Shown: positions 1-64,000 of the stretch, piece by piece
Layout: each line of letters starts with the position of its first letter
Numbering within the stretch: position 1 is the stretch's first letter
Assembly: GCA_029863305.1 (NCBI GenBank)
Contig: JAOTVR010000009.1
Coordinates: forward strand, 1-64,000
DNA length: 64,000 nt
Direction of reading: 5' to 3'
From: Gammaproteobacteria bacterium
GTDB lineage: Bacteria; Pseudomonadota; Gammaproteobacteria; Steroidobacterales; Woeseiaceae
Notes under the pieces: model-generated
Told to the model about the DNA's origin: nothing
Database searches by the model: none
Seen by the model: only the letters and a program-made list of their open reading frames with translations
Program-made: the position numbers and the translations under genes

Positions 1-1268
1 GTATGAAGCCACAGCGCCTCGAGAAACTCAGTGACGCAAACTGGCGAGTCCTGAAGAAGGCACTTTCGTACTCACGCGTCACGCGCTTCAGCTCGATGGC
101 AGATTTTATCGATGCGCTTGATAGCGAATCAGCTGAAGCGATCACAGTCGACATCCCTGCGCCGCCTCGATTCAGTGAAGTGGAGAAAGGGAGCGGCCCG
201 GGCAGAGCGCTATTGGGTCTCGTCATTCTCGCTGGCCTCGGCGCGGTGGTCGCAAACAACATGGGCTGGCTTGACACGATCAAGCAACGCTATTTGCAGA
301 CTGCAGCGCCGCAGATTCTGGAGGAGCCCGCGATCGTCGGGGCCGATACGGCCGATGCACCGCAAGTCGGTACCGACGAACAACAAGCAGCTTTGCCCGA
401 ACAGGTCGTCGACGAACTACTGGTGGAGTCAGATTCGGGCGAAAACATACTGCAGCTTGATGAGCCTGTGGAAATCCCGCAGCCCGACCTTGTCGCGGTA
501 CCGCTGGTCGATTTTTCGAAACTGCCGCCACCGACCACGGAACTGCGCATTGACAGATTTGGCGGCACACCTGATTCAGTGACGGTAACATTGCGCGAAG
601 ATGGACAGCCGGTGACAGTGGATCTGGTACGCCGAGATATCGACTTTCCGCTTACATTGCGGCTCGAGGAAGTTGGCTTTAGCGGCAATCGATCGCCATG
701 GGCCGCCGGTCAGTATCAGTTTTCTGATGATGGCTACCTCGACTTTCCCGTGGGTCAAAGCCGTGCCCGCGTGACGTTGACGATGATGTCTGATCCGCTT
801 CGCGAAGCCGATCAACAATCGACCTTGCGTGTGCGCAACTCGGATTCGGCGACATCGGAACTGGCCATCATCAATGTCGTGCTCGAAGATGATGACCAGC
901 GGACCTTTGAAGAGACACTGCCGCCCAATACGGTCGCATTTGCCACGAGTCAGGTATCGGTCAACGAGCAGGATCCGGCTGTACAACTCGATATCATTCG
1001 TTTCAATCCGGACAATACGCCCCTCGTCATCGAATACAGTTTGCGTGACATTACTGCGACTCAGGGTGAAGACTATTTCGCCCCTGGCGGATTCACGATT
1101 TCGTTCGGGCCGGGTCAGCGCAGCACGAGACTGCTGATTCCGCTGGTGCAGGATTCGGAGTATGAAAACAATGAGGCGTTCAGTGTCGAGTTATCGCCCG
1201 GTACCTCTGCCGTTGATGTCGATGTATACCGCCGTGTTGCAGTCATGATCCGTGACGACGATCAATAG
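1..1268 (+). CDS. Ser/Thr protein kinase, C-terminal part (5'-truncated), with Calx-beta domains
   Basis: The reading frame is open at the window edge, so the N-terminal part, including the catalytic lobe, lies outside. Counting from the Met codon at position 3, the first ~40 residues (LSDANWRVLKKAL, then RFSSMADFIDAL) match the last helix of PknB-type kinases found in proteobacteria. A hydrophobic segment at about residues 68-85 is a single transmembrane helix. The remaining ~330 residues look extracytoplasmic: an acidic linker, then two Calx-beta-like modules at about 178-297 and 310-421. The second has the typical VNEQDP and TATQGEDY signatures, and both end in DDD. I infer a membrane receptor kinase with a beta-rich sensor. 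The kinase assignment rests only on the C-terminal tail. Confidence 0.72.
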   Translation, partial: MKPQRLEKLSDANWRVLKKALSYSRVTRFSSMADFIDALDSESAEAITVDIPAPPRFSEVEKGSGPGRALLGLVILAGLGAVVANNMGWLDTIKQRYLQTAAPQILEEPAIVGADTADAPQVGTDEQQAALPEQVVDELLVESDSGENILQLDEPVEIPQPDLVAVPLVDFSKLPPPTTELRIDRFGGTPDSVTVTLREDGQPVTVDLVRRDIDFPLTLRLEEVGFSGNRSPWAAGQYQFSDDGYLDFPVGQSRARVTLTMMSDPLREADQQSTLRVRNSDSATSELAIINVVLEDDDQRTFEETLPPNTVAFATSQVSVNEQDPAVQLDIIRFNPDNTPLVIEYSLRDITATQGEDYFAPGGFTISFGPGQRSTRLLIPLVQDSEYENNEAFSVELSPGTSAVDVDVYRRVAVMIRDDDQ

Positions 1269-1282
1269 GGCCTGACAGGCCC
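1268..1282 (+). terminator. Short GC hairpin after the kinase gene, possible terminator
   Basis: GGGCCT-GAC-AGGCCC is a perfect 6-bp inverted repeat starting at the last base of the kinase stop codon. No T-tract follows, so this is a weak, possibly Rho-assisted terminator or only an mRNA 3' hairpin. Confidence 0.3.
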
Positions 1283-1382
1283 CTCGATTCGATGCTGCGC
1301 AGGCCACCGAAACGTTGTTAGACTGCCTTTCCCGGCCTGGCAATGCGTCAGGCTGTCCGGATTCGAGAGCAGGGCGATCACA

Positions 1383-3071
1383 ATGGAAGAAAAGGAACTG
1401 CGGCGCTACTCACGCGTCGTTGTCGATGGCGATGAGCAGGCATCAAGCCGCGCGATGTTGCGCGCCGTCGGCTTCACCGACGAAGACTTTCGCAAGCCTC
1501 AGATAGGCATCGCTTCGACGTGGGCGATGACCACACCGTGCAACATGCATATCAATGATCTGGCGGCTGAAGCTGCGGCAGGCGCGGATGCTGCGGGTGG
1601 CAAGGCAGTCGTGTTCAATACGATTACGATATCCGATGGCATATCAATGGGGACGCCGGGCATGCGGTATTCGCTGGTCTCGAGGGAGATTATTGCGGAC
1701 TCTATCGAGGCAGTAACCGCCGCAGAAGGATTCGATGGCCTTGTCGCCATCGGGGGTTGTGACAAAAACATGCCGGCTTGCGTCATGGCGATGGCGCGCC
1801 TGAATCGTCCATCCGTATTTGTTTATGGCGGAACGATCAAACCCGGCGCAAAACGTCGCGATATCGTTTCGGTGTTCGAGGCGGTTGGGGCGAAATCCAG
1901 CGGCAGGATCGGCGAGGCAGAACTGCTCGAGGTCGAGCGCACGGCGATTCCGGGGCCGGGCGCGTGTGGCGGTATGTACACAGCCAACACAATGGCATCG
2001 GCTATCGAGGCGCTCGGTATGAGCCTCGCCAACAGTTCTGCCCAGGAAGCCGTATCGGCGCAAAAAGTGGATGATTGCCGGCGTGCGGGTGCGGCCGTCC
2101 TGAATCTGATCAGGAACGACATCAAACCCCTCGATATCATGACTCGGCGAGCTTTCGAGAATGCGATTACCGTCGTCATTGCGCTCGGTGGCTCAACCAA
2201 TGCGGTACTGCATCTGGTGGCGATGGCGCGGGAAGCACAGGTCGACCTCACGATTGATGACTTCACCCTGATCGGAGCGAAAGTACCGTTACTTGCGGAT
2301 CTCAAACCCAGCGGCAAATACCTGATGTCGGAGCTGATTGAAATCGGCGGCATCCAGCCCCTGATGAAGCGTTTGCTCGATCGGGGATTGCTGCATGGCG
2401 ACTGCATGACAGTGACCGGCAGGACATTGGCTGACAATCTCGAGGGCGTCGCAGATTATCCGCCAGGCCAGGACATCATTCGTGACTTCGACAACCCGAT
2501 CAAATCCGACAGTCATCTGGCCATTTTGTACGGGAACCTCGCACCCGAAGGTGCCGTGGCAAAAATTACGGGCAAGGAAGGCCTTCGTTTTGAAGGCAGC
2601 GCGCGCGTGTTTCATGCCGAAGAAGCAGCTCTCCAGGCGATTCTGGATGGCGCAATCAAGGCAGGAGACGTTGTGGTCATTCGTTATGAGGGACCGAAAG
2701 GCGCGCCCGGGATGCGCGAAATGCTGAGTCCCACCGGGGCAATCATGGGGAAAGGTCTCGGCTCTGATGTGGCGTTGATCACCGATGGTCGGTTTTCGGG
2801 CGGCAGCCATGGTTTTGTCGTTGGGCACATATCGCCGGAAGCGGCCGTTGGCGGGCCAATAGCGCTGATCGAGGATGGCGATTCGATTGTGATCGATGCT
2901 GAAAACAAGCGGCTCCTGCTCGACATCAGCGACGCGGAAATGGCCGCACGCAAGCAGAAATGGCGGCGCCCTGCATCGCCGGTAACCAGCGGGGCGCTCG
3001 CCAAATACCGGGCGGCGGTATCGTCAGCTTCGGAGGGCGCGGTGACGATTCCGCCCGCCTGGGATGCCTAG
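1383..3071 (+). CDS. ilvD: Dihydroxy-acid dehydratase
   Basis: Catalyses dehydration of 2,3-dihydroxy-isovalerate or 3-methylvalerate to the 2-keto acids, the third common step of Val/Ile (and Leu) synthesis, in the cytoplasm. The 562-residue protein carries the IlvD/Edd landmarks. Three cysteines occur at C53 (TPCN), C126 (GGCDKN) and C195 (GACGG), which in this family bind the Fe-S cluster, plus GGSTNAVLH and the C-terminal RFSGG region. Three such cysteines and this length suggest the [2Fe-2S] type. The ATG at 1383 gives a full-length N-terminus. The gene is separate from the ilvC-leuACDB operon at 17-23 kb but serves the same pathway. Confidence 0.96.
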
Positions 3072-3075
3072 AGAC

Positions 3076-3104
3076 TTGACCTTTCGCACGTGATTCGCTC
3101 TACT
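3076..3104 (+). promoter_or_regulatory. Candidate promoter of the lysC-lysA leader
   Basis: TTGACC (3076-3081) and TCTACT (3099-3104) are separated by exactly 17 bases. A start near 3111 would give a leader of about 200 nt before the aspartokinase gene, containing the small frame and attenuator described below. Confidence 0.4.
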
Positions 3105-3161
3105 CCGTGAATGACATTTTCCGTCACCCACGTAATGTGCCAGCACATCGAGCGATTCGAA

Positions 3162-3230
3162 GTGAAAAAACACATAAAACATATGGCGCGCCAGAGGTGC
3201 GTGGGTGCGAATGGCAGTAGTACCGGCTAG
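3162..3230 (+). CDS. Possible lysine-rich leader peptide (22 codons)
   Basis: A GTG-started frame reads Met-Lys-Lys-His-Ile-Lys and then 16 further residues before TAG at 3228. Three of the first six codons are AAA (Lys), just upstream of an attenuator-like structure and a lysine-pathway gene. No convincing Shine-Dalgarno precedes it, so translation is uncertain. I infer a leader peptide that could sense charged tRNA-Lys. It may equally be chance in an AT-richer stretch. Confidence 0.28.
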   Translation: MKKHIKHMARQRCVGANGSSTG

Positions 3231-3237
3231 TAATAAA

Positions 3238-3290
3238 GTTCGGGCACTGTCGACGAACCCGCGAGGAGACTCCTGGCGGGTTTTTTTTTG
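3238..3290 (+). terminator. Intrinsic terminator / attenuator upstream of lysC-lysA
   Basis: AACCCGC (3256-3262) pairs with GCGGGTT (3276-3282), extended by AGG/CCT, and is followed by nine T (3281-3289). The gene starts only about 20-30 bases downstream, so the element sits in the leader rather than only ending ilvD transcripts. An alternative helix GTTCG (3238-3242)/CGAAC (3254-3258) shares bases with the terminator's 5' arm and could act as an antiterminator. It could also simply terminate ilvD, whose stop is 185 bases upstream. Confidence 0.65.
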
Positions 3291-3319
3291 GCTGGTGCGC
3301 TTGAGAGATGGGTGAACGC

Positions 3320-5962
3320 ATGAACGACACGGTTACGGAAGCGACATTTGCTCTCAGCGCGGCATTGGGCGCCCCTGCCGAGGTCGCGGAGTCGCCATGG
3401 GTAGTTATGAAGTTCGGAGGGAGCAGTGTTTCCTCGGCCGAAAGCTGGTCGATCATCGCCAGCCTGATTCGCAATCGTCTTGCTGATGGCTTTAAAGTTG
3501 TTGTCGTGCATTCGGCCCTCAAGGGTGTGTCCAACGGTTTGGAAGAGGCGATGCGCGAAGCTGCGGCGGGCAACGTATCCGATAGCCTTGCAAGGATACG
3601 CGAGCAGCACTATGCGCTGGCAGCAGCATTGCATCTTGATGGCGCAGCATTGCTCGACGATACCCTGCATGAACTCGAGCAGCTCATCGCAGGCGTACGC
3701 CTAATTCGCGAAGTCAGTGTGCGCGTCCGGGTGCGCATCATGGCCCTGGGCGAGCTTATGGCGACACGGCTCGGTGCTGAGTATCTGCAGAATGCCGATC
3801 TTCCTGTCGCGTGGACCGACGCTCGAGACCTGCTGACGAGCGTTAGTGTGAGCGGTGGGCAACGCGCGCAGGACTATCTGGCCGCGCGATGTGATGCGAC
3901 TGCCGATCCCGAGTTTCGAAAAAAACTGGATGCGCCCGGCAAAGTGATTCTGACGCAGGGCTTTATCGCGCGAAACGAGTGGGGTGAAACCGTGTTGCTT
4001 GGTCGGGGAGGGTCCGATACCTCCGCGTCCTATTTCGCTGCGCGTTTGCAGGCGCGACGCCTTGAGATCTGGACCGACGTACCGGGGATGTTCACGGCCG
4101 ATCCACGCGTCGTGCCATCAGCGCGTTTGCTCTTGTCGCTGCATTATGATGAAGCTCAGGAGCTGGCTTCTGCCGGAAGTTCGGTTCTGCATCCGCGCTG
4201 TCTGTCGCCGCTGCGGACCGGTGGTATCCCGTTGTTCGTACGCTGCACAACCGAACCACAGCTATCGGGGACAGTCGTGTCGTCCGTAACGGATGAGATT
4301 GAGCCACAGGTCAAAGGAATATGTTTGCGCAACGGCCTGACGCTGATCTCCATGGACGGGGTGGGAATGTGGCACGAGGTAGGGTTTCTCGCCCGGGCAT
4401 TTGCTGTTTTCAGCGAACATGGCGTCTCAGTTGATCTGGTATCGACGTCCGAAACGAACGTCACCGTTTCCATCGATACGGCGGACGGCATGCTGCCACC
4501 GGATACGGAGCGAGCCCTGCTCAGCGACCTGGAAGATCTGTGCCGCGTTCGCGCAATCAGGGACTGTTCGGCTGTCAGCCTCGTCGGCCGCAAGATTCGT
4601 ACTATTCTGCCGCGCATGGCGCCTGCATTGACAGTCTTCGAGGAAGAGAAGATCCATTTGATGTCGCAGGCGGCCAACGATTTGAATCTGAGTTTCGTGG
4701 TCGATCAGGGCCAGGGGCCGCGATTGGTGCGCAAGCTGCATGCATCAATTATTCGTAAAGCTGGAGGCAGCCCGGTATTCGGCCAAAGCTGGGAAGGACT
4801 TTTTCGCGGGGATCAGACGGCCGTGCAGACCCACGACACATGGTGGATGCGCAAACGGGAGCAATTGCTGGAACTCGCCAAAGAACAGCTCAGTGCCTAC
4901 GTCTATGACCGGGACAGCGTTGCGCAGGCTGCGCGCAGTCTGTTGGGGCTAAGCAGTGTGGCGCGGGTTCTGTACGCGGTCAAAGCGAATTTCAACGCGG
5001 AGCTTCTGCAGGTGCTGGCTGAAGAGAGCATCGATTTCGAGTGCGTATCACCGGGAGAAGTAGAATGGATTGAGCAGGTCATTCCGGACATCAATCTCGA
5101 TCGGATATTGTTCACGCCGAATTTCGCACCGCGCGATGAGTACGCATGGGCGTTGGACAAAGGCCTGCAGGTGACGCTGGACAATCTGTACCCACTGCAG
5201 GCATGGCCCGAGTTGTTCGCTAACAAGAAGCTTTTCATCCGGGTCGATCCCGGACAGGGTCGCGGTCACCACGAGAACGTCAAAACGGCGGGCATGCACT
5301 CGAAATTTGGTATTCCCCGATTTGAAGTTGATCAGCTGCAGCAGCTTGTCGACGCTGTGGGCGCGGAGGTCATCGGTATTCACGCACACAGTGGTAGTGG
5401 CATTCTGGATCCGGATAACTGGCGCGCAGTAGCCGTGGAACTCGTCGAAGTGGCGCAGCGGTTTCCCGGGGTGCAATCGATCGATCTTGGCGGTGGTATA
5501 GGAATTCCGGAAAAGCCTGGCGAGCAGCCGTTTGATCTGGCGAAGCTCGATGACACACTCAAGGAAATCTGTGCAGCCTATCCGCAATACCAGCTATGGC
5601 TGGAGCCCGGCCGCTACCTTGTAGCCCAGTCCGGTGTTCTGATCAGTCGTGTAACACAAGTCAAGGGCAAAGGCGATATGCGCTACGTCGGCATCGGTAC
5701 CGGCATGAACTCCCTGATCAGGCCGGCTTTGTACGGTTCCTATCATGAGATTGTCAATCTCACCAAAGCGGCGGAAGCGCCTACCGAAACGGTGACCGTC
5801 GTTGGGCCGATTTGTGAAACCGGAGACCGGCTGGGCAGCGATCGCCTGATGCCGCCTGCGGATGAAAACGACGTTATCCTGATCGCTAACACGGGTGCCT
5901 ATGGGTATGTCATGAGTTCACAGTACAATCGGCGTGAGGTTGCGAAGGAACTGGTCATCTAG
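3320..5962 (+). CDS. lysC-lysA: Bifunctional aspartate kinase / diaminopimelate decarboxylase
   Basis: A single 880-residue chain joins the first and last enzymes of lysine synthesis. The N-terminal half is an aspartokinase: KFGGSS at about 31-36, GRGGSDTSA at about 229-236, and then an ACT-type regulatory region (HGVSVDLVSTSETNV). The C-terminal half is a fold-III PLP decarboxylase: YAVKAN with the PLP lysine near 555, HSGSG, GGGIGIP, EPGRYLVA and the catalytic CETGD motif. Such fusions are known in Xanthomonadales and relatives. An upstream in-frame ATG at 3308 exists. I prefer ATG 3320 because GGTGA lies just before it. It is preceded by an attenuator-like leader. The fused product would make equal amounts of both activities. 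Confidence 0.95.
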   Translation: MNDTVTEATFALSAALGAPAEVAESPWVVMKFGGSSVSSAESWSIIASLIRNRLADGFKVVVVHSALKGVSNGLEEAMREAAAGNVSDSLARIREQHYALAAALHLDGAALLDDTLHELEQLIAGVRLIREVSVRVRVRIMALGELMATRLGAEYLQNADLPVAWTDARDLLTSVSVSGGQRAQDYLAARCDATADPEFRKKLDAPGKVILTQGFIARNEWGETVLLGRGGSDTSASYFAARLQARRLEIWTDVPGMFTADPRVVPSARLLLSLHYDEAQELASAGSSVLHPRCLSPLRTGGIPLFVRCTTEPQLSGTVVSSVTDEIEPQVKGICLRNGLTLISMDGVGMWHEVGFLARAFAVFSEHGVSVDLVSTSETNVTVSIDTADGMLPPDTERALLSDLEDLCRVRAIRDCSAVSLVGRKIRTILPRMAPALTVFEEEKIHLMSQAANDLNLSFVVDQGQGPRLVRKLHASIIRKAGGSPVFGQSWEGLFRGDQTAVQTHDTWWMRKREQLLELAKEQLSAYVYDRDSVAQAARSLLGLSSVARVLYAVKANFNAELLQVLAEESIDFECVSPGEVEWIEQVIPDINLDRILFTPNFAPRDEYAWALDKGLQVTLDNLYPLQAWPELFANKKLFIRVDPGQGRGHHENVKTAGMHSKFGIPRFEVDQLQQLVDAVGAEVIGIHAHSGSGILDPDNWRAVAVELVEVAQRFPGVQSIDLGGGIGIPEKPGEQPFDLAKLDDTLKEICAAYPQYQLWLEPGRYLVAQSGVLISRVTQVKGKGDMRYVGIGTGMNSLIRPALYGSYHEIVNLTKAAEAPTETVTVVGPICETGDRLGSDRLMPPADENDVILIANTGAYGYVMSSQYNRREVAKELVI

Positions 5963-5980
5963 GCACCCCCGGAGATCAAC

Positions 5981-6574
5981 ATGAAGCTTTTCTGGTCACC
6001 ACAAACACGCGCTTCGCGGGCCGTCTGGATACTCGAAGAAGCGGGCGTCGAGTATGCGCTTGAGCGTATCGATATCCGCAGCCCCGAGCGTAAGGACAGC
6101 ATGGAGTTTCGCAATGCCAGCCCGATGGGCAAAGTGCCGGCCCTGATCGATGGCGATGTCAGCATGTCGGAGTCGGCGGCGATCGCGCTTTACGTTGCAG
6201 ATCGCTATTGTCCGGGCACCCTGGCGCCGGCTCTTGACGATGCATCGCGCGGCAAGTTTCTCTACTGGATCATGTATACGCCGGCCGTCATCGAACCGGC
6301 GATGTCAGAGACATACAATAAAATTGAAGCAAATCACGTTTCACACGGCTGGGGAGATTTCGATCTGATGATCAGAACCCTGGAAGACGCCTTGACGGAC
6401 CGCGATTGGCTACTTGGCAGCTCGTTCAGCGCAGCCGATGTGATGGTCGGGTCCAGTGTCGTATTCCTGCGCCGGTTCGAGATGCTGCCCGAATCCGAGG
6501 TACTCAATAACTATGCGGACCGCTGTCTGCAACGGCCCGCCTACCAAAAAGCACTGGCGCTCGACGCGAGTTAA
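5981..6574 (+). CDS. Glutathione S-transferase family protein
   Basis: A 197-residue cytosolic GST. The N-terminal thioredoxin-like domain starts MKLFWSPQTRASRAVWILEE and contains the cis-proline and SES glutathione-binding signature (KVPALIDGDVSMSESAAIALY). The C-terminal helical domain has the DWLLGSSFSAADV N-capping motif. Glutathione conjugation or a related thiol-transfer reaction is expected, but the substrate cannot be read from sequence. It lies 18 bp downstream of lysC-lysA with GGAG in the gap, so it may be co-transcribed with it. No functional link to lysine synthesis is evident. Confidence 0.9.
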   Translation: MKLFWSPQTRASRAVWILEEAGVEYALERIDIRSPERKDSMEFRNASPMGKVPALIDGDVSMSESAAIALYVADRYCPGTLAPALDDASRGKFLYWIMYTPAVIEPAMSETYNKIEANHVSHGWGDFDLMIRTLEDALTDRDWLLGSSFSAADVMVGSSVVFLRRFEMLPESEVLNNYADRCLQRPAYQKALALDAS

Positions 6575-6593
6575 AGACAAGGGAGATACCGCT

Positions 6594-8333
6594 TTGATCC
6601 ACAAATCGGGTGGTCTGCGAATCAGGCAAATCATGGTTGTCGGACTTGTCGCGTTGGCGACCGCTTGTACCGGGGGCAACGTCATCCGGAGCAAAGTGAC
6701 GACGGATTCCGGTCGGCCCTTGTCCGAAGGCCTCAAGGCTTACGATGTCGAAAACTACACGCTTCGGCACGATATATTGATTGATCGTGAGTCAATTGCC
6801 GGATCGGCCAGCGTGCGTTTTCGCGCCGTCGAGCCTATGTCGGTTCTGGAACTCGACTTCGACGGCCTGTTTACCATCGATGGCATCAATGACGAGCAGG
6901 GCACGCTCAGCTACACGCGCGATGAAGCAAAACTTTTCGTTGCGCTACGCACGCCCATTCCGGTCGGCACCACTCATACCGTCACCGTGCATTATCACGG
7001 GCAACCGCTCAAAGCCAGCCGGCCACCATGGGACGGTGGGTTCGTCTGGAGTACCACGCCTTCGGGCAAGCCCTGGATCGCAACCGCGATGCAGGGCGAA
7101 GGCTGCGACATATGGTGGCCCTGCAAAGACCATCCCGCGGGCGAGCCGGATTCCGCCGACTTTTTCTTCACGGTGCCTGAGGGTTTGACGGTGGCAAGTA
7201 ATGGCGTACTGGTCTCGGTAGAACCAGCGCCTAACGATCGTCAGATATTTCATTGGCGGACGAAGGTGAAAACGAACACCTACGGTATCGCCCTGAATAT
7301 CGCGCCGTACGTGCTCATCGAGGGAACTTACACATCATCGAACGGCACCGAGATTCCGCTGAAGTTTTGGGCTATCGAAGATCACGCAGAGGATGCGCAG
7401 GATCTTTTCGATCGCGAATTCAAGCGAGTGCTGGAGTTTTATGAGCGCAAGGTCGGGCCATACCCCTGGGGCCAGGAGAAGCTTGGCGTGGCCGAGACTC
7501 CGCATCTCGGTATGGAGCACCAGACAATTAATGCCTATGGCAATAAGTTCAGGCGCGGCGACTACGGCTTTGACTGGTTATTTCATCATGAACTGGCACA
7601 TGAGTGGTTCGGCAATGTCATGACGCACAAGACAGTGTCTGACATGTGGTTACACGAGGGTTTCGGGGCCTTCATGCAGCCGGAATATGCACGCGAGTTA
7701 TTGGGTGATGCAGCGTTTCACGCGAGCATGTACCGAACTTATTTAGGCATCAATGCATGCAACGCGATTGCGCCTCGCGAGGAGTATTCAGACGACCAAC
7801 TGTACTTCGACGATCCCGAAGGCAAAGGACCTGGCGGCGACATCTATTCGAAAGGAACCTGGCTGTTGCATTCGCTGCGCTATTTGATTGGAGACGATGC
7901 GTTCTGGAGAGCTACCAGACGCCTCGTCTACGACACGGTCAATCCTGCCGAGCTTAACGCTCCGATTATGCCGCGATATCGGACGACCGATGATTTCATG
8001 CACATTGCCAGCGAAGAGGCCGGCGAAGACCTCGCCTGGTTCTTCGAAGTGTATGCTCGCCGCGGGCCATTGCCTGTGCTCGAAATAAGCGAAAATAAGG
8101 ACGGTCTCCTGCTGGAGTGGCAGGCACCCGATGCCTTACCGTTTCCGATGCCGATTCCGGTCAGGTTCAGTGATCGCATTCTGCATATCGAATTTGAGAA
8201 TAACAAAGCGATCCTGCACGGCGTCGCGAAGCGCGATGTTCTCGTCGACCCGTACATGCGAGTACTTCGCAAACTGCCGGTCGTGCCGACGTGTGAGGAG
8301 CGGCGCGAGGAGGAAAAAGAAACTACACATTAA
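6594..8333 (+). CDS. M1-family zinc metallopeptidase, predicted lipoprotein
   Basis: An aminopeptidase of the gluzincin M1 family. The zinc site HELAH is at residues 332-336, with the third ligand Glu355 in WLHEGF (HEXXH-X18-E). GMEHQ stands where the family has its exopeptidase GAMEN motif. The chosen start is TTG at 6594, with GGGAG eight bases upstream and directly after the GST stop; a longer frame reaching into the GST gene has no signal. From this start a hydrophobic signal segment ends at a lipobox-like ATAC, so a lipid anchor facing the periplasm or outer membrane is inferred. The substrate is unknown. The stop overlaps the convergent hisE stop (TTAA at 8330-8333). Confidence 0.88.
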   Translation: MIHKSGGLRIRQIMVVGLVALATACTGGNVIRSKVTTDSGRPLSEGLKAYDVENYTLRHDILIDRESIAGSASVRFRAVEPMSVLELDFDGLFTIDGINDEQGTLSYTRDEAKLFVALRTPIPVGTTHTVTVHYHGQPLKASRPPWDGGFVWSTTPSGKPWIATAMQGEGCDIWWPCKDHPAGEPDSADFFFTVPEGLTVASNGVLVSVEPAPNDRQIFHWRTKVKTNTYGIALNIAPYVLIEGTYTSSNGTEIPLKFWAIEDHAEDAQDLFDREFKRVLEFYERKVGPYPWGQEKLGVAETPHLGMEHQTINAYGNKFRRGDYGFDWLFHHELAHEWFGNVMTHKTVSDMWLHEGFGAFMQPEYARELLGDAAFHASMYRTYLGINACNAIAPREEYSDDQLYFDDPEGKGPGGDIYSKGTWLLHSLRYLIGDDAFWRATRRLVYDTVNPAELNAPIMPRYRTTDDFMHIASEEAGEDLAWFFEVYARRGPLPVLEISENKDGLLLEWQAPDALPFPMPIPVRFSDRILHIEFENNKAILHGVAKRDVLVDPYMRVLRKLPVVPTCEERREEEKETTH

Positions 8334-8650
8334 TCCGCGTGTCGCGCCTCCAGGGTGGCCGACACTTCATTCAGGGTGATGTGCTGACTGCTTAACAGAA
8401 CCAGCATATGGTAGAGGAGGTCTGCCGCTTCGTTGAGCATTTCGTCACGTTCTCCTGTGACCGCGGCGATGGCGAGTTCGACGCCTTCCTCGCCGACCTT
8501 TTGCGCCATTCGTTTTGGCCCGGCTGCCAGGAGACTATTTGTATAGCTGCCCGCAACAGGATTGCTCAGTCGATTCTGAATAATGCCCTCGAGTGTAGCG
8601 AGAAATTCACAATTATTATTGCTCAACGCATTGCCCTCATTGTCTGACAT
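8330..8650 (-). CDS. hisE: Phosphoribosyl-ATP pyrophosphatase
   Basis: Hydrolyses PR-ATP to PR-AMP and pyrophosphate, step 2 of histidine synthesis. The 106-residue protein has the MazG-like helical core with [13 protein letters not shown] and [14 protein letters not shown] metal-binding motifs. The ATG at 8650 is chosen because it places a 14-base overlap with hisF and gives the family's usual length; longer frames extend into hisF. It is a stand-alone HisE. The cyclohydrolase HisI, often fused to it in gammaproteobacteria, is absent from this operon. It is the last gene of the operon and converges on the M1 peptidase gene. Confidence 0.92.
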
Positions 8651-9404
8651 GTACCGCATGATCGGCGAGGTAGCTCTTAAGAGTGCTGATGTTGATCTCT
8701 GCGCTGTGGAAGACACTGGCCGCGAGCGCACCATCGACATCGGCCCGGGCAAACACATCAAGAAAATGACGCATCGCGCCGGCACCACCTGAGGCGATCA
8801 GCGGAACCTGGCTATTGTCCCTTACGAGTCGCAATTGATCGGTGTCGTAGCCTTCGCGAACGCCATCCTGATTCATGCAGTTCAGAACGATTTCACCGAT
8901 GCCGCGGTCCTGGGCTTCTCGAATCCAGTCGATTGTCGAGCGCTCTGCCGCCGTCGTTTTGTCCGGATCGCCTGTGTATTGATAAACGTGATAGCTGCCA
9001 TCTTGCTCATGGCTGTCGACGCCAAGTACCACACACTGCGACCCAAAGCGCTTCGCCAATTCATCAATCAGGGGCGGATGCTCGAGCGCGGGCGAGTTGA
9101 TCGAAATCTTGTCGGCTCCCTTGTGCAAAACCTCTTCGGCGTCCGCAATGCTGCGAATACCGCCGGCCACGCAAAACGGAATATCGATAACCGCGGCAAC
9201 GCGATCGACCCAGGCCCGGTCGACCGTGCGTCCGTCAGGGCTCGCGGTTATATCGTAAAAGACGAGTTCATCAGCGCCTTCAGCGCAATATCGCTGCGCC
9301 AGATCCACGATATCGCCGACGATACGATGGTTGCGGAACTGAACGCCCTTGACCACCACACCGTCCCGAACATCGAGACACGGAATTATGCGTTTCGCTG
9401 GAAT
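8637..9404 (-). CDS. hisF: Imidazole glycerol phosphate synthase, cyclase subunit
   Basis: The (beta/alpha)8 cyclase that with HisH converts PRFAR to IGP and AICAR. The essential N-terminal strand reads [14 protein letters not shown], including the catalytic Asp of CLDV. It is encoded upstream of every in-frame ATG/GTG/TTG. The only position that fits the family's start is ATT at 9404-9402, preceded six bases upstream by a perfect GGAGGT. This gives 255 residues, the family's usual length. A GTG start at 9359 would delete the catalytic Asp. The frame overlaps the hisA stop by 19 bases, so translation is probably coupled. The second catalytic Asp region (VVLGVDSHE) and phosphate-binding loops are present. 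Confidence 0.94.
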
Positions 9405-10126
9405 GCCACTACCTCCGCCGATGTGATTTCACCTTCCAACAAAGCACGGCCGCTTATGGCGGCCGGAATGCCGCGTGCGCGCAATTCCTCGAGGTCCCCA
9501 ATGTTGCGTACGCCGCCTGATGCCTGCAATTGCAGATCGGGGAAGCGCCGCAGAATTTCCACGTACAAATCCAGGTTCGGCCCGGCCATTGCGCCATCGC
9601 GGCTTACGTCCGTGCACAAGACATGGTGCAGGCCGTTTTCGAGATAGCCTTCAATGCATTCGAAAACCGACGTGTTGCTTGGACGGGTCCAGCCATGTGT
9701 CGTAATCAGCGGAATGCCATTCGACCCGATATTGACATCCAGTGCCAGCACAATTCGATCGCCCCCAAATCTGGCGAGCCAGGACTTGACGGCGTCGGGG
9801 TCGGTTATCGCCAGACTTCCGATGACGCAGCGAGACACTCCGGACTTCAGCCACTTGCTGACTGTGCCTCGATCACGTATGCCGCCACCGAGCTGGATTT
9901 CAACGTCGATTTCGCGCGCGATGGCAGTGACAATTGCGTGATTGTCCTGCGCGCCGGAACGGGCGCCGTCGAGGTCCACGATGTGCAGGTCCGACGTCTG
10001 CATGGCGGCGAATTGCTGCGCGACAGCAACCGGGTCGTCACTGTATTCCGTCGTCTGCGCGAAATCGCCTTTGAACAAGCGCACGCACTTGCCGCCCTGG
10101 AGGTCTATCGCAGGAATGACCCTCAC
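9386..10126 (-). CDS. hisA: ProFAR isomerase (HisA)
   Basis: Isomerises ProFAR to PRFAR, step 4 of histidine synthesis. It is a 246-residue (beta/alpha)8 barrel: [16 protein letters not shown] at the N-terminus with the catalytic Asp, IQLGGGIRD phosphate loop, and ALDV followed by the C-terminal [13 protein letters not shown] motif. The GTG at 10126 is chosen since it starts the conserved strand and overlaps the hisH stop as GTGA. It lies between hisH and hisF. Confidence 0.95.
9402..9416 (-). promoter_or_regulatory. Shine-Dalgarno and ATT start of hisF
   Basis: On the minus strand GGAGGT (9416-9411) stands six bases before ATT (9404-9402), which begins the conserved hisF N-terminus. This site decides the start: no ATG, GTG or TTG in that frame lies within the conserved N-terminus. 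ATT initiation is known in bacteria (for example infC) and is usually autoregulated or inefficient. Confidence 0.7.
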
Positions 10127-10728
10127 GCTGCCGATCTCAAGAAATTCTGTAACAGGAGTGAGCCTGCATGTGAGGATCGCTCCGGATGAAACTGAGCTGC
10201 CAAGAAGTTGCGGCGACTGATGATGGCGGCGAATGGTTCGGCGTGGCTGGCGGTTGCCACGGTGTGGTCTGAAACGGGCAGGGCATAGCTGTGCAGAAAA
10301 TAGAAATAGGCGCCATCCGCGAGACCGTCCAGCAGAGCATGGTCCGCGCTTATGCTGATTGGGCACCACCCCATATTTGGCACCGGGCAGGTGGTCGCGG
10401 ATTCGAGCTGCCTGGCCGTTCCCGGAATAATGCCCAGACACTCGACGTCTTCTTCCTCGGATGCATCGGCGAGCAATTGCATGCCGAGGCAGATCCCAAG
10501 GACCGGTTGCGTCAGATCGCGAATGACGTCGATCAGGCGATGTTCTCGCAGTCGTGTCATCGCGTCTTTCGCTGCGCCGACCCCGGGCAATATCACACGG
10601 CCTGCACCTCTGATAATCGCAGCATCCGTCGTCAGTATCGCTTTCGTGCCGAGGCGCTCGAAGGCATACAGCAATGACGCTATGTTGGCCCCGCCACTAT
10701 CGATAATCGCTACGACAGGCGTGGCCAT
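10123..10728 (-). CDS. hisH: Imidazole glycerol phosphate synthase, glutaminase subunit
   Basis: Class I glutamine amidotransferase that supplies ammonia to HisF. The 201-residue protein has the triad C80 (GICLGMQLL), H181 and E183 (FHPERS), and the oxyanion strand PGVGA. The ATG at 10728 leaves 1 bp from the hisB stop. A longer frame upstream is only hisB sequence in another frame. Its 3' end overlaps hisA by GTGA, so stoichiometric translation is likely. Confidence 0.95.
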   Translation of the reverse strand: MATPVVAIIDSGGANIASLLYAFERLGTKAILTTDAAIIRGAGRVILPGVGAAKDAMTRLREHRLIDVIRDLTQPVLGICLGMQLLADASEEEDVECLGIIPGTARQLESATTCPVPNMGWCPISISADHALLDGLADGAYFYFLHSYALPVSDHTVATASHAEPFAAIISRRNFLAAQFHPERSSHAGSLLLQNFLRSAA

Positions 10729-10729
10729 G

Positions 10730-11806
10730 TCAGACAAGACTGCCTTTTGTCGATGGCATTTCAGTGCCATCGCGGCGCAAGGCCTGGCGCAAGGCTCGGC
10801 CGATTGACTTGAAACAGGCTTCCACCATGTGATGGGCGTTCTGGCCGCGCACCTCGATATGCACGGCCGCGCCGAGCGAATCAGCCAGAGACCGAAAGAA
10901 ATGCTCAACCATCTCGGTCGCCAGTTCGCCAACTCGCTCCCGCGGGAACTCGCCATTGAAGACGAATCGGCTGCGGCCGGATAGATCGATCGACACGCGT
11001 GCTTCGCTTTCGTCCATCGGCACGACGAACCCATAGCGGCCGATGCCGCGTTTGTTCGCGAGCGCCTTGCGCAAAGCTTCACCCAGGCAGATCGCCGTAT
11101 CCTCGACCGTGTGGTGATCATCCACTTCGAGGTCACCGGCACAACTGAGTTCCAGGCTGAAGCCACCATGCTTGGCGATTTGTTCCAGCATGTGGTCGTA
11201 AAAACCGATGCCCGTTGAGATGGAGACGGGCGCCGGGCTGTCGAGATTGACCGACACGGTGATGCGTGTCTCGTTCGTCGCACGCTCTGCGCGCGCCTGG
11301 CGATCCGCATAGCATAATGATTGGACAATACCTCGCCAGGTCTGCGCGTGCGCGCCGTCTGGCTTCAACAACAACCCTGTTACACCGATTTTCTCCGCAA
11401 GTTCGAGATCGCTTGGCCGATCGCCGATGACCGCCGAATGCTGCAGATCGATATCTGTCTGCGCGAGATAGCCGGTCAGCAGTCCAGCCCGTGGTTTGCG
11501 GCACTCACAGCCGTCGTCGGGCAGGTGCGGACAAATAAAGATCTCGTCAAATTCGATACCCTGCGATTCGAACAATGCAAGCACGTGCTCCTGGCAACTT
11601 GCAAATTGCTCTTCAGGAAACGAATCGGACCCAAGACCATCCTGATTGCTGACCATAACGAATCGATAACCATGCTCATGCAGCTCCAGGAGTGCGGGAA
11701 TTACACCGTCTACAAGTCGAATTTTGTGCAGCGCGTCGACCTGAAAATCATCAGGTTCGACAATCAGCGTACCGTCGCGATCGATAAACAGGACTCTCGT
11801 TGCCAC
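10730..11806 (-). CDS. hisB: Bifunctional histidinol-phosphatase / IGP dehydratase
   Basis: Carries steps 6 and 8 of histidine synthesis. The N-terminal HAD phosphatase domain shows the DRDGTL nucleophile motif at residues 9-14, a zinc-type Cys/His loop (CPHLPDDGCECRKP) and GDRPSDLELA. The C-terminal dehydratase has paired metal motifs DHMLEQIAKHGG, DDHHTVEDTA and AHHMVEACFK. The 358-residue length matches the enterobacterial fusion. The start is GTG at 11806, one base after the hisC stop codon. Confidence 0.96.
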   Translation of the reverse strand: MATRVLFIDRDGTLIVEPDDFQVDALHKIRLVDGVIPALLELHEHGYRFVMVSNQDGLGSDSFPEEQFASCQEHVLALFESQGIEFDEIFICPHLPDDGCECRKPRAGLLTGYLAQTDIDLQHSAVIGDRPSDLELAEKIGVTGLLLKPDGAHAQTWRGIVQSLCYADRQARAERATNETRITVSVNLDSPAPVSISTGIGFYDHMLEQIAKHGGFSLELSCAGDLEVDDHHTVEDTAICLGEALRKALANKRGIGRYGFVVPMDESEARVSIDLSGRSRFVFNGEFPRERVGELATEMVEHFFRSLADSLGAAVHIEVRGQNAHHMVEACFKSIGRALRQALRRDGTEMPSTKGSLV

Positions 11807-11807
11807 T

Positions 11808-12869
11808 CTATGCCCTCCCGACCGCTGCAAGCACCTGCAATAGCCTGTCGTTCTCAGAGGGGCTGCCAACCGTAATGCGTACGCAGTCGGCCAGCGCACC
11901 GCCGAAGTAGCGAAGCAGCACCTTGTCATTGTTGCATTCCTGCAGCAGCTGCTCAGCGTTATCGACTTCTATCAGGAAGAAATTCGCGGCGCTGGGCCAG
12001 ACCCTGCGAACGAACGACATTGTGCCAATGGCATCAATCAAGCGCTCGCGCTCCGTGACAATCTGTCTGACCCAACCATCTGCTTCGCTCAGGCTCTCTG
12101 CCCGTAACGCGTTTTCAACACATTCGACGACTGGCGTGGCCAATGCGTACGGTGCCTGGACAGCGTCCAGCATCTCGATAACGTCGCGCGGCCCGATCAC
12201 CGCGCCACAGCGGGCGCCTGCAAACGCGAGGGCCTTCGAAAGGGTGCGTAGCACGATCAGATTCTCGTACTGGTCAAGCAAACCGACGACCGAATCCTGT
12301 TGCGCAAATTCTATGTAAGCCTCATCCACGACCACCGCAGAGCGATCGCGCCGCGCTTCGAGCACCCTGATCAGATCCTGCCGCGACATCAGCGTGCCCG
12401 TAGGATTGTTTGGCGAACACAGGAACACCAGTCGTGTGGCGTTATCGCACGCGCCGAGCAACCCATCGGGGTCCAGCGCAAAGTCATTGCTCGCAGCTAA
12501 CTCCACTTCGCGCAGCTCGGCACCCTGAATCGTCGCGTAGTGTCGATACATCGAAAACGTCGGTGTGGACGTCACGATATTGTCGCGTCCCGCATTGCAA
12601 AAAACTCGCACCAAAAGATCGATGGCCTCGCTGCTGCCGCGTGTTACGAGCAAGTTTTCTGCAGCACATCCGTAACGATCGGCGAGGGCACCGCGCAATC
12701 CGGATGGTCGAATTTCCGGGTAACGATTAAGTGGGCGGCGGAAGCGATCGCCACTGCTCGCCCACGGCGCTTCGTTCGCATTCAGGCGAATCGTATCGTC
12801 GACCTGAATTGCTGCTGCATATGGCTTGAGCGCCCGAATTTCAGCTCTTGCTATATCGGCGATGGTCAT
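11808..12869 (-). CDS. hisC: Histidinol-phosphate aminotransferase
   Basis: PLP-dependent class-II aminotransferase of step 7. The 353-residue protein has LNANEAPW near the N-terminus, the FLCSPNNPTG strand, VVDEAYIEF with the PLP-contacting Asp/Tyr, and the Schiff-base lysine in TLSKALAFAGARCG. The start ATG overlaps the hisD stop as ATGA (12866-12869). Confidence 0.96.
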   Translation of the reverse strand: MTIADIARAEIRALKPYAAAIQVDDTIRLNANEAPWASSGDRFRRPLNRYPEIRPSGLRGALADRYGCAAENLLVTRGSSEAIDLLVRVFCNAGRDNIVTSTPTFSMYRHYATIQGAELREVELAASNDFALDPDGLLGACDNATRLVFLCSPNNPTGTLMSRQDLIRVLEARRDRSAVVVDEAYIEFAQQDSVVGLLDQYENLIVLRTLSKALAFAGARCGAVIGPRDVIEMLDAVQAPYALATPVVECVENALRAESLSEADGWVRQIVTERERLIDAIGTMSFVRRVWPSAANFFLIEVDNAEQLLQECNNDKVLLRYFGGALADCVRITVGSPSENDRLLQVLAAVGRA

Positions 12870-14170
12870 TTCGATGCTCCAAGACGTCTGCTGACGGATG
12901 CGGCGTGCGCGTCGAGCCCCTCCAGCGACGCGAGCCGGATTACGGCGTCACCCAGTCCTGCAAGTCCTTCCCGCGACAATTCCTGTACCGTCATGTAGCG
13001 CAAAAACTGATCGACGCTGAGGCCGCTGTAGGTGTTGGCAAATCCGTAAGTTGGCAGGACGTGGTTTGTGCCACTGCAGTAATCGCCGACCGACTCAGGC
13101 GTCCAGGCACCGACGAATACGGATCCGGCGTTGCGGATCTGCGCCACGACTTCGCGCGGCGTGGCAGTTTGAATGATCAGGTGTTCCGGCGCATACCGAT
13201 TACTGATTGCAATTGCATCGGCAACAGTTTCGACGCAGATGATGCAAGAGTTCTGCAGCGCTTGCTGCACGATGTCGGCGCGCGACAGATCATCCAGTTG
13301 CGAGTCGATTTCGGTTTGCACCCGTCGCGCCAATGCCATGCTCGTCGTCAGCAACAACACCTGCGAATCGATACCGTGCTCGGCTTGCGCCAGCAGGTCG
13401 GAAGCAACGAACTCGGGCGACGCCGTTTCATCGGCGATGACGAGTACCTCCGACGGTCCCGCGGGCATGTCAATCGCAGCGCCATCCGGGTCAGCACTGA
13501 CCTGGGTCTTGGCGCTCGTCACCCAGGAGTTGCCCGGGCCGAACAGTTTGCAGACTTTAGGTACCGACTCCGTGCCGTACGCCATTGCAGCGATCGCTTG
13601 TGCGCCGCCAATCTTGAAAATATCGGCAACACCGGCGCGTGATGCCGCAACCAGTACCGCCGAATTGGCTCTGCCATCGGGACCCGGTGGCGTACACAGA
13701 ATTCGCGTCGGGCAGGCGGCGATAGCCGCAGGCACAGCCAGCATGATGGCTGCTGAGGGCAATGGCGCAGTTCCCGCCGGAACGTACAGACCGACCGCAT
13801 CGAGCGGGTGACTGATACGCTCACAGCGCACACCCGGCATTGTCTCCACCGATATCGATGCGGGCATCTGCAGCTCGTGAAAGCGGCGCACGTTGGCGAT
13901 CGCAAGATCGATCGCGGCGACGTCAGCGTCATCGAGAGCAGCAAATGCCTCCGATAATTCTCGTTCACTGACTCTTAGCGCATCCGTGCTCACCCCGTCG
14001 TATTGCTGCGTCAACTCACGCACGGCGATGTCGCCCTCCCGCCGCACGCGCGCCAGAATTTCCGCCACCGTGGTGCTTGCCGCGGAGTCGGAACGCATGG
14101 CCGGCCGGCCCAATAATCGGCGCCGTCCCTTGTCATCGAGGTCGTTCCAGGTATTGATCGTCATACCCAT
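12866..14170 (-). CDS. hisD: Histidinol dehydrogenase
   Basis: Zinc enzyme that oxidises L-histidinol to L-histidine in two NAD-dependent steps, the last reactions of the pathway. The 434-residue protein has the family's GLYVPAGTAPLPS, GPGNSWVTSAK, DMPAGPSEVLVIAD and GTNHVLPTYG segments. Two candidate ATGs lie two codons apart (14170 and 14164). The hisG stop is only 3 bp upstream. Confidence 0.96.
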   Translation of the reverse strand: MGMTINTWNDLDDKGRRRLLGRPAMRSDSAASTTVAEILARVRREGDIAVRELTQQYDGVSTDALRVSERELSEAFAALDDADVAAIDLAIANVRRFHELQMPASISVETMPGVRCERISHPLDAVGLYVPAGTAPLPSAAIMLAVPAAIAACPTRILCTPPGPDGRANSAVLVAASRAGVADIFKIGGAQAIAAMAYGTESVPKVCKLFGPGNSWVTSAKTQVSADPDGAAIDMPAGPSEVLVIADETASPEFVASDLLAQAEHGIDSQVLLLTTSMALARRVQTEIDSQLDDLSRADIVQQALQNSCIICVETVADAIAISNRYAPEHLIIQTATPREVVAQIRNAGSVFVGAWTPESVGDYCSGTNHVLPTYGFANTYSGLSVDQFLRYMTVQELSREGLAGLGDAVIRLASLEGLDAHAASVSRRLGASK

Positions 14171-14173
14171 TGT

Positions 14174-15076
14174 TCAGGCCAGCATCTTCTCGACCGGGAG
14201 GACCAGCAAGGAACTGGCACCAGCGGATTTGAGATTCTCGAGCGTTTCCCAGAAAACGTTTTCCCGGCAAACGGCGTGCACCGCGACCTTGTCACCTGCA
14301 CCATCGAGCGGAATGACGGTCGGTGCTTCCGATCCGGGCAGCAGTTCGCGAATTTCGGCAAGCGCGGTGCGCGGTGCGTGCAGCATGATGTACTTGCTCT
14401 CGCGCACCTGCAGAACACCGTCGAGTCTTTGCAACATGCGATCGACGAGCGCTTGTTTGTCGGGACTGAGTTCGGCGCGGGTCTGAATGACCACCGCCTC
14501 ACTCTCGAGCAGCAGGTCCACTTCCTTCAGGCCGTTTGCCTCCAGGGTGGATCCGGTCGAGACCAGATCACAGATATAGTCGGCCCTGCCGAGTTTCGGT
14601 GCGATTTCGACCGCACCGGAAAAATACACAATTTCCGCCACTATCGAATTTTTCTTCAGGTAATCTCTCAATAGACCAACGTAACTTGTTGCAATTTTTG
14701 AGTTATTAAGAGACTGAGGTCCACGGTAGTCGGTCCCATCCGGCGCGGCGATGGACAAGCGACAATGCCCGAAGTCCAGTTCGAAGACCTGTTTGAACAG
14801 GGCTTCCCGGCCATCATTGAGCAGCGCCTGGCGCTTTTCCTCGACGATATTGAGTCCGACGATGCCCAGGTCGCAGACATCGTCGCTGACCAGGCCAGGA
14901 ATATCGTCGTCGCGGACCAGGAGCAGGTCGATCGGCATGTTCTCGCCATAGCAGAACAACTGATCCTTGCTCTTCGTGACCTTCAGACCGCAACGCTCGA
15001 GCAGGTCGATCGAGTGCTCCGTGAGACGGCCGGTTTTCTGCACCGCAATCTTTATGCGCTGCTGGGAGGCATCCAT
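14174..15076 (-). CDS. hisG: ATP phosphoribosyltransferase, long form
   Basis: First and committed step: ATP plus PRPP to PR-ATP. At 300 residues it is the long, HisZ-independent form. It has the periplasmic-binding-protein-like catalytic domain, DLVSTGSTLEANGL as the PRPP loop, and a C-terminal ACT-like domain (~residues 225-300) that in this family binds histidine for feedback inhibition. It is separated from the upstream regulator gene by 9 bp. Confidence 0.95.
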   Translation of the reverse strand: MDASQQRIKIAVQKTGRLTEHSIDLLERCGLKVTKSKDQLFCYGENMPIDLLLVRDDDIPGLVSDDVCDLGIVGLNIVEEKRQALLNDGREALFKQVFELDFGHCRLSIAAPDGTDYRGPQSLNNSKIATSYVGLLRDYLKKNSIVAEIVYFSGAVEIAPKLGRADYICDLVSTGSTLEANGLKEVDLLLESEAVVIQTRAELSPDKQALVDRMLQRLDGVLQVRESKYIMLHAPRTALAEIRELLPGSEAPTVIPLDGAGDKVAVHAVCRENVFWETLENLKSAGASSLLVLPVEKMLA

Positions 15077-15085
15077 GTGGGTTCC

Positions 15086-15412
15086 TTAGTGTGAGGTAGG
15101 GGATTCTTCGGTACCGGTACGATCAATTGCTGTGCGGTAGCCACCAAATCCGTCGGTCAGGAATCGAGCGACTCGTCCGATCGTCGTTACACTGACGCCG
15201 GTAAGATCGTGGATCTTGCGATAGGTCAGGCCTTGCTCCAGCAATTCAACGACTTGCCAACGATCGACAAGGGCCTGCAATTCCGCCGGCGTGCACAGGT
15301 CGCGAAAGAAGTTACGGCATTCCTCGACCGTGCACAGGCTGATCACCGCGCGAAACAGGGCATCCTCGGCGGCGGTTTGCTGACTCTCGCTATTGTCTCG
15401 ATTAGGCTTCAT
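15086..15412 (-). CDS. TrpR-like DNA-binding protein, YerC/YecD family
   Basis: A 108-residue helical protein with the TrpR-like helix-turn-helix: FFRDLCTPAELQAL, RWQVVELLEQGLTYRKI, then TGVSVTTIGRVARFL. It is the first gene of the his operon, 9 bp before hisG, with AGGTG five bases before its ATG. I infer an autoregulated repressor that responds to histidine or a precursor. The near-palindrome at 15429-15449 is a possible operator. The link to histidine control is by position and homology, not shown here. Confidence 0.85.
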   Translation of the reverse strand: MKPNRDNSESQQTAAEDALFRAVISLCTVEECRNFFRDLCTPAELQALVDRWQVVELLEQGLTYRKIHDLTGVSVTTIGRVARFLTDGFGGYRTAIDRTGTEESPTSH

Positions 15413-15428
15413 GCTTGCACCTATGTAT

Positions 15429-15449
15429 TAATGCGTTATTACGCTATTA
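15429..15449. promoter_or_regulatory. Near-palindromic operator candidate in the his promoter
   Basis: TAATGCGTTATTACGCTATTA is an imperfect palindrome with GCGT/ACGC core arms and TAAT/ATTA flanks. It lies 17 bases before the yerC-like start codon and directly downstream of a CATAAT -10-like hexamer (15456-15451, minus strand). A repressor bound here would cover the transcription start. The -35 region is not clear. Confidence 0.4.
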
Positions 15450-15554
15450 CATTATGACGTCGACTGCAACCGCTTATTGCACAGTGCGCCATTTCAGCCC
15501 GCAAGCCGCGTCCTTATTGGTTTCTGTTGTGACTAACTAAATGCGACCTGCGTC

Positions 15555-15584
15555 TTGACGATGGCGGTCGCTTGCACATAGACT
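15555..15584 (+). promoter_or_regulatory. Candidate promoter of the S-box metB transcript
   Basis: TTGACG (15555-15560) and TAGACT (15579-15584) are 18 bases apart. The predicted start, about 15591, coincides with the first base of the riboswitch P1 helix, which supports it. Confidence 0.5.
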
Positions 15585-15591
15585 GCCCGGA

Positions 15592-15717
15592 ACTCATCGA
15601 GACCGGCTGAGGGACAGGCCCAATGACGCCGGGGCAACCATCAGGACTAACCATCCTGAAAAGGTGCCAACTCCTACGGTGAAGCGTCCGAATGGACGAC
15701 GACACCGAGAGATGAGA
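15592..15717 (+). promoter_or_regulatory. SAM-I (S-box) riboswitch
   Basis: The aptamer core is complete. P1 is CTCATC (15593-15598) with GATGAG (15711-15716). Between them are GAGGGA, GGCCC, the GCAACC joint, an ATCAGGA/TCCTGAA hairpin, GGTGCCAACTCC and a GTCC-GAAT-GGAC hairpin. S-adenosylmethionine binding normally lowers expression of the downstream methionine gene, here metB. No T-run terminator is seen between the aptamer and metB, so control may be at translation initiation. Confidence 0.93.
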
Positions 15718-15779
15718 GTCGCAGCAACACACTGTCTCGGGTGCAGTCTTGACGAAACAGTTGAAGGGCGCGATTCCCT

Positions 15780-15799
15780 CCCTTACGGGCTCCGTAGGG
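15780..15799 (+). other. Hairpin in the S-box expression platform
   Basis: CCCTTACGG / CCGTAGGG pairs through eight bases with one bulged T and a three-base loop, about 45 bases before metB. It lacks a T-tract, so it is not a standard terminator. It may be part of the switching region. Confidence 0.35.
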
Positions 15800-15844
15800 T
15801 TCCGATGAGCAAGAACGACATTGGAACCGATATGGAGACCGAAA

Positions 15845-17044
15845 ATGACCTTCAGAGCTAATCCCGCGACCCAGGCTGTTCGCGCCGCCATCGAGTCGGA
15901 CACGCAGCACGGCGCTGTCGTGCCACCATTGCACCTCTCGTCTAACTTCGCGTTCGCGGGATTTGGCGAAAAACGCCAGTACGACTACACGCGTTCCGGC
16001 AATCCCACCCGGGATGCGCTGGCTGACGCGCTGACAGCACTCGAAGGGGGAGCGGGTGCCGTCGTGACGTCATCCGGAATGGCGGCATTGACGTTGCTCT
16101 GTCAGTTGCTGGAGCCGGGCGACCTGCTGATCGCGCCACACGACTGCTACGGCGGCACCTACCGGCTGTTTCAGAATCTGTCGGCCAAGGGCCACTTTGA
16201 CGTGCAATTCGTTGACCAAACCAATTCTGCCGCACTGCGCAGAGCCTGCGAACTCAATCCGCGGATCATCCTTGTCGAAACGCCGTCGAATCCGTTGCTC
16301 AGAATCGTCGATATCGCGGCCGTGTCGGCGCTCGCCAAACAGTCCGGAGCATTGCTGGCAGTTGACAACACTTTCCTGTCGCCAGCGTTGCAGCAGCCGA
16401 TCTCACTCGGCGCGGATCTCGTTCTGCATTCCACCACCAAGTACATCAACGGACACAGCGATGTCGTGGGTGGCAGCGTTGTGGCAGCGACCGATGAGCT
16501 GGCGGAGCAACTGAATTTTTGGAGCAATTGCCTGGGTATTACCGGCGCACCATTCGACAGCTACCTGACGCTGCGTGGCATCCGGACTTTGCATACGCGT
16601 ATGAAACAACACGAGGAAACGGCCAACCTGTTGGCGGACCTGCTGCAGCAACATGCCGGCGTAGACCGGGTTTACTACCCGGGCCTGAAATCCCATCCGG
16701 GACACGACATTGCCGCGCGTCAGCAAAGTGGGTTCGGCGGGATGATCAGCTTCGAAATCGGCGGTGGTGAAGCTGCAGTTCGGGCATTTGTCAACCACTT
16801 GCAGTACTTCTCGCTGGCAGAATCGCTGGGTGGTGTCGAAAGTCTCGTTTGCCATCCGCCATCAATGACACATGCTCCGGTCAGCGAGAAAGCACTTGCC
16901 GAAGCGGGAATTCGTGACAACCTGATTCGCCTGTCGGTTGGCCTGGAAAGCGCCGAGGACCTGGCTGCTGATGTTCTTGCGGCGCTGGAGGCTGCGAGGC
17001 TGGCGGTGTCCTTGAAGCCCGTTGCGGTCGCTGCGGGAGCTTAG
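15845..17044 (+). CDS. metB: Cystathionine gamma-synthase / O-succinylhomoserine (thiol)-lyase
   Basis: A Cys/Met-metabolism PLP enzyme of 399 residues. Key features are TRSGNPTRDAL, SSGMAAL, VDNTFLSP, the Schiff-base Lys199 in STTKYINGHSD, and SLGGVESLVCHP near the C-terminus. The family joins an activated homoserine to cysteine (or sulfide). The S-box leader points to methionine synthesis rather than MetC-type degradation. The ATG at 15845 is preceded by GGAG seven bases upstream. It converges on leuB, sharing TTAG at 17041-17044. Confidence 0.9.
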   Translation: MTFRANPATQAVRAAIESDTQHGAVVPPLHLSSNFAFAGFGEKRQYDYTRSGNPTRDALADALTALEGGAGAVVTSSGMAALTLLCQLLEPGDLLIAPHDCYGGTYRLFQNLSAKGHFDVQFVDQTNSAALRRACELNPRIILVETPSNPLLRIVDIAAVSALAKQSGALLAVDNTFLSPALQQPISLGADLVLHSTTKYINGHSDVVGGSVVAATDELAEQLNFWSNCLGITGAPFDSYLTLRGIRTLHTRMKQHEETANLLADLLQQHAGVDRVYYPGLKSHPGHDIAARQQSGFGGMISFEIGGGEAAVRAFVNHLQYFSLAESLGGVESLVCHPPSMTHAPVSEKALAEAGIRDNLIRLSVGLESAEDLAADVLAALEAARLAVSLKPVAVAAGA

Positions 17045-18093
17045 TCCAGCGCGCCGATGATCCGGTCTGTCATCTCGTCGGTGCCAAGAACGGTAGCGCC
17101 GGCGGCCGCCGTGTCGGCGGTGCGTGCCCCCTGTGAAATCGCTGCGTGAATTGCGGTTTCGACAGCATCTGCCTCGGCATGCAGTCCCAGACTGTAGCGA
17201 AGCAGCATGGCTGCGCTGGCGACGGTGCCGCATGGATTGGCGAGGTTCTTCCCCGCAATATCGGGTGCGGACCCGTGTATCGGTTCGAAAAGACCGCGTT
17301 TCGAATCGCCGAGCGACGCTGACGGCAGCATGCCCAGCGAGCCCGCCAGCATGGAGGCTTCGTCCGTCAGGATGTCGCCGAACATGTTTTCGGTCACGAT
17401 GACGTCGAAATCCGCCGGCCGGCTGAGCAAGTGCATCGCCGCGGCGTCGACCAGCAGGGTTTCGACCTCGATAGCCGGGAATTCATTGCGCAGCAAGCGG
17501 TCCGTGACGTCGCGCCACAGTCTCGATGTTTCCAGGACATTTGCTTTGTCGACCGAACAGAGGCGACCGCGACGCTGGGTAGCCAGATTGGCGGCCACAC
17601 GGATTATGCGTTCGACTTCATGGCTGTGGTAAGTACAAAGGTCGCTGGCCGTTGTGGCATCGCGGGTCTTTTCGCCGAAGTAGATTCCGCCAGTGAGTTC
17701 CCGTACCACGACAAGATCGACGCCGGCGAGGATTTCGGCTTTCAGCGGAGAAGCCGGTATCAGCTCTTCGAGTACTTTGACCGGCCGCAAGTTCGCATAC
17801 ACGCCAAGTACGGACCGGAGTTTGAGCAACCCTTGCTCGGGCCGCACACTGGCATTGGGGTCCGACCACTTCGGGCCGCCGACGGCACCGAGCAGCACCG
17901 CATCAGCCTCTTCACAGCTCGCAACCGTACCTGGCGGCAGCGGGTCTCCATGGCGGTCGATAGCCGCGCCGCCAATCAATTGCACGTCGAAGCTGAACGT
18001 GTGACCAAATCGCGCGGCGACTTCCTTGAGCACGCGATGAGCCGCGGCTGTGACTTCCGGACCGATGCCATCACCCGGCAGTAGTGTGATCAG
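17041..18093 (-). CDS. leuB: 3-isopropylmalate dehydrogenase
   Basis: NAD-dependent oxidative decarboxylation in leucine synthesis. The core includes RELTGGIYFGEKT, the LLVDAAAMHL region and GSAPDIAGKNLANP. The obligatory N-terminal LLPGDGIGPEV strand is encoded upstream of the first GTG (18033). In that frame no ATG, GTG or TTG occurs between it and leuD sequence. CTG at 18093-18091, overlapping the leuD TGA as CTGA, yields 350 residues, the normal length. I therefore place the start there, with translational coupling. A GTG start at 18033 would lose the cofactor-binding N-terminus. Confidence 0.94.
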   Translation of the reverse strand: MITLLPGDGIGPEVTAAAHRVLKEVAARFGHTFSFDVQLIGGAAIDRHGDPLPPGTVASCEEADAVLLGAVGGPKWSDPNASVRPEQGLLKLRSVLGVYANLRPVKVLEELIPASPLKAEILAGVDLVVVRELTGGIYFGEKTRDATTASDLCTYHSHEVERIIRVAANLATQRRGRLCSVDKANVLETSRLWRDVTDRLLRNEFPAIEVETLLVDAAAMHLLSRPADFDVIVTENMFGDILTDEASMLAGSLGMLPSASLGDSKRGLFEPIHGSAPDIAGKNLANPCGTVASAAMLLRYSLGLHAEADAVETAIHAAISQGARTADTAAAGATVLGTDEMTDRIIGALD

Positions 18094-18674
18094 GGCGTCC
18101 AGGGGCGAGTCTCTTCGAAATTCCGGATGGTATCCAGCTGTTCGCGCAGGTACCCGAGCTGGTCAATTCCCTTGACCAGGCAATACCGCGCGAATCTGTC
18201 TATTGGAAACTCAACGACCTTCCCATCGGGCAAGGTCAGCGTCGCGTCGGCGATACTGATATCCAGATCGATGCCGGGGTTCTGCAGCAAGTACTGGTGC
18301 ATCGTCGTGTCGACAACAATCGGAATCAAGCCATTCTTAAGCGAGTTATTACGGAAAATGTCGGCGATTTCGGTACTGACGACGGCCCGAATGCCGTAGT
18401 CGAGCAGCGCCCACGGTGCATGTTCACGCGAAGAACCGCAGCCGAAGTTGTTGCCACCAATGAGAATCTGGCAGCCTTCTGCGGCGGGTTGATTCAGAAC
18501 GAAGCTCGTAATTTTTTCGCCGTCCTTGTCGAAACGCAGGTCGTGGAAAAGAAACTGACCGAGACCTTCACGCGATGTCGTGGTAAGAAATCGTGCCGGA
18601 ATGATCTGGTCGGTGTCGATATCCCGGGTAGGCAGCACCACCGATTTCGACTGAATTCGTGTAATTGATTGCAT
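18090..18674 (-). CDS. leuD: 3-isopropylmalate dehydratase, small subunit
   Basis: Swivelling subunit of isopropylmalate isomerase, partner of LeuC. The 194-residue protein has the LPTRDIDTDQIIPARFL N-terminus and GGNNFGCGSSREHAPWAL, the substrate-binding loop of the family. It sits between leuC (9 bp gap) and leuB (CTGA overlap). Confidence 0.96.
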   Translation of the reverse strand: MQSITRIQSKSVVLPTRDIDTDQIIPARFLTTTSREGLGQFLFHDLRFDKDGEKITSFVLNQPAAEGCQILIGGNNFGCGSSREHAPWALLDYGIRAVVSTEIADIFRNNSLKNGLIPIVVDTTMHQYLLQNPGIDLDISIADATLTLPDGKVVEFPIDRFARYCLVKGIDQLGYLREQLDTIRNFEETRPWTP

Positions 18675-18683
18675 GGCGTTCGG

Positions 18684-20089
18684 CTAGGACAGGTACTGGC
18701 GGGGGTCGGCAACGCGACCGGCTATGGCAGAAGCGGCGGCGGTCATCGGACTCGCAAGCACCGTGCGTGCGCCGATACCCTGACGCCCCTCGAAATTGCG
18801 GTTGCTCGTGCTCACGCTGAGCTGCCCGTTGCTGACAGTGTCCCCGTTCATGCCCAGACACATGGAGCAGCCCGACTCACGCCACTCGGCGCCCGAGGCG
18901 ATAAATATCCGATCCAGTCCGAGTGCTTCGGCCTCCTTTTTGATTTGCTGTGAGCCGGGTACGACGAGCATGCGGACGCCATCGGCGATCTTGTGGCCTT
19001 GCAGGATATTGGCGGCTTGCTGCAGGTCGGAAAGCCGTGAATTCGTGCAGCTGCCGACAAACACCACATCAACCGTCGTTTCCGTCAGCGGTTTGCCCGT
19101 GGGCACCCGCATGTAGTCGAGTGCCTTTCGATAACTCGGGTCACCGGTGTTGTCAGGTACCGGCTCATTGATGCCCACCACCATCCCGGGATTGGTGCCA
19201 AACGTCACCATCGGCTCCAGCTGTGCGGCAGAGATTGAGACAGACTGATCGAACTCGGCATCTGCATCCGAGGGCAGCTCTCGCCAGCGGGCAACCGCCG
19301 CATCCCAGTCCGCCCCTCGCGGTGAGCGGGGTCGTCCCTGCAGGTACTCGAAGGTCACATCGTCCGGTGCAATCATGCCAGCGCGGGCGCCGGCCTCGAT
19401 GGACATGTTGCAGATGGTCATGCGTGCCTCCATGTCCAGCGCCGTTATAGCCGGGCCACGGTACTCGATCACATGGCCGGTGCCGCCATCGACGCCGATC
19501 TGGCCAATGATGGCGAGTATCAGGTCTTTCGAACTGACGCCGGCGGGGAGATGGCCGTCGACATTGATCGCCAGTGTTCTGGGTTTGCGTTGCAGCAGAC
19601 ACTGAGTGGCAAGCACATGACCGACTTCGGTCGTACCAATGCCGAAGGCGAGGGCGCCGAATGCCCCGTGTGTACTCGTATGGCTGTCGCCGCAAACGAT
19701 CGTCTTGCCCGGTTGCGTTGCTCCGAGCTCCGGCCCGATGACGTGGACAATACCGCGTTGTTCGCTGCCGAAACCGAGCAATTCGATGCCGAAGTCGCGG
19801 CAATTTTCCTCCATGCGCGCAATTTGTCTGGCAGCATTTGCGCCCACCACCTTGACGTCCTTGAAGCTCGAGACAGGCGTCGTGGGTGTCGAATGGTCCA
19901 TTGTCGCGAGCGTCAGATCGGGTCGGCGTACTGCAAGATCGTGTTGCTGTAATACCGAGAACGCCTGCGGCGTCGTGACCTCATGAATCAGATGCAGATC
20001 AATATAAAGTACGGCGGGTGTGTCGCGAGTCTCGTCGACCACGACATGGTCCGACCAGACCTTTTCGAACAGGGTTTTCGCGCCGCGCA

Positions 20090-20090
<1 letters not shown>
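18684..20090 (-). CDS. leuC: 3-isopropylmalate dehydratase, large subunit
   Basis: Aconitase-family subunit of isopropylmalate isomerase, 468 residues. Fe-S ligands are recognisable in FVGSCTNSR and CSMCLGMN. Other family blocks are [27 protein letters not shown] and RNFEGRQG. The start codon shares one base with the leuA stop (TGATG at 20092-20088). Confidence 0.96.
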
Positions 20091-21658
<1,568 letters not shown>

Positions 21659-21703
21659 GGCTCTATTCCTCCAGGCCTGCCTGCCGCGCTTGTCTGCCGG
21701 CGA

Positions 21704-22699
21704 CTACTCTTCCAGCCAATCCATGCGGCCACGCAGATCAGCGCCGACCTTCTCGATGGGATGTTCGAGGTCCGCATTCATCATGCGGCGAAACTCGGGC
21801 ATGCCGGCTTCATTTTCCGCGATCCAGTTGCGGGCGAACGTGCCATCCTGGATATCGGTGAGAATGGCTTTCATCGCCTCGCGCGATTTGGCGTCGACGA
21901 CTCGGGGACCGCTGATCATGTCCCCCCACGCGGCTGTGTCGCTGATGAACTTGTGCATCTTGCGCAGGCCGCCTTCATGCAACAGGTCGACGATAAGTTT
22001 GAGTTCGTGCATGACCTCGTAGTACGCGACTTCGGGCTGATACCCGGCTTCGGTCAGGGTTTCGAAGCCCGCGACGATCAATTCGGTTGCGCCGCCGCAC
22101 AGCACCGCCTGCTCACCGAACAAATCAGTTTCAGTCTCTTCGGCGAAGGTTGTCTCGATGACGCCGGCGCGCGCTCCGCCAATGCCGGCGGAATAGGCGA
22201 GGGCGAGCTTCAGGGCATCGCCAGTAGCATCCTGGTGCACGGCGACCAGGCATGGCACACCATGACCTTCTTCGTATTGACGCCGCACCAGTCCGCCGGG
22301 CCCCTTTGGCGCAATCAGTACGACGTTCAGGTCGCCGCGGGGTACGACCTGATTGAAATGCACCGCGAATCCGTGCGCGAACAACAAGGTGGCATTGTCC
22401 GCCAGGTCATCGACAACCGTCTGGTAGAGGTCTTTCTGGACCATATCGGGCGTAAGGAAAGCGACGATGCTCGCGCCTCTCACTGCCTCGTTTGGCGCCA
22501 TGACGGTCAGACCATCCGCCTCAGCCCTGGCCCAGCTACCCCCATCAGGCCTCAGGCCAACGACAACATTGAATCCACTGTCTTTGAGATTCAATGCATG
22601 TGCACGTCCCTGGCTGCCATAGCCCAAGATCGTAACCTGCCTGTCGCTCAGACAGGAGGTATCGACATCTGCTTCCAAGTACATTTGCATGGTTTTCAT
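21704..22699 (-). CDS. ilvC: Ketol-acid reductoisomerase, class I
   Basis: NADPH-dependent isomeroreduction in Val/Ile synthesis. The 331-residue length is the short class I form. It has [17 protein letters not shown] as the Rossmann loop, the Mg-binding [21 protein letters not shown] block and a C-terminal knotted helical domain. GGGGA precedes the ATG. It is the first structural gene after the leader, so control by attenuation should apply to ilvC and leuACDB together. Acetolactate synthase genes are not in the window. Confidence 0.96.
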
Positions 22700-22758
22700 T
22701 CCCCGGCTGTATGCCTGTTTCGAATCAGGCAGATTGAGTCAAATTATTTGCTCAAGTC

Positions 22759-22795
22759 AAAAAAAACCCCACAATCCGATGCGGATGCGGGGTTT
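22759..22795 (-). terminator. Attenuator terminator of ilvC-leuACDB
   Basis: On the minus strand AAACCCCGCATCCG pairs with CGGATTGTGGGGTTT (one bulge, CAT loop), followed by a run of T (22766-22759). It lies between the leader peptide stop (22821) and the ilvC start (22699). GCGGGT at the leader's end (22828-22823) is complementary to the terminator's 5' arm apart from one bulged C, giving a plausible antiterminator. Confidence 0.88.
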
Positions 22796-22820
22796 ACGAT
22801 GTCCAATGTCTGGATACGCG

Positions 22821-22916
22821 CTACCCGCCCTGTCTCCCAAGAAGAAGCTGTGCTGGCGGAAGAAGCACGACGCCCGGATTGAACCCGGCTACAGCTTGTT
22901 TTCGCGTAATCGTCAT
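22821..22916 (-). CDS. Branched-chain leader peptide
   Basis: A 31-residue frame (ATG 22916, TAG 22821) contains Gly-Val-Val-Leu-Leu-Pro-Pro-Ala-Gln-Leu-Leu-Leu-Gly-Arg. All five leucines are CTT, likely a rare codon in this GC-rich genome. The Val-Val...Pro-Pro...Leu-Gly-Arg pattern resembles the enterobacterial ilvGMEDA leader peptide. It precedes a terminator and ilvC. Ribosome stalling at Leu/Val codons would favour the antiterminator. No Shine-Dalgarno is visible, and the inferred transcript starts within a few bases of the ATG, so initiation may be leaderless. Confidence 0.8.
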   Translation of the reverse strand: MTITRKQAVAGFNPGVVLLPPAQLLLGRQGG

Positions 22917-22924
22917 AGCCGCGA

Positions 22925-22953
22925 ATCATGTTGCAACGACGTTCTGATGTCAA
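22925..22953 (-). promoter_or_regulatory. Promoter of the ilvC-leuACDB operon
   Basis: A consensus TTGACA (22953-22948) and CATGAT (22930-22925) are separated by exactly 17 bases. The expected start, near 22917-22919, is almost at the leader-peptide ATG (22916). Confidence 0.6.
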
Positions 22954-23346
22954 TACTCGAAATATCAGTTACTTGTGATACAAAATCAGTCGACGGTAAG
23001 CACGTCGACATGTCATTCGCAGGCGCTGTACTTATTGTTGTTGTTGGGCTGGCGATATATGAGGCATATGTTATTCTTGCCGTCAGTTAGTTTGGGTCCT
23101 GAACAGATATTACAGAAACAAATGGCGGGGAAACCGGGGTTGACTAACCGGGTAGCCAAAGACAAGAGAGATAAGCTGAGGACCAACGGGATTAATCGCC
23201 GCGGCGAAGGTGGAGAGGGCTGTGTGCGCATGCAGAGTCGCTAATGGCGGTGTCTGTGCTTTATTTGTGCATGTATTCAACGGATACGTTGCATCCCTCT
23301 CCGTAACAGTTACTAACAACAATCGACCTTTACGTAAGGAGCGTTC
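22954..23346 (+). other. Intergenic region between the divergent ilvC and TonB2 operons
   Basis: About 390 bases without a convincing gene. A short hydrophobic frame ends at 23090 but has no ribosome-binding site. The right half should hold the promoter and leader of the TonB2-like operon, including the fold at 23092-23186. I could not pick a firm -35/-10 pair. Confidence 0.5.
23092..23186 (+). promoter_or_regulatory. Structured leader RNA candidate upstream of the TonB2 operon
   Basis: TTGG(G)TCCT (23092-23100) and AGGACCAA (23179-23186) form an eight-pair closing helix with one bulge. Inside are a GGTT/AACC hairpin flanked by GGGG...CCGGG segments and GGC/GCC pairs. It lies 160 bases before the first gene. 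It does not match the riboswitch consensus sequences I can recall (SAM, TPP, cobalamin, glycine, c-di-GMP, lysine). I infer a cis-regulatory RNA with low certainty. Confidence 0.35.
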
Positions 23347-24129
23347 ATGAAACGGTGCATAAGCAGCAGTCGGCGCATAAGCGTTGCATTATTCGCAACT
23401 GGCTTCATCGCGGTATCCGGCAGCGTTTTCGCCCAAACTGTCGACCAGGTCTTGCAGGCTGAGGATCGTCGGTTAAATCTGGCACAGCAATCACAGGAAC
23501 GAATCAACAATATTGTTGAGGGTACGCGTTCGCTGGAAGACCAGTATCGGGCCATAAACAAAGAGATTGATGGGCTGAAGGTATACAACCGCCTGATGAC
23601 GGCGCAAACCGGAGGTCAGACGGCGACTCTGGAGGACATCGCGTTGTCGATGGACCAGGTAGATGTGATCAATCGGCAGATCTTTCCGATGATGGAACGC
23701 ATGATAGACGGGCTCGATCAGTCAGTTAGTCTTGATGTGCCATTCCTGATGGAAGAACGAACCAAACGCGTTGACGACCTTCGCGCCATCATGGAGCGTT
23801 CCGACGTAAGCGTGGCTGAGAAATTCCGCAAAGTCATGGAGGCGTATCAGATTGAAAACGACTACGGCTCTTCATCGGAGTGGTATACACAGTCATTGAC
23901 GCTTGACGGCGCGACGCGCAGTTACAACATCCTGCGTATCGGCCGGGTCGGGCTGTACTTCCAATCGGACGATTCGAAAATTACCGGGCGCTGGGATAAT
24001 AACGATCGCCAGTGGGTGATGGACCACTCTGCTCGAAGCGCCGTTCGCACCGGTTTGCGTATGGCGAAACAGCTGATTGCGCCGGAGTTGATTGTCATCC
24101 CCGTAGCCGCACCTTCGGAGGCTAATTAA
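23347..24129 (+). CDS. DUF3450 family periplasmic protein, TonB2-cluster
   Basis: A 260-residue protein with a signal peptide ending near VFAQ, then a heptad-rich, Gln/Glu/Arg-rich coiled-coil region (about residues 30-75) and an alpha/beta C-terminal part. DUF3450 proteins are encoded at the head of TonB2-type clusters in Vibrio and other marine gammaproteobacteria; their exact role is not known to me. AAGGAG precedes the ATG. It abuts the next gene (TAA then ATG), so it is the first gene of the operon. Confidence 0.85.
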   Translation: MKRCISSSRRISVALFATGFIAVSGSVFAQTVDQVLQAEDRRLNLAQQSQERINNIVEGTRSLEDQYRAINKEIDGLKVYNRLMTAQTGGQTATLEDIALSMDQVDVINRQIFPMMERMIDGLDQSVSLDVPFLMEERTKRVDDLRAIMERSDVSVAEKFRKVMEAYQIENDYGSSSEWYTQSLTLDGATRSYNILRIGRVGLYFQSDDSKITGRWDNNDRQWVMDHSARSAVRTGLRMAKQLIAPELIVIPVAAPSEAN

Positions 24130-25491
24130 ATGAAACGCTTATCAATCATTATTGCCGCCGGGCTGCTCAGCCTTGCAACAGGCGTGGTTAACGCTCAGGA
24201 AGAGGCCGCGAGCATGTCGGAATTACTGCGTCTGATCGAGCAGGGTCAGGCACGGGACTCCCAGGAAGCGCGGCAGCGCGAAGCTGAGTTCAACCAGCAG
24301 CGTAACCAGCAACAGAATCTGCTCAACCGCGCACGTGCCGAGCGGACGCGCCAGGAGAACGAGAGCGCGCGTCTCGAACAACTGTTCGAAGACAATCAGA
24401 CCAAGATTGTCGCGGCGCGAGCTGCGCTTGACGAACGCCTCGGCGCTCTCAAAGAGCTGTTCGGTGTCCTGCAGACTGTCTCCGGTGACACACAAGGCCG
24501 CTTTAATGCGTCGTTGACGAATCTTCAGTATCCGGAGCGTGAGACATTCCTGGTCGCGCTGGGCAGCAAGATGGCCAGCGCCACGGAGCTTGCGCAGATT
24601 GAAGACATCGAGCGCCTTTGGTTCGAACTGCAGCGTGAGATCAATGAATCCGGCAAAGTGGCTCGATTCAATCACCTCGTGACCAAAGCCGACGGCCAGC
24701 AGGAAGAAATGGAGGTTGTTCGAGTTGGTGCGTTCAATCTGATCTCCGACAACGGCTATCTCGAGTATGACGCCGGCGAAGGATCGATCAGCGAATTGTT
24801 GCGCCAGCCCGACGGCCGTATCACGGGCTCCGCAGATGACCTGTTTAATGCCGAAGCGGGCTATGTGAATTTTGGTGTTGACGTCACGCGCGGCGGCATT
24901 CTCGGATTGCTGGTCGAAACGCCGACTCTCGCCGAGAAGGTCGATCAGGGTGGCATCGTCGGCTACAGCATTCTCGCACTGGGTGCCGTTGGCTTGCTGA
25001 TTGCCATTTGGCGCTTCATGGGTCTGTCGAGCGACAGTCGCAGGGTCTCAGCTCAGCTCAAGCAAGACAGCGCGAGCACGGACAACCCACTTGGGCGGGT
25101 CCTGGCTGCCTATGAGAGCAACAAGGGAGCGGATACGGAGACGATCGAGCTCAAACTCAGTGAGGCGGCACTCAAAGAGATGCCCGGGCTCACCAAGGGC
25201 CTGCTATTCATCAAGGTAATCTCGGTCGTGGCACCTCTCATGGGGCTGCTCGGCACAGTTACGGGCATGATCAAGACCTTCCAGGTGATTACACTCTACG
25301 GTGCAGGCGATCCGAAGATGATGGCCGGCGGTATTTCGCAAGCGCTGGTGACGACCGTTCTGGGACTGGTTGTGGCAATTCCGATGGTGTTGCTGCACAC
25401 GATCGTCAGTGGCCAGAGCCGCAAGGTCATCAACGTCATTCAATCGCAGAGTGCGGGCTTGATTGCCGAGCATTCCGAAAAGAACGGCTAG
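24130..25491 (+). CDS. TtpC-like MotA/TolQ/ExbB-family protein
   Basis: 453 residues: a signal peptide (to about 22, VNAQ), a long periplasmic coiled coil (about 25-115), a globular periplasmic stretch, one TM segment near 280, and a C-terminal MotA/TolQ/ExbB proton-channel domain (GLLFIKVISVVAPLMGLLGT, then GISQALVTTVLGLVVAIP). Size, architecture and position match the TtpC proteins of Vibrio TonB2 systems, which are needed for TonB2-dependent uptake. I infer a bridge between ExbB/ExbD/TonB and the periplasm. Confidence 0.88.
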   Translation: MKRLSIIIAAGLLSLATGVVNAQEEAASMSELLRLIEQGQARDSQEARQREAEFNQQRNQQQNLLNRARAERTRQENESARLEQLFEDNQTKIVAARAALDERLGALKELFGVLQTVSGDTQGRFNASLTNLQYPERETFLVALGSKMASATELAQIEDIERLWFELQREINESGKVARFNHLVTKADGQQEEMEVVRVGAFNLISDNGYLEYDAGEGSISELLRQPDGRITGSADDLFNAEAGYVNFGVDVTRGGILGLLVETPTLAEKVDQGGIVGYSILALGAVGLLIAIWRFMGLSSDSRRVSAQLKQDSASTDNPLGRVLAAYESNKGADTETIELKLSEAALKEMPGLTKGLLFIKVISVVAPLMGLLGTVTGMIKTFQVITLYGAGDPKMMAGGISQALVTTVLGLVVAIPMVLLHTIVSGQSRKVINVIQSQSAGLIAEHSEKNG

Positions 25492-25508
25492 TGCCGTAAG
25501 GAGTAGCC

Positions 25509-26036
25509 ATGCTTTGGCTGACTGACTCTATAGAGGCTATTCGGGATTTTATGAATCTCGGCGGGCCGGTGCTGCGGCTGATCGCGTTGACGATCTTCCT
25601 GATGTGGGTCCTTATCGTCGAGCGGATTATGTATTTCCGCACGGGGATGAAGGCCATGGCGCGGACAATTCATGATGACTGGGAAGGGCGTGCCGAACGT
25701 CGATCCTGGAATGCTGAACAAATTCGTGAGTTGATGATTTCGCGATTCAGCATGGCCTCGACCAAGGGGATCAGTATGATCCAGACGCTCGTGGCATTGT
25801 GCCCACTGCTTGGCTTGCTGGGCACCGTCACGGGCATGATCAAGGTTTTTGAGGTCATGGCTGTATCCGGATCGGGTAACGTCCGCGCAATGGCAGCCGG
25901 TGTATCCCAGGCCACCGTACCGACAATGGCGGGGATGGTCGGGGCACTCTCGGGCGTGCTGCTGGTCACAATACTCAGTCGCCGTGCGGCTCACGAAGTG
26001 CAGTTCCTCGAGGACACACTGACAATGGATCATTAG
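25509..26036 (+). CDS. exbB: ExbB-like proton channel subunit (TonB2 system)
   Basis: A 175-residue MotA/TolQ/ExbB protein. One N-terminal TM segment is followed by a cytoplasmic region and two TM segments with CPLLGLLGTVTGMIKVFEVM and GVSQATVPTMAGMVGALSGV. With ExbD it forms the proton-driven motor that energises TonB. AAGGAG lies seven bases before the ATG. It is the shorter ExbB form typical of TonB2 clusters. Confidence 0.92.
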   Translation: MLWLTDSIEAIRDFMNLGGPVLRLIALTIFLMWVLIVERIMYFRTGMKAMARTIHDDWEGRAERRSWNAEQIRELMISRFSMASTKGISMIQTLVALCPLLGLLGTVTGMIKVFEVMAVSGSGNVRAMAAGVSQATVPTMAGMVGALSGVLLVTILSRRAAHEVQFLEDTLTMDH

Positions 26037-26044
26037 GAGCAGAC

Positions 26045-26458
26045 ATGCGTGATCATCACCTACTTGAGATGCAGGAAGAGGAAGAGAACGAGATCAACCT
26101 CACCCCTATGCTCGATGTTGTTTTCATCATGCTCATCTTCTTCATCGTTACCGCTTCCTTTATCAAGGAAGCGGGCCTCGATGTGAACCGTCCTGACGCG
26201 CCGGTAACCGAAACGAAACCGGAGGAGGCAAATATCCTGGTCGCGATCAGCGCTACGGACGAGATCTGGATTGATCGTCGGCTCATCGACCCGCGTGCCG
26301 TCCGGGCAAACATCGAGCGGCTCCATGCCGAGAATCCGAAGGGTTCTGTTGTCATTCAGGCAAACAAGAAGTCAACCAACAAGATGCTCGTTACCGTGAT
26401 GGACGCTGCGAGACAGGCCGGTGTTTACAATATTTCTATTGCGGATAATCGCAGCTGA
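26045..26458 (+). CDS. exbD: ExbD-like proton channel subunit, copy 1
   Basis: A 137-residue ExbD/TolR protein: a short cytoplasmic tail, one TM helix with the proton-carrying Asp in NLTPMLDVVFIMLIFF, and a periplasmic domain with IDRR and NPKGSVVIQANKKSTN segments. It is followed 11 bp later by a close paralogue. The two copies are nearly identical through the TM helix but differ in periplasmic charge: here QANKKSTNKM is basic. Confidence 0.92.
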   Translation: MRDHHLLEMQEEEENEINLTPMLDVVFIMLIFFIVTASFIKEAGLDVNRPDAPVTETKPEEANILVAISATDEIWIDRRLIDPRAVRANIERLHAENPKGSVVIQANKKSTNKMLVTVMDAARQAGVYNISIADNRS

Positions 26459-26469
26459 GGAACTGAGCC

Positions 26470-26880
26470 ATGCGAAAAAAACGAGCTCCTTTGGGCGGCC
26501 AAGAAGAAGAAAATGAAATCAACCTGACGCCAATGCTGGACGTAGTGTTCATTATGCTCATTTTCTTCATCGTAACTGCGTCGTTCATCAAGGAAGCCGG
26601 CATCGACGTCAACCGACCAGACGCGCCGACGGCGGACAAACAGGAAGACGCCGCCATCCTGATCGCGATCAGTGCGAATGACGAAATCTGGATTGACAGG
26701 CGTGAGGTAGATCCGCGCGCAGTGCGGGGCAACATCGAGCGCCTGCACGCGGAAAATCCAAAAGGGTCGATCGTCATTCAGGCTGATGAAGAATCGACGA
26801 ATGAGATGCTGGTGGTCGTCATGGAGGCGGCCAAACAAGCTGGAGTCACTAACGTCGCTATTGCAGCTGTTGCCGATTAG
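26470..26880 (+). CDS. exbD: ExbD-like proton channel subunit, copy 2
   Basis: A 136-residue paralogue of the preceding ExbD. It keeps NEINLTPMLDVVFIMLIFF and the TM Asp, but the periplasmic segment is acidic (QADEESTNEM) where copy 1 is basic. The pair suggests a tandem duplication and a hetero-dimeric ExbD plug, which is an inference. Known ExbB5-ExbD2 motors contain an ExbD dimer. Confidence 0.92.
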   Translation: MRKKRAPLGGQEEENEINLTPMLDVVFIMLIFFIVTASFIKEAGIDVNRPDAPTADKQEDAAILIAISANDEIWIDRREVDPRAVRGNIERLHAENPKGSIVIQADEESTNEMLVVVMEAAKQAGVTNVAIAAVAD

Positions 26881-26924
26881 AAGATCTTTGTCAAGCGACC
26901 CCGGTCGCTGAGGAGAGTTGAAAC

Positions 26925-27530
26925 ATGATAGGCCGTTACGCGTTTTCCGTTGTCGTAGGTGTCGTCGTTACGTTGAGCCTGTTGTTTGTCATGCATTTAT
27001 TGATAGCAACGGGTAAAGCCGCACTGACCAAGCCGCGAGATCGGGCCAAACTCGAGTTTGTTCGCGTCAAGCGCAACGAGGCTCTCAATACCGAGGACTT
27101 CACCCCGGAGAAACCGCCCAAGCCGCCTGAGACGCCACCAGAGACGCCGCCGCAGGAAATGGACAACATGGACCCGAACGCTCCGACGATCAATGTTCCG
27201 CCGCCAACGGTGGCTACTGACACTAATATTGGCGGTCCGGGTGGTATGAATATTGCTGAGGGCGACTACTTGCCGATTGTGCGCGTCGCGCCTGTTTATC
27301 CGGCACGGGCTTTGTCGCGCGGTCTTGAAGGTTACGTCGATCTGTCATTCACGGTTACGACAGCCGGGACGGTTCGGGATCCGATAATTCTGTTCTCCAC
27401 CAGCAGCCTGTTTGAGCGAGCGGCCACCAGAGCCGTGCTGAAATTCAAGTACAAGCCACGCGTCGTCGATGGCGTTCCGGTCGATGTGCCGAACGTGAAG
27501 ACTCGTATCTCATTCCAGATCGAGGACTAG
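26925..27530 (+). CDS. tonB: TonB2-type energy transducer
   Basis: A 201-residue TonB: an N-terminal TM anchor (about 5-30), a short Pro-rich linker (PPKPPETPPETPPQE, about 64-78), and a C-terminal TonB domain with PVYPARALSRGLEGYVDLSF and ATRAVLKFKYKP. The short spacer is typical of TonB2-type transducers, which contact outer-membrane receptors with help from TtpC. AGGAGA precedes the ATG. No TonB-dependent receptor gene lies in the window. Confidence 0.93.
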   Translation: MIGRYAFSVVVGVVVTLSLLFVMHLLIATGKAALTKPRDRAKLEFVRVKRNEALNTEDFTPEKPPKPPETPPETPPQEMDNMDPNAPTINVPPPTVATDTNIGGPGGMNIAEGDYLPIVRVAPVYPARALSRGLEGYVDLSFTVTTAGTVRDPIILFSTSSLFERAATRAVLKFKYKPRVVDGVPVDVPNVKTRISFQIED

Positions 27531-27573
27531 GGATCCTTGAGTGATCCAGTGAGCGAAGAGGACATATTCCGAT

Positions 27574-28932
27574 ATGAAAAGCATTAGACGAATTTCTCGT
27601 GTTGTTTGTGTGTCGTTGATGGGTGCGGCACTCGCCTTGAATCCTGCGGTTGCCCAGGATGAAGACGCGGCGCAGCGCAAGTCCGAGAGCCAGAAGACGA
27701 AACAGGCACAGGCCGTCAGCAAGGACGTTTACGACAAGATTCAGAAAGCGCAGGAGATGGTCGATGCGAAGGACTATCAGGGCGCTTTGAAGAGCCTTAA
27801 CAGCCTGTACAACCCCGACAAGTTGACTGAGTACGAGCAGGCCAATGTTCTGAATTACATCGGCTTCGTCTACTACAACATGGACGATGTCAGTAACGCG
27901 ATTCGGACCTATGAGCGCATGGTGGCGATTCCGAGTCTCGAAGAGCAGATGAAAAAGCAAACGACTTATACACTGGCTCAGCTTTACACCATGGAGGAGC
28001 AGTACGGCAAGGCGTTGACCACGCTCGACCGGTGGTTTGCCCTGGAGACCAATCCGGCACCTGAACCCTACATCCTCAAGGCTCAAAACCTTTACCAGGA
28101 GCAACGCTATACCGAGATGATCAAACCGATCGAGACGGCTATGGAAGTCGCGGTGAAGCGCGAAAAACCCGTCAAGGAAGATTGGTACGTGTTGCTTAAT
28201 TTCGCCTATTTTCAGCAGGAGAACTACCGCAAAGTTCGGGACATTCAGAAGACCCTGCTACTCAATTGGCCCAAGAAACGCTATTGGTTTTCGCTTGCCG
28301 GGGCTTACACGGAACTGGGCGAAGACGAAAACCTGATCAATGCTTACGCCGCCGCCTACGATCAACGTATGCTGGAGAAAGAAAGCGAGCTCGTGACCAT
28401 GGCGCAGCTTTTCATGCAGCGCGAAGTGCCGTACAAGGCCGGTCAGTTGCTCGAAAAAGAAATGGCGTCGGGACGCGTGTCGAAAAATGCGAAGAACTAT
28501 CGGCTGCTGTCGCAGGCCTGGCAATTGTCGATGGAAGATGAGAGAGCGATTCCGGCGCTCAAAGAGGCGGCTCGCCTTAGTAGTGACGGCGAGCTTGACG
28601 TACGACTGGGTAACGCGTTGCTCAATACCGGTGAGTACAATGAGTGCGTAAATGCGGTTAAAGCAGGCATCCGCAAGGGCGGGCTGAAGAACCCTGATAA
28701 CGCGCAGATCTCACTCGGTATGTGCCTGTATAATCTGCGGCAATATCGTGCAGCAATCGACGCATTCGAAACAGCGGCAAAAACCCCACGTTCGCGCAGG
28801 GTGGCGAATCAATGGATCAACGTCATTCGTGCCGATATTGATCGCAATGAGCAGATTCGTCTTGCCGAGGAAGCCGCACGTAAGAAACGTAAGGAAATCA
28901 GCGATCGTCTCGCCAAGAGCGGCCGCGCCTGA
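27574..28932 (+). CDS. TPR-repeat protein of the TonB2 operon
   Basis: A 452-residue exported protein: signal peptide ending at about AVAQ (residue 28), then helical repeats of TPR type (for example YYNMDDVSNAIRTYERMVAI and NLRQYRAAIDAFETAAKTP) and a basic C-terminal helix. TPR proteins close TonB2 clusters in Vibrio and others, and their role is probably scaffolding. It is the last gene before a strong hairpin at 28966-29003. Confidence 0.85.
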   Translation: MKSIRRISRVVCVSLMGAALALNPAVAQDEDAAQRKSESQKTKQAQAVSKDVYDKIQKAQEMVDAKDYQGALKSLNSLYNPDKLTEYEQANVLNYIGFVYYNMDDVSNAIRTYERMVAIPSLEEQMKKQTTYTLAQLYTMEEQYGKALTTLDRWFALETNPAPEPYILKAQNLYQEQRYTEMIKPIETAMEVAVKREKPVKEDWYVLLNFAYFQQENYRKVRDIQKTLLLNWPKKRYWFSLAGAYTELGEDENLINAYAAAYDQRMLEKESELVTMAQLFMQREVPYKAGQLLEKEMASGRVSKNAKNYRLLSQAWQLSMEDERAIPALKEAARLSSDGELDVRLGNALLNTGEYNECVNAVKAGIRKGGLKNPDNAQISLGMCLYNLRQYRAAIDAFETAAKTPRSRRVANQWINVIRADIDRNEQIRLAEEAARKKRKEISDRLAKSGRA

Positions 28933-28965
28933 CGAAACGAACATTGCGACGATCGCACATTGCCA

Positions 28966-29003
28966 TTTAGGGGCGTTGACGGGGAACCGGCAGCGCCCCT
29001 AAA
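28966..29003 (+). terminator. Large perfect hairpin after the TonB2 operon
   Basis: TTTAGGGGCG (28966-28975) and CGCCCCTAAA (28994-29003) are perfect 10-base arms around an 18-base loop. Only CTTT follows, so termination strength is uncertain. The loop starts with TTGACG, which with TAAACT (29000-29005) is spaced 18 bases and could be the promoter of the ferredoxin gene. Confidence 0.6.
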
Positions 29004-29040
29004 CTTTCGCGCTGAGCCAAACTCTGGAGAAAGTCGGTAG

Positions 29041-29361
29041 ATGCCGAAGATTATTTACATTACAACGGATGGAACGCGTCACGAGGTGGATGTCGAGAAC
29101 GGCTATTCATTGATGGAAGGCGCTATCAATAATGATATTGACGGGATTGTCGCAGAATGCGGCGGTGCCTGTGCCTGTGCAACCTGTCACAGCTATGTTG
29201 ATGACGCGTGGCTGGACAAGATGCCGCCCATGGATGACATGGAAGACAGCATGCTCGATGCGGCATTTGAGCGTAAGGACAATAGCCGCCTGACCTGTCA
29301 AATCGAGGTAGACGAGAGCCTCGATGGTCTGATTATTCATGTTGCAGATAACGAATACTGA
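29041..29361 (+). CDS. [2Fe-2S] ferredoxin, adrenodoxin/putidaredoxin type
   Basis: 106 residues. The cluster ligands follow the adrenodoxin pattern C-X5-C-X2-C-X36-C at C40, C46, C49 and C86, with one extra Cys (C44) inside the loop (CGGACACATC). DDAWLDKMPPMDDMEDSML matches the acidic interaction helix of this class. It is a soluble single-electron carrier, usually for P450s or other oxygenases. No such partner is near. GAGA lies upstream of the ATG. Confidence 0.92.
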   Translation: MPKIIYITTDGTRHEVDVENGYSLMEGAINNDIDGIVAECGGACACATCHSYVDDAWLDKMPPMDDMEDSMLDAAFERKDNSRLTCQIEVDESLDGLIIHVADNEY

Positions 29362-29369
29362 GGAGAGAT

Positions 29370-29855
29370 TTGATGTCAATACAAGCTGGCGAAACCATGC
29401 CATCAGGGTCTTTCGGCGTGATGACCGAATCGGGGCCGGGCACGCTGTCAACGGATGAGCTGTTTTCCGGGAAAAAGGTCGTCCTCCTTTCCGTTCCTGG
29501 CGCCTTCACGCCGACCTGCTCACTGAACCACTTGCCCGGTTTCGTCGAGCAGGCGGATGAATTGCTGGCCGAGGGCGTCGACACGATCGCGTGCATGGCA
29601 GTTAACGACGTATTTGTCATGCACGCCTGGGGCAAGGATCGAGGGGTAGGCGACAAGGTAACGATGTTGGCTGATGGCAATGGCGATTATGTACGAGCCC
29701 TTGGCCTGGAACTCGACGGCACCGGTTTTGGCATGGGCATGCGCGGGCAGCGATTCGCAATCGTCGTTGACGATGGCGTCGCCACCCACGTAGCAGTGGA
29801 AGAACCCGGCAAGCTCGAAGTCAGCAAAGCCGAGGCGATCCTGGCCAGCTTATGA
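29370..29855 (+). CDS. Peroxiredoxin, Prx5 type
   Basis: 161 residues with the Prx5 signature PGAFTPTCS, peroxidatic Cys49, and AVNDVFVMHAW. It reduces hydrogen or alkyl peroxides. A second Cys occurs at AC in TIACMAVND, and no typical C-terminal resolving Cys is seen, so a 1-Cys or glutathione/glutaredoxin-dependent mechanism is likely. The gene is 8 bp after the ferredoxin gene with AGGAGA upstream, so the two are probably co-transcribed. Confidence 0.93.
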   Translation: MMSIQAGETMPSGSFGVMTESGPGTLSTDELFSGKKVVLLSVPGAFTPTCSLNHLPGFVEQADELLAEGVDTIACMAVNDVFVMHAWGKDRGVGDKVTMLADGNGDYVRALGLELDGTGFGMGMRGQRFAIVVDDGVATHVAVEEPGKLEVSKAEAILASL

Positions 29856-29863
29856 TGCCGATC

Positions 29864-30802
29864 TTACAAAGCGTCGTTTAGCTCAGGCACAATTTTAAAC
29901 AGGTCGCCCACCACGCCAATGTCGGCAACCTCAAAAATTGGCGCCTCTTCGTCTTTATTGATGGCAACAATTGTCCCGGCGTCCTTGATGCCTGTGAGGT
30001 GCTGAATCGCACCTGATATGCCAATGGCGATGTAGAGTTCCGGCGCTATGATCTTGCCGGTCTGGCCAACCTGCACTTCGTTAGGCACGTACCCGGCATC
30101 CACTGCGGCCCGGGACGCTCCAACACCGGCACCGAGTTTGTCCGCCAGCTGGTAGATGAGCTCAAAATTCTCGATACTGCCGAGCGCGCGTCCGCCCGCC
30201 ACAACCTTAGCAGCAGTCAGCAGATCTGGTCGATCCGACGATCCGGCCTTAAGTTCCAGAAATCGTGTGTGTGTTGGCAATTCAACAGTTACATCCATGC
30301 TCTCTACAGGGGCTGAATTTCCATCACCGATCGCCCGGTAGGATGCGGTTCGCACCGTTGCCACAAGCGGCACATCGGCAGGCGCCTGCATTGTCACGAC
30401 TGCATTGCCGGCATAAATTGGTCGCTTGAATTCATGCGTCCCTTCAACACTCATGATATCGCTGATCTGATTGACCCCGAGCAACGCTGCCACCCGCGGC
30501 ATCAGGTCTTTGCCGAACGTCGTGGATGGACCGAAGATGTGGCTGTAGCCGTCGGCAAGCGCGACAATTTGTGGCGCCAGAACCGCCCCCAGTGGATGCT
30601 TGTTTGCCTCGTTTTCCACTGTGAGTACGCGACTGACCGATTGAAGAGTCGCTGCTTCCGCTGCCACTTGTGAAGCGGACTCGGCCAGAATCAGCACATC
30701 GATTTCAGCATTGTCGATTTCTGCGGCACAGGCTACAACTTTCGCTGTGCTCGGATTGAGTACGGCGCCGTCATGTTCGCCGATTAACAGTATCTTTGCC
30801 AT
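29864..30802 (-). CDS. etfA: Electron transfer flavoprotein, alpha subunit
   Basis: 312 residues. The C-terminal FAD-binding domain contains [60 protein letters not shown] and [19 protein letters not shown]. With EtfB it accepts electrons from acyl-CoA and other dehydrogenases and passes them to ETF-quinone oxidoreductase. The start codon shares a base with the etfB stop (TAATG). It converges on the peroxiredoxin gene 8 bp away. The FadJ-like enzyme at 56.6 kb is a plausible pathway partner. Confidence 0.96.
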
Positions 30803-31551
30803 TACACGAGTCCTTTGTCTTTGAGGGCGGCGATGAGTCCGGGCACATCGTCAACCATCACGCCTTTCTGACGCTCGGTTGGCGGCGCGAATACTGTCTC
30901 TACGATTTTCGGACCACGTTCGATACCCAGATCGCCGAGAGGAATCTGATCAAGTGGCTTCTTCTTCGCCTTCATAATGTCCGGCAATTTAACGTAGCGG
31001 GGCTCATTGAGGCGCAGATCCGCAGTAATGACGGCTGGCAAATCGATTTCAATCAACTCCAGGCCCACATCGACTTCGCGTGTTATGCGTGCCTTGTCGC
31101 CGTCGAGATCAATGTGCGACGCAAATGTGCCTTGAGCCTGGCCCCACAGCGCGGCCAGCATTTGACCGGTTTGTATGTTGTCGTCGTCGATGGCCTGTTT
31201 ACCGAGTATCACGAGGCCGGGGTTTTCGCGGTTGATAATCTCCAGAAAAACGCGGGCGCAACTCAATGAATCCAAAGCCTCTGATGTCTCCACCAAAATG
31301 GCGCGATCGGCGCCCATCGCCAGACCGGTTCGCAACTGCTGCTGCGACTCGGCAGCGCCGATAGACACCACAATCACTTCGCTCGCACCGCCTTTCTCTT
31401 TGATGCGCAGCGCTTCTTCCAGCGCGATCTCATCGAACGGATTGATGCTCATTTTGACGCCGTCGGTCTCGACACCGCTGCCGTCGCTCTTCACGCGCAC
31501 GCGCACGTTGTAATCCACGACCCGCTTGAGGCCGACCAATATTTTGTCCAC
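30802..31551 (-). CDS. etfB: Electron transfer flavoprotein, beta subunit
   Basis: 249 residues, with KILVGLKRVVDYNVRVRVK at the N-terminus, NPFDEIALEEALRIKE, and the AMP-binding region DRAILVET followed by LGKQAIDDDNIQTGQMLAALW. It starts at GTG 31551, chosen because GGGAGA lies seven bases upstream and the family N-terminus begins here. A TTG further upstream (31566) is less likely. It is the first gene of etfBA. Confidence 0.95.
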   Translation of the reverse strand: MDKILVGLKRVVDYNVRVRVKSDGSGVETDGVKMSINPFDEIALEEALRIKEKGGASEVIVVSIGAAESQQQLRTGLAMGADRAILVETSEALDSLSCARVFLEIINRENPGLVILGKQAIDDDNIQTGQMLAALWGQAQGTFASHIDLDGDKARITREVDVGLELIEIDLPAVITADLRLNEPRYVKLPDIMKAKKKPLDQIPLGDLGIERGPKIVETVFAPPTERQKGVMVDDVPGLIAALKDKGLV

Positions 31552-31671
31552 GGATAGGTCTCCCAATGCTCCAGAGAGGGAAAAAAACAGGCGCTGCCCG
31601 ATACCCGGGTATTGTCTCCGACCGACTCAGCGTGTACAAGGCCGACTGCGCCTTGCGACAAGGATAATGCC

Positions 31672-32523
31672 GTGAATGACCAGAGCCCGGTAATTAGCGC
31701 CGAGCAGTTAGAGACCAGCTTAGGCAGTGCCGATTTGCGCATTGTCGACTGCCGTTTTGAACTGACGCAAGCTGACGCCGGTCGCAACAGCTACCTGCGA
31801 GGGCACATACCGGGCGCTGTCTACGCCGATCTCGACAAGGACCTGGCGGCGCCCGTTACTGCCATGAGCGGGCGCCATCCGTTGCCGGATGCCGCTGCTC
31901 TGGCACTGACATTTGGTCAGATGGGAATTTCCAGAAACACCGGAGTCGTCGTTTGCGACGACTGTAGCGGCGCCGTTGCCGCGCGCGCCTGGTGGTTACT
32001 CCGCTGGCTTGGGCACGAGCGGGTCGCGGTACTCGAGGGTGGCTTTGCGCGCTGGAAGTCACTGCAACTGCCGATCGAAAAAGGCGAAGTCGTACCTGTT
32101 GCGAGGGAGTTCCTGGCCGAGCCTCGGGCGCAATTGGTCATTGAAACGGCAGAAATCATGGCCACGCCCGCTGAATCGCTGCGGCTTGTCGATGCACGCG
32201 ATGCCGCGCGGTTTCGCGGCGAAGCGGAACCGATTGATCGCGTAGCGGGGCACATCCCAGGCAGCGTGAATCTGCCGTTTTCGGCGTCCTTGAATGCCGA
32301 CGGCAGCTGGAAGGACGAACGCGCGCTGCGTGATCAGTGGGACGACGTACTCGGTGACGATTCTTCGCGCCCATTTGCCGTCATGTGTGGCTCCGGTGTC
32401 ACTGCCTGCCACCTGGTGATTTCCGCTTTGCTTGCCGGATTGCCGGAACCGCGCCTGTATGTGGGCTCGTGGAGCGAATGGATAGGCGATCCGGCCAGAA
32501 CGGTCGCCACCGGCGCGGCCTGA
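31672..32523 (+). CDS. sseA: Sulfurtransferase with two rhodanese domains (SseA-like)
   Basis: 283 residues. Two rhodanese modules: the N-terminal is inactive (VVVCDDCSGAVAARAWW region) and the C-terminal carries Cys239 in the loop CGSGVTACH. CGSGVT(A) is the loop of 3-mercaptopyruvate sulfurtransferases rather than thiosulfate rhodaneses. GHIPGAVYADLD and GHIPGSVNLPF mark each domain. GTG at 31672 is preceded by AAGGA. An earlier in-frame ATG at 31612 lacks such a site. It is divergent from etfB. Confidence 0.9.
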   Translation: MNDQSPVISAEQLETSLGSADLRIVDCRFELTQADAGRNSYLRGHIPGAVYADLDKDLAAPVTAMSGRHPLPDAAALALTFGQMGISRNTGVVVCDDCSGAVAARAWWLLRWLGHERVAVLEGGFARWKSLQLPIEKGEVVPVAREFLAEPRAQLVIETAEIMATPAESLRLVDARDAARFRGEAEPIDRVAGHIPGSVNLPFSASLNADGSWKDERALRDQWDDVLGDDSSRPFAVMCGSGVTACHLVISALLAGLPEPRLYVGSWSEWIGDPARTVATGAA

Positions 32524-32648
32524 GAAGGTAGAATTCGCCTCAAATCACGCGGAAGGCACGTGAACTTAATGCAGTTTCCGGCTGTCGGAATAGAAACACG
32601 GAAGCGCCCAAACACGATGTTTAGTATAGTAAACGAGCGGATTATATA

Positions 32649-33125
32649 ATGTTAAAACCCTTTTTTAATCTTATACTTATTTTGTTTACTTCAAGCATTA
32701 TATTAGCTTGTGTCGGCACCCCAGAGGCATCTGACGAGTCCGCTTCGGCCGGCCAGACGACGCGTCGCGATTGCATCTCGCAATCGTCTATCCGAGACTA
32801 CCAAGTCCTGGATGACAGCAATCTGATTGTCACGGCGGCCGTCAAGCGAAAATACCATGTTGTCTTGTCGCGCCGCGCATTTGGACTGAGGTCATCCTGG
32901 AAGATCGGATTCCACTCTGCGACAGGAATGTTTTGTGGCAACACCGGCGAAGTGATCTTCGATGACGGTTTTGGGACAGAGTCAATTCGCATCGCCTCGG
33001 TTCGCGCACTGGAACCTGAGGAACTGGACGAATTGCTGATCCGGTTCGGTAAGAAAGATCCGGAAATTGAACAAGCCCCGGCAATACAAGACGTAGAAGG
33101 TGCCGAGGTAGAAGAGCTGGACTGA
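32649..33125 (+). CDS. Small lipoprotein, DUF6491-like
   Basis: A 158-residue predicted lipoprotein: a hydrophobic signal and lipobox ILAC at Cys21, then RDCISQSSIRDYQVLDDSNLIV, a second Cys near 98 (MFCGNTGEVIFDD) and an acidic C-terminus ending EVEELD. The CI...I.d...ldd pattern resembles DUF6491 proteins of Xanthomonadales. No function is known. Base composition around its 5' end is much more AT-rich than neighbouring genes. TATAAT overlaps the ATG and no Shine-Dalgarno is visible. A strong terminator follows. Confidence 0.72.
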   Translation: MLKPFFNLILILFTSSIILACVGTPEASDESASAGQTTRRDCISQSSIRDYQVLDDSNLIVTAAVKRKYHVVLSRRAFGLRSSWKIGFHSATGMFCGNTGEVIFDDGFGTESIRIASVRALEPEELDELLIRFGKKDPEIEQAPAIQDVEGAEVEELD

Positions 33126-33188
33126 ATTGACGACCGGTTCCCGGTAAGACGATTTGGTCACGCAATCCGCAATCTCCGTGCGGACCCG

Positions 33189-33218
33189 CCCGGCCAACCG
33201 AAAGGTTGGCCGGGTTTT
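33189..33218 (+). terminator. Intrinsic terminator after the DUF6491-like gene
   Basis: CCCGGCCAACC-GAAA-GGTTGGCCGGG is a perfect 11-bp stem with a GAAA tetraloop followed by TTTT. It stands just 22 bases before the next gene. Confidence 0.93.
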
Positions 33219-33240
33219 ATATTGTCTTTAAGATGAGCAA

Positions 33241-34455
33241 ATGGAACACGGTATTCAGATCAGCGAAACGCTACGTGACGTCAAGTATGAAATTCGTGGG
33301 CAGCTCGCAAATCATGCCAATGAACTTGAGAAACGCGGTTACGAAGTCATTTCGCTGAACATCGGCAATCCAGGACTGTTCGGATTTCGCACGCCGGAAA
33401 CCATGCGCCTCGCGATGATCGAAAACCTCAGTCAGGCGGAACCGTATTGCCATCAAAAGGGTATATTCCCGGCGCGCGAAGCGATCGTCATGCAACAGCA
33501 GGATCGCGGCATCCACGGTGTATCGGCCGAAGAGGTCTTCGTTGGCAATGGTGTCAGCGAGTTGATCGACTTGTCGCTGCGTGCATTGCTCAATGCGGGC
33601 GATGAAGTGCTTGTACCCAGCCCTGATTACCCATTGTGGTCTGCCGCAGTCTCTCTGAATGGCGGGACGCCGCGCTATTATCACTGCGATCCGCAACGCG
33701 AATTTCAGCCGGACGTCGCCCAAATCGAGTCGCTCATCGGCGCCCGCACGAAAGCGCTTGTAATTATTAACCCCAACAACCCGAGCGGCGCGGTCTATGA
33801 CCGCCAAACGCTCGAGCATCTCGTCTCGCTGGCCACGAAGCATAATATCGTCCTGCTCGCAGACGAAATCTACGACCAAATGGTGTACGACGACGCGCAA
33901 TTCGTGCCAATGGCGACCCTGGTCGATGATGCCGTTTGCCTGACCTTTTCAGGTTTGAGCAAGGTGTACCGGGCTTGTGGATATCGCGTCGGCTGGTGCG
34001 TCTTCAGCGGGGACCTGGATCGTGCTGAAGCGTATGTGCACGGCATGGAATTGCTGGCGGCACTGCGGCTTTGTGCCAACGTGCCAGGTCAGTGGGCAGT
34101 TCAAACGGCGCTGGGCGGCTTCCAGAGCATCAAGGACCTGGTGCGTCCAGGTGGACGCCTGTATGTGCAACGTCAGGCTGTCATGGACCGGGTCCGCAAC
34201 AGCCCCTACCTGAGCATGCAGGACCCGATGGGCGCGATGTACGCATTCATCAAGATCGATGATCGATTTGCAGGCCGGTTCGATGACCGCAGCTTCGCCC
34301 AGGAGTTGCTCGAGGATAAGCACGTCCTCGTTGCGCCGGGCAGCAGTTTCAATACACCGTACACGGACCACTTTCGGATTACGACGCTGCCCGATGTCGA
34401 AACGATAAACACGGTATTCGACCGGATCGATGCGCTTCTGGAGCAGCGCGCCTGA
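33241..34455 (+). CDS. alaA: Alanine-synthesising aminotransferase (AlaA-like)
   Basis: A 404-residue class I/II aminotransferase closely resembling E. coli AlaA (YfbQ): LNIGNPGLFGF, YCHQKGI, VGNGVSELID, PSPDYPLWSAAVSLNGG, IINPNNPSGAVY, ADEIYDQMVYDD, the Schiff-base Lys in TFSGLSKVYRACGYRVGW, and RLCANVPGQWAVQTALGG. The family transfers amino groups from glutamate to pyruvate. The ATG at 33241 matches the family's N-terminus. The next gene starts directly after its stop, so the nuclease-helicase pair may be transcribed from here. Confidence 0.92.
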   Translation: MEHGIQISETLRDVKYEIRGQLANHANELEKRGYEVISLNIGNPGLFGFRTPETMRLAMIENLSQAEPYCHQKGIFPAREAIVMQQQDRGIHGVSAEEVFVGNGVSELIDLSLRALLNAGDEVLVPSPDYPLWSAAVSLNGGTPRYYHCDPQREFQPDVAQIESLIGARTKALVIINPNNPSGAVYDRQTLEHLVSLATKHNIVLLADEIYDQMVYDDAQFVPMATLVDDAVCLTFSGLSKVYRACGYRVGWCVFSGDLDRAEAYVHGMELLAALRLCANVPGQWAVQTALGGFQSIKDLVRPGGRLYVQRQAVMDRVRNSPYLSMQDPMGAMYAFIKIDDRFAGRFDDRSFAQELLEDKHVLVAPGSSFNTPYTDHFRITTLPDVETINTVFDRIDALLEQRA

Positions 34456-37050
34456 GTGATGTATGACTGGCTGACTCGTGCACTGCGTGACTCCGGCCAG
34501 GTCGTTACGGCGAATCAGCGGCTTGCGCGTGCGCTCACAGAAGCGTTCGCCGAGCAACAGATTGCTGCGGGTCATTTGGCATGGCGCAGCCCCATCATCC
34601 GATCCTGGTCAATATGGTTACCGGACCTGCTTGCGTCGGCAGAGCCAGCAGATGACTTACCGACGCGCATCACCGCGCAGCAAAGTCGTGTTCTTTGGGA
34701 ACGCTGCCTGCGTCGGGAAATCACCGATCCGCTGCTGAATGTTGCGCTGCTCGTGCGCCAGGCACGAGACTCATGGGCGCGACTGCATGAATTCCGTGTG
34801 CCGCTGGCTGCGTGCAAAGCCGCGGCCAGCGGCCGGGACCAGCGACTATTCGCCAGGGCCGCCAGCAGCTATCAGTCCATTCTGCTTCGCGAACATTGGG
34901 TCGATGACGCCTGCCTCAGCAGACTGGTGACGGATCTGATCACGGCCGGACAGGTTCGGCTCCCCGTGTCGGCAACATTCGCGGGATTTGATCGGCTTTC
35001 CCCGCAAGTGGCGGCATTGATGGCTGCACTTGCAGATAAGGGGGTCCGGATCGATCTGCCAACCGAGGCCGAACCCGGCTATGAAGGTGCCATCCACATC
35101 TACGAGAATTCCGAATCGGAGCTGCGCGCGGCGGGAGCATGGGCGCGCGATCAGCTCGAAGTGGAATCGACCCAGACCATTGCCATTGTCGCGACGGGAC
35201 TGGAAAGGGATGCAGAGCGATGCGCGCGTCTGCTACGGGAGGGGCTGGCGCCCGGTTGGCAGACATCGGGCGACGCATACAGAGCCGTCGTCAATGTGTC
35301 GTATGGCAAAAAACTCAGCTCGTACCCGGCGATTGCCGTTGCCTTATTGGCATTGCGCTGGCTGCGCAGTGACCTGACAGCCCAGGACATCGGAATCTTG
35401 CTGCGATCGGCGTCTATCGGTGACCCGGACATCAGTGGGCGAAGCCGACTTGACCTGGCGTTGCGGCAACTGCCGGACAGGAATTGGTCTCCTTCGATGG
35501 TGCTGGGGGTTCTGAGGAACGCTGACAGCTCCGGGAGTGCCCGCGACTGGCTCGCTCGTGTCGCTACCCTGGACGCACTGCGAGGCGAGCTGCCGGCGCG
35601 CGAGACGCCTTCGAAATGGGTAATGCTGATTGATGATGCGCTCAAGCAACTCAACTGGCCCGGCAGCGACGCTCTGCAAAGCAGGGAATTTCAACTCGTC
35701 AATCGATGGCGCGAACTGCTGAACGATCTGGCTCGACTGGAGCTGGTCGCAACGACGATGAGTTTTGCCGAAGTGGTTTCACGATTGCACACGATGGCCG
35801 GGGAGACAGTATTTCAGCCCGAGGTCGAGGGAACGCTTGTCCATCTGCTCGGACCGCTCGAAGCTGCTGGTCTGCATTTCGACAAATTGTGGATAAGCGG
35901 ACTCAGCGCCACGAACTGGCCGCCTGCGGGCAGGCCATCGACTCTCGTTTCCAGGTCGCTGCAACGTCAGTACGGCATGCCTGACGCAACACCGGAGGAC
36001 ACACTTGACTACGCGCGGCGGGTCCTGCGACGGCTCGCGACGAGTGCGGACCAGTGGCAAGGCAGCTATCCGCTGACGGAGGGAGACATTGCACAATCCC
36101 GGTCGGGCCTCGTAACGGACATCGCGACGAAAGTGGCGCCGAGCCCGGTGGATCCGGGATGGAACGCCAGTCATCTTGTTGCACATACTACCGCAGTGCC
36201 GGTGGCCGGGGAGCGCGTGCCCGCCGTTGCTTCCGACGAGTCACTGGCAGGTGGAGCCGCGACGATACAACGTCAGTTGGTGGAACCATTTTCGGCCTTC
36301 GTTTTTGGCCGGCTTGGCGTGCGTGGTGTCCCGCCATTCGCCAATGGGCTCACGGCCGGTTTGCGGGGCACACTCATTCACGACGCCTTGCACCGCTTGT
36401 ACGCGGACCTGCCGACAAGAGCGGAGATCAGATCCTGGGTCGAATCATCGCTGCCAGAACGCATCGACGCGGCCGTGCAAAAAGCGTTCTGGCGTCAGGA
36501 GCGTGATGCCGACCTCACGCTGCGGCAATTGCTGCAACTGGAACGGGTTCGGGTAACAGCGCTGTTGCGAACGGTGGTTGCGCAAGATCTGACGCGAGAA
36601 GAATTCTCCATAGCTGATGTCGAAAGGGTCATCGACGCCGAAATAAACGGGGTTCGACTGCGATTGCGGATCGATCGTATCGACCGGCAGGGCAGTGGTG
36701 AGGTGATCATCCTCGATTATAAGACAGGTATGCGTAAGCGGATCCTGGATGGCGATGGCAAGCCCAGGGATCTGCAACTCGTGGTTTATGCACGAGCGCT
36801 GTGCGAACCGATAGCCGGTCTGGGTCTGATCAATGTCGACAGCCGCGAAGTCACTATGGACATTGTCGGCAGGGGCTTTTCGCCCGGTCTTGACTGGGAC
36901 CACGTGTTGTCGGAATGGCAGTCTCAGGTCGACGATGCCGCTGGCGAGATTCGACAGGGTGATGTGCGTATCAATACGCAGCAATCTGTGCAGGCGGCAA
37001 GGCCGTTGAGTTTGTTGAGCCGTATTCGGGAGCTGCATCGTGACGCGTGA
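34456..37050 (+). CDS. AddB-like PD-(D/E)XK nuclease, 'probable DNA repair protein' family
   Basis: 864 residues. The N-terminal two thirds resemble an inactivated UvrD-type helicase, as in AddB. The C-terminal nuclease domain shows GLRGTLIHDALHRLY, the acidic motif RIDRIDRQG, the catalytic core ILDYKTG (Asp754, Lys756) and LQLVVYARAL. It lacks the AddB iron-sulfur cysteines as far as I can see. It overlaps the helicase gene by 11 bp. I infer an AddAB-type end-resection complex that feeds RecA. Start: GTG 34456 or ATG 34459. Confidence 0.88.
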   Translation: MMYDWLTRALRDSGQVVTANQRLARALTEAFAEQQIAAGHLAWRSPIIRSWSIWLPDLLASAEPADDLPTRITAQQSRVLWERCLRREITDPLLNVALLVRQARDSWARLHEFRVPLAACKAAASGRDQRLFARAASSYQSILLREHWVDDACLSRLVTDLITAGQVRLPVSATFAGFDRLSPQVAALMAALADKGVRIDLPTEAEPGYEGAIHIYENSESELRAAGAWARDQLEVESTQTIAIVATGLERDAERCARLLREGLAPGWQTSGDAYRAVVNVSYGKKLSSYPAIAVALLALRWLRSDLTAQDIGILLRSASIGDPDISGRSRLDLALRQLPDRNWSPSMVLGVLRNADSSGSARDWLARVATLDALRGELPARETPSKWVMLIDDALKQLNWPGSDALQSREFQLVNRWRELLNDLARLELVATTMSFAEVVSRLHTMAGETVFQPEVEGTLVHLLGPLEAAGLHFDKLWISGLSATNWPPAGRPSTLVSRSLQRQYGMPDATPEDTLDYARRVLRRLATSADQWQGSYPLTEGDIAQSRSGLVTDIATKVAPSPVDPGWNASHLVAHTTAVPVAGERVPAVASDESLAGGAATIQRQLVEPFSAFVFGRLGVRGVPPFANGLTAGLRGTLIHDALHRLYADLPTRAEIRSWVESSLPERIDAAVQKAFWRQERDADLTLRQLLQLERVRVTALLRTVVAQDLTREEFSIADVERVIDAEINGVRLRLRIDRIDRQGSGEVIILDYKTGMRKRILDGDGKPRDLQLVVYARALCEPIAGLGLINVDSREVTMDIVGRGFSPGLDWDHVLSEWQSQVDDAAGEIRQGDVRINTQQSVQAARPLSLLSRIRELHRDA

Positions 37051-40000
37051 TGAGCAGCTGTTGCGCGACGACGCCGACGCACGCACTGCCGCACTCGACG
37101 TCTCGCGGTCCTTCATCGTGCAGGCACCCGCAGGGTCGGGTAAGACGGAATTGCTGATCCAGCGCTATTTGACGTTGCTCGCAAGCGTCGAGTGTCCGGA
37201 AGAGATTCTGGCGATCACGTTTACGCGCAAGGCCGCCGCGGAAATGCAGATCAGAGTTCTTCAGGCCCTGCAAAAAGCCGCAAACAACGATGTGCCCGAT
37301 CAGCCGCATCTCCTGGTAACCGCAAAGGCCGCGACGCTTGCGCTGCAGCGCGATGACGAATTGGGCTGGAATCTGATTGCCAATCCCCGGCGCATGCGCA
37401 TCCAGACGCTGGATGCGCTGAATGCGTCAATCTCACGCACGCAGCCGCTCACCACGACCGGTGGCGCGTCAGGCTACGCAATCATTGCAGATGTCGAAAT
37501 GCAAACCCTGTATCGCGATGCGGCCGCCTTGACGCTGGACCAGCTGGCTGAAACGGGCGGCCTGCAAGACGCGACTCGCGAGGTGTTGCTGCATGTCGAC
37601 ACAAACACGTCTGTGTACATTGGCTATCTGTCCCGCATGCTTGCCACCCGCGATCAGTGGCTGCCGTTCGTCGGCAGTGGACTGGTCGATGCGAGTGAGG
37701 CTGGGGCGTTACGGACCCGGTTCGAGCAAAACCTCGAGTTTGTGGTCGCCCAGCACCTGCAGAGAACGCGCGAGGCTGTACCGGCCGAATTGGCGACCGA
37801 GCTCGCGTCTCTGGGCAGCTACGCGGCAGGTCAATTGCGCGATGCCGGTCTGCTCGACAGTCCGATCGTAAAGCTCGAGGGACTCGAGGCATTACCCGCT
37901 GCGGACCTCGTGGCGTTGCCGCAATGGATCGGTATTGCCGAGATGTTGTTGACCAGGCAGGGGAGCCTGCGCAAGCGCGTTAACAAGAATCAGGGCTTTC
38001 CGCCGGGAGACAGCGGTCAAAAGGACAGGCTCGATGACTTGCTGGCTGCGCTCGGTGAGGGTGGGCAATGTTGCGAACTGATTCACGAAACACGGATATT
38101 GCCGCCTGTTCGTTACGGCGATGAACAGTGGTCCGTGCTGTTGGCGCTGTTTCGCCTGCTACCGCTTGCCGTGATGGAGCTGAAAAGACTTTTCGCGGAG
38201 CGCAGTGTGACCGACCATATCGAGGTTGCGCTGAGTGCGAGCAACGCCCTCGGCAGCGCGGATGATCCAGGTGACGTCGCACTGCTGCTGGATTATCAGA
38301 TCCGCCACCTGCTGGTTGACGAGATGCAGGACACGTCGAGCGCGCAGTATCGAATGATTGAAGCATTGACCGGAGGCTGGGAAAGCGGCGATGGTCGATC
38401 GTTGTACTGCGTTGGCGATCCAATGCAATCGATATATCGCTTTCGCAACGCCGAGGTCGGGCAGTTCCTCCTTGCGAAGAATGCGGGTATCGGCAACGTG
38501 CCGCTCGAAACGTTGACGCTGCGGCGTAATTTTCGCTCCGGCGAAAAGCTTGTCGACTGGTTCAATGAGGTATTTGCTCGTGTTCTGCCACAGCGGGACG
38601 ACGTGCAGCGCAGTGCCGTGTCTTACTCGGCGGCAGTACCGGTGCCGGCGCTCGAAGGGCTTGGGCAGTTTGTGATACACCCATCGTTCGGTAGCAATTC
38701 CAAAGCGGAAGCGCTAACTGGCCTTGAGGTAATCACCGCAACTCTCGCGGCAAATCCTGACGACGACATGGCGGTACTCGTGCGTAGCCGCACGCACTTG
38801 ACCGAATTGTTGCACCGTCTGCGGGACGCAGGCATTGCCTATCGCGCTGTGGAGATCGATCGGCTGACCGATCTTCCGGAGATCATAGACGTTCTCGCGT
38901 TGACTCGCGCGCTCGTGCATCACGGGGACCGGCTGGCCTGGCTTGCTGTCCTGCGCTCGCCCTGGCTTGGGCTTGACTGGACTGACCTGCATGCGCTGGT
39001 CAGGAACGACACCAAAAGTACCGTTTGGGAGAAGTTGCACAACGCAGAAGTTGTGAGTCAGCTGTCCGCTTATGCACGATCCGCGCTCGAGCCGTTTCGA
39101 CTGAAACTTGCGCCTGCGATTTCCTCCTGCCGTATTGAATCATTACGTGATCGTGTTGAAAGGGCATGGCTGGACCTCGGCGGCCCGGCGATCCTCGACG
39201 AACCCCATGCGGTTGAAAACGTGTACCGCTATCTCGACGTGATTCAGAAACTGGAAGTTGCCGGAACCTTGCCGGATGTGGCTGTTCTGGAAGATGCACT
39301 GGATGCGGAGCACGTATCCAGTGGTGTCGATGCTCGCTTGCAGGTGATGACAATGCATCGCGCCAAAGGTCTGCAGTTTGATCATGTCCTGTTGTTCGGG
39401 CTCGGCCGGGTGCCACGGTCACGGGACTCGGCCGTTCTGAGCTGGTTCGATATTCCGGACGAGCACGGTCAGACACGAAAAGTCATCAGCCCGGTCGGCC
39501 CCAGGGCAGACCTGGAAAAGAATGCGGTCCATGCCTACATCGGCAAAGTGGAAGCGGAAAAAGACAAGCACGAACTCGGGCGCCTGTTGTACGTGGCATG
39601 CACTCGTGCGCGCAAGTCGTTGCATTTGCACGGCAACGCAAGGTTGTTCAAGGGGGGTATGCGCCCGGATCCACGGAGTTTGCTGCACCTGCTCTGGCCA
39701 GTCGTTGGTGAAGACTTCGAGCGGTGCTTCGATCCTGAACCTGGCGGACAGAGCGAAGGCCAAGATGAGATGTGGGTGCAACCGGCGCTGAGACGCTTTG
39801 ATTCGCCCTGGAGCGCCCCCGACGCGCCACCCTTGCCTGTAACGGCTGCTGGGCCGCCTGCGGCTGAGGACGGCCGTGCCGTCGAGTTCTACTGGGTCGG
39901 AGCCGCCGCCCGCATGGCTGGCACCTTGCTGCATCGCTGGGCGCAACTGGCGGCTGATGGGCGTGTGGACCTGAGTGCAGGATTCGGCGCAACGCTGCAG

Positions 40001-40435
40001 CAGACGGGCACGCGCTGGTTACGGGAGATGGGGGTCAGCGACGACTCAATCGGGGCCATCATCGCTCGTGTCGACGAAGCGCTGAGCGCAATGATCGCCG
40101 ATGCGAAGGGCAGGTGGCTGCTGCATGGCGAGGGCTTCGCCGAGCTACCCCTGAGCGGCGTCTGCAACGGGCGCAACGAGTCGGTGCTGCTCGATCGCGT
40201 TCGAATCGACAGCGCCGGCACGCACTGGATCGTTGACTACAAGACCAGTTCGCACGAAGGCGGCGACCTGAGGAGTTTTCTCGCCGCTGAAATTGACCGC
40301 TACCGCCCGCAACTGCAAAAATACGCGGAGCTGTACCGTAATTATTCGGGCGCAGATGTTCGTTGTGCATTGTATTTCCCGCTGTTGCAGGAATTTGTCG
40401 AAGTGCCGTTGGTGTCCGGCAACGGTCAGAGTTGA
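37040..40435 (+). CDS. AddA-like UvrD/Rep-family helicase-nuclease
   Basis: 1131 residues. A superfamily 1A helicase: Walker A at about 32-36 (APAGSGKTELLIQRYL), motif Ia ITFTRKAAAEM, Walker B LLVDEMQDTSS, motif III YCVGDPMQSIYRFRNAEV, motif IV TLRRNFRSG, and motifs V-VI TMHRAKGLQFDHV and LLYVACTRARKSL. The C-terminal nuclease domain has WIVDYKTS (Asp1066, Lys1068) and RPQLQKYAEL. Partner of the preceding AddB-like protein in processing double-strand breaks. The 3' end overlaps the convergent gspN by 10 bases. Confidence 0.93.
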   Translation: MTRDEQLLRDDADARTAALDVSRSFIVQAPAGSGKTELLIQRYLTLLASVECPEEILAITFTRKAAAEMQIRVLQALQKAANNDVPDQPHLLVTAKAATLALQRDDELGWNLIANPRRMRIQTLDALNASISRTQPLTTTGGASGYAIIADVEMQTLYRDAAALTLDQLAETGGLQDATREVLLHVDTNTSVYIGYLSRMLATRDQWLPFVGSGLVDASEAGALRTRFEQNLEFVVAQHLQRTREAVPAELATELASLGSYAAGQLRDAGLLDSPIVKLEGLEALPAADLVALPQWIGIAEMLLTRQGSLRKRVNKNQGFPPGDSGQKDRLDDLLAALGEGGQCCELIHETRILPPVRYGDEQWSVLLALFRLLPLAVMELKRLFAERSVTDHIEVALSASNALGSADDPGDVALLLDYQIRHLLVDEMQDTSSAQYRMIEALTGGWESGDGRSLYCVGDPMQSIYRFRNAEVGQFLLAKNAGIGNVPLETLTLRRNFRSGEKLVDWFNEVFARVLPQRDDVQRSAVSYSAAVPVPALEGLGQFVIHPSFGSNSKAEALTGLEVITATLAANPDDDMAVLVRSRTHLTELLHRLRDAGIAYRAVEIDRLTDLPEIIDVLALTRALVHHGDRLAWLAVLRSPWLGLDWTDLHALVRNDTKSTVWEKLHNAEVVSQLSAYARSALEPFRLKLAPAISSCRIESLRDRVERAWLDLGGPAILDEPHAVENVYRYLDVIQKLEVAGTLPDVAVLEDALDAEHVSSGVDARLQVMTMHRAKGLQFDHVLLFGLGRVPRSRDSAVLSWFDIPDEHGQTRKVISPVGPRADLEKNAVHAYIGKVEAEKDKHELGRLLYVACTRARKSLHLHGNARLFKGGMRPDPRSLLHLLWPVVGEDFERCFDPEPGGQSEGQDEMWVQPALRRFDSPWSAPDAPPLPVTAAGPPAAEDGRAVEFYWVGAAARMAGTLLHRWAQLAADGRVDLSAGFGATLQQTGTRWLREMGVSDDSIGAIIARVDEALSAMIADAKGRWLLHGEGFAELPLSGVCNGRNESVLLDRVRIDSAGTHWIVDYKTSSHEGGDLRSFLAAEIDRYRPQLQKYAELYRNYSGADVRCALYFPLLQEFVEVPLVSGNGQS

Positions 40436-41166
40436 CCTTCCAATCTCATTTGATGCTGACCGCGCTCATTTGCCGAGCCCAGGAATTGCATCTGCTGGCG
40501 CACACTTGCCGGTGTATTGTCCTTCGGCGCAAGCTGCGCAATGAACTGATAACTCCGGTCACTCGATATTTGCAGGCTACCGGCCAGATCGATGACTCCA
40601 TCTGTATCTTCCACGCTGGCCATGACGCCGGATTCCTGCGTGAAAAACTCGGCACGATAACCGCCGATTGACGCCTGGTTCACTGCCGGCGCAACAAGAT
40701 CGGCGACCTCGACAACACCGTCGGCTGCAACGGGCAGACCCGAATCGATGATCAGGCGATCGAATTGCGCGTTTACATTGCCGCGCAAGCCCGGCATGCG
40801 CACGATCGTCTGCAAGCTTTGCAAAGTCAGCGATGCCTTAACGCCGGTCAATGTGACGGTTCCGCCAATCCCCACCGCCACGTTCGCATCGACGAAACCG
40901 GATGGTGGCGCCGCTTCGATGGAAAAGCCAAGCTTGCCGGTAAAAAGCTTCAGGGGCTGCACGCGCCAGGCAATATCGCGCAGGTAGATCCCGTTTGCCT
41001 GGCCTTCGAGCGCGCCGCCATTCCAGAGAGAGCCACTGATGCCGGCCAGGGCAATACCGTCGGGCGCCAACCACCGGTATGCCACGCGCGCCGGGAAAAA
41101 GACGATCAACGCCACAACAAATGTAACCAGCCCTGCCGTGATCAGGCGCGAACGGACTTTCATCAA
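40426..41166 (-). CDS. gspN: Type II secretion system protein N
   Basis: 246 residues with a single N-terminal TM helix (about 8-28) and a beta-rich periplasmic domain: GISGSLWNGGA, then W-R-V-Q-P-L-KLFTGKLGF. GspN is an accessory inner-membrane component found at the end of many T2SS operons. The start overlaps the gspM stop. It is the last gene of this gsp block and converges on the AddA-like gene. Confidence 0.85.
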   Translation of the reverse strand: MMKVRSRLITAGLVTFVVALIVFFPARVAYRWLAPDGIALAGISGSLWNGGALEGQANGIYLRDIAWRVQPLKLFTGKLGFSIEAAPPSGFVDANVAVGIGGTVTLTGVKASLTLQSLQTIVRMPGLRGNVNAQFDRLIIDSGLPVAADGVVEVADLVAPAVNQASIGGYRAEFFTQESGVMASVEDTDGVIDLAGSLQISSDRSYQFIAQLAPKDNTPASVRQQMQFLGSANERGQHQMRLEGQL

Positions 41167-41654
41167 AGCGCACGCTCGAGGGTCATGGTCGCATTGATGC
41201 GTCCGGGTCCGGCCCGGCTCGCGGCCGAGAAGCTGCCTGATGACACGTGCATTGCATATTGTGCGCTCAGGTCGTCGAGCCAGAGCACCAGATCGTCGAA
41301 TGCAACGTCTTCGAACTCGACGCGAATGCCGTTGCTCGTCGTCGGCTGACTGCGTTGCAGCGAGCGATCCAGGCCACGCGCGCGTAATGTCTGGTCCACG
41401 ATAACAACCGGCGTCTGTTGCGTTCCGCCGCGTGGCGCCGGGTTCGAACCGGCGGACGATGGTTGCAGACCCTTCAAGGGGCGCAGCTCGGCAAGTGATC
41501 GCTCCCAGGTCGCAACGCTCGCTTCAAGGGCTTTGTGACCTTTGTCGAGCGGCGCCCAGATGAATGCGTAGAGCAGGGCAAGCACAACGACCACAGCGCC
41601 GCCAACAACAAAAATCCGCTCTCTTGCGTCCAGCGTGTCGAACCAGTCTCTCAT
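41163..41654 (-). CDS. gspM: Type II secretion system protein M
   Basis: 163 residues: a short cytoplasmic N-terminus (MRDWFDTLDARERIFV), a TM helix (about 17-34) and a periplasmic ferredoxin-like domain. It binds GspL to form the inner-membrane platform. ATGA overlaps connect it with gspL and gspN. Confidence 0.88.
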   Translation of the reverse strand: MRDWFDTLDARERIFVVGGAVVVVLALLYAFIWAPLDKGHKALEASVATWERSLAELRPLKGLQPSSAGSNPAPRGGTQQTPVVIVDQTLRARGLDRSLQRSQPTTSNGIRVEFEDVAFDDLVLWLDDLSAQYAMHVSSGSFSAASRAGPGRINATMTLERAL

Positions 41655-42913
41655 GCGCCCGACTCGCGAATCTGAATACGGCTACTGACCTTGTCACCGA
41701 CCTGATCAGTAGACTGAATAGAGGCATCGAATCGGCCGGAACCGCTAATAGTCTGTTGAATGCTATCCAGAGTTGCGACATCCGGTGCCGTCAGCCGCAC
41801 ATCGATGACACCTGCACGATAGCTGATGGCCTCGATGTCGGCCGCCGTATTTTGTTGCAGCGCCAGACCGAGTTGCTGCAACGATGGCAGAAATACCTGC
41901 GCAGCAACAGGTCCGCCGAAACTGCGGCGCACCGAGCTTACGGTCGCAATCGGGTCCACGATATCGCGGTTATCATTAGGCCGGATCTGTCGATACTCCT
42001 GTATGAATTGTTCCTTGAGTGCCTGCTCTTCCTGGCTCAGCCGGTAATAATCGACGGCTTTGCCGGCAATACCGATGACACCGAGGGTCAACAGCAGCAT
42101 CGCGGCGATGCGCCACGGTCGAAACAGGGCGCCCATCCCGGTCCGGGCCCCATAGCGCCCTTGCAGCAAATTGATGCCACGACCCGTCGCCACTGTGACG
42201 GCGAGGCGCGGCAAGACCCCGTCGGGCAGCAAATTGAGGTCCACACTGGCGAGTTCATGCCGCAGCGCATTCCAGTCGTGCTGAAAATCCGCCTCCTCAG
42301 CCGCCCCGCAATAAACGAGCAGGTGCCTGGAGGAACCGTCGGCTGCATCCTCGCCGGCCGGATTATCGAGCGCACCGGCGACCGCAAGCGCGTCACTGGG
42401 CTTGACCCCTTGCATGACGAACTCGAGGTCCGCGCCATCGTTGAACATGATCTGGTCTTCAGCGGCAAGCATACTCAGCGTGCCGGGAATGCGTGCAAGA
42501 CCGTAAATCTCCGGGATTACCCTGGCCGGAGATATTCCCGCGTCCAGCAAGTGCGCGAGCCACTCCTGCATTTGCTCATGGGCAACCACCGCCACCGGCA
42601 ACAATCCACTCTCATGGCGCGTACCGGCGGCAAAATGCAGGTTTTCGATGTCATCGGCCAGCTGCTCTTCAAGCGCGAATGGCAGCGCGGCGAGCAGCCT
42701 CGATCCGCCACGTACCGGGATATCGACTGTTGTCGTCAGAACGGTTGCCGCGGGCACGAGCACTATCACTGCGCGCTCGGCGATATCCTTCGTGGCCTCA
42801 GACAGCGGCCCGGTTACGGGCGGACTGATACGCGTGCCATTGCTGTCGACCGCAATCCAGTTCGCCGCACTATCGGGATCGGCGCCGAGCCGAATGACCA
42901 AATACTCTGCCAT
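41651..42913 (-). CDS. gspL: Type II secretion system protein L
   Basis: 420 residues. The N-terminal actin-like cytoplasmic domain (IPVRGGSRLLAALPFALEEQLADD) contacts the GspE ATPase. A TM helix follows near 255-275 (WRIAAMLLLTLGVIGIAGKA), then a periplasmic domain with DIEAISYRAGVIDVRL. It lies 2 bp after gspK. Its GspE partner gene is not in the window. Confidence 0.92.
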   Translation of the reverse strand: MAEYLVIRLGADPDSAANWIAVDSNGTRISPPVTGPLSEATKDIAERAVIVLVPAATVLTTTVDIPVRGGSRLLAALPFALEEQLADDIENLHFAAGTRHESGLLPVAVVAHEQMQEWLAHLLDAGISPARVIPEIYGLARIPGTLSMLAAEDQIMFNDGADLEFVMQGVKPSDALAVAGALDNPAGEDAADGSSRHLLVYCGAAEEADFQHDWNALRHELASVDLNLLPDGVLPRLAVTVATGRGINLLQGRYGARTGMGALFRPWRIAAMLLLTLGVIGIAGKAVDYYRLSQEEQALKEQFIQEYRQIRPNDNRDIVDPIATVSSVRRSFGGPVAAQVFLPSLQQLGLALQQNTAADIEAISYRAGVIDVRLTAPDVATLDSIQQTISGSGRFDASIQSTDQVGDKVSSRIQIRESGA

Positions 42914-42915
42914 AG

Positions 42916-43842
42916 TCAGGTTGTTCCAAGGCTGCGCAGTATTGGGGTGACGTCACCCCGGGGACCGCGTTCCAGTAAGCTGAAGTAGGTGATGCGAACC
43001 GTATCAACCCGCACGATCACCTTCAATTGAAAATATTCACTCGTATCGGCTATTTGGGCTCTCACCTCGGGCCATTGCGAGAATGCGTTCTCGATGTCGG
43101 CGAATCCCGATTCCTCTCTTTCCGAGAGCAACCGCTCCACATCCGAGGCTGCCATCTCTTCGTCGAGTGACTGCAATACCGGTCCCGTCGCCGTGTTGAC
43201 GTTGATTATCGTACGGCCGGGCAGCGCCACAATATGCGGCAGCAGCGTGTCGAGCGTGGCTTTGTCGATACCCTCGAGTGCTGCCAGCTCGCTCGTGGTG
43301 GACAAAATCTGGTTAGCCGTGCGGTAGGGTGGAACATTGCCGGTGTATATCGAATCTTCCGCGCCGTCGGGAAAGCTTGCATCACGATCGGCATCGATCC
43401 AGTCAGCCGCGATGCCGGCAAAACGCACATCAAGGCCGAGCGCGATTAACAGCCTTTGAAACTGCTCGAGCGATGGCTGATCGACTTCACCGTTCTGATC
43501 GATCAGATTGTTGATGTTGAAACGGCCCTGCAGGTCCTCGATCTGGCCGTAAATTTCGCCCTGAATGCTGTCGCCCTCGCTACCCAGCGGTAATACGGGT
43601 AATTCGCTCGCCCAGATTTCGCCAAGATGGTCGGTTTCGCTGTCTTCGAGATCCTGACGGAGAATGCTCATCACCCAGCTCTCGGCCCCGATGGCAGCCT
43701 GAATCGCTTCTTCCCGATACATCGACACGTAGGTGCGACGCAAATCCAGTGAATTGTCCCATTCGAGGCTGAAGGTGAGCGTCGTGACCAGTGCCATGAT
43801 CAAGATTGCAGTAATCAATGCCACACCGCGTTGCTGCCTCAT
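42916..43842 (-). CDS. gspK: Type II secretion minor pseudopilin K
   Basis: 308 residues. The N-terminus RQQRGVALITAILIMALV is a prepilin-peptidase site followed by a hydrophobic helix without the Glu at +5, as expected for GspK, the tip pseudopilin. The large globular region has FNINNLID, ADWIDADRDASFPDGAED and NVNTATGPVLQSL. ATGA overlap with gspJ. Confidence 0.93.
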   Translation of the reverse strand: MRQQRGVALITAILIMALVTTLTFSLEWDNSLDLRRTYVSMYREEAIQAAIGAESWVMSILRQDLEDSETDHLGEIWASELPVLPLGSEGDSIQGEIYGQIEDLQGRFNINNLIDQNGEVDQPSLEQFQRLLIALGLDVRFAGIAADWIDADRDASFPDGAEDSIYTGNVPPYRTANQILSTTSELAALEGIDKATLDTLLPHIVALPGRTIINVNTATGPVLQSLDEEMAASDVERLLSEREESGFADIENAFSQWPEVRAQIADTSEYFQLKVIVRVDTVRITYFSLLERGPRGDVTPILRSLGTT

Positions 43843-44453
43843 GGTGCGATCTCCAACAGGCGTCGAATCTCGCCCTGATCGTTGAGGGTCAGCACGATTT
43901 CGACAGCACGCGGTCTCGATCGCAGCAGGGCAGGACCCGATGCAGCCTGCGGCGGCCAGACGTCGGACGGTTCGCCGCTTGCGTCGAAATAGCGGAAATA
44001 AAGGCTCTCGACGTCATCGATCAAAACGGTCGCAACAGGCTCATTCGCATACGTGCGATCCAGAACATTCCAGTGATAACGAACAAGCTCATCGTCCTCG
44101 ATGCGGTAGGCGACCCGCTGCAATGTCCCACGCGGCAGACCGGCAGGATTGCTCCAGCCACCATGCGTCAACTCGAGCGCGAATTCCGAACCCAGACTGG
44201 ATTGCAGCGCCGGGCTGTAACTGTCGCCGACTTCGGAACGAACCGGGCGGGGTGCGACCTGAAACAGGTCAGTGCTCAGGTATCGCACCGTGCGTTGTAT
44301 GGACTGCAAACGATCCATGCGGTTGCTGAGATAATCAGCGTTATTCAGCGTCGATCCCAGCGCCGTATAGGCCAGCATCGACATGACACCGAACACAGCG
44401 AGCGCGACCAGCACCTCTATCAGTGTGAAGCCCCTGACAACAAGCTGCCTCAT
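43839..44453 (-). CDS. gspJ: Type II secretion minor pseudopilin J
   Basis: 204 residues with prepilin cleavage motif VRGFTLIEVLVALAVFG (Glu+5 present) and a beta-rich domain (RMDRLQSIQRTVRYLSTDLFQVAPRP). It forms the tip complex with GspI and GspK. ATGA overlaps on both sides indicate coupled translation. Confidence 0.93.
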   Translation of the reverse strand: MRQLVVRGFTLIEVLVALAVFGVMSMLAYTALGSTLNNADYLSNRMDRLQSIQRTVRYLSTDLFQVAPRPVRSEVGDSYSPALQSSLGSEFALELTHGGWSNPAGLPRGTLQRVAYRIEDDELVRYHWNVLDRTYANEPVATVLIDDVESLYFRYFDASGEPSDVWPPQAASGPALLRSRPRAVEIVLTLNDQGEIRRLLEIAP

Positions 44454-44881
44454 TCGCGCGCTCCGCTGTTTTCCGAACCACGATCCCAGGAACGGTTGCT
44501 TTGCCCTGGAATGACGGGCTCACCTATGAAACCCGTCACCGTTCGAATGACAGCATCGTCATTTTCATAAGAAATCGAAACGTCGACGCGAAACAGATTC
44601 TCGATGCCGCTCTCCGAGACAACGGCCCGCCAACGCCAGATTGTGTTGGCGTAGTCGACTTCACCGCTCGTAGCCGTGACTTCGGGAATAACATTTGCCA
44701 GACGCAGTTCGGCGATTTTATTTTGCGCGATCCAGCTGGCATAGGTACGTTCGCGCATGGAGTTCGAGGTATCGATCATGCGCCCCATTTTGGCGGCGAC
44801 TGCAGTCAACGAGAGCGCAATGATGGCCAGCGCGACCATGACCTCGACCAAAGTGAATCCCTTTCTGCGCAAGCCGGACAC
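44450..44881 (-). CDS. gspI: Type II secretion minor pseudopilin I
   Basis: 143 residues with RKGFTLVEVMVALAIIALS at the N-terminus and the typical short GspI domain (TYASWIAQNKIAELRL). Initiator of the tip pseudopilin complex. 6 bp from gspH. Confidence 0.92.
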   Translation of the reverse strand: MSGLRRKGFTLVEVMVALAIIALSLTAVAAKMGRMIDTSNSMRERTYASWIAQNKIAELRLANVIPEVTATSGEVDYANTIWRWRAVVSESGIENLFRVDVSISYENDDAVIRTVTGFIGEPVIPGQSNRSWDRGSENSGARE

Positions 44882-44887
44882 GTGTCG

Positions 44888-45442
44888 TTATTCCTCCGCC
44901 TCTGCGAACTTGATGTCGCCCAGCAAGTTGTTTTCCAAAACGACCTCCTGATCGTCGGTCCTGCGCACGATACGCAATTCGAACGGCGTCGTATCGCCGC
45001 TGGAAAAGATCAGGATGTGTGGCGCATACGTTTCGGTGAGATCGCGGCGGTCCGCTTCGTCCGGCTCTTCGAGGCTGGCGGGGTCCAGTGCCAGCAGGAC
45101 CCGCTGGCCTTCAAGGAACAAATCAAACTCAAAGTCCTCCGGCAGCTGCCGCACGCGCAGCGTGTCGTCGCCGATCAATTCTCCCCAGACGTTGAGAAAG
45201 GGATCGTATTCGACGAAGCGATACGCGTTCAGCATGAATTCCAGACCGAAATCCCGTCCCTGCATCACCGCTTCGTCCTGCGCAACCTGGACAAGTGCGA
45301 CTATGCGGCGGCCCTCGGTCTGCAGCTCGCGATCATCGCCCAGCAATCCGAGCGACAGCAGCGCAATCGACATCACGATACCGATAATCGAGATGACAAC
45401 GAGCAATTCGATTAGCGAAAAAGCGCGCCCTTGCTTATTCAT
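44888..45442 (-). CDS. gspH: Type II secretion minor pseudopilin H
   Basis: 184 residues with GRAFSLIELLVVISIIGIV as the prepilin signal and a beta-sandwich region (GLEFMLNAYRFVEYDPFLN). It links the tip complex to the GspG filament. It starts 32 bp after gspG. Confidence 0.9.
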   Translation of the reverse strand: MNKQGRAFSLIELLVVISIIGIVMSIALLSLGLLGDDRELQTEGRRIVALVQVAQDEAVMQGRDFGLEFMLNAYRFVEYDPFLNVWGELIGDDTLRVRQLPEDFEFDLFLEGQRVLLALDPASLEEPDEADRRDLTETYAPHILIFSSGDTTPFELRIVRRTDDQEVVLENNLLGDIKFAEAEE

Positions 45443-45474
45443 TGCGGCACGTCGATGCGACAGGTGTACCGACG

Positions 45475-45927
45475 CTAGTCCAGATTCCAGTTGCCAATGT
45501 CGGCGTCGACGCCTTCGCCGCCCGGACGACCGTCCCGACCCAGAGTATAGATATCGATCTCACTCTGGTTGCCGGGATTGAGGTACAGATACGGATTGCC
45601 CCAGGGATCCTTGGGCACCCGTTCCAGATAGCCGCCGGACTTCCAGTTCTTGATGTTCGGATCAGCCGGTTTGGTGACAAGGGCTTCGAGGCCCTGTTCA
45701 CTTGACGGGTAGGTGAAATTGTCAAGGCGATAAAACTTCATCGCATTCTCGATATTGGCTATTTCCGCCTTGGCTTTCGTAATCTGGGCATCATCGACAC
45801 GGCCAATGACATTCGGCGCAACAATCGCCGCGAGAATACCGATAATGATCACAACCACCATGATCTCGATCAGCGTAAAACCTTGCTGATGACGGGGGAT
45901 AGCGGACAGGCCGACAGTTTGACTCAC
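45475..45927 (-). CDS. gspG: Type II secretion major pseudopilin G
   Basis: 150 residues. The prepilin site is QQGFTLIEIMVVVIIIG, followed by the canonical GspG body: YRLDNFTYPSSEQGLEALV, GYLERVPKDPWGNPYLYL and a calcium-site tail (GRDGRPGGEGVDADIGNW). It is the first gene of the block and divergent from the rhombosortase gene. gspC, gspD, gspE and gspF are not adjacent, so the operon is split. Confidence 0.96.
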   Translation of the reverse strand: MSQTVGLSAIPRHQQGFTLIEIMVVVIIIGILAAIVAPNVIGRVDDAQITKAKAEIANIENAMKFYRLDNFTYPSSEQGLEALVTKPADPNIKNWKSGGYLERVPKDPWGNPYLYLNPGNQSEIDIYTLGRDGRPGGEGVDADIGNWNLD

Positions 45928-45996
45928 AGTAATGGCTCCACGGCGCCAATGCGCCGAAATTGACTCTACAAATGTATAAACGTCAGTATATCAAAC

Positions 45997-46614
45997 ATGG
46001 GGTTACACCAAGGTGACTTAAGTCACCAACAAGCACGAGCGATCGCCGCCTGGTGGCTGCCGATTTGCGCGATCAGCATTGCTGTCATTCTTGCCCTGTT
46101 CGGCGATACCGGGCGTGAGTGGCTGGCGTATTCGCGACCGGCCATTCGCTCGGGCGAACTCTGGCGTCTTGCGAGCGGTCACTTCGTGCACCTCGGGATA
46201 TCCCATCTGGTGATGAATCTGGCCGGCCTGCTGCTGGTCTGGTATTTGACAGGCATGGCGTTTCGTCGCTGGCAGTGGTTGCTGATCACGCTGATGGTCA
46301 TCGCGGGGGTCGATGCCGGACTCTGGTTCTTTCAAACGCATTTGCTTTGGTACGTCGGTTTATCGGGGCTGCTGCACGGCTTGCTGGCTGCCGGCATACT
46401 CGGATGCCTCGGAAGCCAGCGCATCGAGGTGTGGATTCTCGCCGTCGCATTGATTGCCAAACTCGCTTACGAGCAGTCTGTCGGCCCGTTGCCAGGTTCG
46501 GAAGAATCCACCGGCGGCCACGTCATTGTCGCGGCACACGCATACGGGGCCCTGGCCGGAGCGCTGGCGGCCGGGTTGCTCAGAATTAGAGTCCGGCGTC
46601 AGGCGTCGATATAA
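45997..46614 (+). CDS. rrtA: Rhombosortase (rhomboid-family intramembrane protease)
   Basis: 205 residues, six predicted TM helices. Active-site motifs of the rhomboid fold: SGHFVHLGISHLVMNLAGLL, the nucleophile Ser in YVGLSGLLHGLL and His in AAHAYGALAG. Size and motifs match rhombosortases, which cleave GlyGly-CTERM tails from T2SS substrates. The position next to gspG supports this. No GlyGly-CTERM substrate gene is in the window. Confidence 0.85.
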   Translation: MGLHQGDLSHQQARAIAAWWLPICAISIAVILALFGDTGREWLAYSRPAIRSGELWRLASGHFVHLGISHLVMNLAGLLLVWYLTGMAFRRWQWLLITLMVIAGVDAGLWFFQTHLLWYVGLSGLLHGLLAAGILGCLGSQRIEVWILAVALIAKLAYEQSVGPLPGSEESTGGHVIVAAHAYGALAGALAAGLLRIRVRRQASI

Positions 46615-46615
46615 T
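46586..46615 (+). promoter_or_regulatory. Candidate fabD promoter inside the rrtA 3' end
   Basis: A perfect TATAAT (46610-46615) overlaps the rrtA stop codon region, with TTAGAG (46586-46591) 18 bases upstream. A start near 46622 gives a short leader to fabD at 46650. Confidence 0.5.
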
Positions 46616-46649
46616 GCGCGGTCAGCAGTAACTCACATTGGAGAGTGAC

Positions 46650-47588
46650 TTGACCATAGCGATGGTATTCCCCGGACAGGGTTCGCAGGCGCAAGGTATG
46701 CAGGCCGATCTGGCGGCGGAGTACAGCCTGGTACAGGAAATCTACGCCGAGGCGAGCGAGGTGTTGGGCTACGACCTGTGGCAACTGGTCCAGCAAGGGC
46801 CTGCGGAAAGGCTGGCCGAGACGGTTGTCACGCAACCGGCCATGCTGACAGCCGGGTATGCCGCCTGGCGGGCCTGGCAGGCTGCGGGGGGCGCAGTGCC
46901 GTCACATATGGCCGGTCACAGCCTCGGCGAATACACGGCGCTGGTTTGCGCCGAAGCGATCAGCTTCACCGATGCCCTCAAGGTGGTCAAGAAGCGCTCA
47001 GAACTCATGCAGACGGCTGTACCGGTCGGTACCGGGGCCATGGCTGCCATCATCGGTCTCGACGATCAGGCGGTATGCGCCGTTTGTGACGACAGCTCCG
47101 GCATCGGTGTGGTGGAAGCGGTGAATTTCAATTCACCCGGCCAGGTTGTGATTGCGGGCCACAAGGAAGCGGTGAATCATGCCATTGCGCGGGCCGAAGA
47201 GGTCGGCGCTCGCCGGGCGATCCTCCTCCCTGTGAGCGTACCATCACACTCCTCATTGATGGTTTCGGCCGGTGAAGCGCTGGCGGGGGCGTTGCAGGCG
47301 ACCGCGTTCTCGACGCCCGTTGTCAGCGTGATCAATGCCACCGATGCAACCCCGTACAGCGACGCCGACGACATGAGATCACGCCTTTCACGACAGGTGT
47401 ACCGTCCGGTACGGTGGGTTGACACGGTAACCGCGATGCTCGAAGCGGGTGCGACATCAATTGTTGAGTGTGGGCCGGGAAAAGTGCTTGCGGGCCTGAT
47501 TAAACGCATCAATCGGCGCACGCCGGTTGCGACTATCGATTCACTGAGTGGTCTGCAGAAAGCGCTGCAGCCGAAGGAAAAATCATGA
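46650..47588 (+). CDS. fabD: Malonyl-CoA:ACP transacylase
   Basis: Loads malonyl groups onto ACP for fatty-acid synthesis. 312 residues: MVFPGQGSQAQGM, the nucleophile Ser91 in GHSLGE, and the catalytic His in VPSHSSLM. The start is TTG at 46650 because GGAGAG is placed six bases before it. A second TTG at 46638 overlaps that site. It opens a fabD-fabG-acpP-fabF cluster that here lacks the usual rpmF-plsX-fabH upstream. Confidence 0.95.
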   Translation: MTIAMVFPGQGSQAQGMQADLAAEYSLVQEIYAEASEVLGYDLWQLVQQGPAERLAETVVTQPAMLTAGYAAWRAWQAAGGAVPSHMAGHSLGEYTALVCAEAISFTDALKVVKKRSELMQTAVPVGTGAMAAIIGLDDQAVCAVCDDSSGIGVVEAVNFNSPGQVVIAGHKEAVNHAIARAEEVGARRAILLPVSVPSHSSLMVSAGEALAGALQATAFSTPVVSVINATDATPYSDADDMRSRLSRQVYRPVRWVDTVTAMLEAGATSIVECGPGKVLAGLIKRINRRTPVATIDSLSGLQKALQPKEKS

Positions 47589-48340
47589 GCAGTCCTTTTG
47601 ATGGCAATGCACTGGCTGGAGAAGTCGCCCTGGTTACCGGCGCGAGCCGGGGAATCGGCGCGGCTGTGGCCAATGCTCTTGCCGCCGCCGGCGCCACGGT
47701 TATCGGTACCGCAACCACTGACAAGGGCGCGGCAGCCATTTCGGAGACGCTGGGCAGCGGCGGTCGTGGCATCGTTCTCAACATCGCCGATGACGAATCG
47801 GTGCAGGCCGCGATCAAGGATATTCAGGGCAAGGAGGGCAGCCCTACGATCGTTGTCAACAATGCCGGCATTACACGCGACAATCTTCTCATGCGCATGA
47901 AAGCCGAGGAGTGGGACGATGTCTTATCGACGAATCTGGGCGGCGTCTATCGTGTCAGCAAAGCCTGTCTGCGAGGAATGATGAAGGCGAAGAAGGGACG
48001 CATCATTAATATCGCGTCGGTCATTGCTGTTATGGGCAACGCCGGCCAGGCGAATTACGCGGCGGCAAAAGCGGGCATTATTGGCTTTTCCAAATCGCTG
48101 GCACGTGAGATCGGGTCTCGAAATATCACCGTAAATGTTGTCGCGCCGGGCTTTATCGATACGGATATGACTCGTGTTCTCGCAGAGGAACAGCGCGACA
48201 GCATGCTGGCGCAAGTCCCGCTCGGGCGTCTGGGGAATGGCGAAGATATCGCGCATGCCGTTCTTTTTCTTGCGTCCTCGGCCGGCGCCTATATCACCGG
48301 CGAGACCTTGCACGTGAACGGCGGCATGCTGATGGACTGA
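47585..48340 (+). CDS. fabG: 3-oxoacyl-ACP reductase
   Basis: NADPH-dependent SDR of 251 residues: TGASRGIGAAVA cofactor loop, NNAGITRDNLLMRM, catalytic Ser in NIASVIAVMG and YAAAKAG (Tyr and Lys), and PGFIDTDMT. It reduces 3-oxoacyl-ACP in each elongation cycle. ATGA overlap with fabD. Confidence 0.95.
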   Translation: MSSPFDGNALAGEVALVTGASRGIGAAVANALAAAGATVIGTATTDKGAAAISETLGSGGRGIVLNIADDESVQAAIKDIQGKEGSPTIVVNNAGITRDNLLMRMKAEEWDDVLSTNLGGVYRVSKACLRGMMKAKKGRIINIASVIAVMGNAGQANYAAAKAGIIGFSKSLAREIGSRNITVNVVAPGFIDTDMTRVLAEEQRDSMLAQVPLGRLGNGEDIAHAVLFLASSAGAYITGETLHVNGGMLMD

Positions 48341-48524
48341 ATTGCCTGCATTCTGTGTAGATTGCCATGGGCGATTCACATACAATACCGTGCCACGACC
48401 GAACATCACCTTGGAATATCAAGAACTTACGGCGTTTTTTGGGGGTTTTAGCGGTGATTTTGAGCGCCTTTTGGGCCTCCACCGAGCGACATTTTGAAAA
48501 GTCTTCTCAGGAGAAGCGACCACT

Positions 48525-48767
48525 ATGAGCAGTATCGAAGAACAAGTTAAGGGCATCGTTGCCGAACAACTAGGCGTAAAAGAAGACGAGGTGACGAACG
48601 ATGCTTCCTTTGTTGATGATCTGGGCGCCGACTCGCTCGACACAGTCGAGCTGGTTATGGCGCTTGAAGAGGAATTTGAAACCGAAATTCCTGACGAAGA
48701 AGCGGAGAAAATCACGACAGTTCAGCAAGCCATCGACTTCGTGACGTCTCGCTCAGGCAAAGACTGA
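48525..48767 (+). CDS. acpP: Acyl carrier protein
   Basis: 80 residues, acidic. The phosphopantetheine attachment Ser37 lies in [23 protein letters not shown] precedes the ATG. A 184-base gap separates it from fabG. I see no clear terminator there, and the segment may hold a separate acpP promoter (TACAAT near 48380) as expected for this highly expressed gene. Confidence 0.97.
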
Positions 48768-48849
48768 GTATCAAGGCGCGGCGGTCATCGTCGCGCCTGG
48801 TCTCTACAGTAATGCACCGGCAGTTCTGCCACCAAATCTCGGAAACACC

Positions 48850-50091
48850 TTGAAGGAACGACGCGTCGTCATTACCGGCATGGGCATCGTGTCACCGGTG
48901 GGTAATCGGCTGGACGAAGCCTGGAATAACGTTTGCGAAGGCGTGTCCGGCATTCAGCTCATCGAGGATTTCGATACCAGTACCTTTGCCACGCAAATCG
49001 GTGGCATCGTGCAAAACTTCGATGCCAGCGACTACATGCCACCGAAGGACATACGCAAGACAGACCCGTTCATTCATTACGGTATCGCCGCCAGCGTTGA
49101 GGCAATCAAGCATTCCGGTCTGGAAATAACGGCAGAAAACGGCCATGAGATCGGTGTGGCGATGGGCGCCGGAATCGGCGGCATCAAGACCATTGAGGAC
49201 AATCACAACAAGTTTGTGACGGGGGGCGCCCGCAAGGTGTCTCCATTCTTCATTCCCGGCAGCATCATCAACATGACGTCCGGGTACGTCAGCATATACC
49301 AGCACATCACCGGGCCGAATGTCTCGATCGTCACAGCATGTGCAACTTCTTCTCACTGCATCGGTTTCGCCGGCCGAATGATTGAACACGGCGATGCCGA
49401 AGTCATGCTCGCCGGCGGGTCTGAGTACGCCACCACGCCGCTGGCGATGGGCGGATTCTGTTCCGCCAAGGCGATGTCCACGCGCAATGACGATCCGACC
49501 AGAGCGAGCCGCCCGTTTGATGTTGATCGCGACGGATTCGTTCTCGGTAATGGTGCCGGATGCGTTGTTCTCGAAGAACTCGAGCATGCCAAAGCGCGAG
49601 GCGCAACAATTTACGCCGAGTTGATCGGCTTCGGCATGAGCGGTGATGCGTATCATATTACTGCACCGCCTGCCGACGGCGAGGGCGCACGCAAGGCAAT
49701 GGCCGCGGCCATCAGGGATGCAGGCATCGATCCGGGCGACGTCGACTATGTCAATGCACATGGGACATCGACACCGGCTGGTGATATCGGCGAATCTGTC
49801 GGTATTCGACGCGCCTTTGGTGCTGCGGCCGACAGCCTCATGGTCAGTTCAACCAAGTCGTCGACCGGGCACCTGCTCGGTGCGGCGGGCGTTGCGGAAG
49901 GTATCTTCTGTATTCAGGCACTGTGCAACCAGGTGGTGCCGCCCACGAGCAATCTCGACAACCAGGACCCGGCGTGTGACCTCGATTACGTTGCAAATGA
50001 AGCGCGCGACGCAAACGTTCGTATAGCCCTGTCTAATTCCTTCGGTTTTGGCGGCACAAACGGAAGCCTGATTTTTCGCGCGTTTGACTGA
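48850..50091 (+). CDS. fabF: Beta-ketoacyl-ACP synthase II
   Basis: 413 residues with the condensing-enzyme triad: Cys164 (VTACATSSHC), His in NAHGTSTPAGD and His in STGHLLGAAG. It elongates acyl-ACP with malonyl-ACP. The start is TTG at 48850, with GGAAA upstream, matching the family N-terminus KERRVVITGMGIVSPVG. Its 3' end overlaps pabB. Confidence 0.96.
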   Translation: MKERRVVITGMGIVSPVGNRLDEAWNNVCEGVSGIQLIEDFDTSTFATQIGGIVQNFDASDYMPPKDIRKTDPFIHYGIAASVEAIKHSGLEITAENGHEIGVAMGAGIGGIKTIEDNHNKFVTGGARKVSPFFIPGSIINMTSGYVSIYQHITGPNVSIVTACATSSHCIGFAGRMIEHGDAEVMLAGGSEYATTPLAMGGFCSAKAMSTRNDDPTRASRPFDVDRDGFVLGNGAGCVVLEELEHAKARGATIYAELIGFGMSGDAYHITAPPADGEGARKAMAAAIRDAGIDPGDVDYVNAHGTSTPAGDIGESVGIRRAFGAAADSLMVSSTKSSTGHLLGAAGVAEGIFCIQALCNQVVPPTSNLDNQDPACDLDYVANEARDANVRIALSNSFGFGGTNGSLIFRAFD

Positions 50092-51445
50092 GCAAGCTGC
50101 CGTGCCCACGTTCACAGGGACGGTCGATTTGCATGCACTGCACCGCTACGCACCTGAGCGTTACCCTTTTCTGCTGCAAAGTACCGCGACGACGCAGTCG
50201 CTCGGTCGCTACGACATACTGTTCGCGTATCCTGGCGAGGCGTTGCTGCTCGAGGCTCGTGGGCAACTCGTGGGGCCTTACAGTGAGGGCCAGGCCGAGT
50301 TTCTACGGGCACTGGACGCCTGGTGGAGTGCACAGCGTACTGCGCCGGTCACAATGGATGTTCCATTTTCCGGCGGTTGGTTCCTGTATCTGGGCTACGA
50401 ACTGGCCGGCGAGGTGGAACCGGCACTGGCCCTGCACGCCGATACAGCGATGCCAATCGCGATGGCCGTGCGATGCCCGGCCGCTGTCATTTTCGATCAT
50501 CAGCGCAAGCATTGCTCGATTGTCGTCGAGGATTCGGCGGCGGCTTACCGCGACACGATAGCCGGCGATATCGAAGCGTGCGCGCGCAACGCGGCGACAC
50601 ACACCAACGGGACATGCAGTCAGCTCGATACCGTCGAAGAAGACCCTGCGCTGTTTCTTGAGGCCGTGGTACGCGCACAGGAATTGATCGCAAGTGGCGA
50701 CATCTACCAGGCCAATCTCTCGCGGCAGTGGTCAGGGACAGCGGCGCAGGGCGCGGACGCCGACCAGATCTATGAGGCGCTGCGCGAATCCAACCCCGCG
50801 CCGTTTGCTGGCCTGGTTGATTGGCGGGGCACGACCATCATCTCGTCGTCGCCCGAACGGCTGCTCAAGGTGCGTGACGGCATCGTCTCGACGAGACCGA
50901 TTGCGGGCACACGGCCACGCTCCGCCAGTAGCGACATTGACGACAATCTGTCGGCTGAGCTTTTTGCCCATCCGAAAGAACGTGCTGAACACATCATGCT
51001 GATCGATCTGGAGCGTAATGATCTGGGTCGGATATGCGAACCCGGCAGCGTCGAGGTCGATGAAATGATGGTGCTCGAGAGTTACGCGCATGTTCATCAC
51101 ATTGTCTCCAATGTGCGCGGGAGGCTTCGCAAAGAGGTGACACCGGGCGACGCGATACGGGCGGTATTTCCGGGCGGAACCATAACCGGGTGTCCGAAAT
51201 TTCGTTGCATGCAGATCATCAGCGAGCTCGAGAACGGGGCGCGGGGCGCATATACCGGCTCGTTTGGATATCTGAATCTCGATGGCAGCCTCGACCTCAA
51301 TATCCTGATTCGGACCATCGTCATGCGTGACAGCGATGTCAGTTTCCGGGCAGGATCAGGTATCGTCGCCGATTCCGAAGCGCAGGCGGAATTAGCGGAA
51401 ACTCGTGCCAAGGCGAAAGGGCTGTTGCAGGCGTTGTCCACATGA
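50084..51445 (+). CDS. pabB: Aminodeoxychorismate synthase component I
   Basis: 453 residues, chorismate-binding fold, for the p-aminobenzoate branch of folate synthesis. Motifs: SGDIYQANLSRQW, SSSPERLLKV, STRPIAGTRPR, ELFAHPKERAEHIMLIDLERNDLGRI, FPGGTITGCPK and RAGSGIVADS. The E. coli PabB catalytic Lys (in PIKGT) is Ala here, as in anthranilate synthase-like members. The neighbouring pabC supports the pabB assignment. The first start is TTG at 50084; GTG at 50102 is possible. Confidence 0.92.
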   Translation: MTEQAAVPTFTGTVDLHALHRYAPERYPFLLQSTATTQSLGRYDILFAYPGEALLLEARGQLVGPYSEGQAEFLRALDAWWSAQRTAPVTMDVPFSGGWFLYLGYELAGEVEPALALHADTAMPIAMAVRCPAAVIFDHQRKHCSIVVEDSAAAYRDTIAGDIEACARNAATHTNGTCSQLDTVEEDPALFLEAVVRAQELIASGDIYQANLSRQWSGTAAQGADADQIYEALRESNPAPFAGLVDWRGTTIISSSPERLLKVRDGIVSTRPIAGTRPRSASSDIDDNLSAELFAHPKERAEHIMLIDLERNDLGRICEPGSVEVDEMMVLESYAHVHHIVSNVRGRLRKEVTPGDAIRAVFPGGTITGCPKFRCMQIISELENGARGAYTGSFGYLNLDGSLDLNILIRTIVMRDSDVSFRAGSGIVADSEAQAELAETRAKAKGLLQALST

Positions 51446-52287
51446 CTGAATGGTTTGTTCGAGGAAAACTGACCGACTCGGTGCCTGCCGACGATCGCGG
51501 TTTCCAATACGGCGATGGCCTGTTCGAAACGCTGGCAATTCGTGGTGGGCAACCTCGCTTCTGGGACCTGCACTATGACCGTTTGCACATTGGCTGCGAG
51601 CGTCTCGGCTTGCCGGTTCCAGCCGAGCGCAGTCTTTCTTCCGACTTGCAACGCGCCGTGGTAGCCAGTGATATCGATATCGAGAACGCGACGGCCAAGA
51701 TCATCGTCACCGCAGGCTCCGGACCACGCGGCTATCGGCGTCCCGACGAGCTGCGGTCAGTAATCCGTATCGGATTGTACGACTCCGTTCTGCCCGGCGC
51801 CGATGCGTTTCGCGAGGGCGTTACGGTACGACTTTGTCAGACGCGACTGGCAATTCAGCCGCAGCTTGCAGGTATCAAGTCACTGAACAGGCTTGAACAG
51901 GTTCTTGCGCGCCGCGAATGGCGCGACCCGTCGATCATGGAAGGCCTGATGCTCGATACGGATGACCGACTCATCTGCGGTACCATGAGCAACGTGTTTA
52001 TCTGCAGCAAAGACAGTATCGCCACGCCGGCGCTCTCACGTTGCGGCGTATCCGGTGTCATGCGCCGGCACATCATCGCGTCGCTTGCGCGAAATGGACT
52101 GCATTGCGATGTTCGCGACATTGAACTCGACGAGCTGTATGCCGCTGACGAAATATTCCTGACGAACAGCCAGTTCGGCGTCCTGCCCGTGCGGCGAGTG
52201 GGTGACGAAGATTCCATCGTCGGGGCAATGACCCGGAACGTGATGCACATTGCGGCTGCCGCCGGCGTCGCCGAGTGCGCACTGTGA
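51442..52287 (+). CDS. pabC: 4-amino-4-deoxychorismate lyase
   Basis: 281-residue class IV PLP enzyme: DDRGFQYGDGLFETL at the N-terminus, KIIVTAGSGPRGYRRP, the PLP Lys in GIKSLNRLEQVLARREW, and GLMLDTDDRLICGTMSNVF. It releases pyruvate to form p-aminobenzoate. ATGA overlap with pabB. Confidence 0.94.
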   Translation: MTEWFVRGKLTDSVPADDRGFQYGDGLFETLAIRGGQPRFWDLHYDRLHIGCERLGLPVPAERSLSSDLQRAVVASDIDIENATAKIIVTAGSGPRGYRRPDELRSVIRIGLYDSVLPGADAFREGVTVRLCQTRLAIQPQLAGIKSLNRLEQVLARREWRDPSIMEGLMLDTDDRLICGTMSNVFICSKDSIATPALSRCGVSGVMRRHIIASLARNGLHCDVRDIELDELYAADEIFLTNSQFGVLPVRRVGDEDSIVGAMTRNVMHIAAAAGVAECAL

Positions 52288-53318
52288 AACGTCTTGTTGT
52301 CATTGGGCTCGTCGTTGCGGTTTTGTTGCTGGCTACAGCCGGATTCGCTTTTCTGCAACTGAATAACTTTTTGCATACCGCGGTTACCGTTGGCGCTGAC
52401 GGCGAGGACTTCACGATCGAATCGGGTGCGTCGTTTCGGAGCGTCAGCGACACATTGGCCGAGCGCGGGATCATCAGCGATTCACGCTATTTCCGGCTGT
52501 ATGCCAGGTGGAAGGGGAAGGCGAGTGCGGTGCAGGCGGGCGACTACCTGATCAAACAGGGCACGACACCCGTGCAATTGCTGGAGCAATTCAGCAGCGG
52601 CGACGTGCGCCTCTATTCATTCACGATCATTGAGGGATGGAACCAGTGGGATCTGCTGCGGGCGCTTGGCGACGATCCCAACATCAACGCCAGCCTGACC
52701 GTTGAAGACTGGCCCGCGCTGCTCGAAGAACTGCAGATAGAATTCACGCACCCGGAGGGTCTGTTCCTGCCCGAGACGTATCGATTCCCGCGCAATACGA
52801 GCGACCGCAAAGTGCTGGCCAGGGCATATGCCCAGATGCAGGACGTTCTCGCCGAGGAGTGGGCAGCGCGCGATACGGGCTTGCCGCTTGCTTCTCCGTA
52901 CGAAGCCCTGATCCTGGCCTCGATTGTCGAAAAAGAAACGGCCCTCGCCGACGAGCGGCCACGAATCGCGGGTGTATTTACCCGCCGCCTGCAGAAACGC
53001 ATGCGGCTGCAAACCGACCCAACCGTAATCTACGGTATCGGTTCGGACTTTAACGGCAATCTGACCCGACGTGATTTGCAGACGGACACGCCGTACAACA
53101 CCTATACGCGGCATGGTCTTCCGCCAACGCCCATTGCGTTGCCCGGACGCGCCGCTATTCATGCGGCCCTGCACCCGGCCGACGGTGAGGAACTGTTTTT
53201 TGTGGCGACGGGGCTGGGAGATGGCAGCCATGAGTTCTCGGCAACCAAGGAACAACACGATGACGCTGTCGCGAGGTATTTGCGACAGCTCCGCAGGCAA
53301 CGGCAACAAGGCAACTAG
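52284..53318 (+). CDS. mltG: Endolytic murein transglycosylase
   Basis: 344 residues, YceG family. One N-terminal TM helix, a LysM-like region with FTIESGASFRSVSDTLAERGII, and the catalytic Glu in LASIVEKETALADER, then FTRRLQKRMRLQTDPTVIYG and NTYTRHGLPPTPIALPG. It cleaves nascent glycan strands at the inner membrane. GTG at 52284 overlaps the pabC stop (GTGA). Another GTG lies three codons upstream. Confidence 0.94.
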   Translation: MKRLVVIGLVVAVLLLATAGFAFLQLNNFLHTAVTVGADGEDFTIESGASFRSVSDTLAERGIISDSRYFRLYARWKGKASAVQAGDYLIKQGTTPVQLLEQFSSGDVRLYSFTIIEGWNQWDLLRALGDDPNINASLTVEDWPALLEELQIEFTHPEGLFLPETYRFPRNTSDRKVLARAYAQMQDVLAEEWAARDTGLPLASPYEALILASIVEKETALADERPRIAGVFTRRLQKRMRLQTDPTVIYGIGSDFNGNLTRRDLQTDTPYNTYTRHGLPPTPIALPGRAAIHAALHPADGEELFFVATGLGDGSHEFSATKEQHDDAVARYLRQLRRQRQQGN

Positions 53319-53324
53319 AGACGC

Positions 53325-53942
53325 ATGCAGACAGGCAAGTTCATAACATTCGAGGGAATCGAGGGGGTCGGCAAATCGACCAATATCGCGCATCTCACGC
53401 AGGCAATCGAGCGACGCGGCCACACCGTGCTGACGACGCGCGAGCCCGGCGGCACGCCGATGGCTGAGCGCATTCGAGAACTGGTCGCCGAGCACGGCGA
53501 CGAGGCGATGCCGGATATTGCCGAGCTCCTGCTGGTATTTGCGTCCCGCGCATTACACGTGAACAACGTCATAAGGCCCGCGCTGGCTGCGGGCACCTGG
53601 GTCATCTGTGATCGCTTTACGGACTCCAGCCGGGCGTATCAGGGCGGCGGACGCGGCCTGCCGCAGGAAGACATCAACCTGCTCGCCAAATGGGTGCACG
53701 GCGACCTGCGGCCGGACCTGACGATCTTGCTCGACGCGCCCGTCGAAACCGGCATGAGCCGGGCCGGGCAGCGGGGTGCCCCGGATCGCTGGGAGCTGGA
53801 GCGAAGCGAGTTCTTCATGCGCGTCAGGGCAACCTATTTGCAGCTTGCAGAAGCGGAGCCTGATCGATTCATCATCGTCGATGCCACGCAGGATCTCGCC
53901 ACCGTGCAACAGGCGATCGGAGCCATTGCGGACGCGTTATGA
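53325..53942 (+). CDS. tmk: Thymidylate kinase
   Basis: 205 residues: P-loop FEGIEGVGKSTN at about 9-20, REPGGTPMAERIR, the DRFTDSSRAYQGGGRGL lid-side motif and a DAPVETGMSRAGQRG region. Phosphorylates dTMP to dTDP. It follows mltG by 6 bp. Confidence 0.96.
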   Translation: MQTGKFITFEGIEGVGKSTNIAHLTQAIERRGHTVLTTREPGGTPMAERIRELVAEHGDEAMPDIAELLLVFASRALHVNNVIRPALAAGTWVICDRFTDSSRAYQGGGRGLPQEDINLLAKWVHGDLRPDLTILLDAPVETGMSRAGQRGAPDRWELERSEFFMRVRATYLQLAEAEPDRFIIVDATQDLATVQQAIGAIADAL

Positions 53943-53985
53943 TGTGATAATTCAGTTTATAAAGATTATATAACTTATTGATAAA

Positions 53986-54969
53986 ATGGAAATTACCTGG
54001 CTAAAAGAATTCAGCAGCGCGTGGAACGACCGCGTCGAACACGGCCGCATTCCACATGCGGTCTTATTGACCGGCCCCCCTGGCGTTGGCAAACGCGCTG
54101 CGGCTGCCTGGATAGCCGCAGGTCGCCTGGCTATTGGAACGCAGGTGGAACTGCCCGTGCACCCGACGCCGGTCATCGAGCACGCTGATCTGCACTGGAT
54201 CGCGCCCGCAGAAGACAAAGACACTATTGGCATCGATCAGATACGTCAGCTTGTGGCTGAATTCAGCCTGACCAGCTACAAAGGTGGCGGCAAAGTTGCC
54301 GTGATCGAGCCTGCAAACGCGATGACGAGCAACGCCGCCAACAGCCTGCTCAAGACGCTTGAGGAGCCGTCCGGTGATGCGCTCCTGGTCCTGGTTGCGG
54401 ATCGGCTCGGCCGGCTGCCGGCAACGATCATGAGCCGCTGCCAGCGCATCGAGATAGGGCTTCCCGGCGAAGCCGAGGGGCTGGCATGGCTCGACCAATG
54501 GCAACCGGGTGCGGCCTGGGCCGAGGCGATGCGTCTGGCCGGAAACGCGCCGCTGGTGGCGATTGGAGCGCTTGATCAACTCGATACGCATGCAAGCATG
54601 ACGCGCGACTTCGCGGACGTTGCGCGCGGCAGGTCTGCCGCGCTCGAGGTGGCGGCGCGCTGGGCACGACTTGACGCGACATTTGTACTGAATTGGCTGG
54701 CCAGGCAGGTTCAGCAGGCCATTTTCGTGGCTTCGTCGGTGCGCCGGCAGGGCGCGGCCGCGGCAATCGACGAATCTGTGCTCAAGCGCATGGACACGCG
54801 AAATCTGTTCTGCTATCTAGACATAATCAACCGGCTGCGTGGGCAGCCAAACGGAAGCTACAACGTCCATTTGACGTTGGAAAGTCTTCTGATCGATTGG
54901 GCCGAAGGCCTTGAGAACTGCAGCCAAAACCCGTATCAGGCCGCGATACGGCAACTGGCCAAGAGGTAG
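53986..54969 (+). CDS. holB: DNA polymerase III subunit delta'
   Basis: 327-residue clamp-loader subunit of the AAA+ fold: PHAVLLTGPPGVGKRAAAAW, SYKGGGKVAVIEPANAMTSNAANSLLKTLEEP and ATIMSRCQRIEI. The 43-base gap after tmk is very AT-rich, with no Shine-Dalgarno before the ATG. Classical tmk-holB-pilZ neighbourhood. Confidence 0.93.
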   Translation: MEITWLKEFSSAWNDRVEHGRIPHAVLLTGPPGVGKRAAAAWIAAGRLAIGTQVELPVHPTPVIEHADLHWIAPAEDKDTIGIDQIRQLVAEFSLTSYKGGGKVAVIEPANAMTSNAANSLLKTLEEPSGDALLVLVADRLGRLPATIMSRCQRIEIGLPGEAEGLAWLDQWQPGAAWAEAMRLAGNAPLVAIGALDQLDTHASMTRDFADVARGRSAALEVAARWARLDATFVLNWLARQVQQAIFVASSVRRQGAAAAIDESVLKRMDTRNLFCYLDIINRLRGQPNGSYNVHLTLESLLIDWAEGLENCSQNPYQAAIRQLAKR

Positions 54970-54974
54970 GACGA

Positions 54975-55313
54975 ATGAGCAAACCGGGATTATTGACGCT
55001 GACGATCAAGGACAAGAGTGCGTTGTACCTGGCCTACATGCCATTTGTGATCAATGGCGGCCTGTTCATCCCGACCAACAGCTCTTACCGGCTCGGCGAC
55101 GAAGTCTTCATGCTGCTCAATCTGATGGGCGAAGAAGAGAAAATCCCGGTTGCGGGCACGGTCATCTGGATGACGCCCAAAGGGGCGCAGGGTAAACGTA
55201 CGACCGGCATCGGCGTGCAGTTCAGCGACCAGGATCAGGGCAACACGCAAAAGAAGATCGAGAATTACCTGGCTGGCGCGCTGGGTGGCGATAAACCGAC
55301 TCACACAATGTAA
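54975..55313 (+). CDS. pilZ: PilZ-domain protein, type IV pilus assembly
   Basis: 112 residues. It resembles the PilZ protein that is encoded after holB in many gammaproteobacteria and is needed for type IV pilus formation (NSSYRLGDEVFMLLNLMG, then GTVIWMTPKGAQ and GIGVQFSDQD). It lacks the RxxxR c-di-GMP-binding motif, as in that subfamily. It is the last gene of the cluster. tatD, often next, is absent. Confidence 0.92.
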   Translation: MSKPGLLTLTIKDKSALYLAYMPFVINGGLFIPTNSSYRLGDEVFMLLNLMGEEEKIPVAGTVIWMTPKGAQGKRTTGIGVQFSDQDQGNTQKKIENYLAGALGGDKPTHTM

Positions 55314-55320
55314 CAGCCTG

Positions 55321-55336
55321 AAGGCCCAGGCGCCTT
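55321..55336. terminator. Small hairpin between convergent pilZ and the CNMP/rhodanese gene
   Basis: AAGGC/GCCTT arms with a six-base loop lie between the two stop codons. No clear T-run, so a weak bidirectional terminator at best. Confidence 0.25.
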
Positions 55337-55342
55337 AACCCG

Positions 55343-56389
55343 TTACAGACTTTCCTTGTTGATACCGTCGCGCAGAACGTAGGCCTGGTAGCCGCGTTCA
55401 TTCAGGATGTAGGCTCCGGCGGAGCTGCGCCGGCCCGTATCACAACAGACGACGTACTTGCGGTCCTGATCGAGTGTGCTGATTTTCAGTCGAATGAAGT
55501 ACAGCGGGATGTTTATGGCGCCGTCCATGTGCTGATTCTCAAACTCGCTCGGCAACCGCACATCCAGCCATTGACCGCCGTTTTGTACGATTTTCTCGGC
55601 CTCTTCGCGACTGACCCAATCCAGCATCGGTTCATTGAGCAGTTTCTTGAAGTCGTCTTTGCCGAGTCGCATGACCGAGCCGTCCGACGACATGGTCACG
55701 GTCGCATTGCGCTTCGCATCCGATATCAGCGCCTCTTCGCCAAACGTATCGCCCACCTGCAGTTCGGCCAGCTTGATACCTTCTTTCGAGAGCGGGGTTT
55801 CACGCGTGACCACGGCATGGCCGCGCGTCAAAACGTACAAATAATCGCCCTCGGCGCCTTGCTTCAGAATCACGTCTCCCGACTTGTAGTTTATCTGCTG
55901 CATGCGCATGAAAATGGCCTGGATGTTGGCCGGCGGGATCTTATGAAATGCCTTGGTTTGCAGCAGCATCGTCATCCAGTCGTCGCCACCGGTATCCGAT
56001 CTGCCCTGCAATTCGGACACCTCGTAGGTGCCGGTCTGGTCCCAGGTGAGCATCACGTCGAGCAGATCGCTGTCGATCGATATGAACTGGACACGGCCTC
56101 GCGCTCTGGCTGAAACGCGCCTCGGAAAGATCGGCGACACCGGATTTCGTGCCGGATCGGTTCCACCTTCGATCGATTCGACGACCTTGCCTTGATCGAC
56201 CAGTTCCAGAATACCGGAGGCGATGTAGAAGGTGCGCTTCTCGGTGTCTCCTTCCTTGAACAACACCTGACCCGGCGACAACTCACGCAACTGCACTTTG
56301 CGGGCAAGCGCCGCCAGATTGTCGCGCTTCAGCCCATCAAGCGGCGAAAAAGCCTTGAGCAGGTCTACATTAAGCTGCTCCATCGTCAT
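55343..56389 (-). CDS. Fusion of two cyclic-nucleotide-binding folds and a rhodanese domain
   Basis: 348 residues. Residues ~5-120: a degenerate CRP-like cupin. Residues ~140-255: a second CRP-like cupin with VGDTFGEEALISDAKRNATV, close to the phosphate-binding cassette. Residues ~258-348: a rhodanese domain with WLDVRLPSEFENQHMDGAINIP and the active loop CCDTGRRSS. There is no DNA-binding domain, so this is not a CRP-type regulator. I infer ligand-controlled sulfur- or phosphate-transfer chemistry or a sensor role. The ligand is unknown. Confidence 0.85.
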   Translation of the reverse strand: MTMEQLNVDLLKAFSPLDGLKRDNLAALARKVQLRELSPGQVLFKEGDTEKRTFYIASGILELVDQGKVVESIEGGTDPARNPVSPIFPRRVSARARGRVQFISIDSDLLDVMLTWDQTGTYEVSELQGRSDTGGDDWMTMLLQTKAFHKIPPANIQAIFMRMQQINYKSGDVILKQGAEGDYLYVLTRGHAVVTRETPLSKEGIKLAELQVGDTFGEEALISDAKRNATVTMSSDGSVMRLGKDDFKKLLNEPMLDWVSREEAEKIVQNGGQWLDVRLPSEFENQHMDGAINIPLYFIRLKISTLDQDRKYVVCCDTGRRSSAGAYILNERGYQAYVLRDGINKESL

Positions 56390-56570
56390 GCTTCGTCCTG
56401 TGAAAAGCTCATGTTCTTAGTTTTGCTATATCCCTGTAACGCAGCTCGCTGACCAGAATTCCCCGGCTGCTCGGTATTCTACCTTTAATTCAATAACTTC
56501 CGGTACTGTAGAAGGCCCGCATCGTGAAGCGGCGCACAGTTTATTACGCCTCGCGCCGCGCGTCTCCCGT

Positions 56571-58589
56571 TCATTTCTCCGACCAACCCGATTGTGGTAC
56601 AAATCGGTCGCCATATGCGGCCGCAAGCTCCTCCAGACGCGCTGTGACCGTCTCAATACCGCGTTCGCGCGCGTAATTGATCGGCCCACCGCGAAACGGA
56701 GCGAAACCGGTGCCGAAAATCACCCCGGCGTCAAGCAGATCGGCATCCGCAACAACGCCGTCTGACAGGCACGCCATCGCCTCGTTGACCATCGGCAATA
56801 TCAGCCGGTCCTGAGTGTCCGCAGGCGGCTTCGCGCCCCCGGCCGGCGGTTTCTGGGCCTTGCCTTCGACCCACGTGTAGAAACCCTGGCCGGATTTACG
56901 GCCAAGTTTACCTTCGTCGACCATCGCGGCAAGCCGCTCCGGCACCGGCCCGTCCATTTCGGCGCCAAGCACCTTGGAGACATGCAGAACCACATCCAGG
57001 CCAACGCTGTCGGCCAGCTCGATCGGACCCATCGGCATACCGAAGTCGACAGCGATGCGGTCTATATCGGCCAGCGAGAGTCCATCTTCCACCAGATGCA
57101 TCGCTTCGAGCATGTAGGGGGCGAGAATTCGATTCACGACGAAGCCGGGCGCGCTCTTGCACTCCAGCGGAAACTTGCCGATACCTTTCACAAAAGCGAA
57201 AGCCTGATCGAGAGCCTCCTGCTGGGTGTCGGCGCAGCGCACGACTTCGACGAGCGGCATTTGCGCAACCGGGTTGAAAAAGTGCACGCCAACGAATCGG
57301 TCAGGATCACGAAGTTCCGTGCGCAAGTCTTCCAGACGAATGCTTGACGTGTTGCTGGCAAGCACCGCATCCGCTCGCATCGATTCTTCGATGACTTTGT
57401 AGAGCTGCTGCTTCGCTTCGAGGTTTTCGTATATCGCCTCAATGATCAGATCAGCCGTGGCAATACCGTCACCGTTCACGTCAGATCGGAGGCGCGCCGC
57501 AGTCGCCAAACGCTCGCTGTCATCACGCACGCGTTTTTCAAACAGCTTTTGCGCACGCTGCATGGCCGGGTCGATGTATTTCTGCTCGCGATCCTGCAAG
57601 GTGACATCCAGCCCACGCAAGGCGCACCAGGAGGCGATGTCGCCACCCATGACACCAGCGCCAACGACGTGCACGCGCTGGATCTTTTTCGTCGGCTTGT
57701 TGCCCTGGCCCTTGAGCTTGTTCTGCAAGAAGAAGACACGCACCAGATTTCGCGATGTTGCGGTGCACATCAATTTGGCAAACGACCGCGCTTCTGCCTC
57801 GTAGCCCGTTTTTGTCGAGGCACCGTGGCGCGCCCACATGTCTATCATCGCGTACGGGGCAGGGTAGTGATCCTTGCGGACTCTTGAGGCAACCTGCTTG
57901 ACCAGCATGGGCTTGATGAATGGCCTGACGAGAGCAAGGCTCAGCAGGCGTTCGAGCAGCGGCGCGCGTTGTTTTGGACGGGCGGCCGCGATCAGTTCCC
58001 TGGCGGCCTGGCGCCAGTTGTCTTCTGCCGCAATACGATCGATAAGCCCGATTTTCCGGCCTTTGTCGACCGTGATCGGGTTGCCGGTCAGCATCAACTG
58101 CATTGCCGGACGAACACCGCATATCTGTACGGCCCGAACCGTGCCACCGAATCCCGGATGCAGCCCGAGCTTGACCTCGGGCAAACCAAGGATCTTTTTC
58201 TTGCTCGGGAGCGCCAGTCGATAGTCGCAGGACATGACGAGTTCGAGACCGCCGCCCATGGCGAAACCATTGATCGCCGCCACCGTTGGACAACCCAGTG
58301 ATTCGATCTGGTCAAATACCCGTTGGCCCTGGCGGGTAACTTCGTAGGCGCGTTCGGGCGTATCGACCGACGTGAACTCGTTGATATCCGCGCCCATGAT
58401 GAAGCCATTGTGCTTGCCCGAATGGATCACCAGCCCGCGTGGCGGAGACGCCCGTAAGGACTCAATGACTGAATTCAGTTCAGTCATTACCTCGCTCGAA
58501 AGAACATTTGCGCTGGAATCCGCCTTGTCAATGCGCAACCACGCAATCCCGTCGTCGTCCGTTTCCAATGTCCAGTGTTGCAAATCCAC
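56571..58589 (-). CDS. fadJ: Fatty-acid oxidation complex alpha subunit (enoyl-CoA hydratase / 3-hydroxyacyl-CoA dehydrogenase)
   Basis: 672 residues. The N-terminal crotonase domain has FIMGADINEF, INGFAMGGGLELVMSCDYRLA and GLPEVKLGLHPGFGGTVR. The C-terminal NAD dehydrogenase has VVGAGVMGGDIASWCALRG and HFFNPVAQMPLVEVV, then two helical 3HCDH domains. It hydrates trans-2-enoyl-CoA and oxidises the 3-hydroxyacyl-CoA. No thiolase gene is adjacent. etfBA at 30 kb could carry electrons from the acyl-CoA dehydrogenase step. The symbol fadJ is by similarity; fadB-like use is possible. Confidence 0.9.
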   Translation of the reverse strand: MDLQHWTLETDDDGIAWLRIDKADSSANVLSSEVMTELNSVIESLRASPPRGLVIHSGKHNGFIMGADINEFTSVDTPERAYEVTRQGQRVFDQIESLGCPTVAAINGFAMGGGLELVMSCDYRLALPSKKKILGLPEVKLGLHPGFGGTVRAVQICGVRPAMQLMLTGNPITVDKGRKIGLIDRIAAEDNWRQAARELIAAARPKQRAPLLERLLSLALVRPFIKPMLVKQVASRVRKDHYPAPYAMIDMWARHGASTKTGYEAEARSFAKLMCTATSRNLVRVFFLQNKLKGQGNKPTKKIQRVHVVGAGVMGGDIASWCALRGLDVTLQDREQKYIDPAMQRAQKLFEKRVRDDSERLATAARLRSDVNGDGIATADLIIEAIYENLEAKQQLYKVIEESMRADAVLASNTSSIRLEDLRTELRDPDRFVGVHFFNPVAQMPLVEVVRCADTQQEALDQAFAFVKGIGKFPLECKSAPGFVVNRILAPYMLEAMHLVEDGLSLADIDRIAVDFGMPMGPIELADSVGLDVVLHVSKVLGAEMDGPVPERLAAMVDEGKLGRKSGQGFYTWVEGKAQKPPAGGAKPPADTQDRLILPMVNEAMACLSDGVVADADLLDAGVIFGTGFAPFRGGPINYARERGIETVTARLEELAAAYGDRFVPQSGWSEK

Positions 58590-59335
58590 TAGTTTGCTCC
58601 TTTGCCAATGTCGAAATCACAGACCAGCGGCAGATGGTCCGAAAATTTTACCTGCGGCACCTCGAATCCACTGACCGAGATGCCTTCCTGGTAAAGAATA
58701 AAGTCGAGTTCCTTGCGCGGTGCACGACTCGGGTAGGTTGAAATACCAGTCGGGTTGGCAGAGGTCAGACCTGCTGCCTTCATGAACAGGTAGATTTCAT
58801 TTTCACCCCAGAAGGTATTGAAGTCTCCGGCGACAATTACCGGCTTTTTCGTTTTTGCGATCAGATCGTAGAGACGTCGCAGCTGCAAGTGTCGATGACG
58901 GTATTTCAGGGACAAATGCACCAGGAACACGGCGAATTCTTTCATCTCCAGCTCAATGATCAGCCGCTTGATGCCGGTGTCGAAGTAATGAAACGTTTCG
59001 CCATGGACGCGCGCCGCAGCCATGAACGCGTTGCCTTGCTTGCGCACGATGGGCAGCATCTTGTTGAATGATTTCGAGCCGTACTTGGTTTCGTACGACG
59101 TATTCATACCGAGATCAGACGCCAGTTTTTCCGCCTGGTTCACTTTGCGACTGCGAATAGAGCCCGTGTCGACCTCAATCAGGCCAACGATGTCCGGATC
59201 CACCGATTTAATGAATCGGGTTATCTCCGGCAGGACATTTTGGTTGCCCAATACGTAGCCGGCACCGGGAAGCGGCATATGCATGCTGGCGCCGCCGCCG
59301 ACAGCGTATCGAATGTTGTACAGGAGGAGTCGCAT
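58589..59335 (-). CDS. Endonuclease/exonuclease/phosphatase (EEP) family protein
   Basis: 248 residues with EEP-fold motifs: LLLYNIRYAVGG, GLIEVDTGS (metal-binding Glu), LVHLSLKYRHRHLQ, VAGDFNTFWGENE, LDFILYQEG and the terminal SDHLPLVCDF (catalytic His). No signal peptide, so cytosolic. EEP proteins include nucleases, sphingomyelinases and inositol phosphatases, and the substrate cannot be fixed here. Its stop abuts the fadJ-like start. It is divergent from the TIR-like gene. Confidence 0.88.
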   Translation of the reverse strand: MRLLLYNIRYAVGGGASMHMPLPGAGYVLGNQNVLPEITRFIKSVDPDIVGLIEVDTGSIRSRKVNQAEKLASDLGMNTSYETKYGSKSFNKMLPIVRKQGNAFMAAARVHGETFHYFDTGIKRLIIELEMKEFAVFLVHLSLKYRHRHLQLRRLYDLIAKTKKPVIVAGDFNTFWGENEIYLFMKAAGLTSANPTGISTYPSRAPRKELDFILYQEGISVSGFEVPQVKFSDHLPLVCDFDIGKGAN

Positions 59336-59465
59336 GGCAGGTGCTTGCTACGATACCGAATAGCGGATTACAAGGGAACCAGCGGGTCTGTCTATTCGAT
59401 CATAGCGCGGCCATACGTGAATTGGATAGACTTGGGCATCGATAGCGGTTGAGAGGGAGCCGGCA

Positions 59466-59942
59466 ATGTCCGAGAAGAATCCGATTCGGGTGTTTGTCAC
59501 CCATGCATTTGCCGAAAGTGATGACTATTTACGCGTCTTCGAGTTCCTCGAAAGCGTCGATCGCTTCTACTACCTGAACATGAGCAAACCCGAGAATATC
59601 CCGTCCGAGGGCGGCCTCGAGGCGATAAAAGACGAGCTTATCCAACAGATCAAGGCATCCGAGGTGGTCGTGATCGTGTCTGACGTTTATGAACAAAAGA
59701 CCGACCTCGTCAGCTACATGATGGACGTTGCCGACGCCAATAACATCGGCATGATCGCGATCAGACCCTTCGGCGGCATCGCCGAGACGGCTGAAAATGT
59801 GGTTGCACGCGTTGCCGAACACATCGAGTGGAATGACCGCGAACTGGTCGATGCCATCAAGCGCCAGGGCCGTGGCGAAGATACCGCGCGCTGGGAGGTC
59901 ATCGACTTTCCGGGCTTCGACGCGGACGGAGAGTTAAATTAA
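59466..59942 (+). CDS. TIR-like (ThsB/MTH538-type, DUF1863-like) protein
   Basis: 158 residues, soluble. The flavodoxin-like pattern fits TIR-like domains: RVFVTHAFAESDDYLRVFEFL as strand A and helix A, LIQQIKASEVVVIVSDVY as helix B/strand C, and NNIGMIAIRPFGG as strand D. Where active ThsB-type proteins have a W-V-x-x-E element, this protein reads DLVSYMMDVA, so the catalytic Glu appears missing. The C-terminal ~45 residues are an extra helix and acidic tail. GAGGGAG precedes the ATG. No ThsA-like or other defence effector gene is adjacent, so the defence link is only a hypothesis. Confidence 0.65.
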   Translation: MSEKNPIRVFVTHAFAESDDYLRVFEFLESVDRFYYLNMSKPENIPSEGGLEAIKDELIQQIKASEVVVIVSDVYEQKTDLVSYMMDVADANNIGMIAIRPFGGIAETAENVVARVAEHIEWNDRELVDAIKRQGRGEDTARWEVIDFPGFDADGELN

Positions 59943-59979
59943 TCAATAACTTATGAGCCTTTTCTAGAATTTGTCTGTC

Positions 59980-60918
59980 ATGAGGCCATTGGTCATTGCC
60001 CACCGGGGCGCGTCCGGCTATCTGCCCGAGCATACGCTCGCCGCCAAAGGTCTGGCGCACGAAATGGGCGCGGACTACCTCGAGCAGGATGTGGTTGCCA
60101 GTCGCGACGACGAGCTTATCGTGTTGCACGATATCTATCTCGACCGCGTTAGCGATGTTGCGGAACGATTTCCCGACAGGGCCCGGGGCGACGGGCGCTA
60201 CTACGTACGCGATTTTGATTTGGTGGAACTGGCGTCTCTCAGCATCTGGGAGCGGATGAACGCCGATGGCAGCCCGGTCTACCCGGAGCGATACCCGGCC
60301 CGCAGCGGTGATTTTCGTCTCAATACGCTGCGTGAGGAGCTTGCCTTTATTCGCAGGCTGAACGAGGAAACCGGGCGGCAAGCGGGCATCTACCCGGAAA
60401 TCAAGCGCCCGGCGTGGCATCGGCAACAGGGCGTCGACATCGCGCCGCGGCTGCTCGAGATCCTCGCGGACTTCGGCTACCAACATGCGCAGGACCCGGT
60501 ATTCCTGCAGTGTTTCGACGACGTCGAGGTGCGCAGACTCAGGCAGGAACTCGATTGTCCCTTCAAGCTTGTGCAACTCATCGGCAATAACAGCTGGGGG
60601 GAAGCCGATACGGACTACGATGCCCTGCGATCCGCGCAGGGCATCAGGCGGCTGGCCGAAACGGCGGACGCCATCGGCCCGCATTTGTCTCATCTGTACG
60701 AGGTCCGTGAAAGCGACGGCGAACTGGTGCCGACCGGCCTGGCCGAGCAGGCACACGAGGCCGGATTGGCCGTTCATCCTTACACCTTCCGCGCGGATGA
60801 ACTGCCCCCGGGCTTCTCGTCATTTGCCGAACTCGTGCGTTATTTCGCCATAGAAATCGGAGTTGATGCCATGTTTACCGATTTTCCCGACCAGATCCTG
60901 CAGTTAAGACTGCCTTAA
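59980..60918 (+). CDS. glpQ: Glycerophosphodiester phosphodiesterase
   Basis: 312 residues, GDPD family, GlpQ-like in length: VIAHRGASGYLPEHTLAAKG, YLEQDVVASRDDELIVLHD (metal-binding Glu/Asp and catalytic His), IYPEIKRPAWH and TDFPDQILQ. It releases glycerol-3-phosphate from deacylated phospholipids. Unlike E. coli GlpQ no signal peptide is visible, so it is probably cytosolic. The ATG at 59980 is preferred; TTG at 59971 would add three residues. Confidence 0.92.
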   Translation: MRPLVIAHRGASGYLPEHTLAAKGLAHEMGADYLEQDVVASRDDELIVLHDIYLDRVSDVAERFPDRARGDGRYYVRDFDLVELASLSIWERMNADGSPVYPERYPARSGDFRLNTLREELAFIRRLNEETGRQAGIYPEIKRPAWHRQQGVDIAPRLLEILADFGYQHAQDPVFLQCFDDVEVRRLRQELDCPFKLVQLIGNNSWGEADTDYDALRSAQGIRRLAETADAIGPHLSHLYEVRESDGELVPTGLAEQAHEAGLAVHPYTFRADELPPGFSSFAELVRYFAIEIGVDAMFTDFPDQILQLRLP

Positions 60919-61037
60919 GGATAACTCCCTATACTCCCGCCAAAACGTGCATGCGACACTCCAGATGGCTTTCTATGCTTGGGCAAAGGCAACGAAATGA
61001 CCGCAAGAATTGCGCGCAAACCCGGGATGCAATCCTG

Positions 61038-61490
61038 ATGCGCCGGCTGGCGCTGCTGACTGCGTGCCTGCTGTTTTCCTGGCACGGCGGGGCTGCCGGA
61101 TCAGAGGCAACGTTCGATCTGGCTGAACATGAGGGCAAGGTCGTCATCGTCGATTTCTGGGCCTCCTGGTGCGTTCCGTGCCGACGATCTTTCCCCTGGC
61201 TCAACGCCATGCACGACGCGCACGCCGACAAAGGGCTCGTCATCATCGGTGTCAATCTCGACGAGGAGCGTGCTGCCGCCGAGGAATTTCTGCGCGAGTT
61301 CCCGCCCAGCTTCCGGATTTTCTACGACACGAGCAAGGACCTGGCCAGGAAGTTCGATGTCATTGCCATGCCGAGTTCGTTTCTGATTGGACGCGATGGT
61401 GAGATTCGAAAACGCCACTATGGATTCAAGGTCAGGAAACAGGAAGAGTATGAAACAGCCATCGTCGAAGCGTTAAGCCTGTTGGAGTGA
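61038..61490 (+). CDS. Exported thioredoxin-fold protein (TlpA-like)
   Basis: 150 residues from ATG 61038: signal peptide to about residue 22 (LLTACLLFSWHGGAAG), then a thioredoxin domain with VVIVDFWASWCVPCRRSFP (active Cys45 and Cys48) and the cis-Pro in AMPSSFLIGRDG. A start further upstream (60951) would bury the signal peptide. Predicted periplasmic thiol reductase. First gene of the cassette with the DUF4266 lipoprotein (4 bp away), DUF3570 and ApbE genes. I infer that it keeps the lipoprotein's or other partner cysteines reduced. Confidence 0.88.
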   Translation: MRRLALLTACLLFSWHGGAAGSEATFDLAEHEGKVVIVDFWASWCVPCRRSFPWLNAMHDAHADKGLVIIGVNLDEERAAAEEFLREFPPSFRIFYDTSKDLARKFDVIAMPSSFLIGRDGEIRKRHYGFKVRKQEEYETAIVEALSLLE

Positions 61491-61494
61491 GTCA

Positions 61495-61716
61495 ATGCAA
61501 GTCAGATTGTTGCTAGAGGTTTTGCTGCTTGCCGGCATTGTATCGGGCTGCACGAGCATGGGCGTCGAGCCCTGGGAGCGGGATATTCTGGCCAGGGATG
61601 AGATGCAGCTAACGACGGATGCGGTTGAGGCAGCAACCGATGATCACATCTATTTCAGCAAGGAAGCCTCGAGCGGCGGCCGCGGATTCGGCGGTGGCGG
61701 CTGTGGTTGTAACTGA
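61495..61716 (+). CDS. DUF4266 lipoprotein with C-terminal Gly/Cys tail
   Basis: 73 residues. Signal peptide and lipobox VSGC (Cys19), then the DUF4266 signature VEPWERDILARDEMQ, HIYFSKEASSGGRG, and the terminal GGGGCGCN. The two tail cysteines flank a glycine at the very C-terminus, suggesting metal binding, disulfide exchange or modification (inference). Conserved partner of DUF3570 proteins as far as I recall. Function unknown. Confidence 0.85.
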   Translation: MQVRLLLEVLLLAGIVSGCTSMGVEPWERDILARDEMQLTTDAVEAATDDHIYFSKEASSGGRGFGGGGCGCN

Positions 61717-61725
61717 GGGCAGGGC

Positions 61726-63066
61726 ATGAGCAGCAAAGACCATCGTTCGATCAGTGGAGCGCTCGCTGCCGCCACCTGTACGCTGCTGGGTACAGCGACT
61801 TCCGAGCCGGTGCAGGCGCAGGACGAGCCGGGCTGGGACTTCAACACGGCCCTGCTGTATTACGCCGAGGACGACGATCGTGTCCAGGATCTCAGTCTGA
61901 ACGTCTTGTCGCGGCGGGTATTTGTGGATGATCGTTTTCTGAGCCTGGGACTCACGCTCGACGCGCTGACCGGTGCATCGCCGAACGGCGCATTGCCGCA
62001 ATCGGTTCCGCAAACGTTTACGCAACCCTCCGGAAGGAAGACCTACACGACGCCAGCGGGCGATATGCCGATTGACGACACGTTTCGCGATTCGCGAGTA
62101 GCAATCACGGCGAACTGGCAACAGCCACTGGGGCGTTTGTACGCCATCAATGTTGGCGCCAGCGCATCGGTCGAATATGACTACACACATGTCGGCCTGA
62201 ATGCCCGAATCTCGCGCGACTTCAACAAGCGCAACACCACGTTGTCTGCCGGCCTGGCTCTTGCGCAGGACAGTCTTGACCCTGTCGGTGGCGCGCCGCC
62301 CGGATTGACACAAATGCGCAATGCGGTTGATAACGACGACGGTGACGGTGACGGTGATGGCGGCAACAGCGGTCCGGATGAGAGCAAGGACATTGTCGAC
62401 TTCGTTGTCGGCGTCACACAGGTGATATCAAAGAATCTGCTCGTGCAGGTTAATTATTCCTACAGCGACGCCAGCGGCTACCTGAATGACCCTTACAAAA
62501 TACTGAGCGTTGTAGATGGCACGAGCGGGGACGCCGTGCCGATAGCACCGGTTCCAGGTGTCGACAGTCCATCGCACCTGAATTTCTATGAACATCGGCC
62601 GGATTCGCGGCGCAAGCACAGCCTCTATTCGCAGGCCAAGTACTACATGAGTGGCAAGGTCCTCGATGCGTCGTATCGCTACATGACTGACGACTGGGAA
62701 ATCGATTCACATACCGTCGATTTGCGACTCCGCTGGCCGACAGGAGAGAGTCAGTACCTCGAGCCACACCTGCGGTTCTACTCGCAGAGTGCGGCCGAGT
62801 TCTATCGGCCGCATCTGACAGACGGTGACCCATTGCCCGCCTACGCATCGGCCGACTACCGGCTGGGTGACTTTGACGCCATCACGGCCGGCTTGAAATA
62901 CGGCTGGAAGACTGGCGGGGGCAACGATATGCATGTGCGCCTGGAGCTGTATCGTCAATCGGGCAACATTGCAGCCGACCAGTTGATCGGGAATCAGCTG
63001 GATCAGGACAATTACCCGGATCTGAATGCAATCATCCTTCAATATGGTTACCAGTTCGGCAAATAG
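61726..63066 (+). CDS. DUF3570 outer-membrane beta-barrel-like protein
   Basis: 446 residues: a signal peptide ending near VQAQ (31), then alternating amphipathic strands throughout and a terminal aromatic strand (IILQYGYQF). An Asp/Gly repeat at about 204-212 (GDGDGDGG) is a possible Ca2+ loop. LDALTGASPNGA at residues 78-89 contains D-A-L-T-G-A-S, which resembles the Dx(s/t)GA(t/s) motif where ApbE attaches FMN. An ApbE-family gene is the next gene, 6 bp away. DUF3570 has no established function. I infer an outer-membrane redox or transport component. Confidence 0.85.
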   Translation: MSSKDHRSISGALAAATCTLLGTATSEPVQAQDEPGWDFNTALLYYAEDDDRVQDLSLNVLSRRVFVDDRFLSLGLTLDALTGASPNGALPQSVPQTFTQPSGRKTYTTPAGDMPIDDTFRDSRVAITANWQQPLGRLYAINVGASASVEYDYTHVGLNARISRDFNKRNTTLSAGLALAQDSLDPVGGAPPGLTQMRNAVDNDDGDGDGDGGNSGPDESKDIVDFVVGVTQVISKNLLVQVNYSYSDASGYLNDPYKILSVVDGTSGDAVPIAPVPGVDSPSHLNFYEHRPDSRRKHSLYSQAKYYMSGKVLDASYRYMTDDWEIDSHTVDLRLRWPTGESQYLEPHLRFYSQSAAEFYRPHLTDGDPLPAYASADYRLGDFDAITAGLKYGWKTGGGNDMHVRLELYRQSGNIAADQLIGNQLDQDNYPDLNAIILQYGYQFGK

Positions 63067-63072
63067 GCGCCG

Positions 63073-63981
63073 ATGAACGCTGCTCGTGCCGCGCGCGGTA
63101 TCGATGTCGCCCGGGGCGACGGCTGTTGGCGAGGACAGTTCTTTGCCATGGCGAGTCCCTGCGAAGTCCTTTGCGAGGTTGAGGATGCGGCCGAGGCGCG
63201 ACACCTGACACAGCTCGCAGCGACAGAGGCCTGGCGCATAGAGGACAAGTTCAGCCGGTATGTGCCGGGCAATGTCATCAGTCGGATCAATGAGGCCGGC
63301 GGCTCTGCCGTGTCCGTCGATACGGAAACAGCTCAGCTCATCGACTTCGCCGCCACTCTCTACGAAATCAGCGCCGGGCGCTTCGACATCACCTCCGGTG
63401 TGCTGCGGCGTGTCTGGCGTTTTGATGGTGGCGGCAAGATCCCGGGCAAGGCCGAGGTCGCAGAGGCGCTGCAGTATGTGGGCTGGGGAAAGGTCACCTG
63501 GAAAACGCCCGTGCTGCGCATGAAAAAGGGCATGGAGATCGATTTCGGCGGCATCGGCAAGGAATTCGCCGTTGATCGGGCCGCCGGGCTGGTGCGTGAA
63601 GCCAGCGCTGCAAGCTGCTTGCTCAATTTTGGTGGCGACCTCGTTGCGATCAGAAAACCCGTCTTGCGGGATGCCTGGAAGGTCGGGATCGAGGCACTCG
63701 AGTCGGCCGCAACAGACGTGCAAAAGCTCATTGACCTGAAGGTGGGTGGACTGGCAACCAGTGGCGATGCACGACGTTTCCTGATGCATGAGGGCGTTCG
63801 CTACAGCCACATCCTCGATCCACGAACCGGCTGGCCGATGCGAAATGCGCCACGATCGATCACAGTGGCCGCCGATACCTGTACGCAGGCGGGCATGCTC
63901 AGCACGCTGGCCATACTTGAAGGTGTGGCCGCAGAGTCGTTTCTGGATGCGCAAGGCGTGCGCTATTGGGCCAATCGCTGA
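63073..63981 (+). CDS. apbE: ApbE-family FAD:protein FMN transferase
   Basis: 302 residues. Family blocks are present: FFAMASPCEVLCEV, KFSRYVPGNVISRINEAG, GRFDITSGVLRRVWRF, IDFGGIGKEFAVDRAA, CLLNFGGDLVAI, GGLATSGDARRF, SHILDPRTGWPM and AADTCTQAGMLSTLA. The metal-binding Asp in the usual A-D-x-(L)-(A/S)-T segment is Gly274 here (AGMLST), so activity may differ. No signal peptide is evident, although ApbE proteins are usually exported. Last gene of the cassette, complete in the window. A partial hairpin (63981-63999) follows its stop. Confidence 0.88.
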   Translation: MNAARAARGIDVARGDGCWRGQFFAMASPCEVLCEVEDAAEARHLTQLAATEAWRIEDKFSRYVPGNVISRINEAGGSAVSVDTETAQLIDFAATLYEISAGRFDITSGVLRRVWRFDGGGKIPGKAEVAEALQYVGWGKVTWKTPVLRMKKGMEIDFGGIGKEFAVDRAAGLVREASAASCLLNFGGDLVAIRKPVLRDAWKVGIEALESAATDVQKLIDLKVGGLATSGDARRFLMHEGVRYSHILDPRTGWPMRNAPRSITVAADTCTQAGMLSTLAILEGVAAESFLDAQGVRYWANR

Positions 63982-64000
63982 GGCGGCGACTAAGCGCCTG

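Follow-up and report, generated by a model that had tools for sequence, protein, structure and literature searches.

Exported proteins are usually pictured as receiving their covalent flavin in the periplasm, from a secreted, lipid-anchored ApbE, and this picture leaves the route of FAD to the periplasm unexplained. The locus described here encodes an ApbE-family protein without a leader beside an exported protein predicted to be an outer-membrane barrel, and raises the question of where in the cell the flavin is attached. If a leaderless ApbE tracking an exported barrel does mean that the cofactor is loaded before Sec export, the FAD-export problem would be removed for the DUF3570 system, and the catalytic Asp of ApbE would prove dispensable. 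A flavin on the outer face would further allow haem-free passage of electrons across the outer membrane. The A-type DUF3570 protein, which is the full-length form with the flavin motif, is common across Gammaproteobacteria: judged by score, 50 of the 369 sampled species have it.

The cassette and its published relatives

The window, that is, the whole stretch of 64,000 nucleotides analysed, carries the cassette as four open reading frames separated by gaps of 4, 9 and 6 bp.

61038..61490, + strand: periplasmic thioredoxin-like (TlpA/ResA-like) protein, 150 aa, with an N-terminal signal peptide (Pfam and N-terminus; relatives likewise 5' of DUF4266)
61495..61716, + strand: DUF4266 lipoprotein, 73 aa (PF14086, 3.7e-22)
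61726..63066, + strand: DUF3570 protein, 446 aa, signal peptide and predicted 16-stranded barrel (PF12094, 1.4e-129, and structure model)
63073..63981, + strand: leaderless ApbE (FAD:protein FMN transferase family), 302 aa (PF02424, 3.8e-65, leader reading and tree clade)

The first-pass annotation had described the same four packed genes, and reading frames and Pfam agree with it; the Pfam scores of all four proteins are far beyond chance. The frame of the thioredoxin gene is open farther 5', with an alternative ATG at 60951, and the start at 61038 was chosen because a signal-peptide-like N-terminus results.

The cassette is a known kind of system and not a new one. Méheust et al. (2021, eLife; PMC8238504) described flavinylation clusters in which ApbE occurs with a DUF3570 protein bearing [S/T]GA[S/T], a thioredoxin-like protein and a DUF4266 protein with a C-terminal CXC, and they found the DUF3570 protein of Chlorobium to be flavinylated by its ApbE. 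In the window, all four genes stand side by side. Lacking DsbD, the cassette resembles the 316 such clusters counted in the text of that paper and falls outside its DsbD subset; the DsbD-type gene of the window's genome is on another contig (C168), not beside the cassette. Within the open-access literature searched, this paper is the only one to name DUF3570 or DUF4266. The first-pass annotation had suggested an electron-transfer or metal-handling module. The flavin and redox part of this suggestion is supported by the DxxTGAS motif and the published clusters, and the metal part finds no support within the operon; 25 clusters with the iron transporter VIT1 are mentioned in the text of PMC8238504.

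What is novel here is the ApbE, which is leaderless and has an altered active site. On balance, we favour the reading that the window holds a single-flavin member of the ApbE-DUF3570-DUF4266-thioredoxin electron-transfer clusters, with a leaderless ApbE and with the cytoplasmic loading, export and CGC relay proposed below.

A leaderless ApbE clade with an altered active site

The window ApbE scores 220.5 bits against PF02424, for which the gathering score is 25.6. It had been annotated as part of a candidate extracytoplasmic system, and such a place for the ApbE found no support: the stop of DUF3570 lies in frame only two codons 5' of the ApbE ATG, and neither signal peptide nor lipobox nor hydrophobic N-terminus was found in the protein. 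Its best N-terminal 11-mer has a hydrophobicity of 0.44; the 38 secreted-clade ApbEs have a median of 2.63, and the value is at most 1.91 in all 61 leaderless-clade rows, signal peptides being called by this hydrophobicity rule and not by SignalP. In a tree of 99 ApbE rows, the 61 leaderless and 38 secreted proteins are split by a branch with SH-aLRT 99. The tree leaves out L083, whose ApbE is broken over two frames, and L200-L204; the ApbEs of L013 and L066 are identical. Two codons mark the clade.

63562..63564, + strand: codon of Glu164 of ApbE, Gly in 38/38 secreted-clade rows (alignment)
63892..63894, + strand: codon of Gly274 of ApbE, at the place of the catalytic, Mg-binding Asp (Asp285 in V. 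cholerae, Asp301 in Listeria FmnB; alignment)

Gly has become Glu at position 164 in 61/61 leaderless-clade rows, and Asp has become Gly at position 274 in all 60 rows that reach it, with catalytic Ser230 and His246 kept in 61/61. The same E164/G274 swap is found in a Vibrio ApbE linked to DUF3570, and two leaderless ApbEs beside flavocytochrome c (Rahnella and Duffyella) retain the normal Gly164 and Asp274. The window ApbE has the PF02424 fold family and the catalytic Ser and His in common with the canonical secreted ApbE/FmnB of V. cholerae, T. pallidum and Listeria, and differs from them by the absent leader and by both substitutions. Because the Asp is replaced by Gly274, it is filed as non-canonical; judged by sequence, it is a member of the ApbE family and not a canonical ApbE FMN transferase.

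According to the text of PMC8906456, Asp301 of FmnB is a ligand of both Mg ions, and replacing the metal-binding residues by Ala left the enzyme with greatly lowered activity or none. Without this Asp, the enzyme could be weak or doing something else. One may go further and suppose that the leaderless protein is no usual FMN transferase at all, but for example an FAD-binding chaperone or hydrolase; the change of Asp to Gly in 60/60 rows, set against the requirement for metal ligands in FmnB, speaks for this. We consider it decidedly improbable, since Ser230 and His246 are retained throughout the clade, the clade is linked to DUF3570 proteins with the flavin motif, and the invariant Glu164 sits in a loop that also bears a metal-binding main-chain residue, so that the carboxylate may have moved.

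The text of PMC8238504, as distinct from its supplement with the signal-peptide calls, makes no mention of a leaderless ApbE or of a lost catalytic Asp. More widely, a search of the text of open-access papers found no earlier mention of a leaderless ApbE that serves exported proteins. The cytoplasmic ApbE that serves soluble fumarate reductase in Klebsiella likewise has no signal peptide (text of PMC12052999), but its substrate is cytoplasmic, unlike DUF3570; the flavocytochrome-linked ApbEs of Rahnella and Duffyella are comparable to it.

Co-occurrence with DUF3570 in Gammaproteobacteria

By profile score, 49 of 369 gammaproteobacterial genomes have both a leaderless-clade ApbE and an A-type DUF3570, one has only the DUF3570 (G052), three have only the ApbE (G034, G056 and G431), and 316 have neither; the second genome draw is taken to include the first, as the listed handles agree. 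The first draw of 185 genomes gave 22, 1, 2 and 160, respectively. The 184 further genomes gave 27, 0, 1 and 156, with A-type there meaning PF12094 at 160 bits or more with motifs unread, and leaderless-clade ApbE meaning a profile E of 1e-50 or better with leaders unread except in G278. Fourteen family codes include one member with both genes and another with neither. The clade, its co-occurrence with DUF3570 and its residue swap are computed observations.

The first-pass annotation had proposed a survey for constant company of DUF3570 with both DUF4266 and ApbE. For DUF4266 this company was found: among the 185 genomes, it is present in 42/45 with DUF3570, and DUF3570 in 42/42 with DUF4266, so that DUF4266 is the constant partner. 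For ApbE, constant linkage as a general rule was rejected: an ApbE lies within 1.5 kb of 52/67 A-type DUF3570 places and of 2/30 B-type places, contig ends causing some of the misses. Since 43 of the 93 DUF3570 genomes have no A-type copy, DUF3570 is not always accompanied by a leaderless ApbE. In 11 B-type stretches, a secreted-clade ApbE is located 25 bp to 11 kb away, and a looser ApbE link is possible for this type. The later counts leave out L001-L004, L034-L062, L145, L146 and L153-L178, which are repeats of longer stretches or off-topic.

These distributions bear on whether flavinylation is, after all, an ordinary periplasmic event, with the leaderless ApbE leaving the cytoplasm by some unrecognised route, or with another, secreted ApbE serving DUF3570. 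The window's genome does encode two more ApbEs, both with leaders (C134 and C106), a signal-less Sec substrate is on record in the literature (SodA of Rhizobium leguminosarum), and the periplasm is the site of action of most characterised ApbEs (text of PMC12052999). However, A-type DUF3570 is tracked by the leaderless clade and not by secreted ApbEs (49 of 50 genomes), and the leaderless ApbE lies less than 500 bp from DUF3570 in 51/61 rows, most of these stretches having been fetched for holding DUF3570. In G091 and G006, moreover, the sole PF02424 match belongs to the leaderless clade and a secreted ApbE match is absent. A search for an FMN_bind protein in these two genomes found none, and with only a leaderless ApbE present, DUF3570 is the sole substrate family seen there. 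We therefore regard periplasmic flavinylation as somewhat unlikely for this system. A plasmid search for DUF3570 outside Proteobacteria returned three Vibrio records only.

The predicted DUF3570 barrel and flavin site

The Pfam match of DUF3570 covers positions 2-427 of the 427 in the model. Two short features bear on the proposed flavin loading.

61726..61821, + strand: signal peptide of DUF3570, with a weakly hydrophobic core GALAAATCTLLG kept among relatives (sequence comparison)
61969..61980, + strand: flavinylation motif T82-G-A-S85 (DALTGAS), Ser85 being the predicted FMN site (motif)

Ser85 is predicted by the flavinylation motif rule (text of PMC12052999). TGAS at 82-85 is the single [S/T]GA[S/T] site, whereas the C. 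luteolum protein has two (text of PMC8238504); the second was sought in the window DUF3570 and is absent, and two sites occur in 5 of 60 DUF3570 rows compared.

The structure model (m529cbe48cb8d; mean pLDDT 75, pTM 0.72) predicts 16 long strands, in line with the barrel-like protein first annotated. Strand number is even, a C-terminal aromatic residue is present, and the long loops are on one side: outer loops have 6, 32, 2, 34, 43, 4, 27 and 18 residues, and inner turns 5, 3, 4, 2, 2, 4 and 5. Comparison with BamA, FhaC and porins gave Z of 15-19 (VIA-align), and in Foldseek an MtrB chain ranked 14, with PfeA, BamA and porins equal or better, so these likenesses of the model are to generic outer-membrane barrels only. 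A profile search for a solved relative at E up to 10 found none. In the model, Ser85 is on the long-loop side, which by the usual porin rule is probably the outer face of the cell. Invariant residues make up 54/272 outer and 18/144 inner positions (p 0.076), or 29/106 and 17/111 when only strands are counted (p 0.03); as proof of an outer-face flavin site, such conservation is weak.

The signal peptide of A-type DUF3570 is less hydrophobic (median 1.83, n = 63 of 67 stretches) than that of B-type (2.57, n = 23 of 30; p 8e-9), the remaining stretches not being measurable, the two being located by different rules and the B-type stretches possibly including residues upstream of the true start.

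Proposed working of the relay

The thioredoxin matches Redoxin (2.4e-22), AhpC-TSA (1.8e-19) and Thioredoxin_8 (1.9e-16), and the match of the DUF4266 protein spans 50/50 model positions. Their redox and anchoring elements are the following.

61170..61181, + strand: codons of the thioredoxin redox motif C45-V-P-C48 (WASWCVPC; sequence read)
61549..61551, + strand: codon of the predicted lipidated Cys19 of DUF4266, in the putative lipobox VSGC (sequence read)
61702..61710, + strand: C-terminal C70-G-C72 tail of DUF4266 (comparison with 100 relatives)

The DUF4266 protein ends in GGGGCGCN, with GCGCN last, and thus has the C-terminal CXC of the published clusters. GCGC followed by one residue terminates 97/100 relatives, CGCEQ two, and one is frame-disturbed.

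As we propose it, the DUF3570 precursor, with its weakly hydrophobic signal peptide, would linger unfolded in the cytoplasm, where the operon's own leaderless ApbE would move FMN from FAD onto Ser85 of DALTGAS before Sec export. The C. luteolum DUF3570 was flavinylated in E. coli on co-expression with its ApbE (ABB24423.1) and came from the insoluble pellet (text of PMC8238504); ApbE may thus be able to act on a barrel that is still unfolded. The flavinylated chain would then pass through SecYEG and form the predicted 16-stranded outer-membrane barrel, whose loop side presumably bears the flavin. DsbD would recharge the periplasmic thioredoxin, which would reduce the flexible CGC tail of the outer-membrane DUF4266 lipoprotein; from this tail, electrons may go on to the flavin and from there to an acceptor located at or beyond the outer membrane. 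We put forward only tentatively, and with some doubt, the full version in which the ApbE is dedicated and remodelled, its carboxylate shifted from Asp(274) to Glu164, a conserved and deliberately weak signal peptide helps the chain through SecYEG, and the outer-face flavin fed by DsbD, thioredoxin and CGC makes a haem-free conduit. MtrAB-type porin-cytochrome conduits would work alike, with a barrel and a redox partner carrying electrons across the outer membrane, but the cassette has no haem proteins and the structural match is generic.

Electrons might also run in the opposite direction, the flavin barrel re-oxidising the CGC tail and thioredoxin in an oxidative, disulfide-generating relay of the Erv type. 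In Erv2, a flexible terminal CXC shuttles between a thioredoxin-fold protein and the flavin (text of PMC4019985). This likeness is one of layout, with no homology claimed: the DUF3570 system has separate polypeptides and a predicted covalent FMN on the barrel, and Pfam matching of the four proteins (E up to 0.001) brought up no Erv/ALR model. Where an adjacent transmembrane partner is present, it is DsbD, a reductant (also in the text of PMC8238504), and we judge the oxidative direction unlikely. In Kangiella aquimarina DSM 16071 (L026) and in Vibrio sp. THAF191d, ApbE is followed directly by a DsbD gene, the order in the former being Trx-DUF4266-DUF3570-ApbE-DsbD; in all, just 10/67 A-type stretches contain DsbD.

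Two minor observations concern the relay proteins. A gene fusion of DUF4266 and DUF3570 in L012 was discarded: its DUF4266 part finishes in an altered frame without CGC, and the apparent fusion is probably an assembly error. The window thioredoxin is assigned via PF08534, PF00578 and PF13905, and Méheust et al. (2021) name PF13899.

The cassette and its published relatives

The first-pass annotation described tightly spaced genes for a thioredoxin, DUF4266, DUF3570 and ApbE, and this is borne out by their coordinates, intergenic gaps of 4, 9 and 6 bp, and domain matches (ORF reading and Pfam):

61038-61490, + strand, thioredoxin-like protein, signal-bearing, with a CVPC motif
61495-61716, + strand, DUF4266 lipoprotein with the C-terminal end GGGGCGCN
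61726-63066, + strand, DUF3570 protein
63073-63981, + strand, ApbE

The nearest named relatives are MAGs of marine and sediment Gammaproteobacteria, several with the Woeseiaceae label. In several relatives (loci L035, L179 and others), the DUF3570 ATG lies within the last codons of DUF4266 (GGATGCAACTGA, read as MQL), which suggests translational coupling. Two frame disturbances are likely assembly errors: ApbE is broken across two frames in L083, and a frame change removes the DUF4266 tail in L012.

The cassette belongs, with high confidence, to an already published cluster type. Among 285 DsbD clusters, DUF3570 is present in 227, DUF4266 in 221 and a thioredoxin-like protein in 183; another 316 clusters combine ApbE, DUF3570, thioredoxin and DUF4266 but have no DsbD (Méheust et al., 2021, PMC8238504). 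Within the open-access literature searched, DUF3570 and DUF4266 were named in no other paper. What is new here is that the ApbE is leaderless and lacks an active-site Asp, and the cassette is counted as a variant for this reason.

A leaderless ApbE with an altered active site

The window ApbE very probably has no leader. Its frame opens two codons after the DUF3570 stop. When the best hydrophobic 11-mer across all possible starts was taken, the 61 rows of its clade had a maximum of 1.91 (median 0.53), and the 38 rows of the secreted clade a median of 2.63, all at least 2.19 apart from L081 (1.97) and L188 (0.85); in L188 this rule found no leader. A branch with SH-aLRT 99 parts the two clades in a 99-row maximum-likelihood tree, which was built by a quick method and carries a long-branch warning.

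Gly274 of the window ApbE aligns with Asp285 of the V. cholerae enzyme and Asp301 of Listeria FmnB among solved ApbEs (offset by our own count). ApbE has three conserved catalytic residues, this Asp among them (PMC12052999); the FmnB residue is a ligand of both Mg ions (PMC8906456; see also PMC5655446, PMC4767422), and changing the metal ligands to alanine greatly reduced or abolished activity (PMC8906456). Position 274 is Gly in 60/60 leaderless-clade rows reaching the site; in the secreted clade it is Asp in 37/38 and Glu in 1/38. Position 164 is Glu in 61/61 leaderless-clade rows versus Gly in 38/38 secreted ones, and Ser230 and His246 are retained in all 61 leaderless-clade ApbEs. Glu164 may stand in for the lost Asp. 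Judging from these alignments, the swap goes with DUF3570 and not with the missing leader, because two leaderless control ApbEs by flavocytochrome c genes (Rahnella, Duffyella) retain Gly164 and Asp274, and a Vibrio ApbE adjoining DUF3570 has Glu at 164 and Gly at 274.

Association with flavin-motif DUF3570

Among 107 DUF3570 places, 67 are A-type (D..[ST]GA[ST] or a near variant), 30 are B-type (YYxDxxSSASIDV) and 10 are other. The leaderless ApbE clade tracks A-type DUF3570. In 185 genomes, both occurred in 22, DUF3570 only in 1 (G052, motif TGPS), ApbE only in 2 (G034 and G056) and neither in 160 (Fisher 3e-25, a p value inflated, like any of this comparison, by relatedness of the genomes). 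Genomes with DUF3570 and no A-type copy held a leaderless ApbE in 1/22 cases (G056). The 184 further genomes of a larger draw gave 27, 0, 1 (G431) and 156, which brings all 369 genomes to 49, 1, 3 and 316. The pair spans 36 family codes, 14 of which hold one member with both and another with neither.

Genomes G091 and G006 each have no PF02424 match other than the leaderless ApbE, and a search of both for substrates of the FMN_bind family found none. Leaderless-clade ApbEs without A-type DUF3570 are L195 (G034), L196 (G056) and that of G431. No DUF3570 match of any kind was found in the G034 genome, and therefore another substrate may exist there. Genome G101 (L073-L077) has four A-type copies on different contigs versus a single leaderless ApbE match.

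The predicted flavin site and possible loading before export

The C. luteolum DUF3570 is flavinylated at two [S/T]GA[S/T] sites (PMC8238504), whereas the window protein has the single motif DALTGAS, of which Ser85 is the predicted FMN site; two motifs occur in only 5/60 DUF3570 rows. An AlphaFold2 model (29 sequences; mean pLDDT 75.2, pTM 0.72) predicts a 16-stranded barrel, and its structure matches are generic outer-membrane barrels. By strand count on the model, Ser85 sits where strand 3 runs out into a loop of 32 residues, on the far side of the barrel from both termini. Loops on this side have 6, 32, 2, 34, 43, 4, 27 and 18 residues, and turns on the other 2-5; by the usual porin rule, the long loops would make the Ser85 side extracellular. 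The most conserved part of the family alignment, SYRYMTDDWEIDSHT (residues 316-330; 61726 + 945..990), forms a short loop on the Ser85 side in the model and is a possible metal or flavin contact.

The pairing of an exported barrel with a leaderless enzyme suggests that FMN would be transferred to the unfolded DUF3570 precursor in the cytoplasm, ahead of export, and we lean slightly towards such loading. FMN should fit through the SecYEG opening, reported as ~22 Å (PMC5963308). The rival explanation is that ApbE itself is exported without a signal, for which SodA is a precedent (PMC5963308). Cytoplasmic loading is in keeping with flavinylation of the C. luteolum protein though it was mostly pelleted (PMC8238504), and with the less hydrophobic signal peptides of A-type proteins (median hydrophobicity 1.83, n=63, against 2.57 in B-type, n=23; p 8e-9, the two sets being located by different rules). 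Many A-type relatives conserve the core of the DUF3570 signal peptide (window 61726-61821), with the pattern A-[TA]-A-[TS]-C-x-L-L-G. Such conservation is unusual for signal peptides, and the core is a conceivable binding site for the leaderless ApbE or for a chaperone.

Proposed electron route

DUF4266 is a constant partner of DUF3570, being present in 42/45 DUF3570 genomes, and DUF3570 in 42/42 DUF4266 genomes found. Its CGC tail is near-invariant among relatives and resembles the C-terminal CXC shuttle of Erv2 (PMC4019985). A DsbD-like gene occurs in 10/67 A-type and 0/30 B-type stretches, and it immediately follows ApbE in two of these, from Kangiella aquimarina and Vibrio sp. THAF191d; the window's genome has a DsbD-type gene on a different contig from the cassette. 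On this evidence the reducing direction is favoured, in which electrons would pass from DsbD to thioredoxin, CGC and FMN. The full outward-conduit picture is tentative and rather doubtful.

B-type DUF3570

The window's genome holds one A-type and one B-type DUF3570. The latter, on contig C175, is part of a second DUF4266-DUF3570 pair (L002/L063, G000:C175:2867-4175) with SSAS instead of TGAS, and no ApbE match was found in the 8.7 kb contig. Motifs in the 30 B-type proteins are SSAS (19), SGAS (5), TSAS (4), TAAS (1) and SNAS (1). In eleven B-type stretches elsewhere, a secreted-clade ApbE lies 25 bp to 11 kb away, and therefore a second system may exist. Gene order, judged by eye, places lipoproteins and barrel-like and ExbB/ExbD-like proteins in these stretches.
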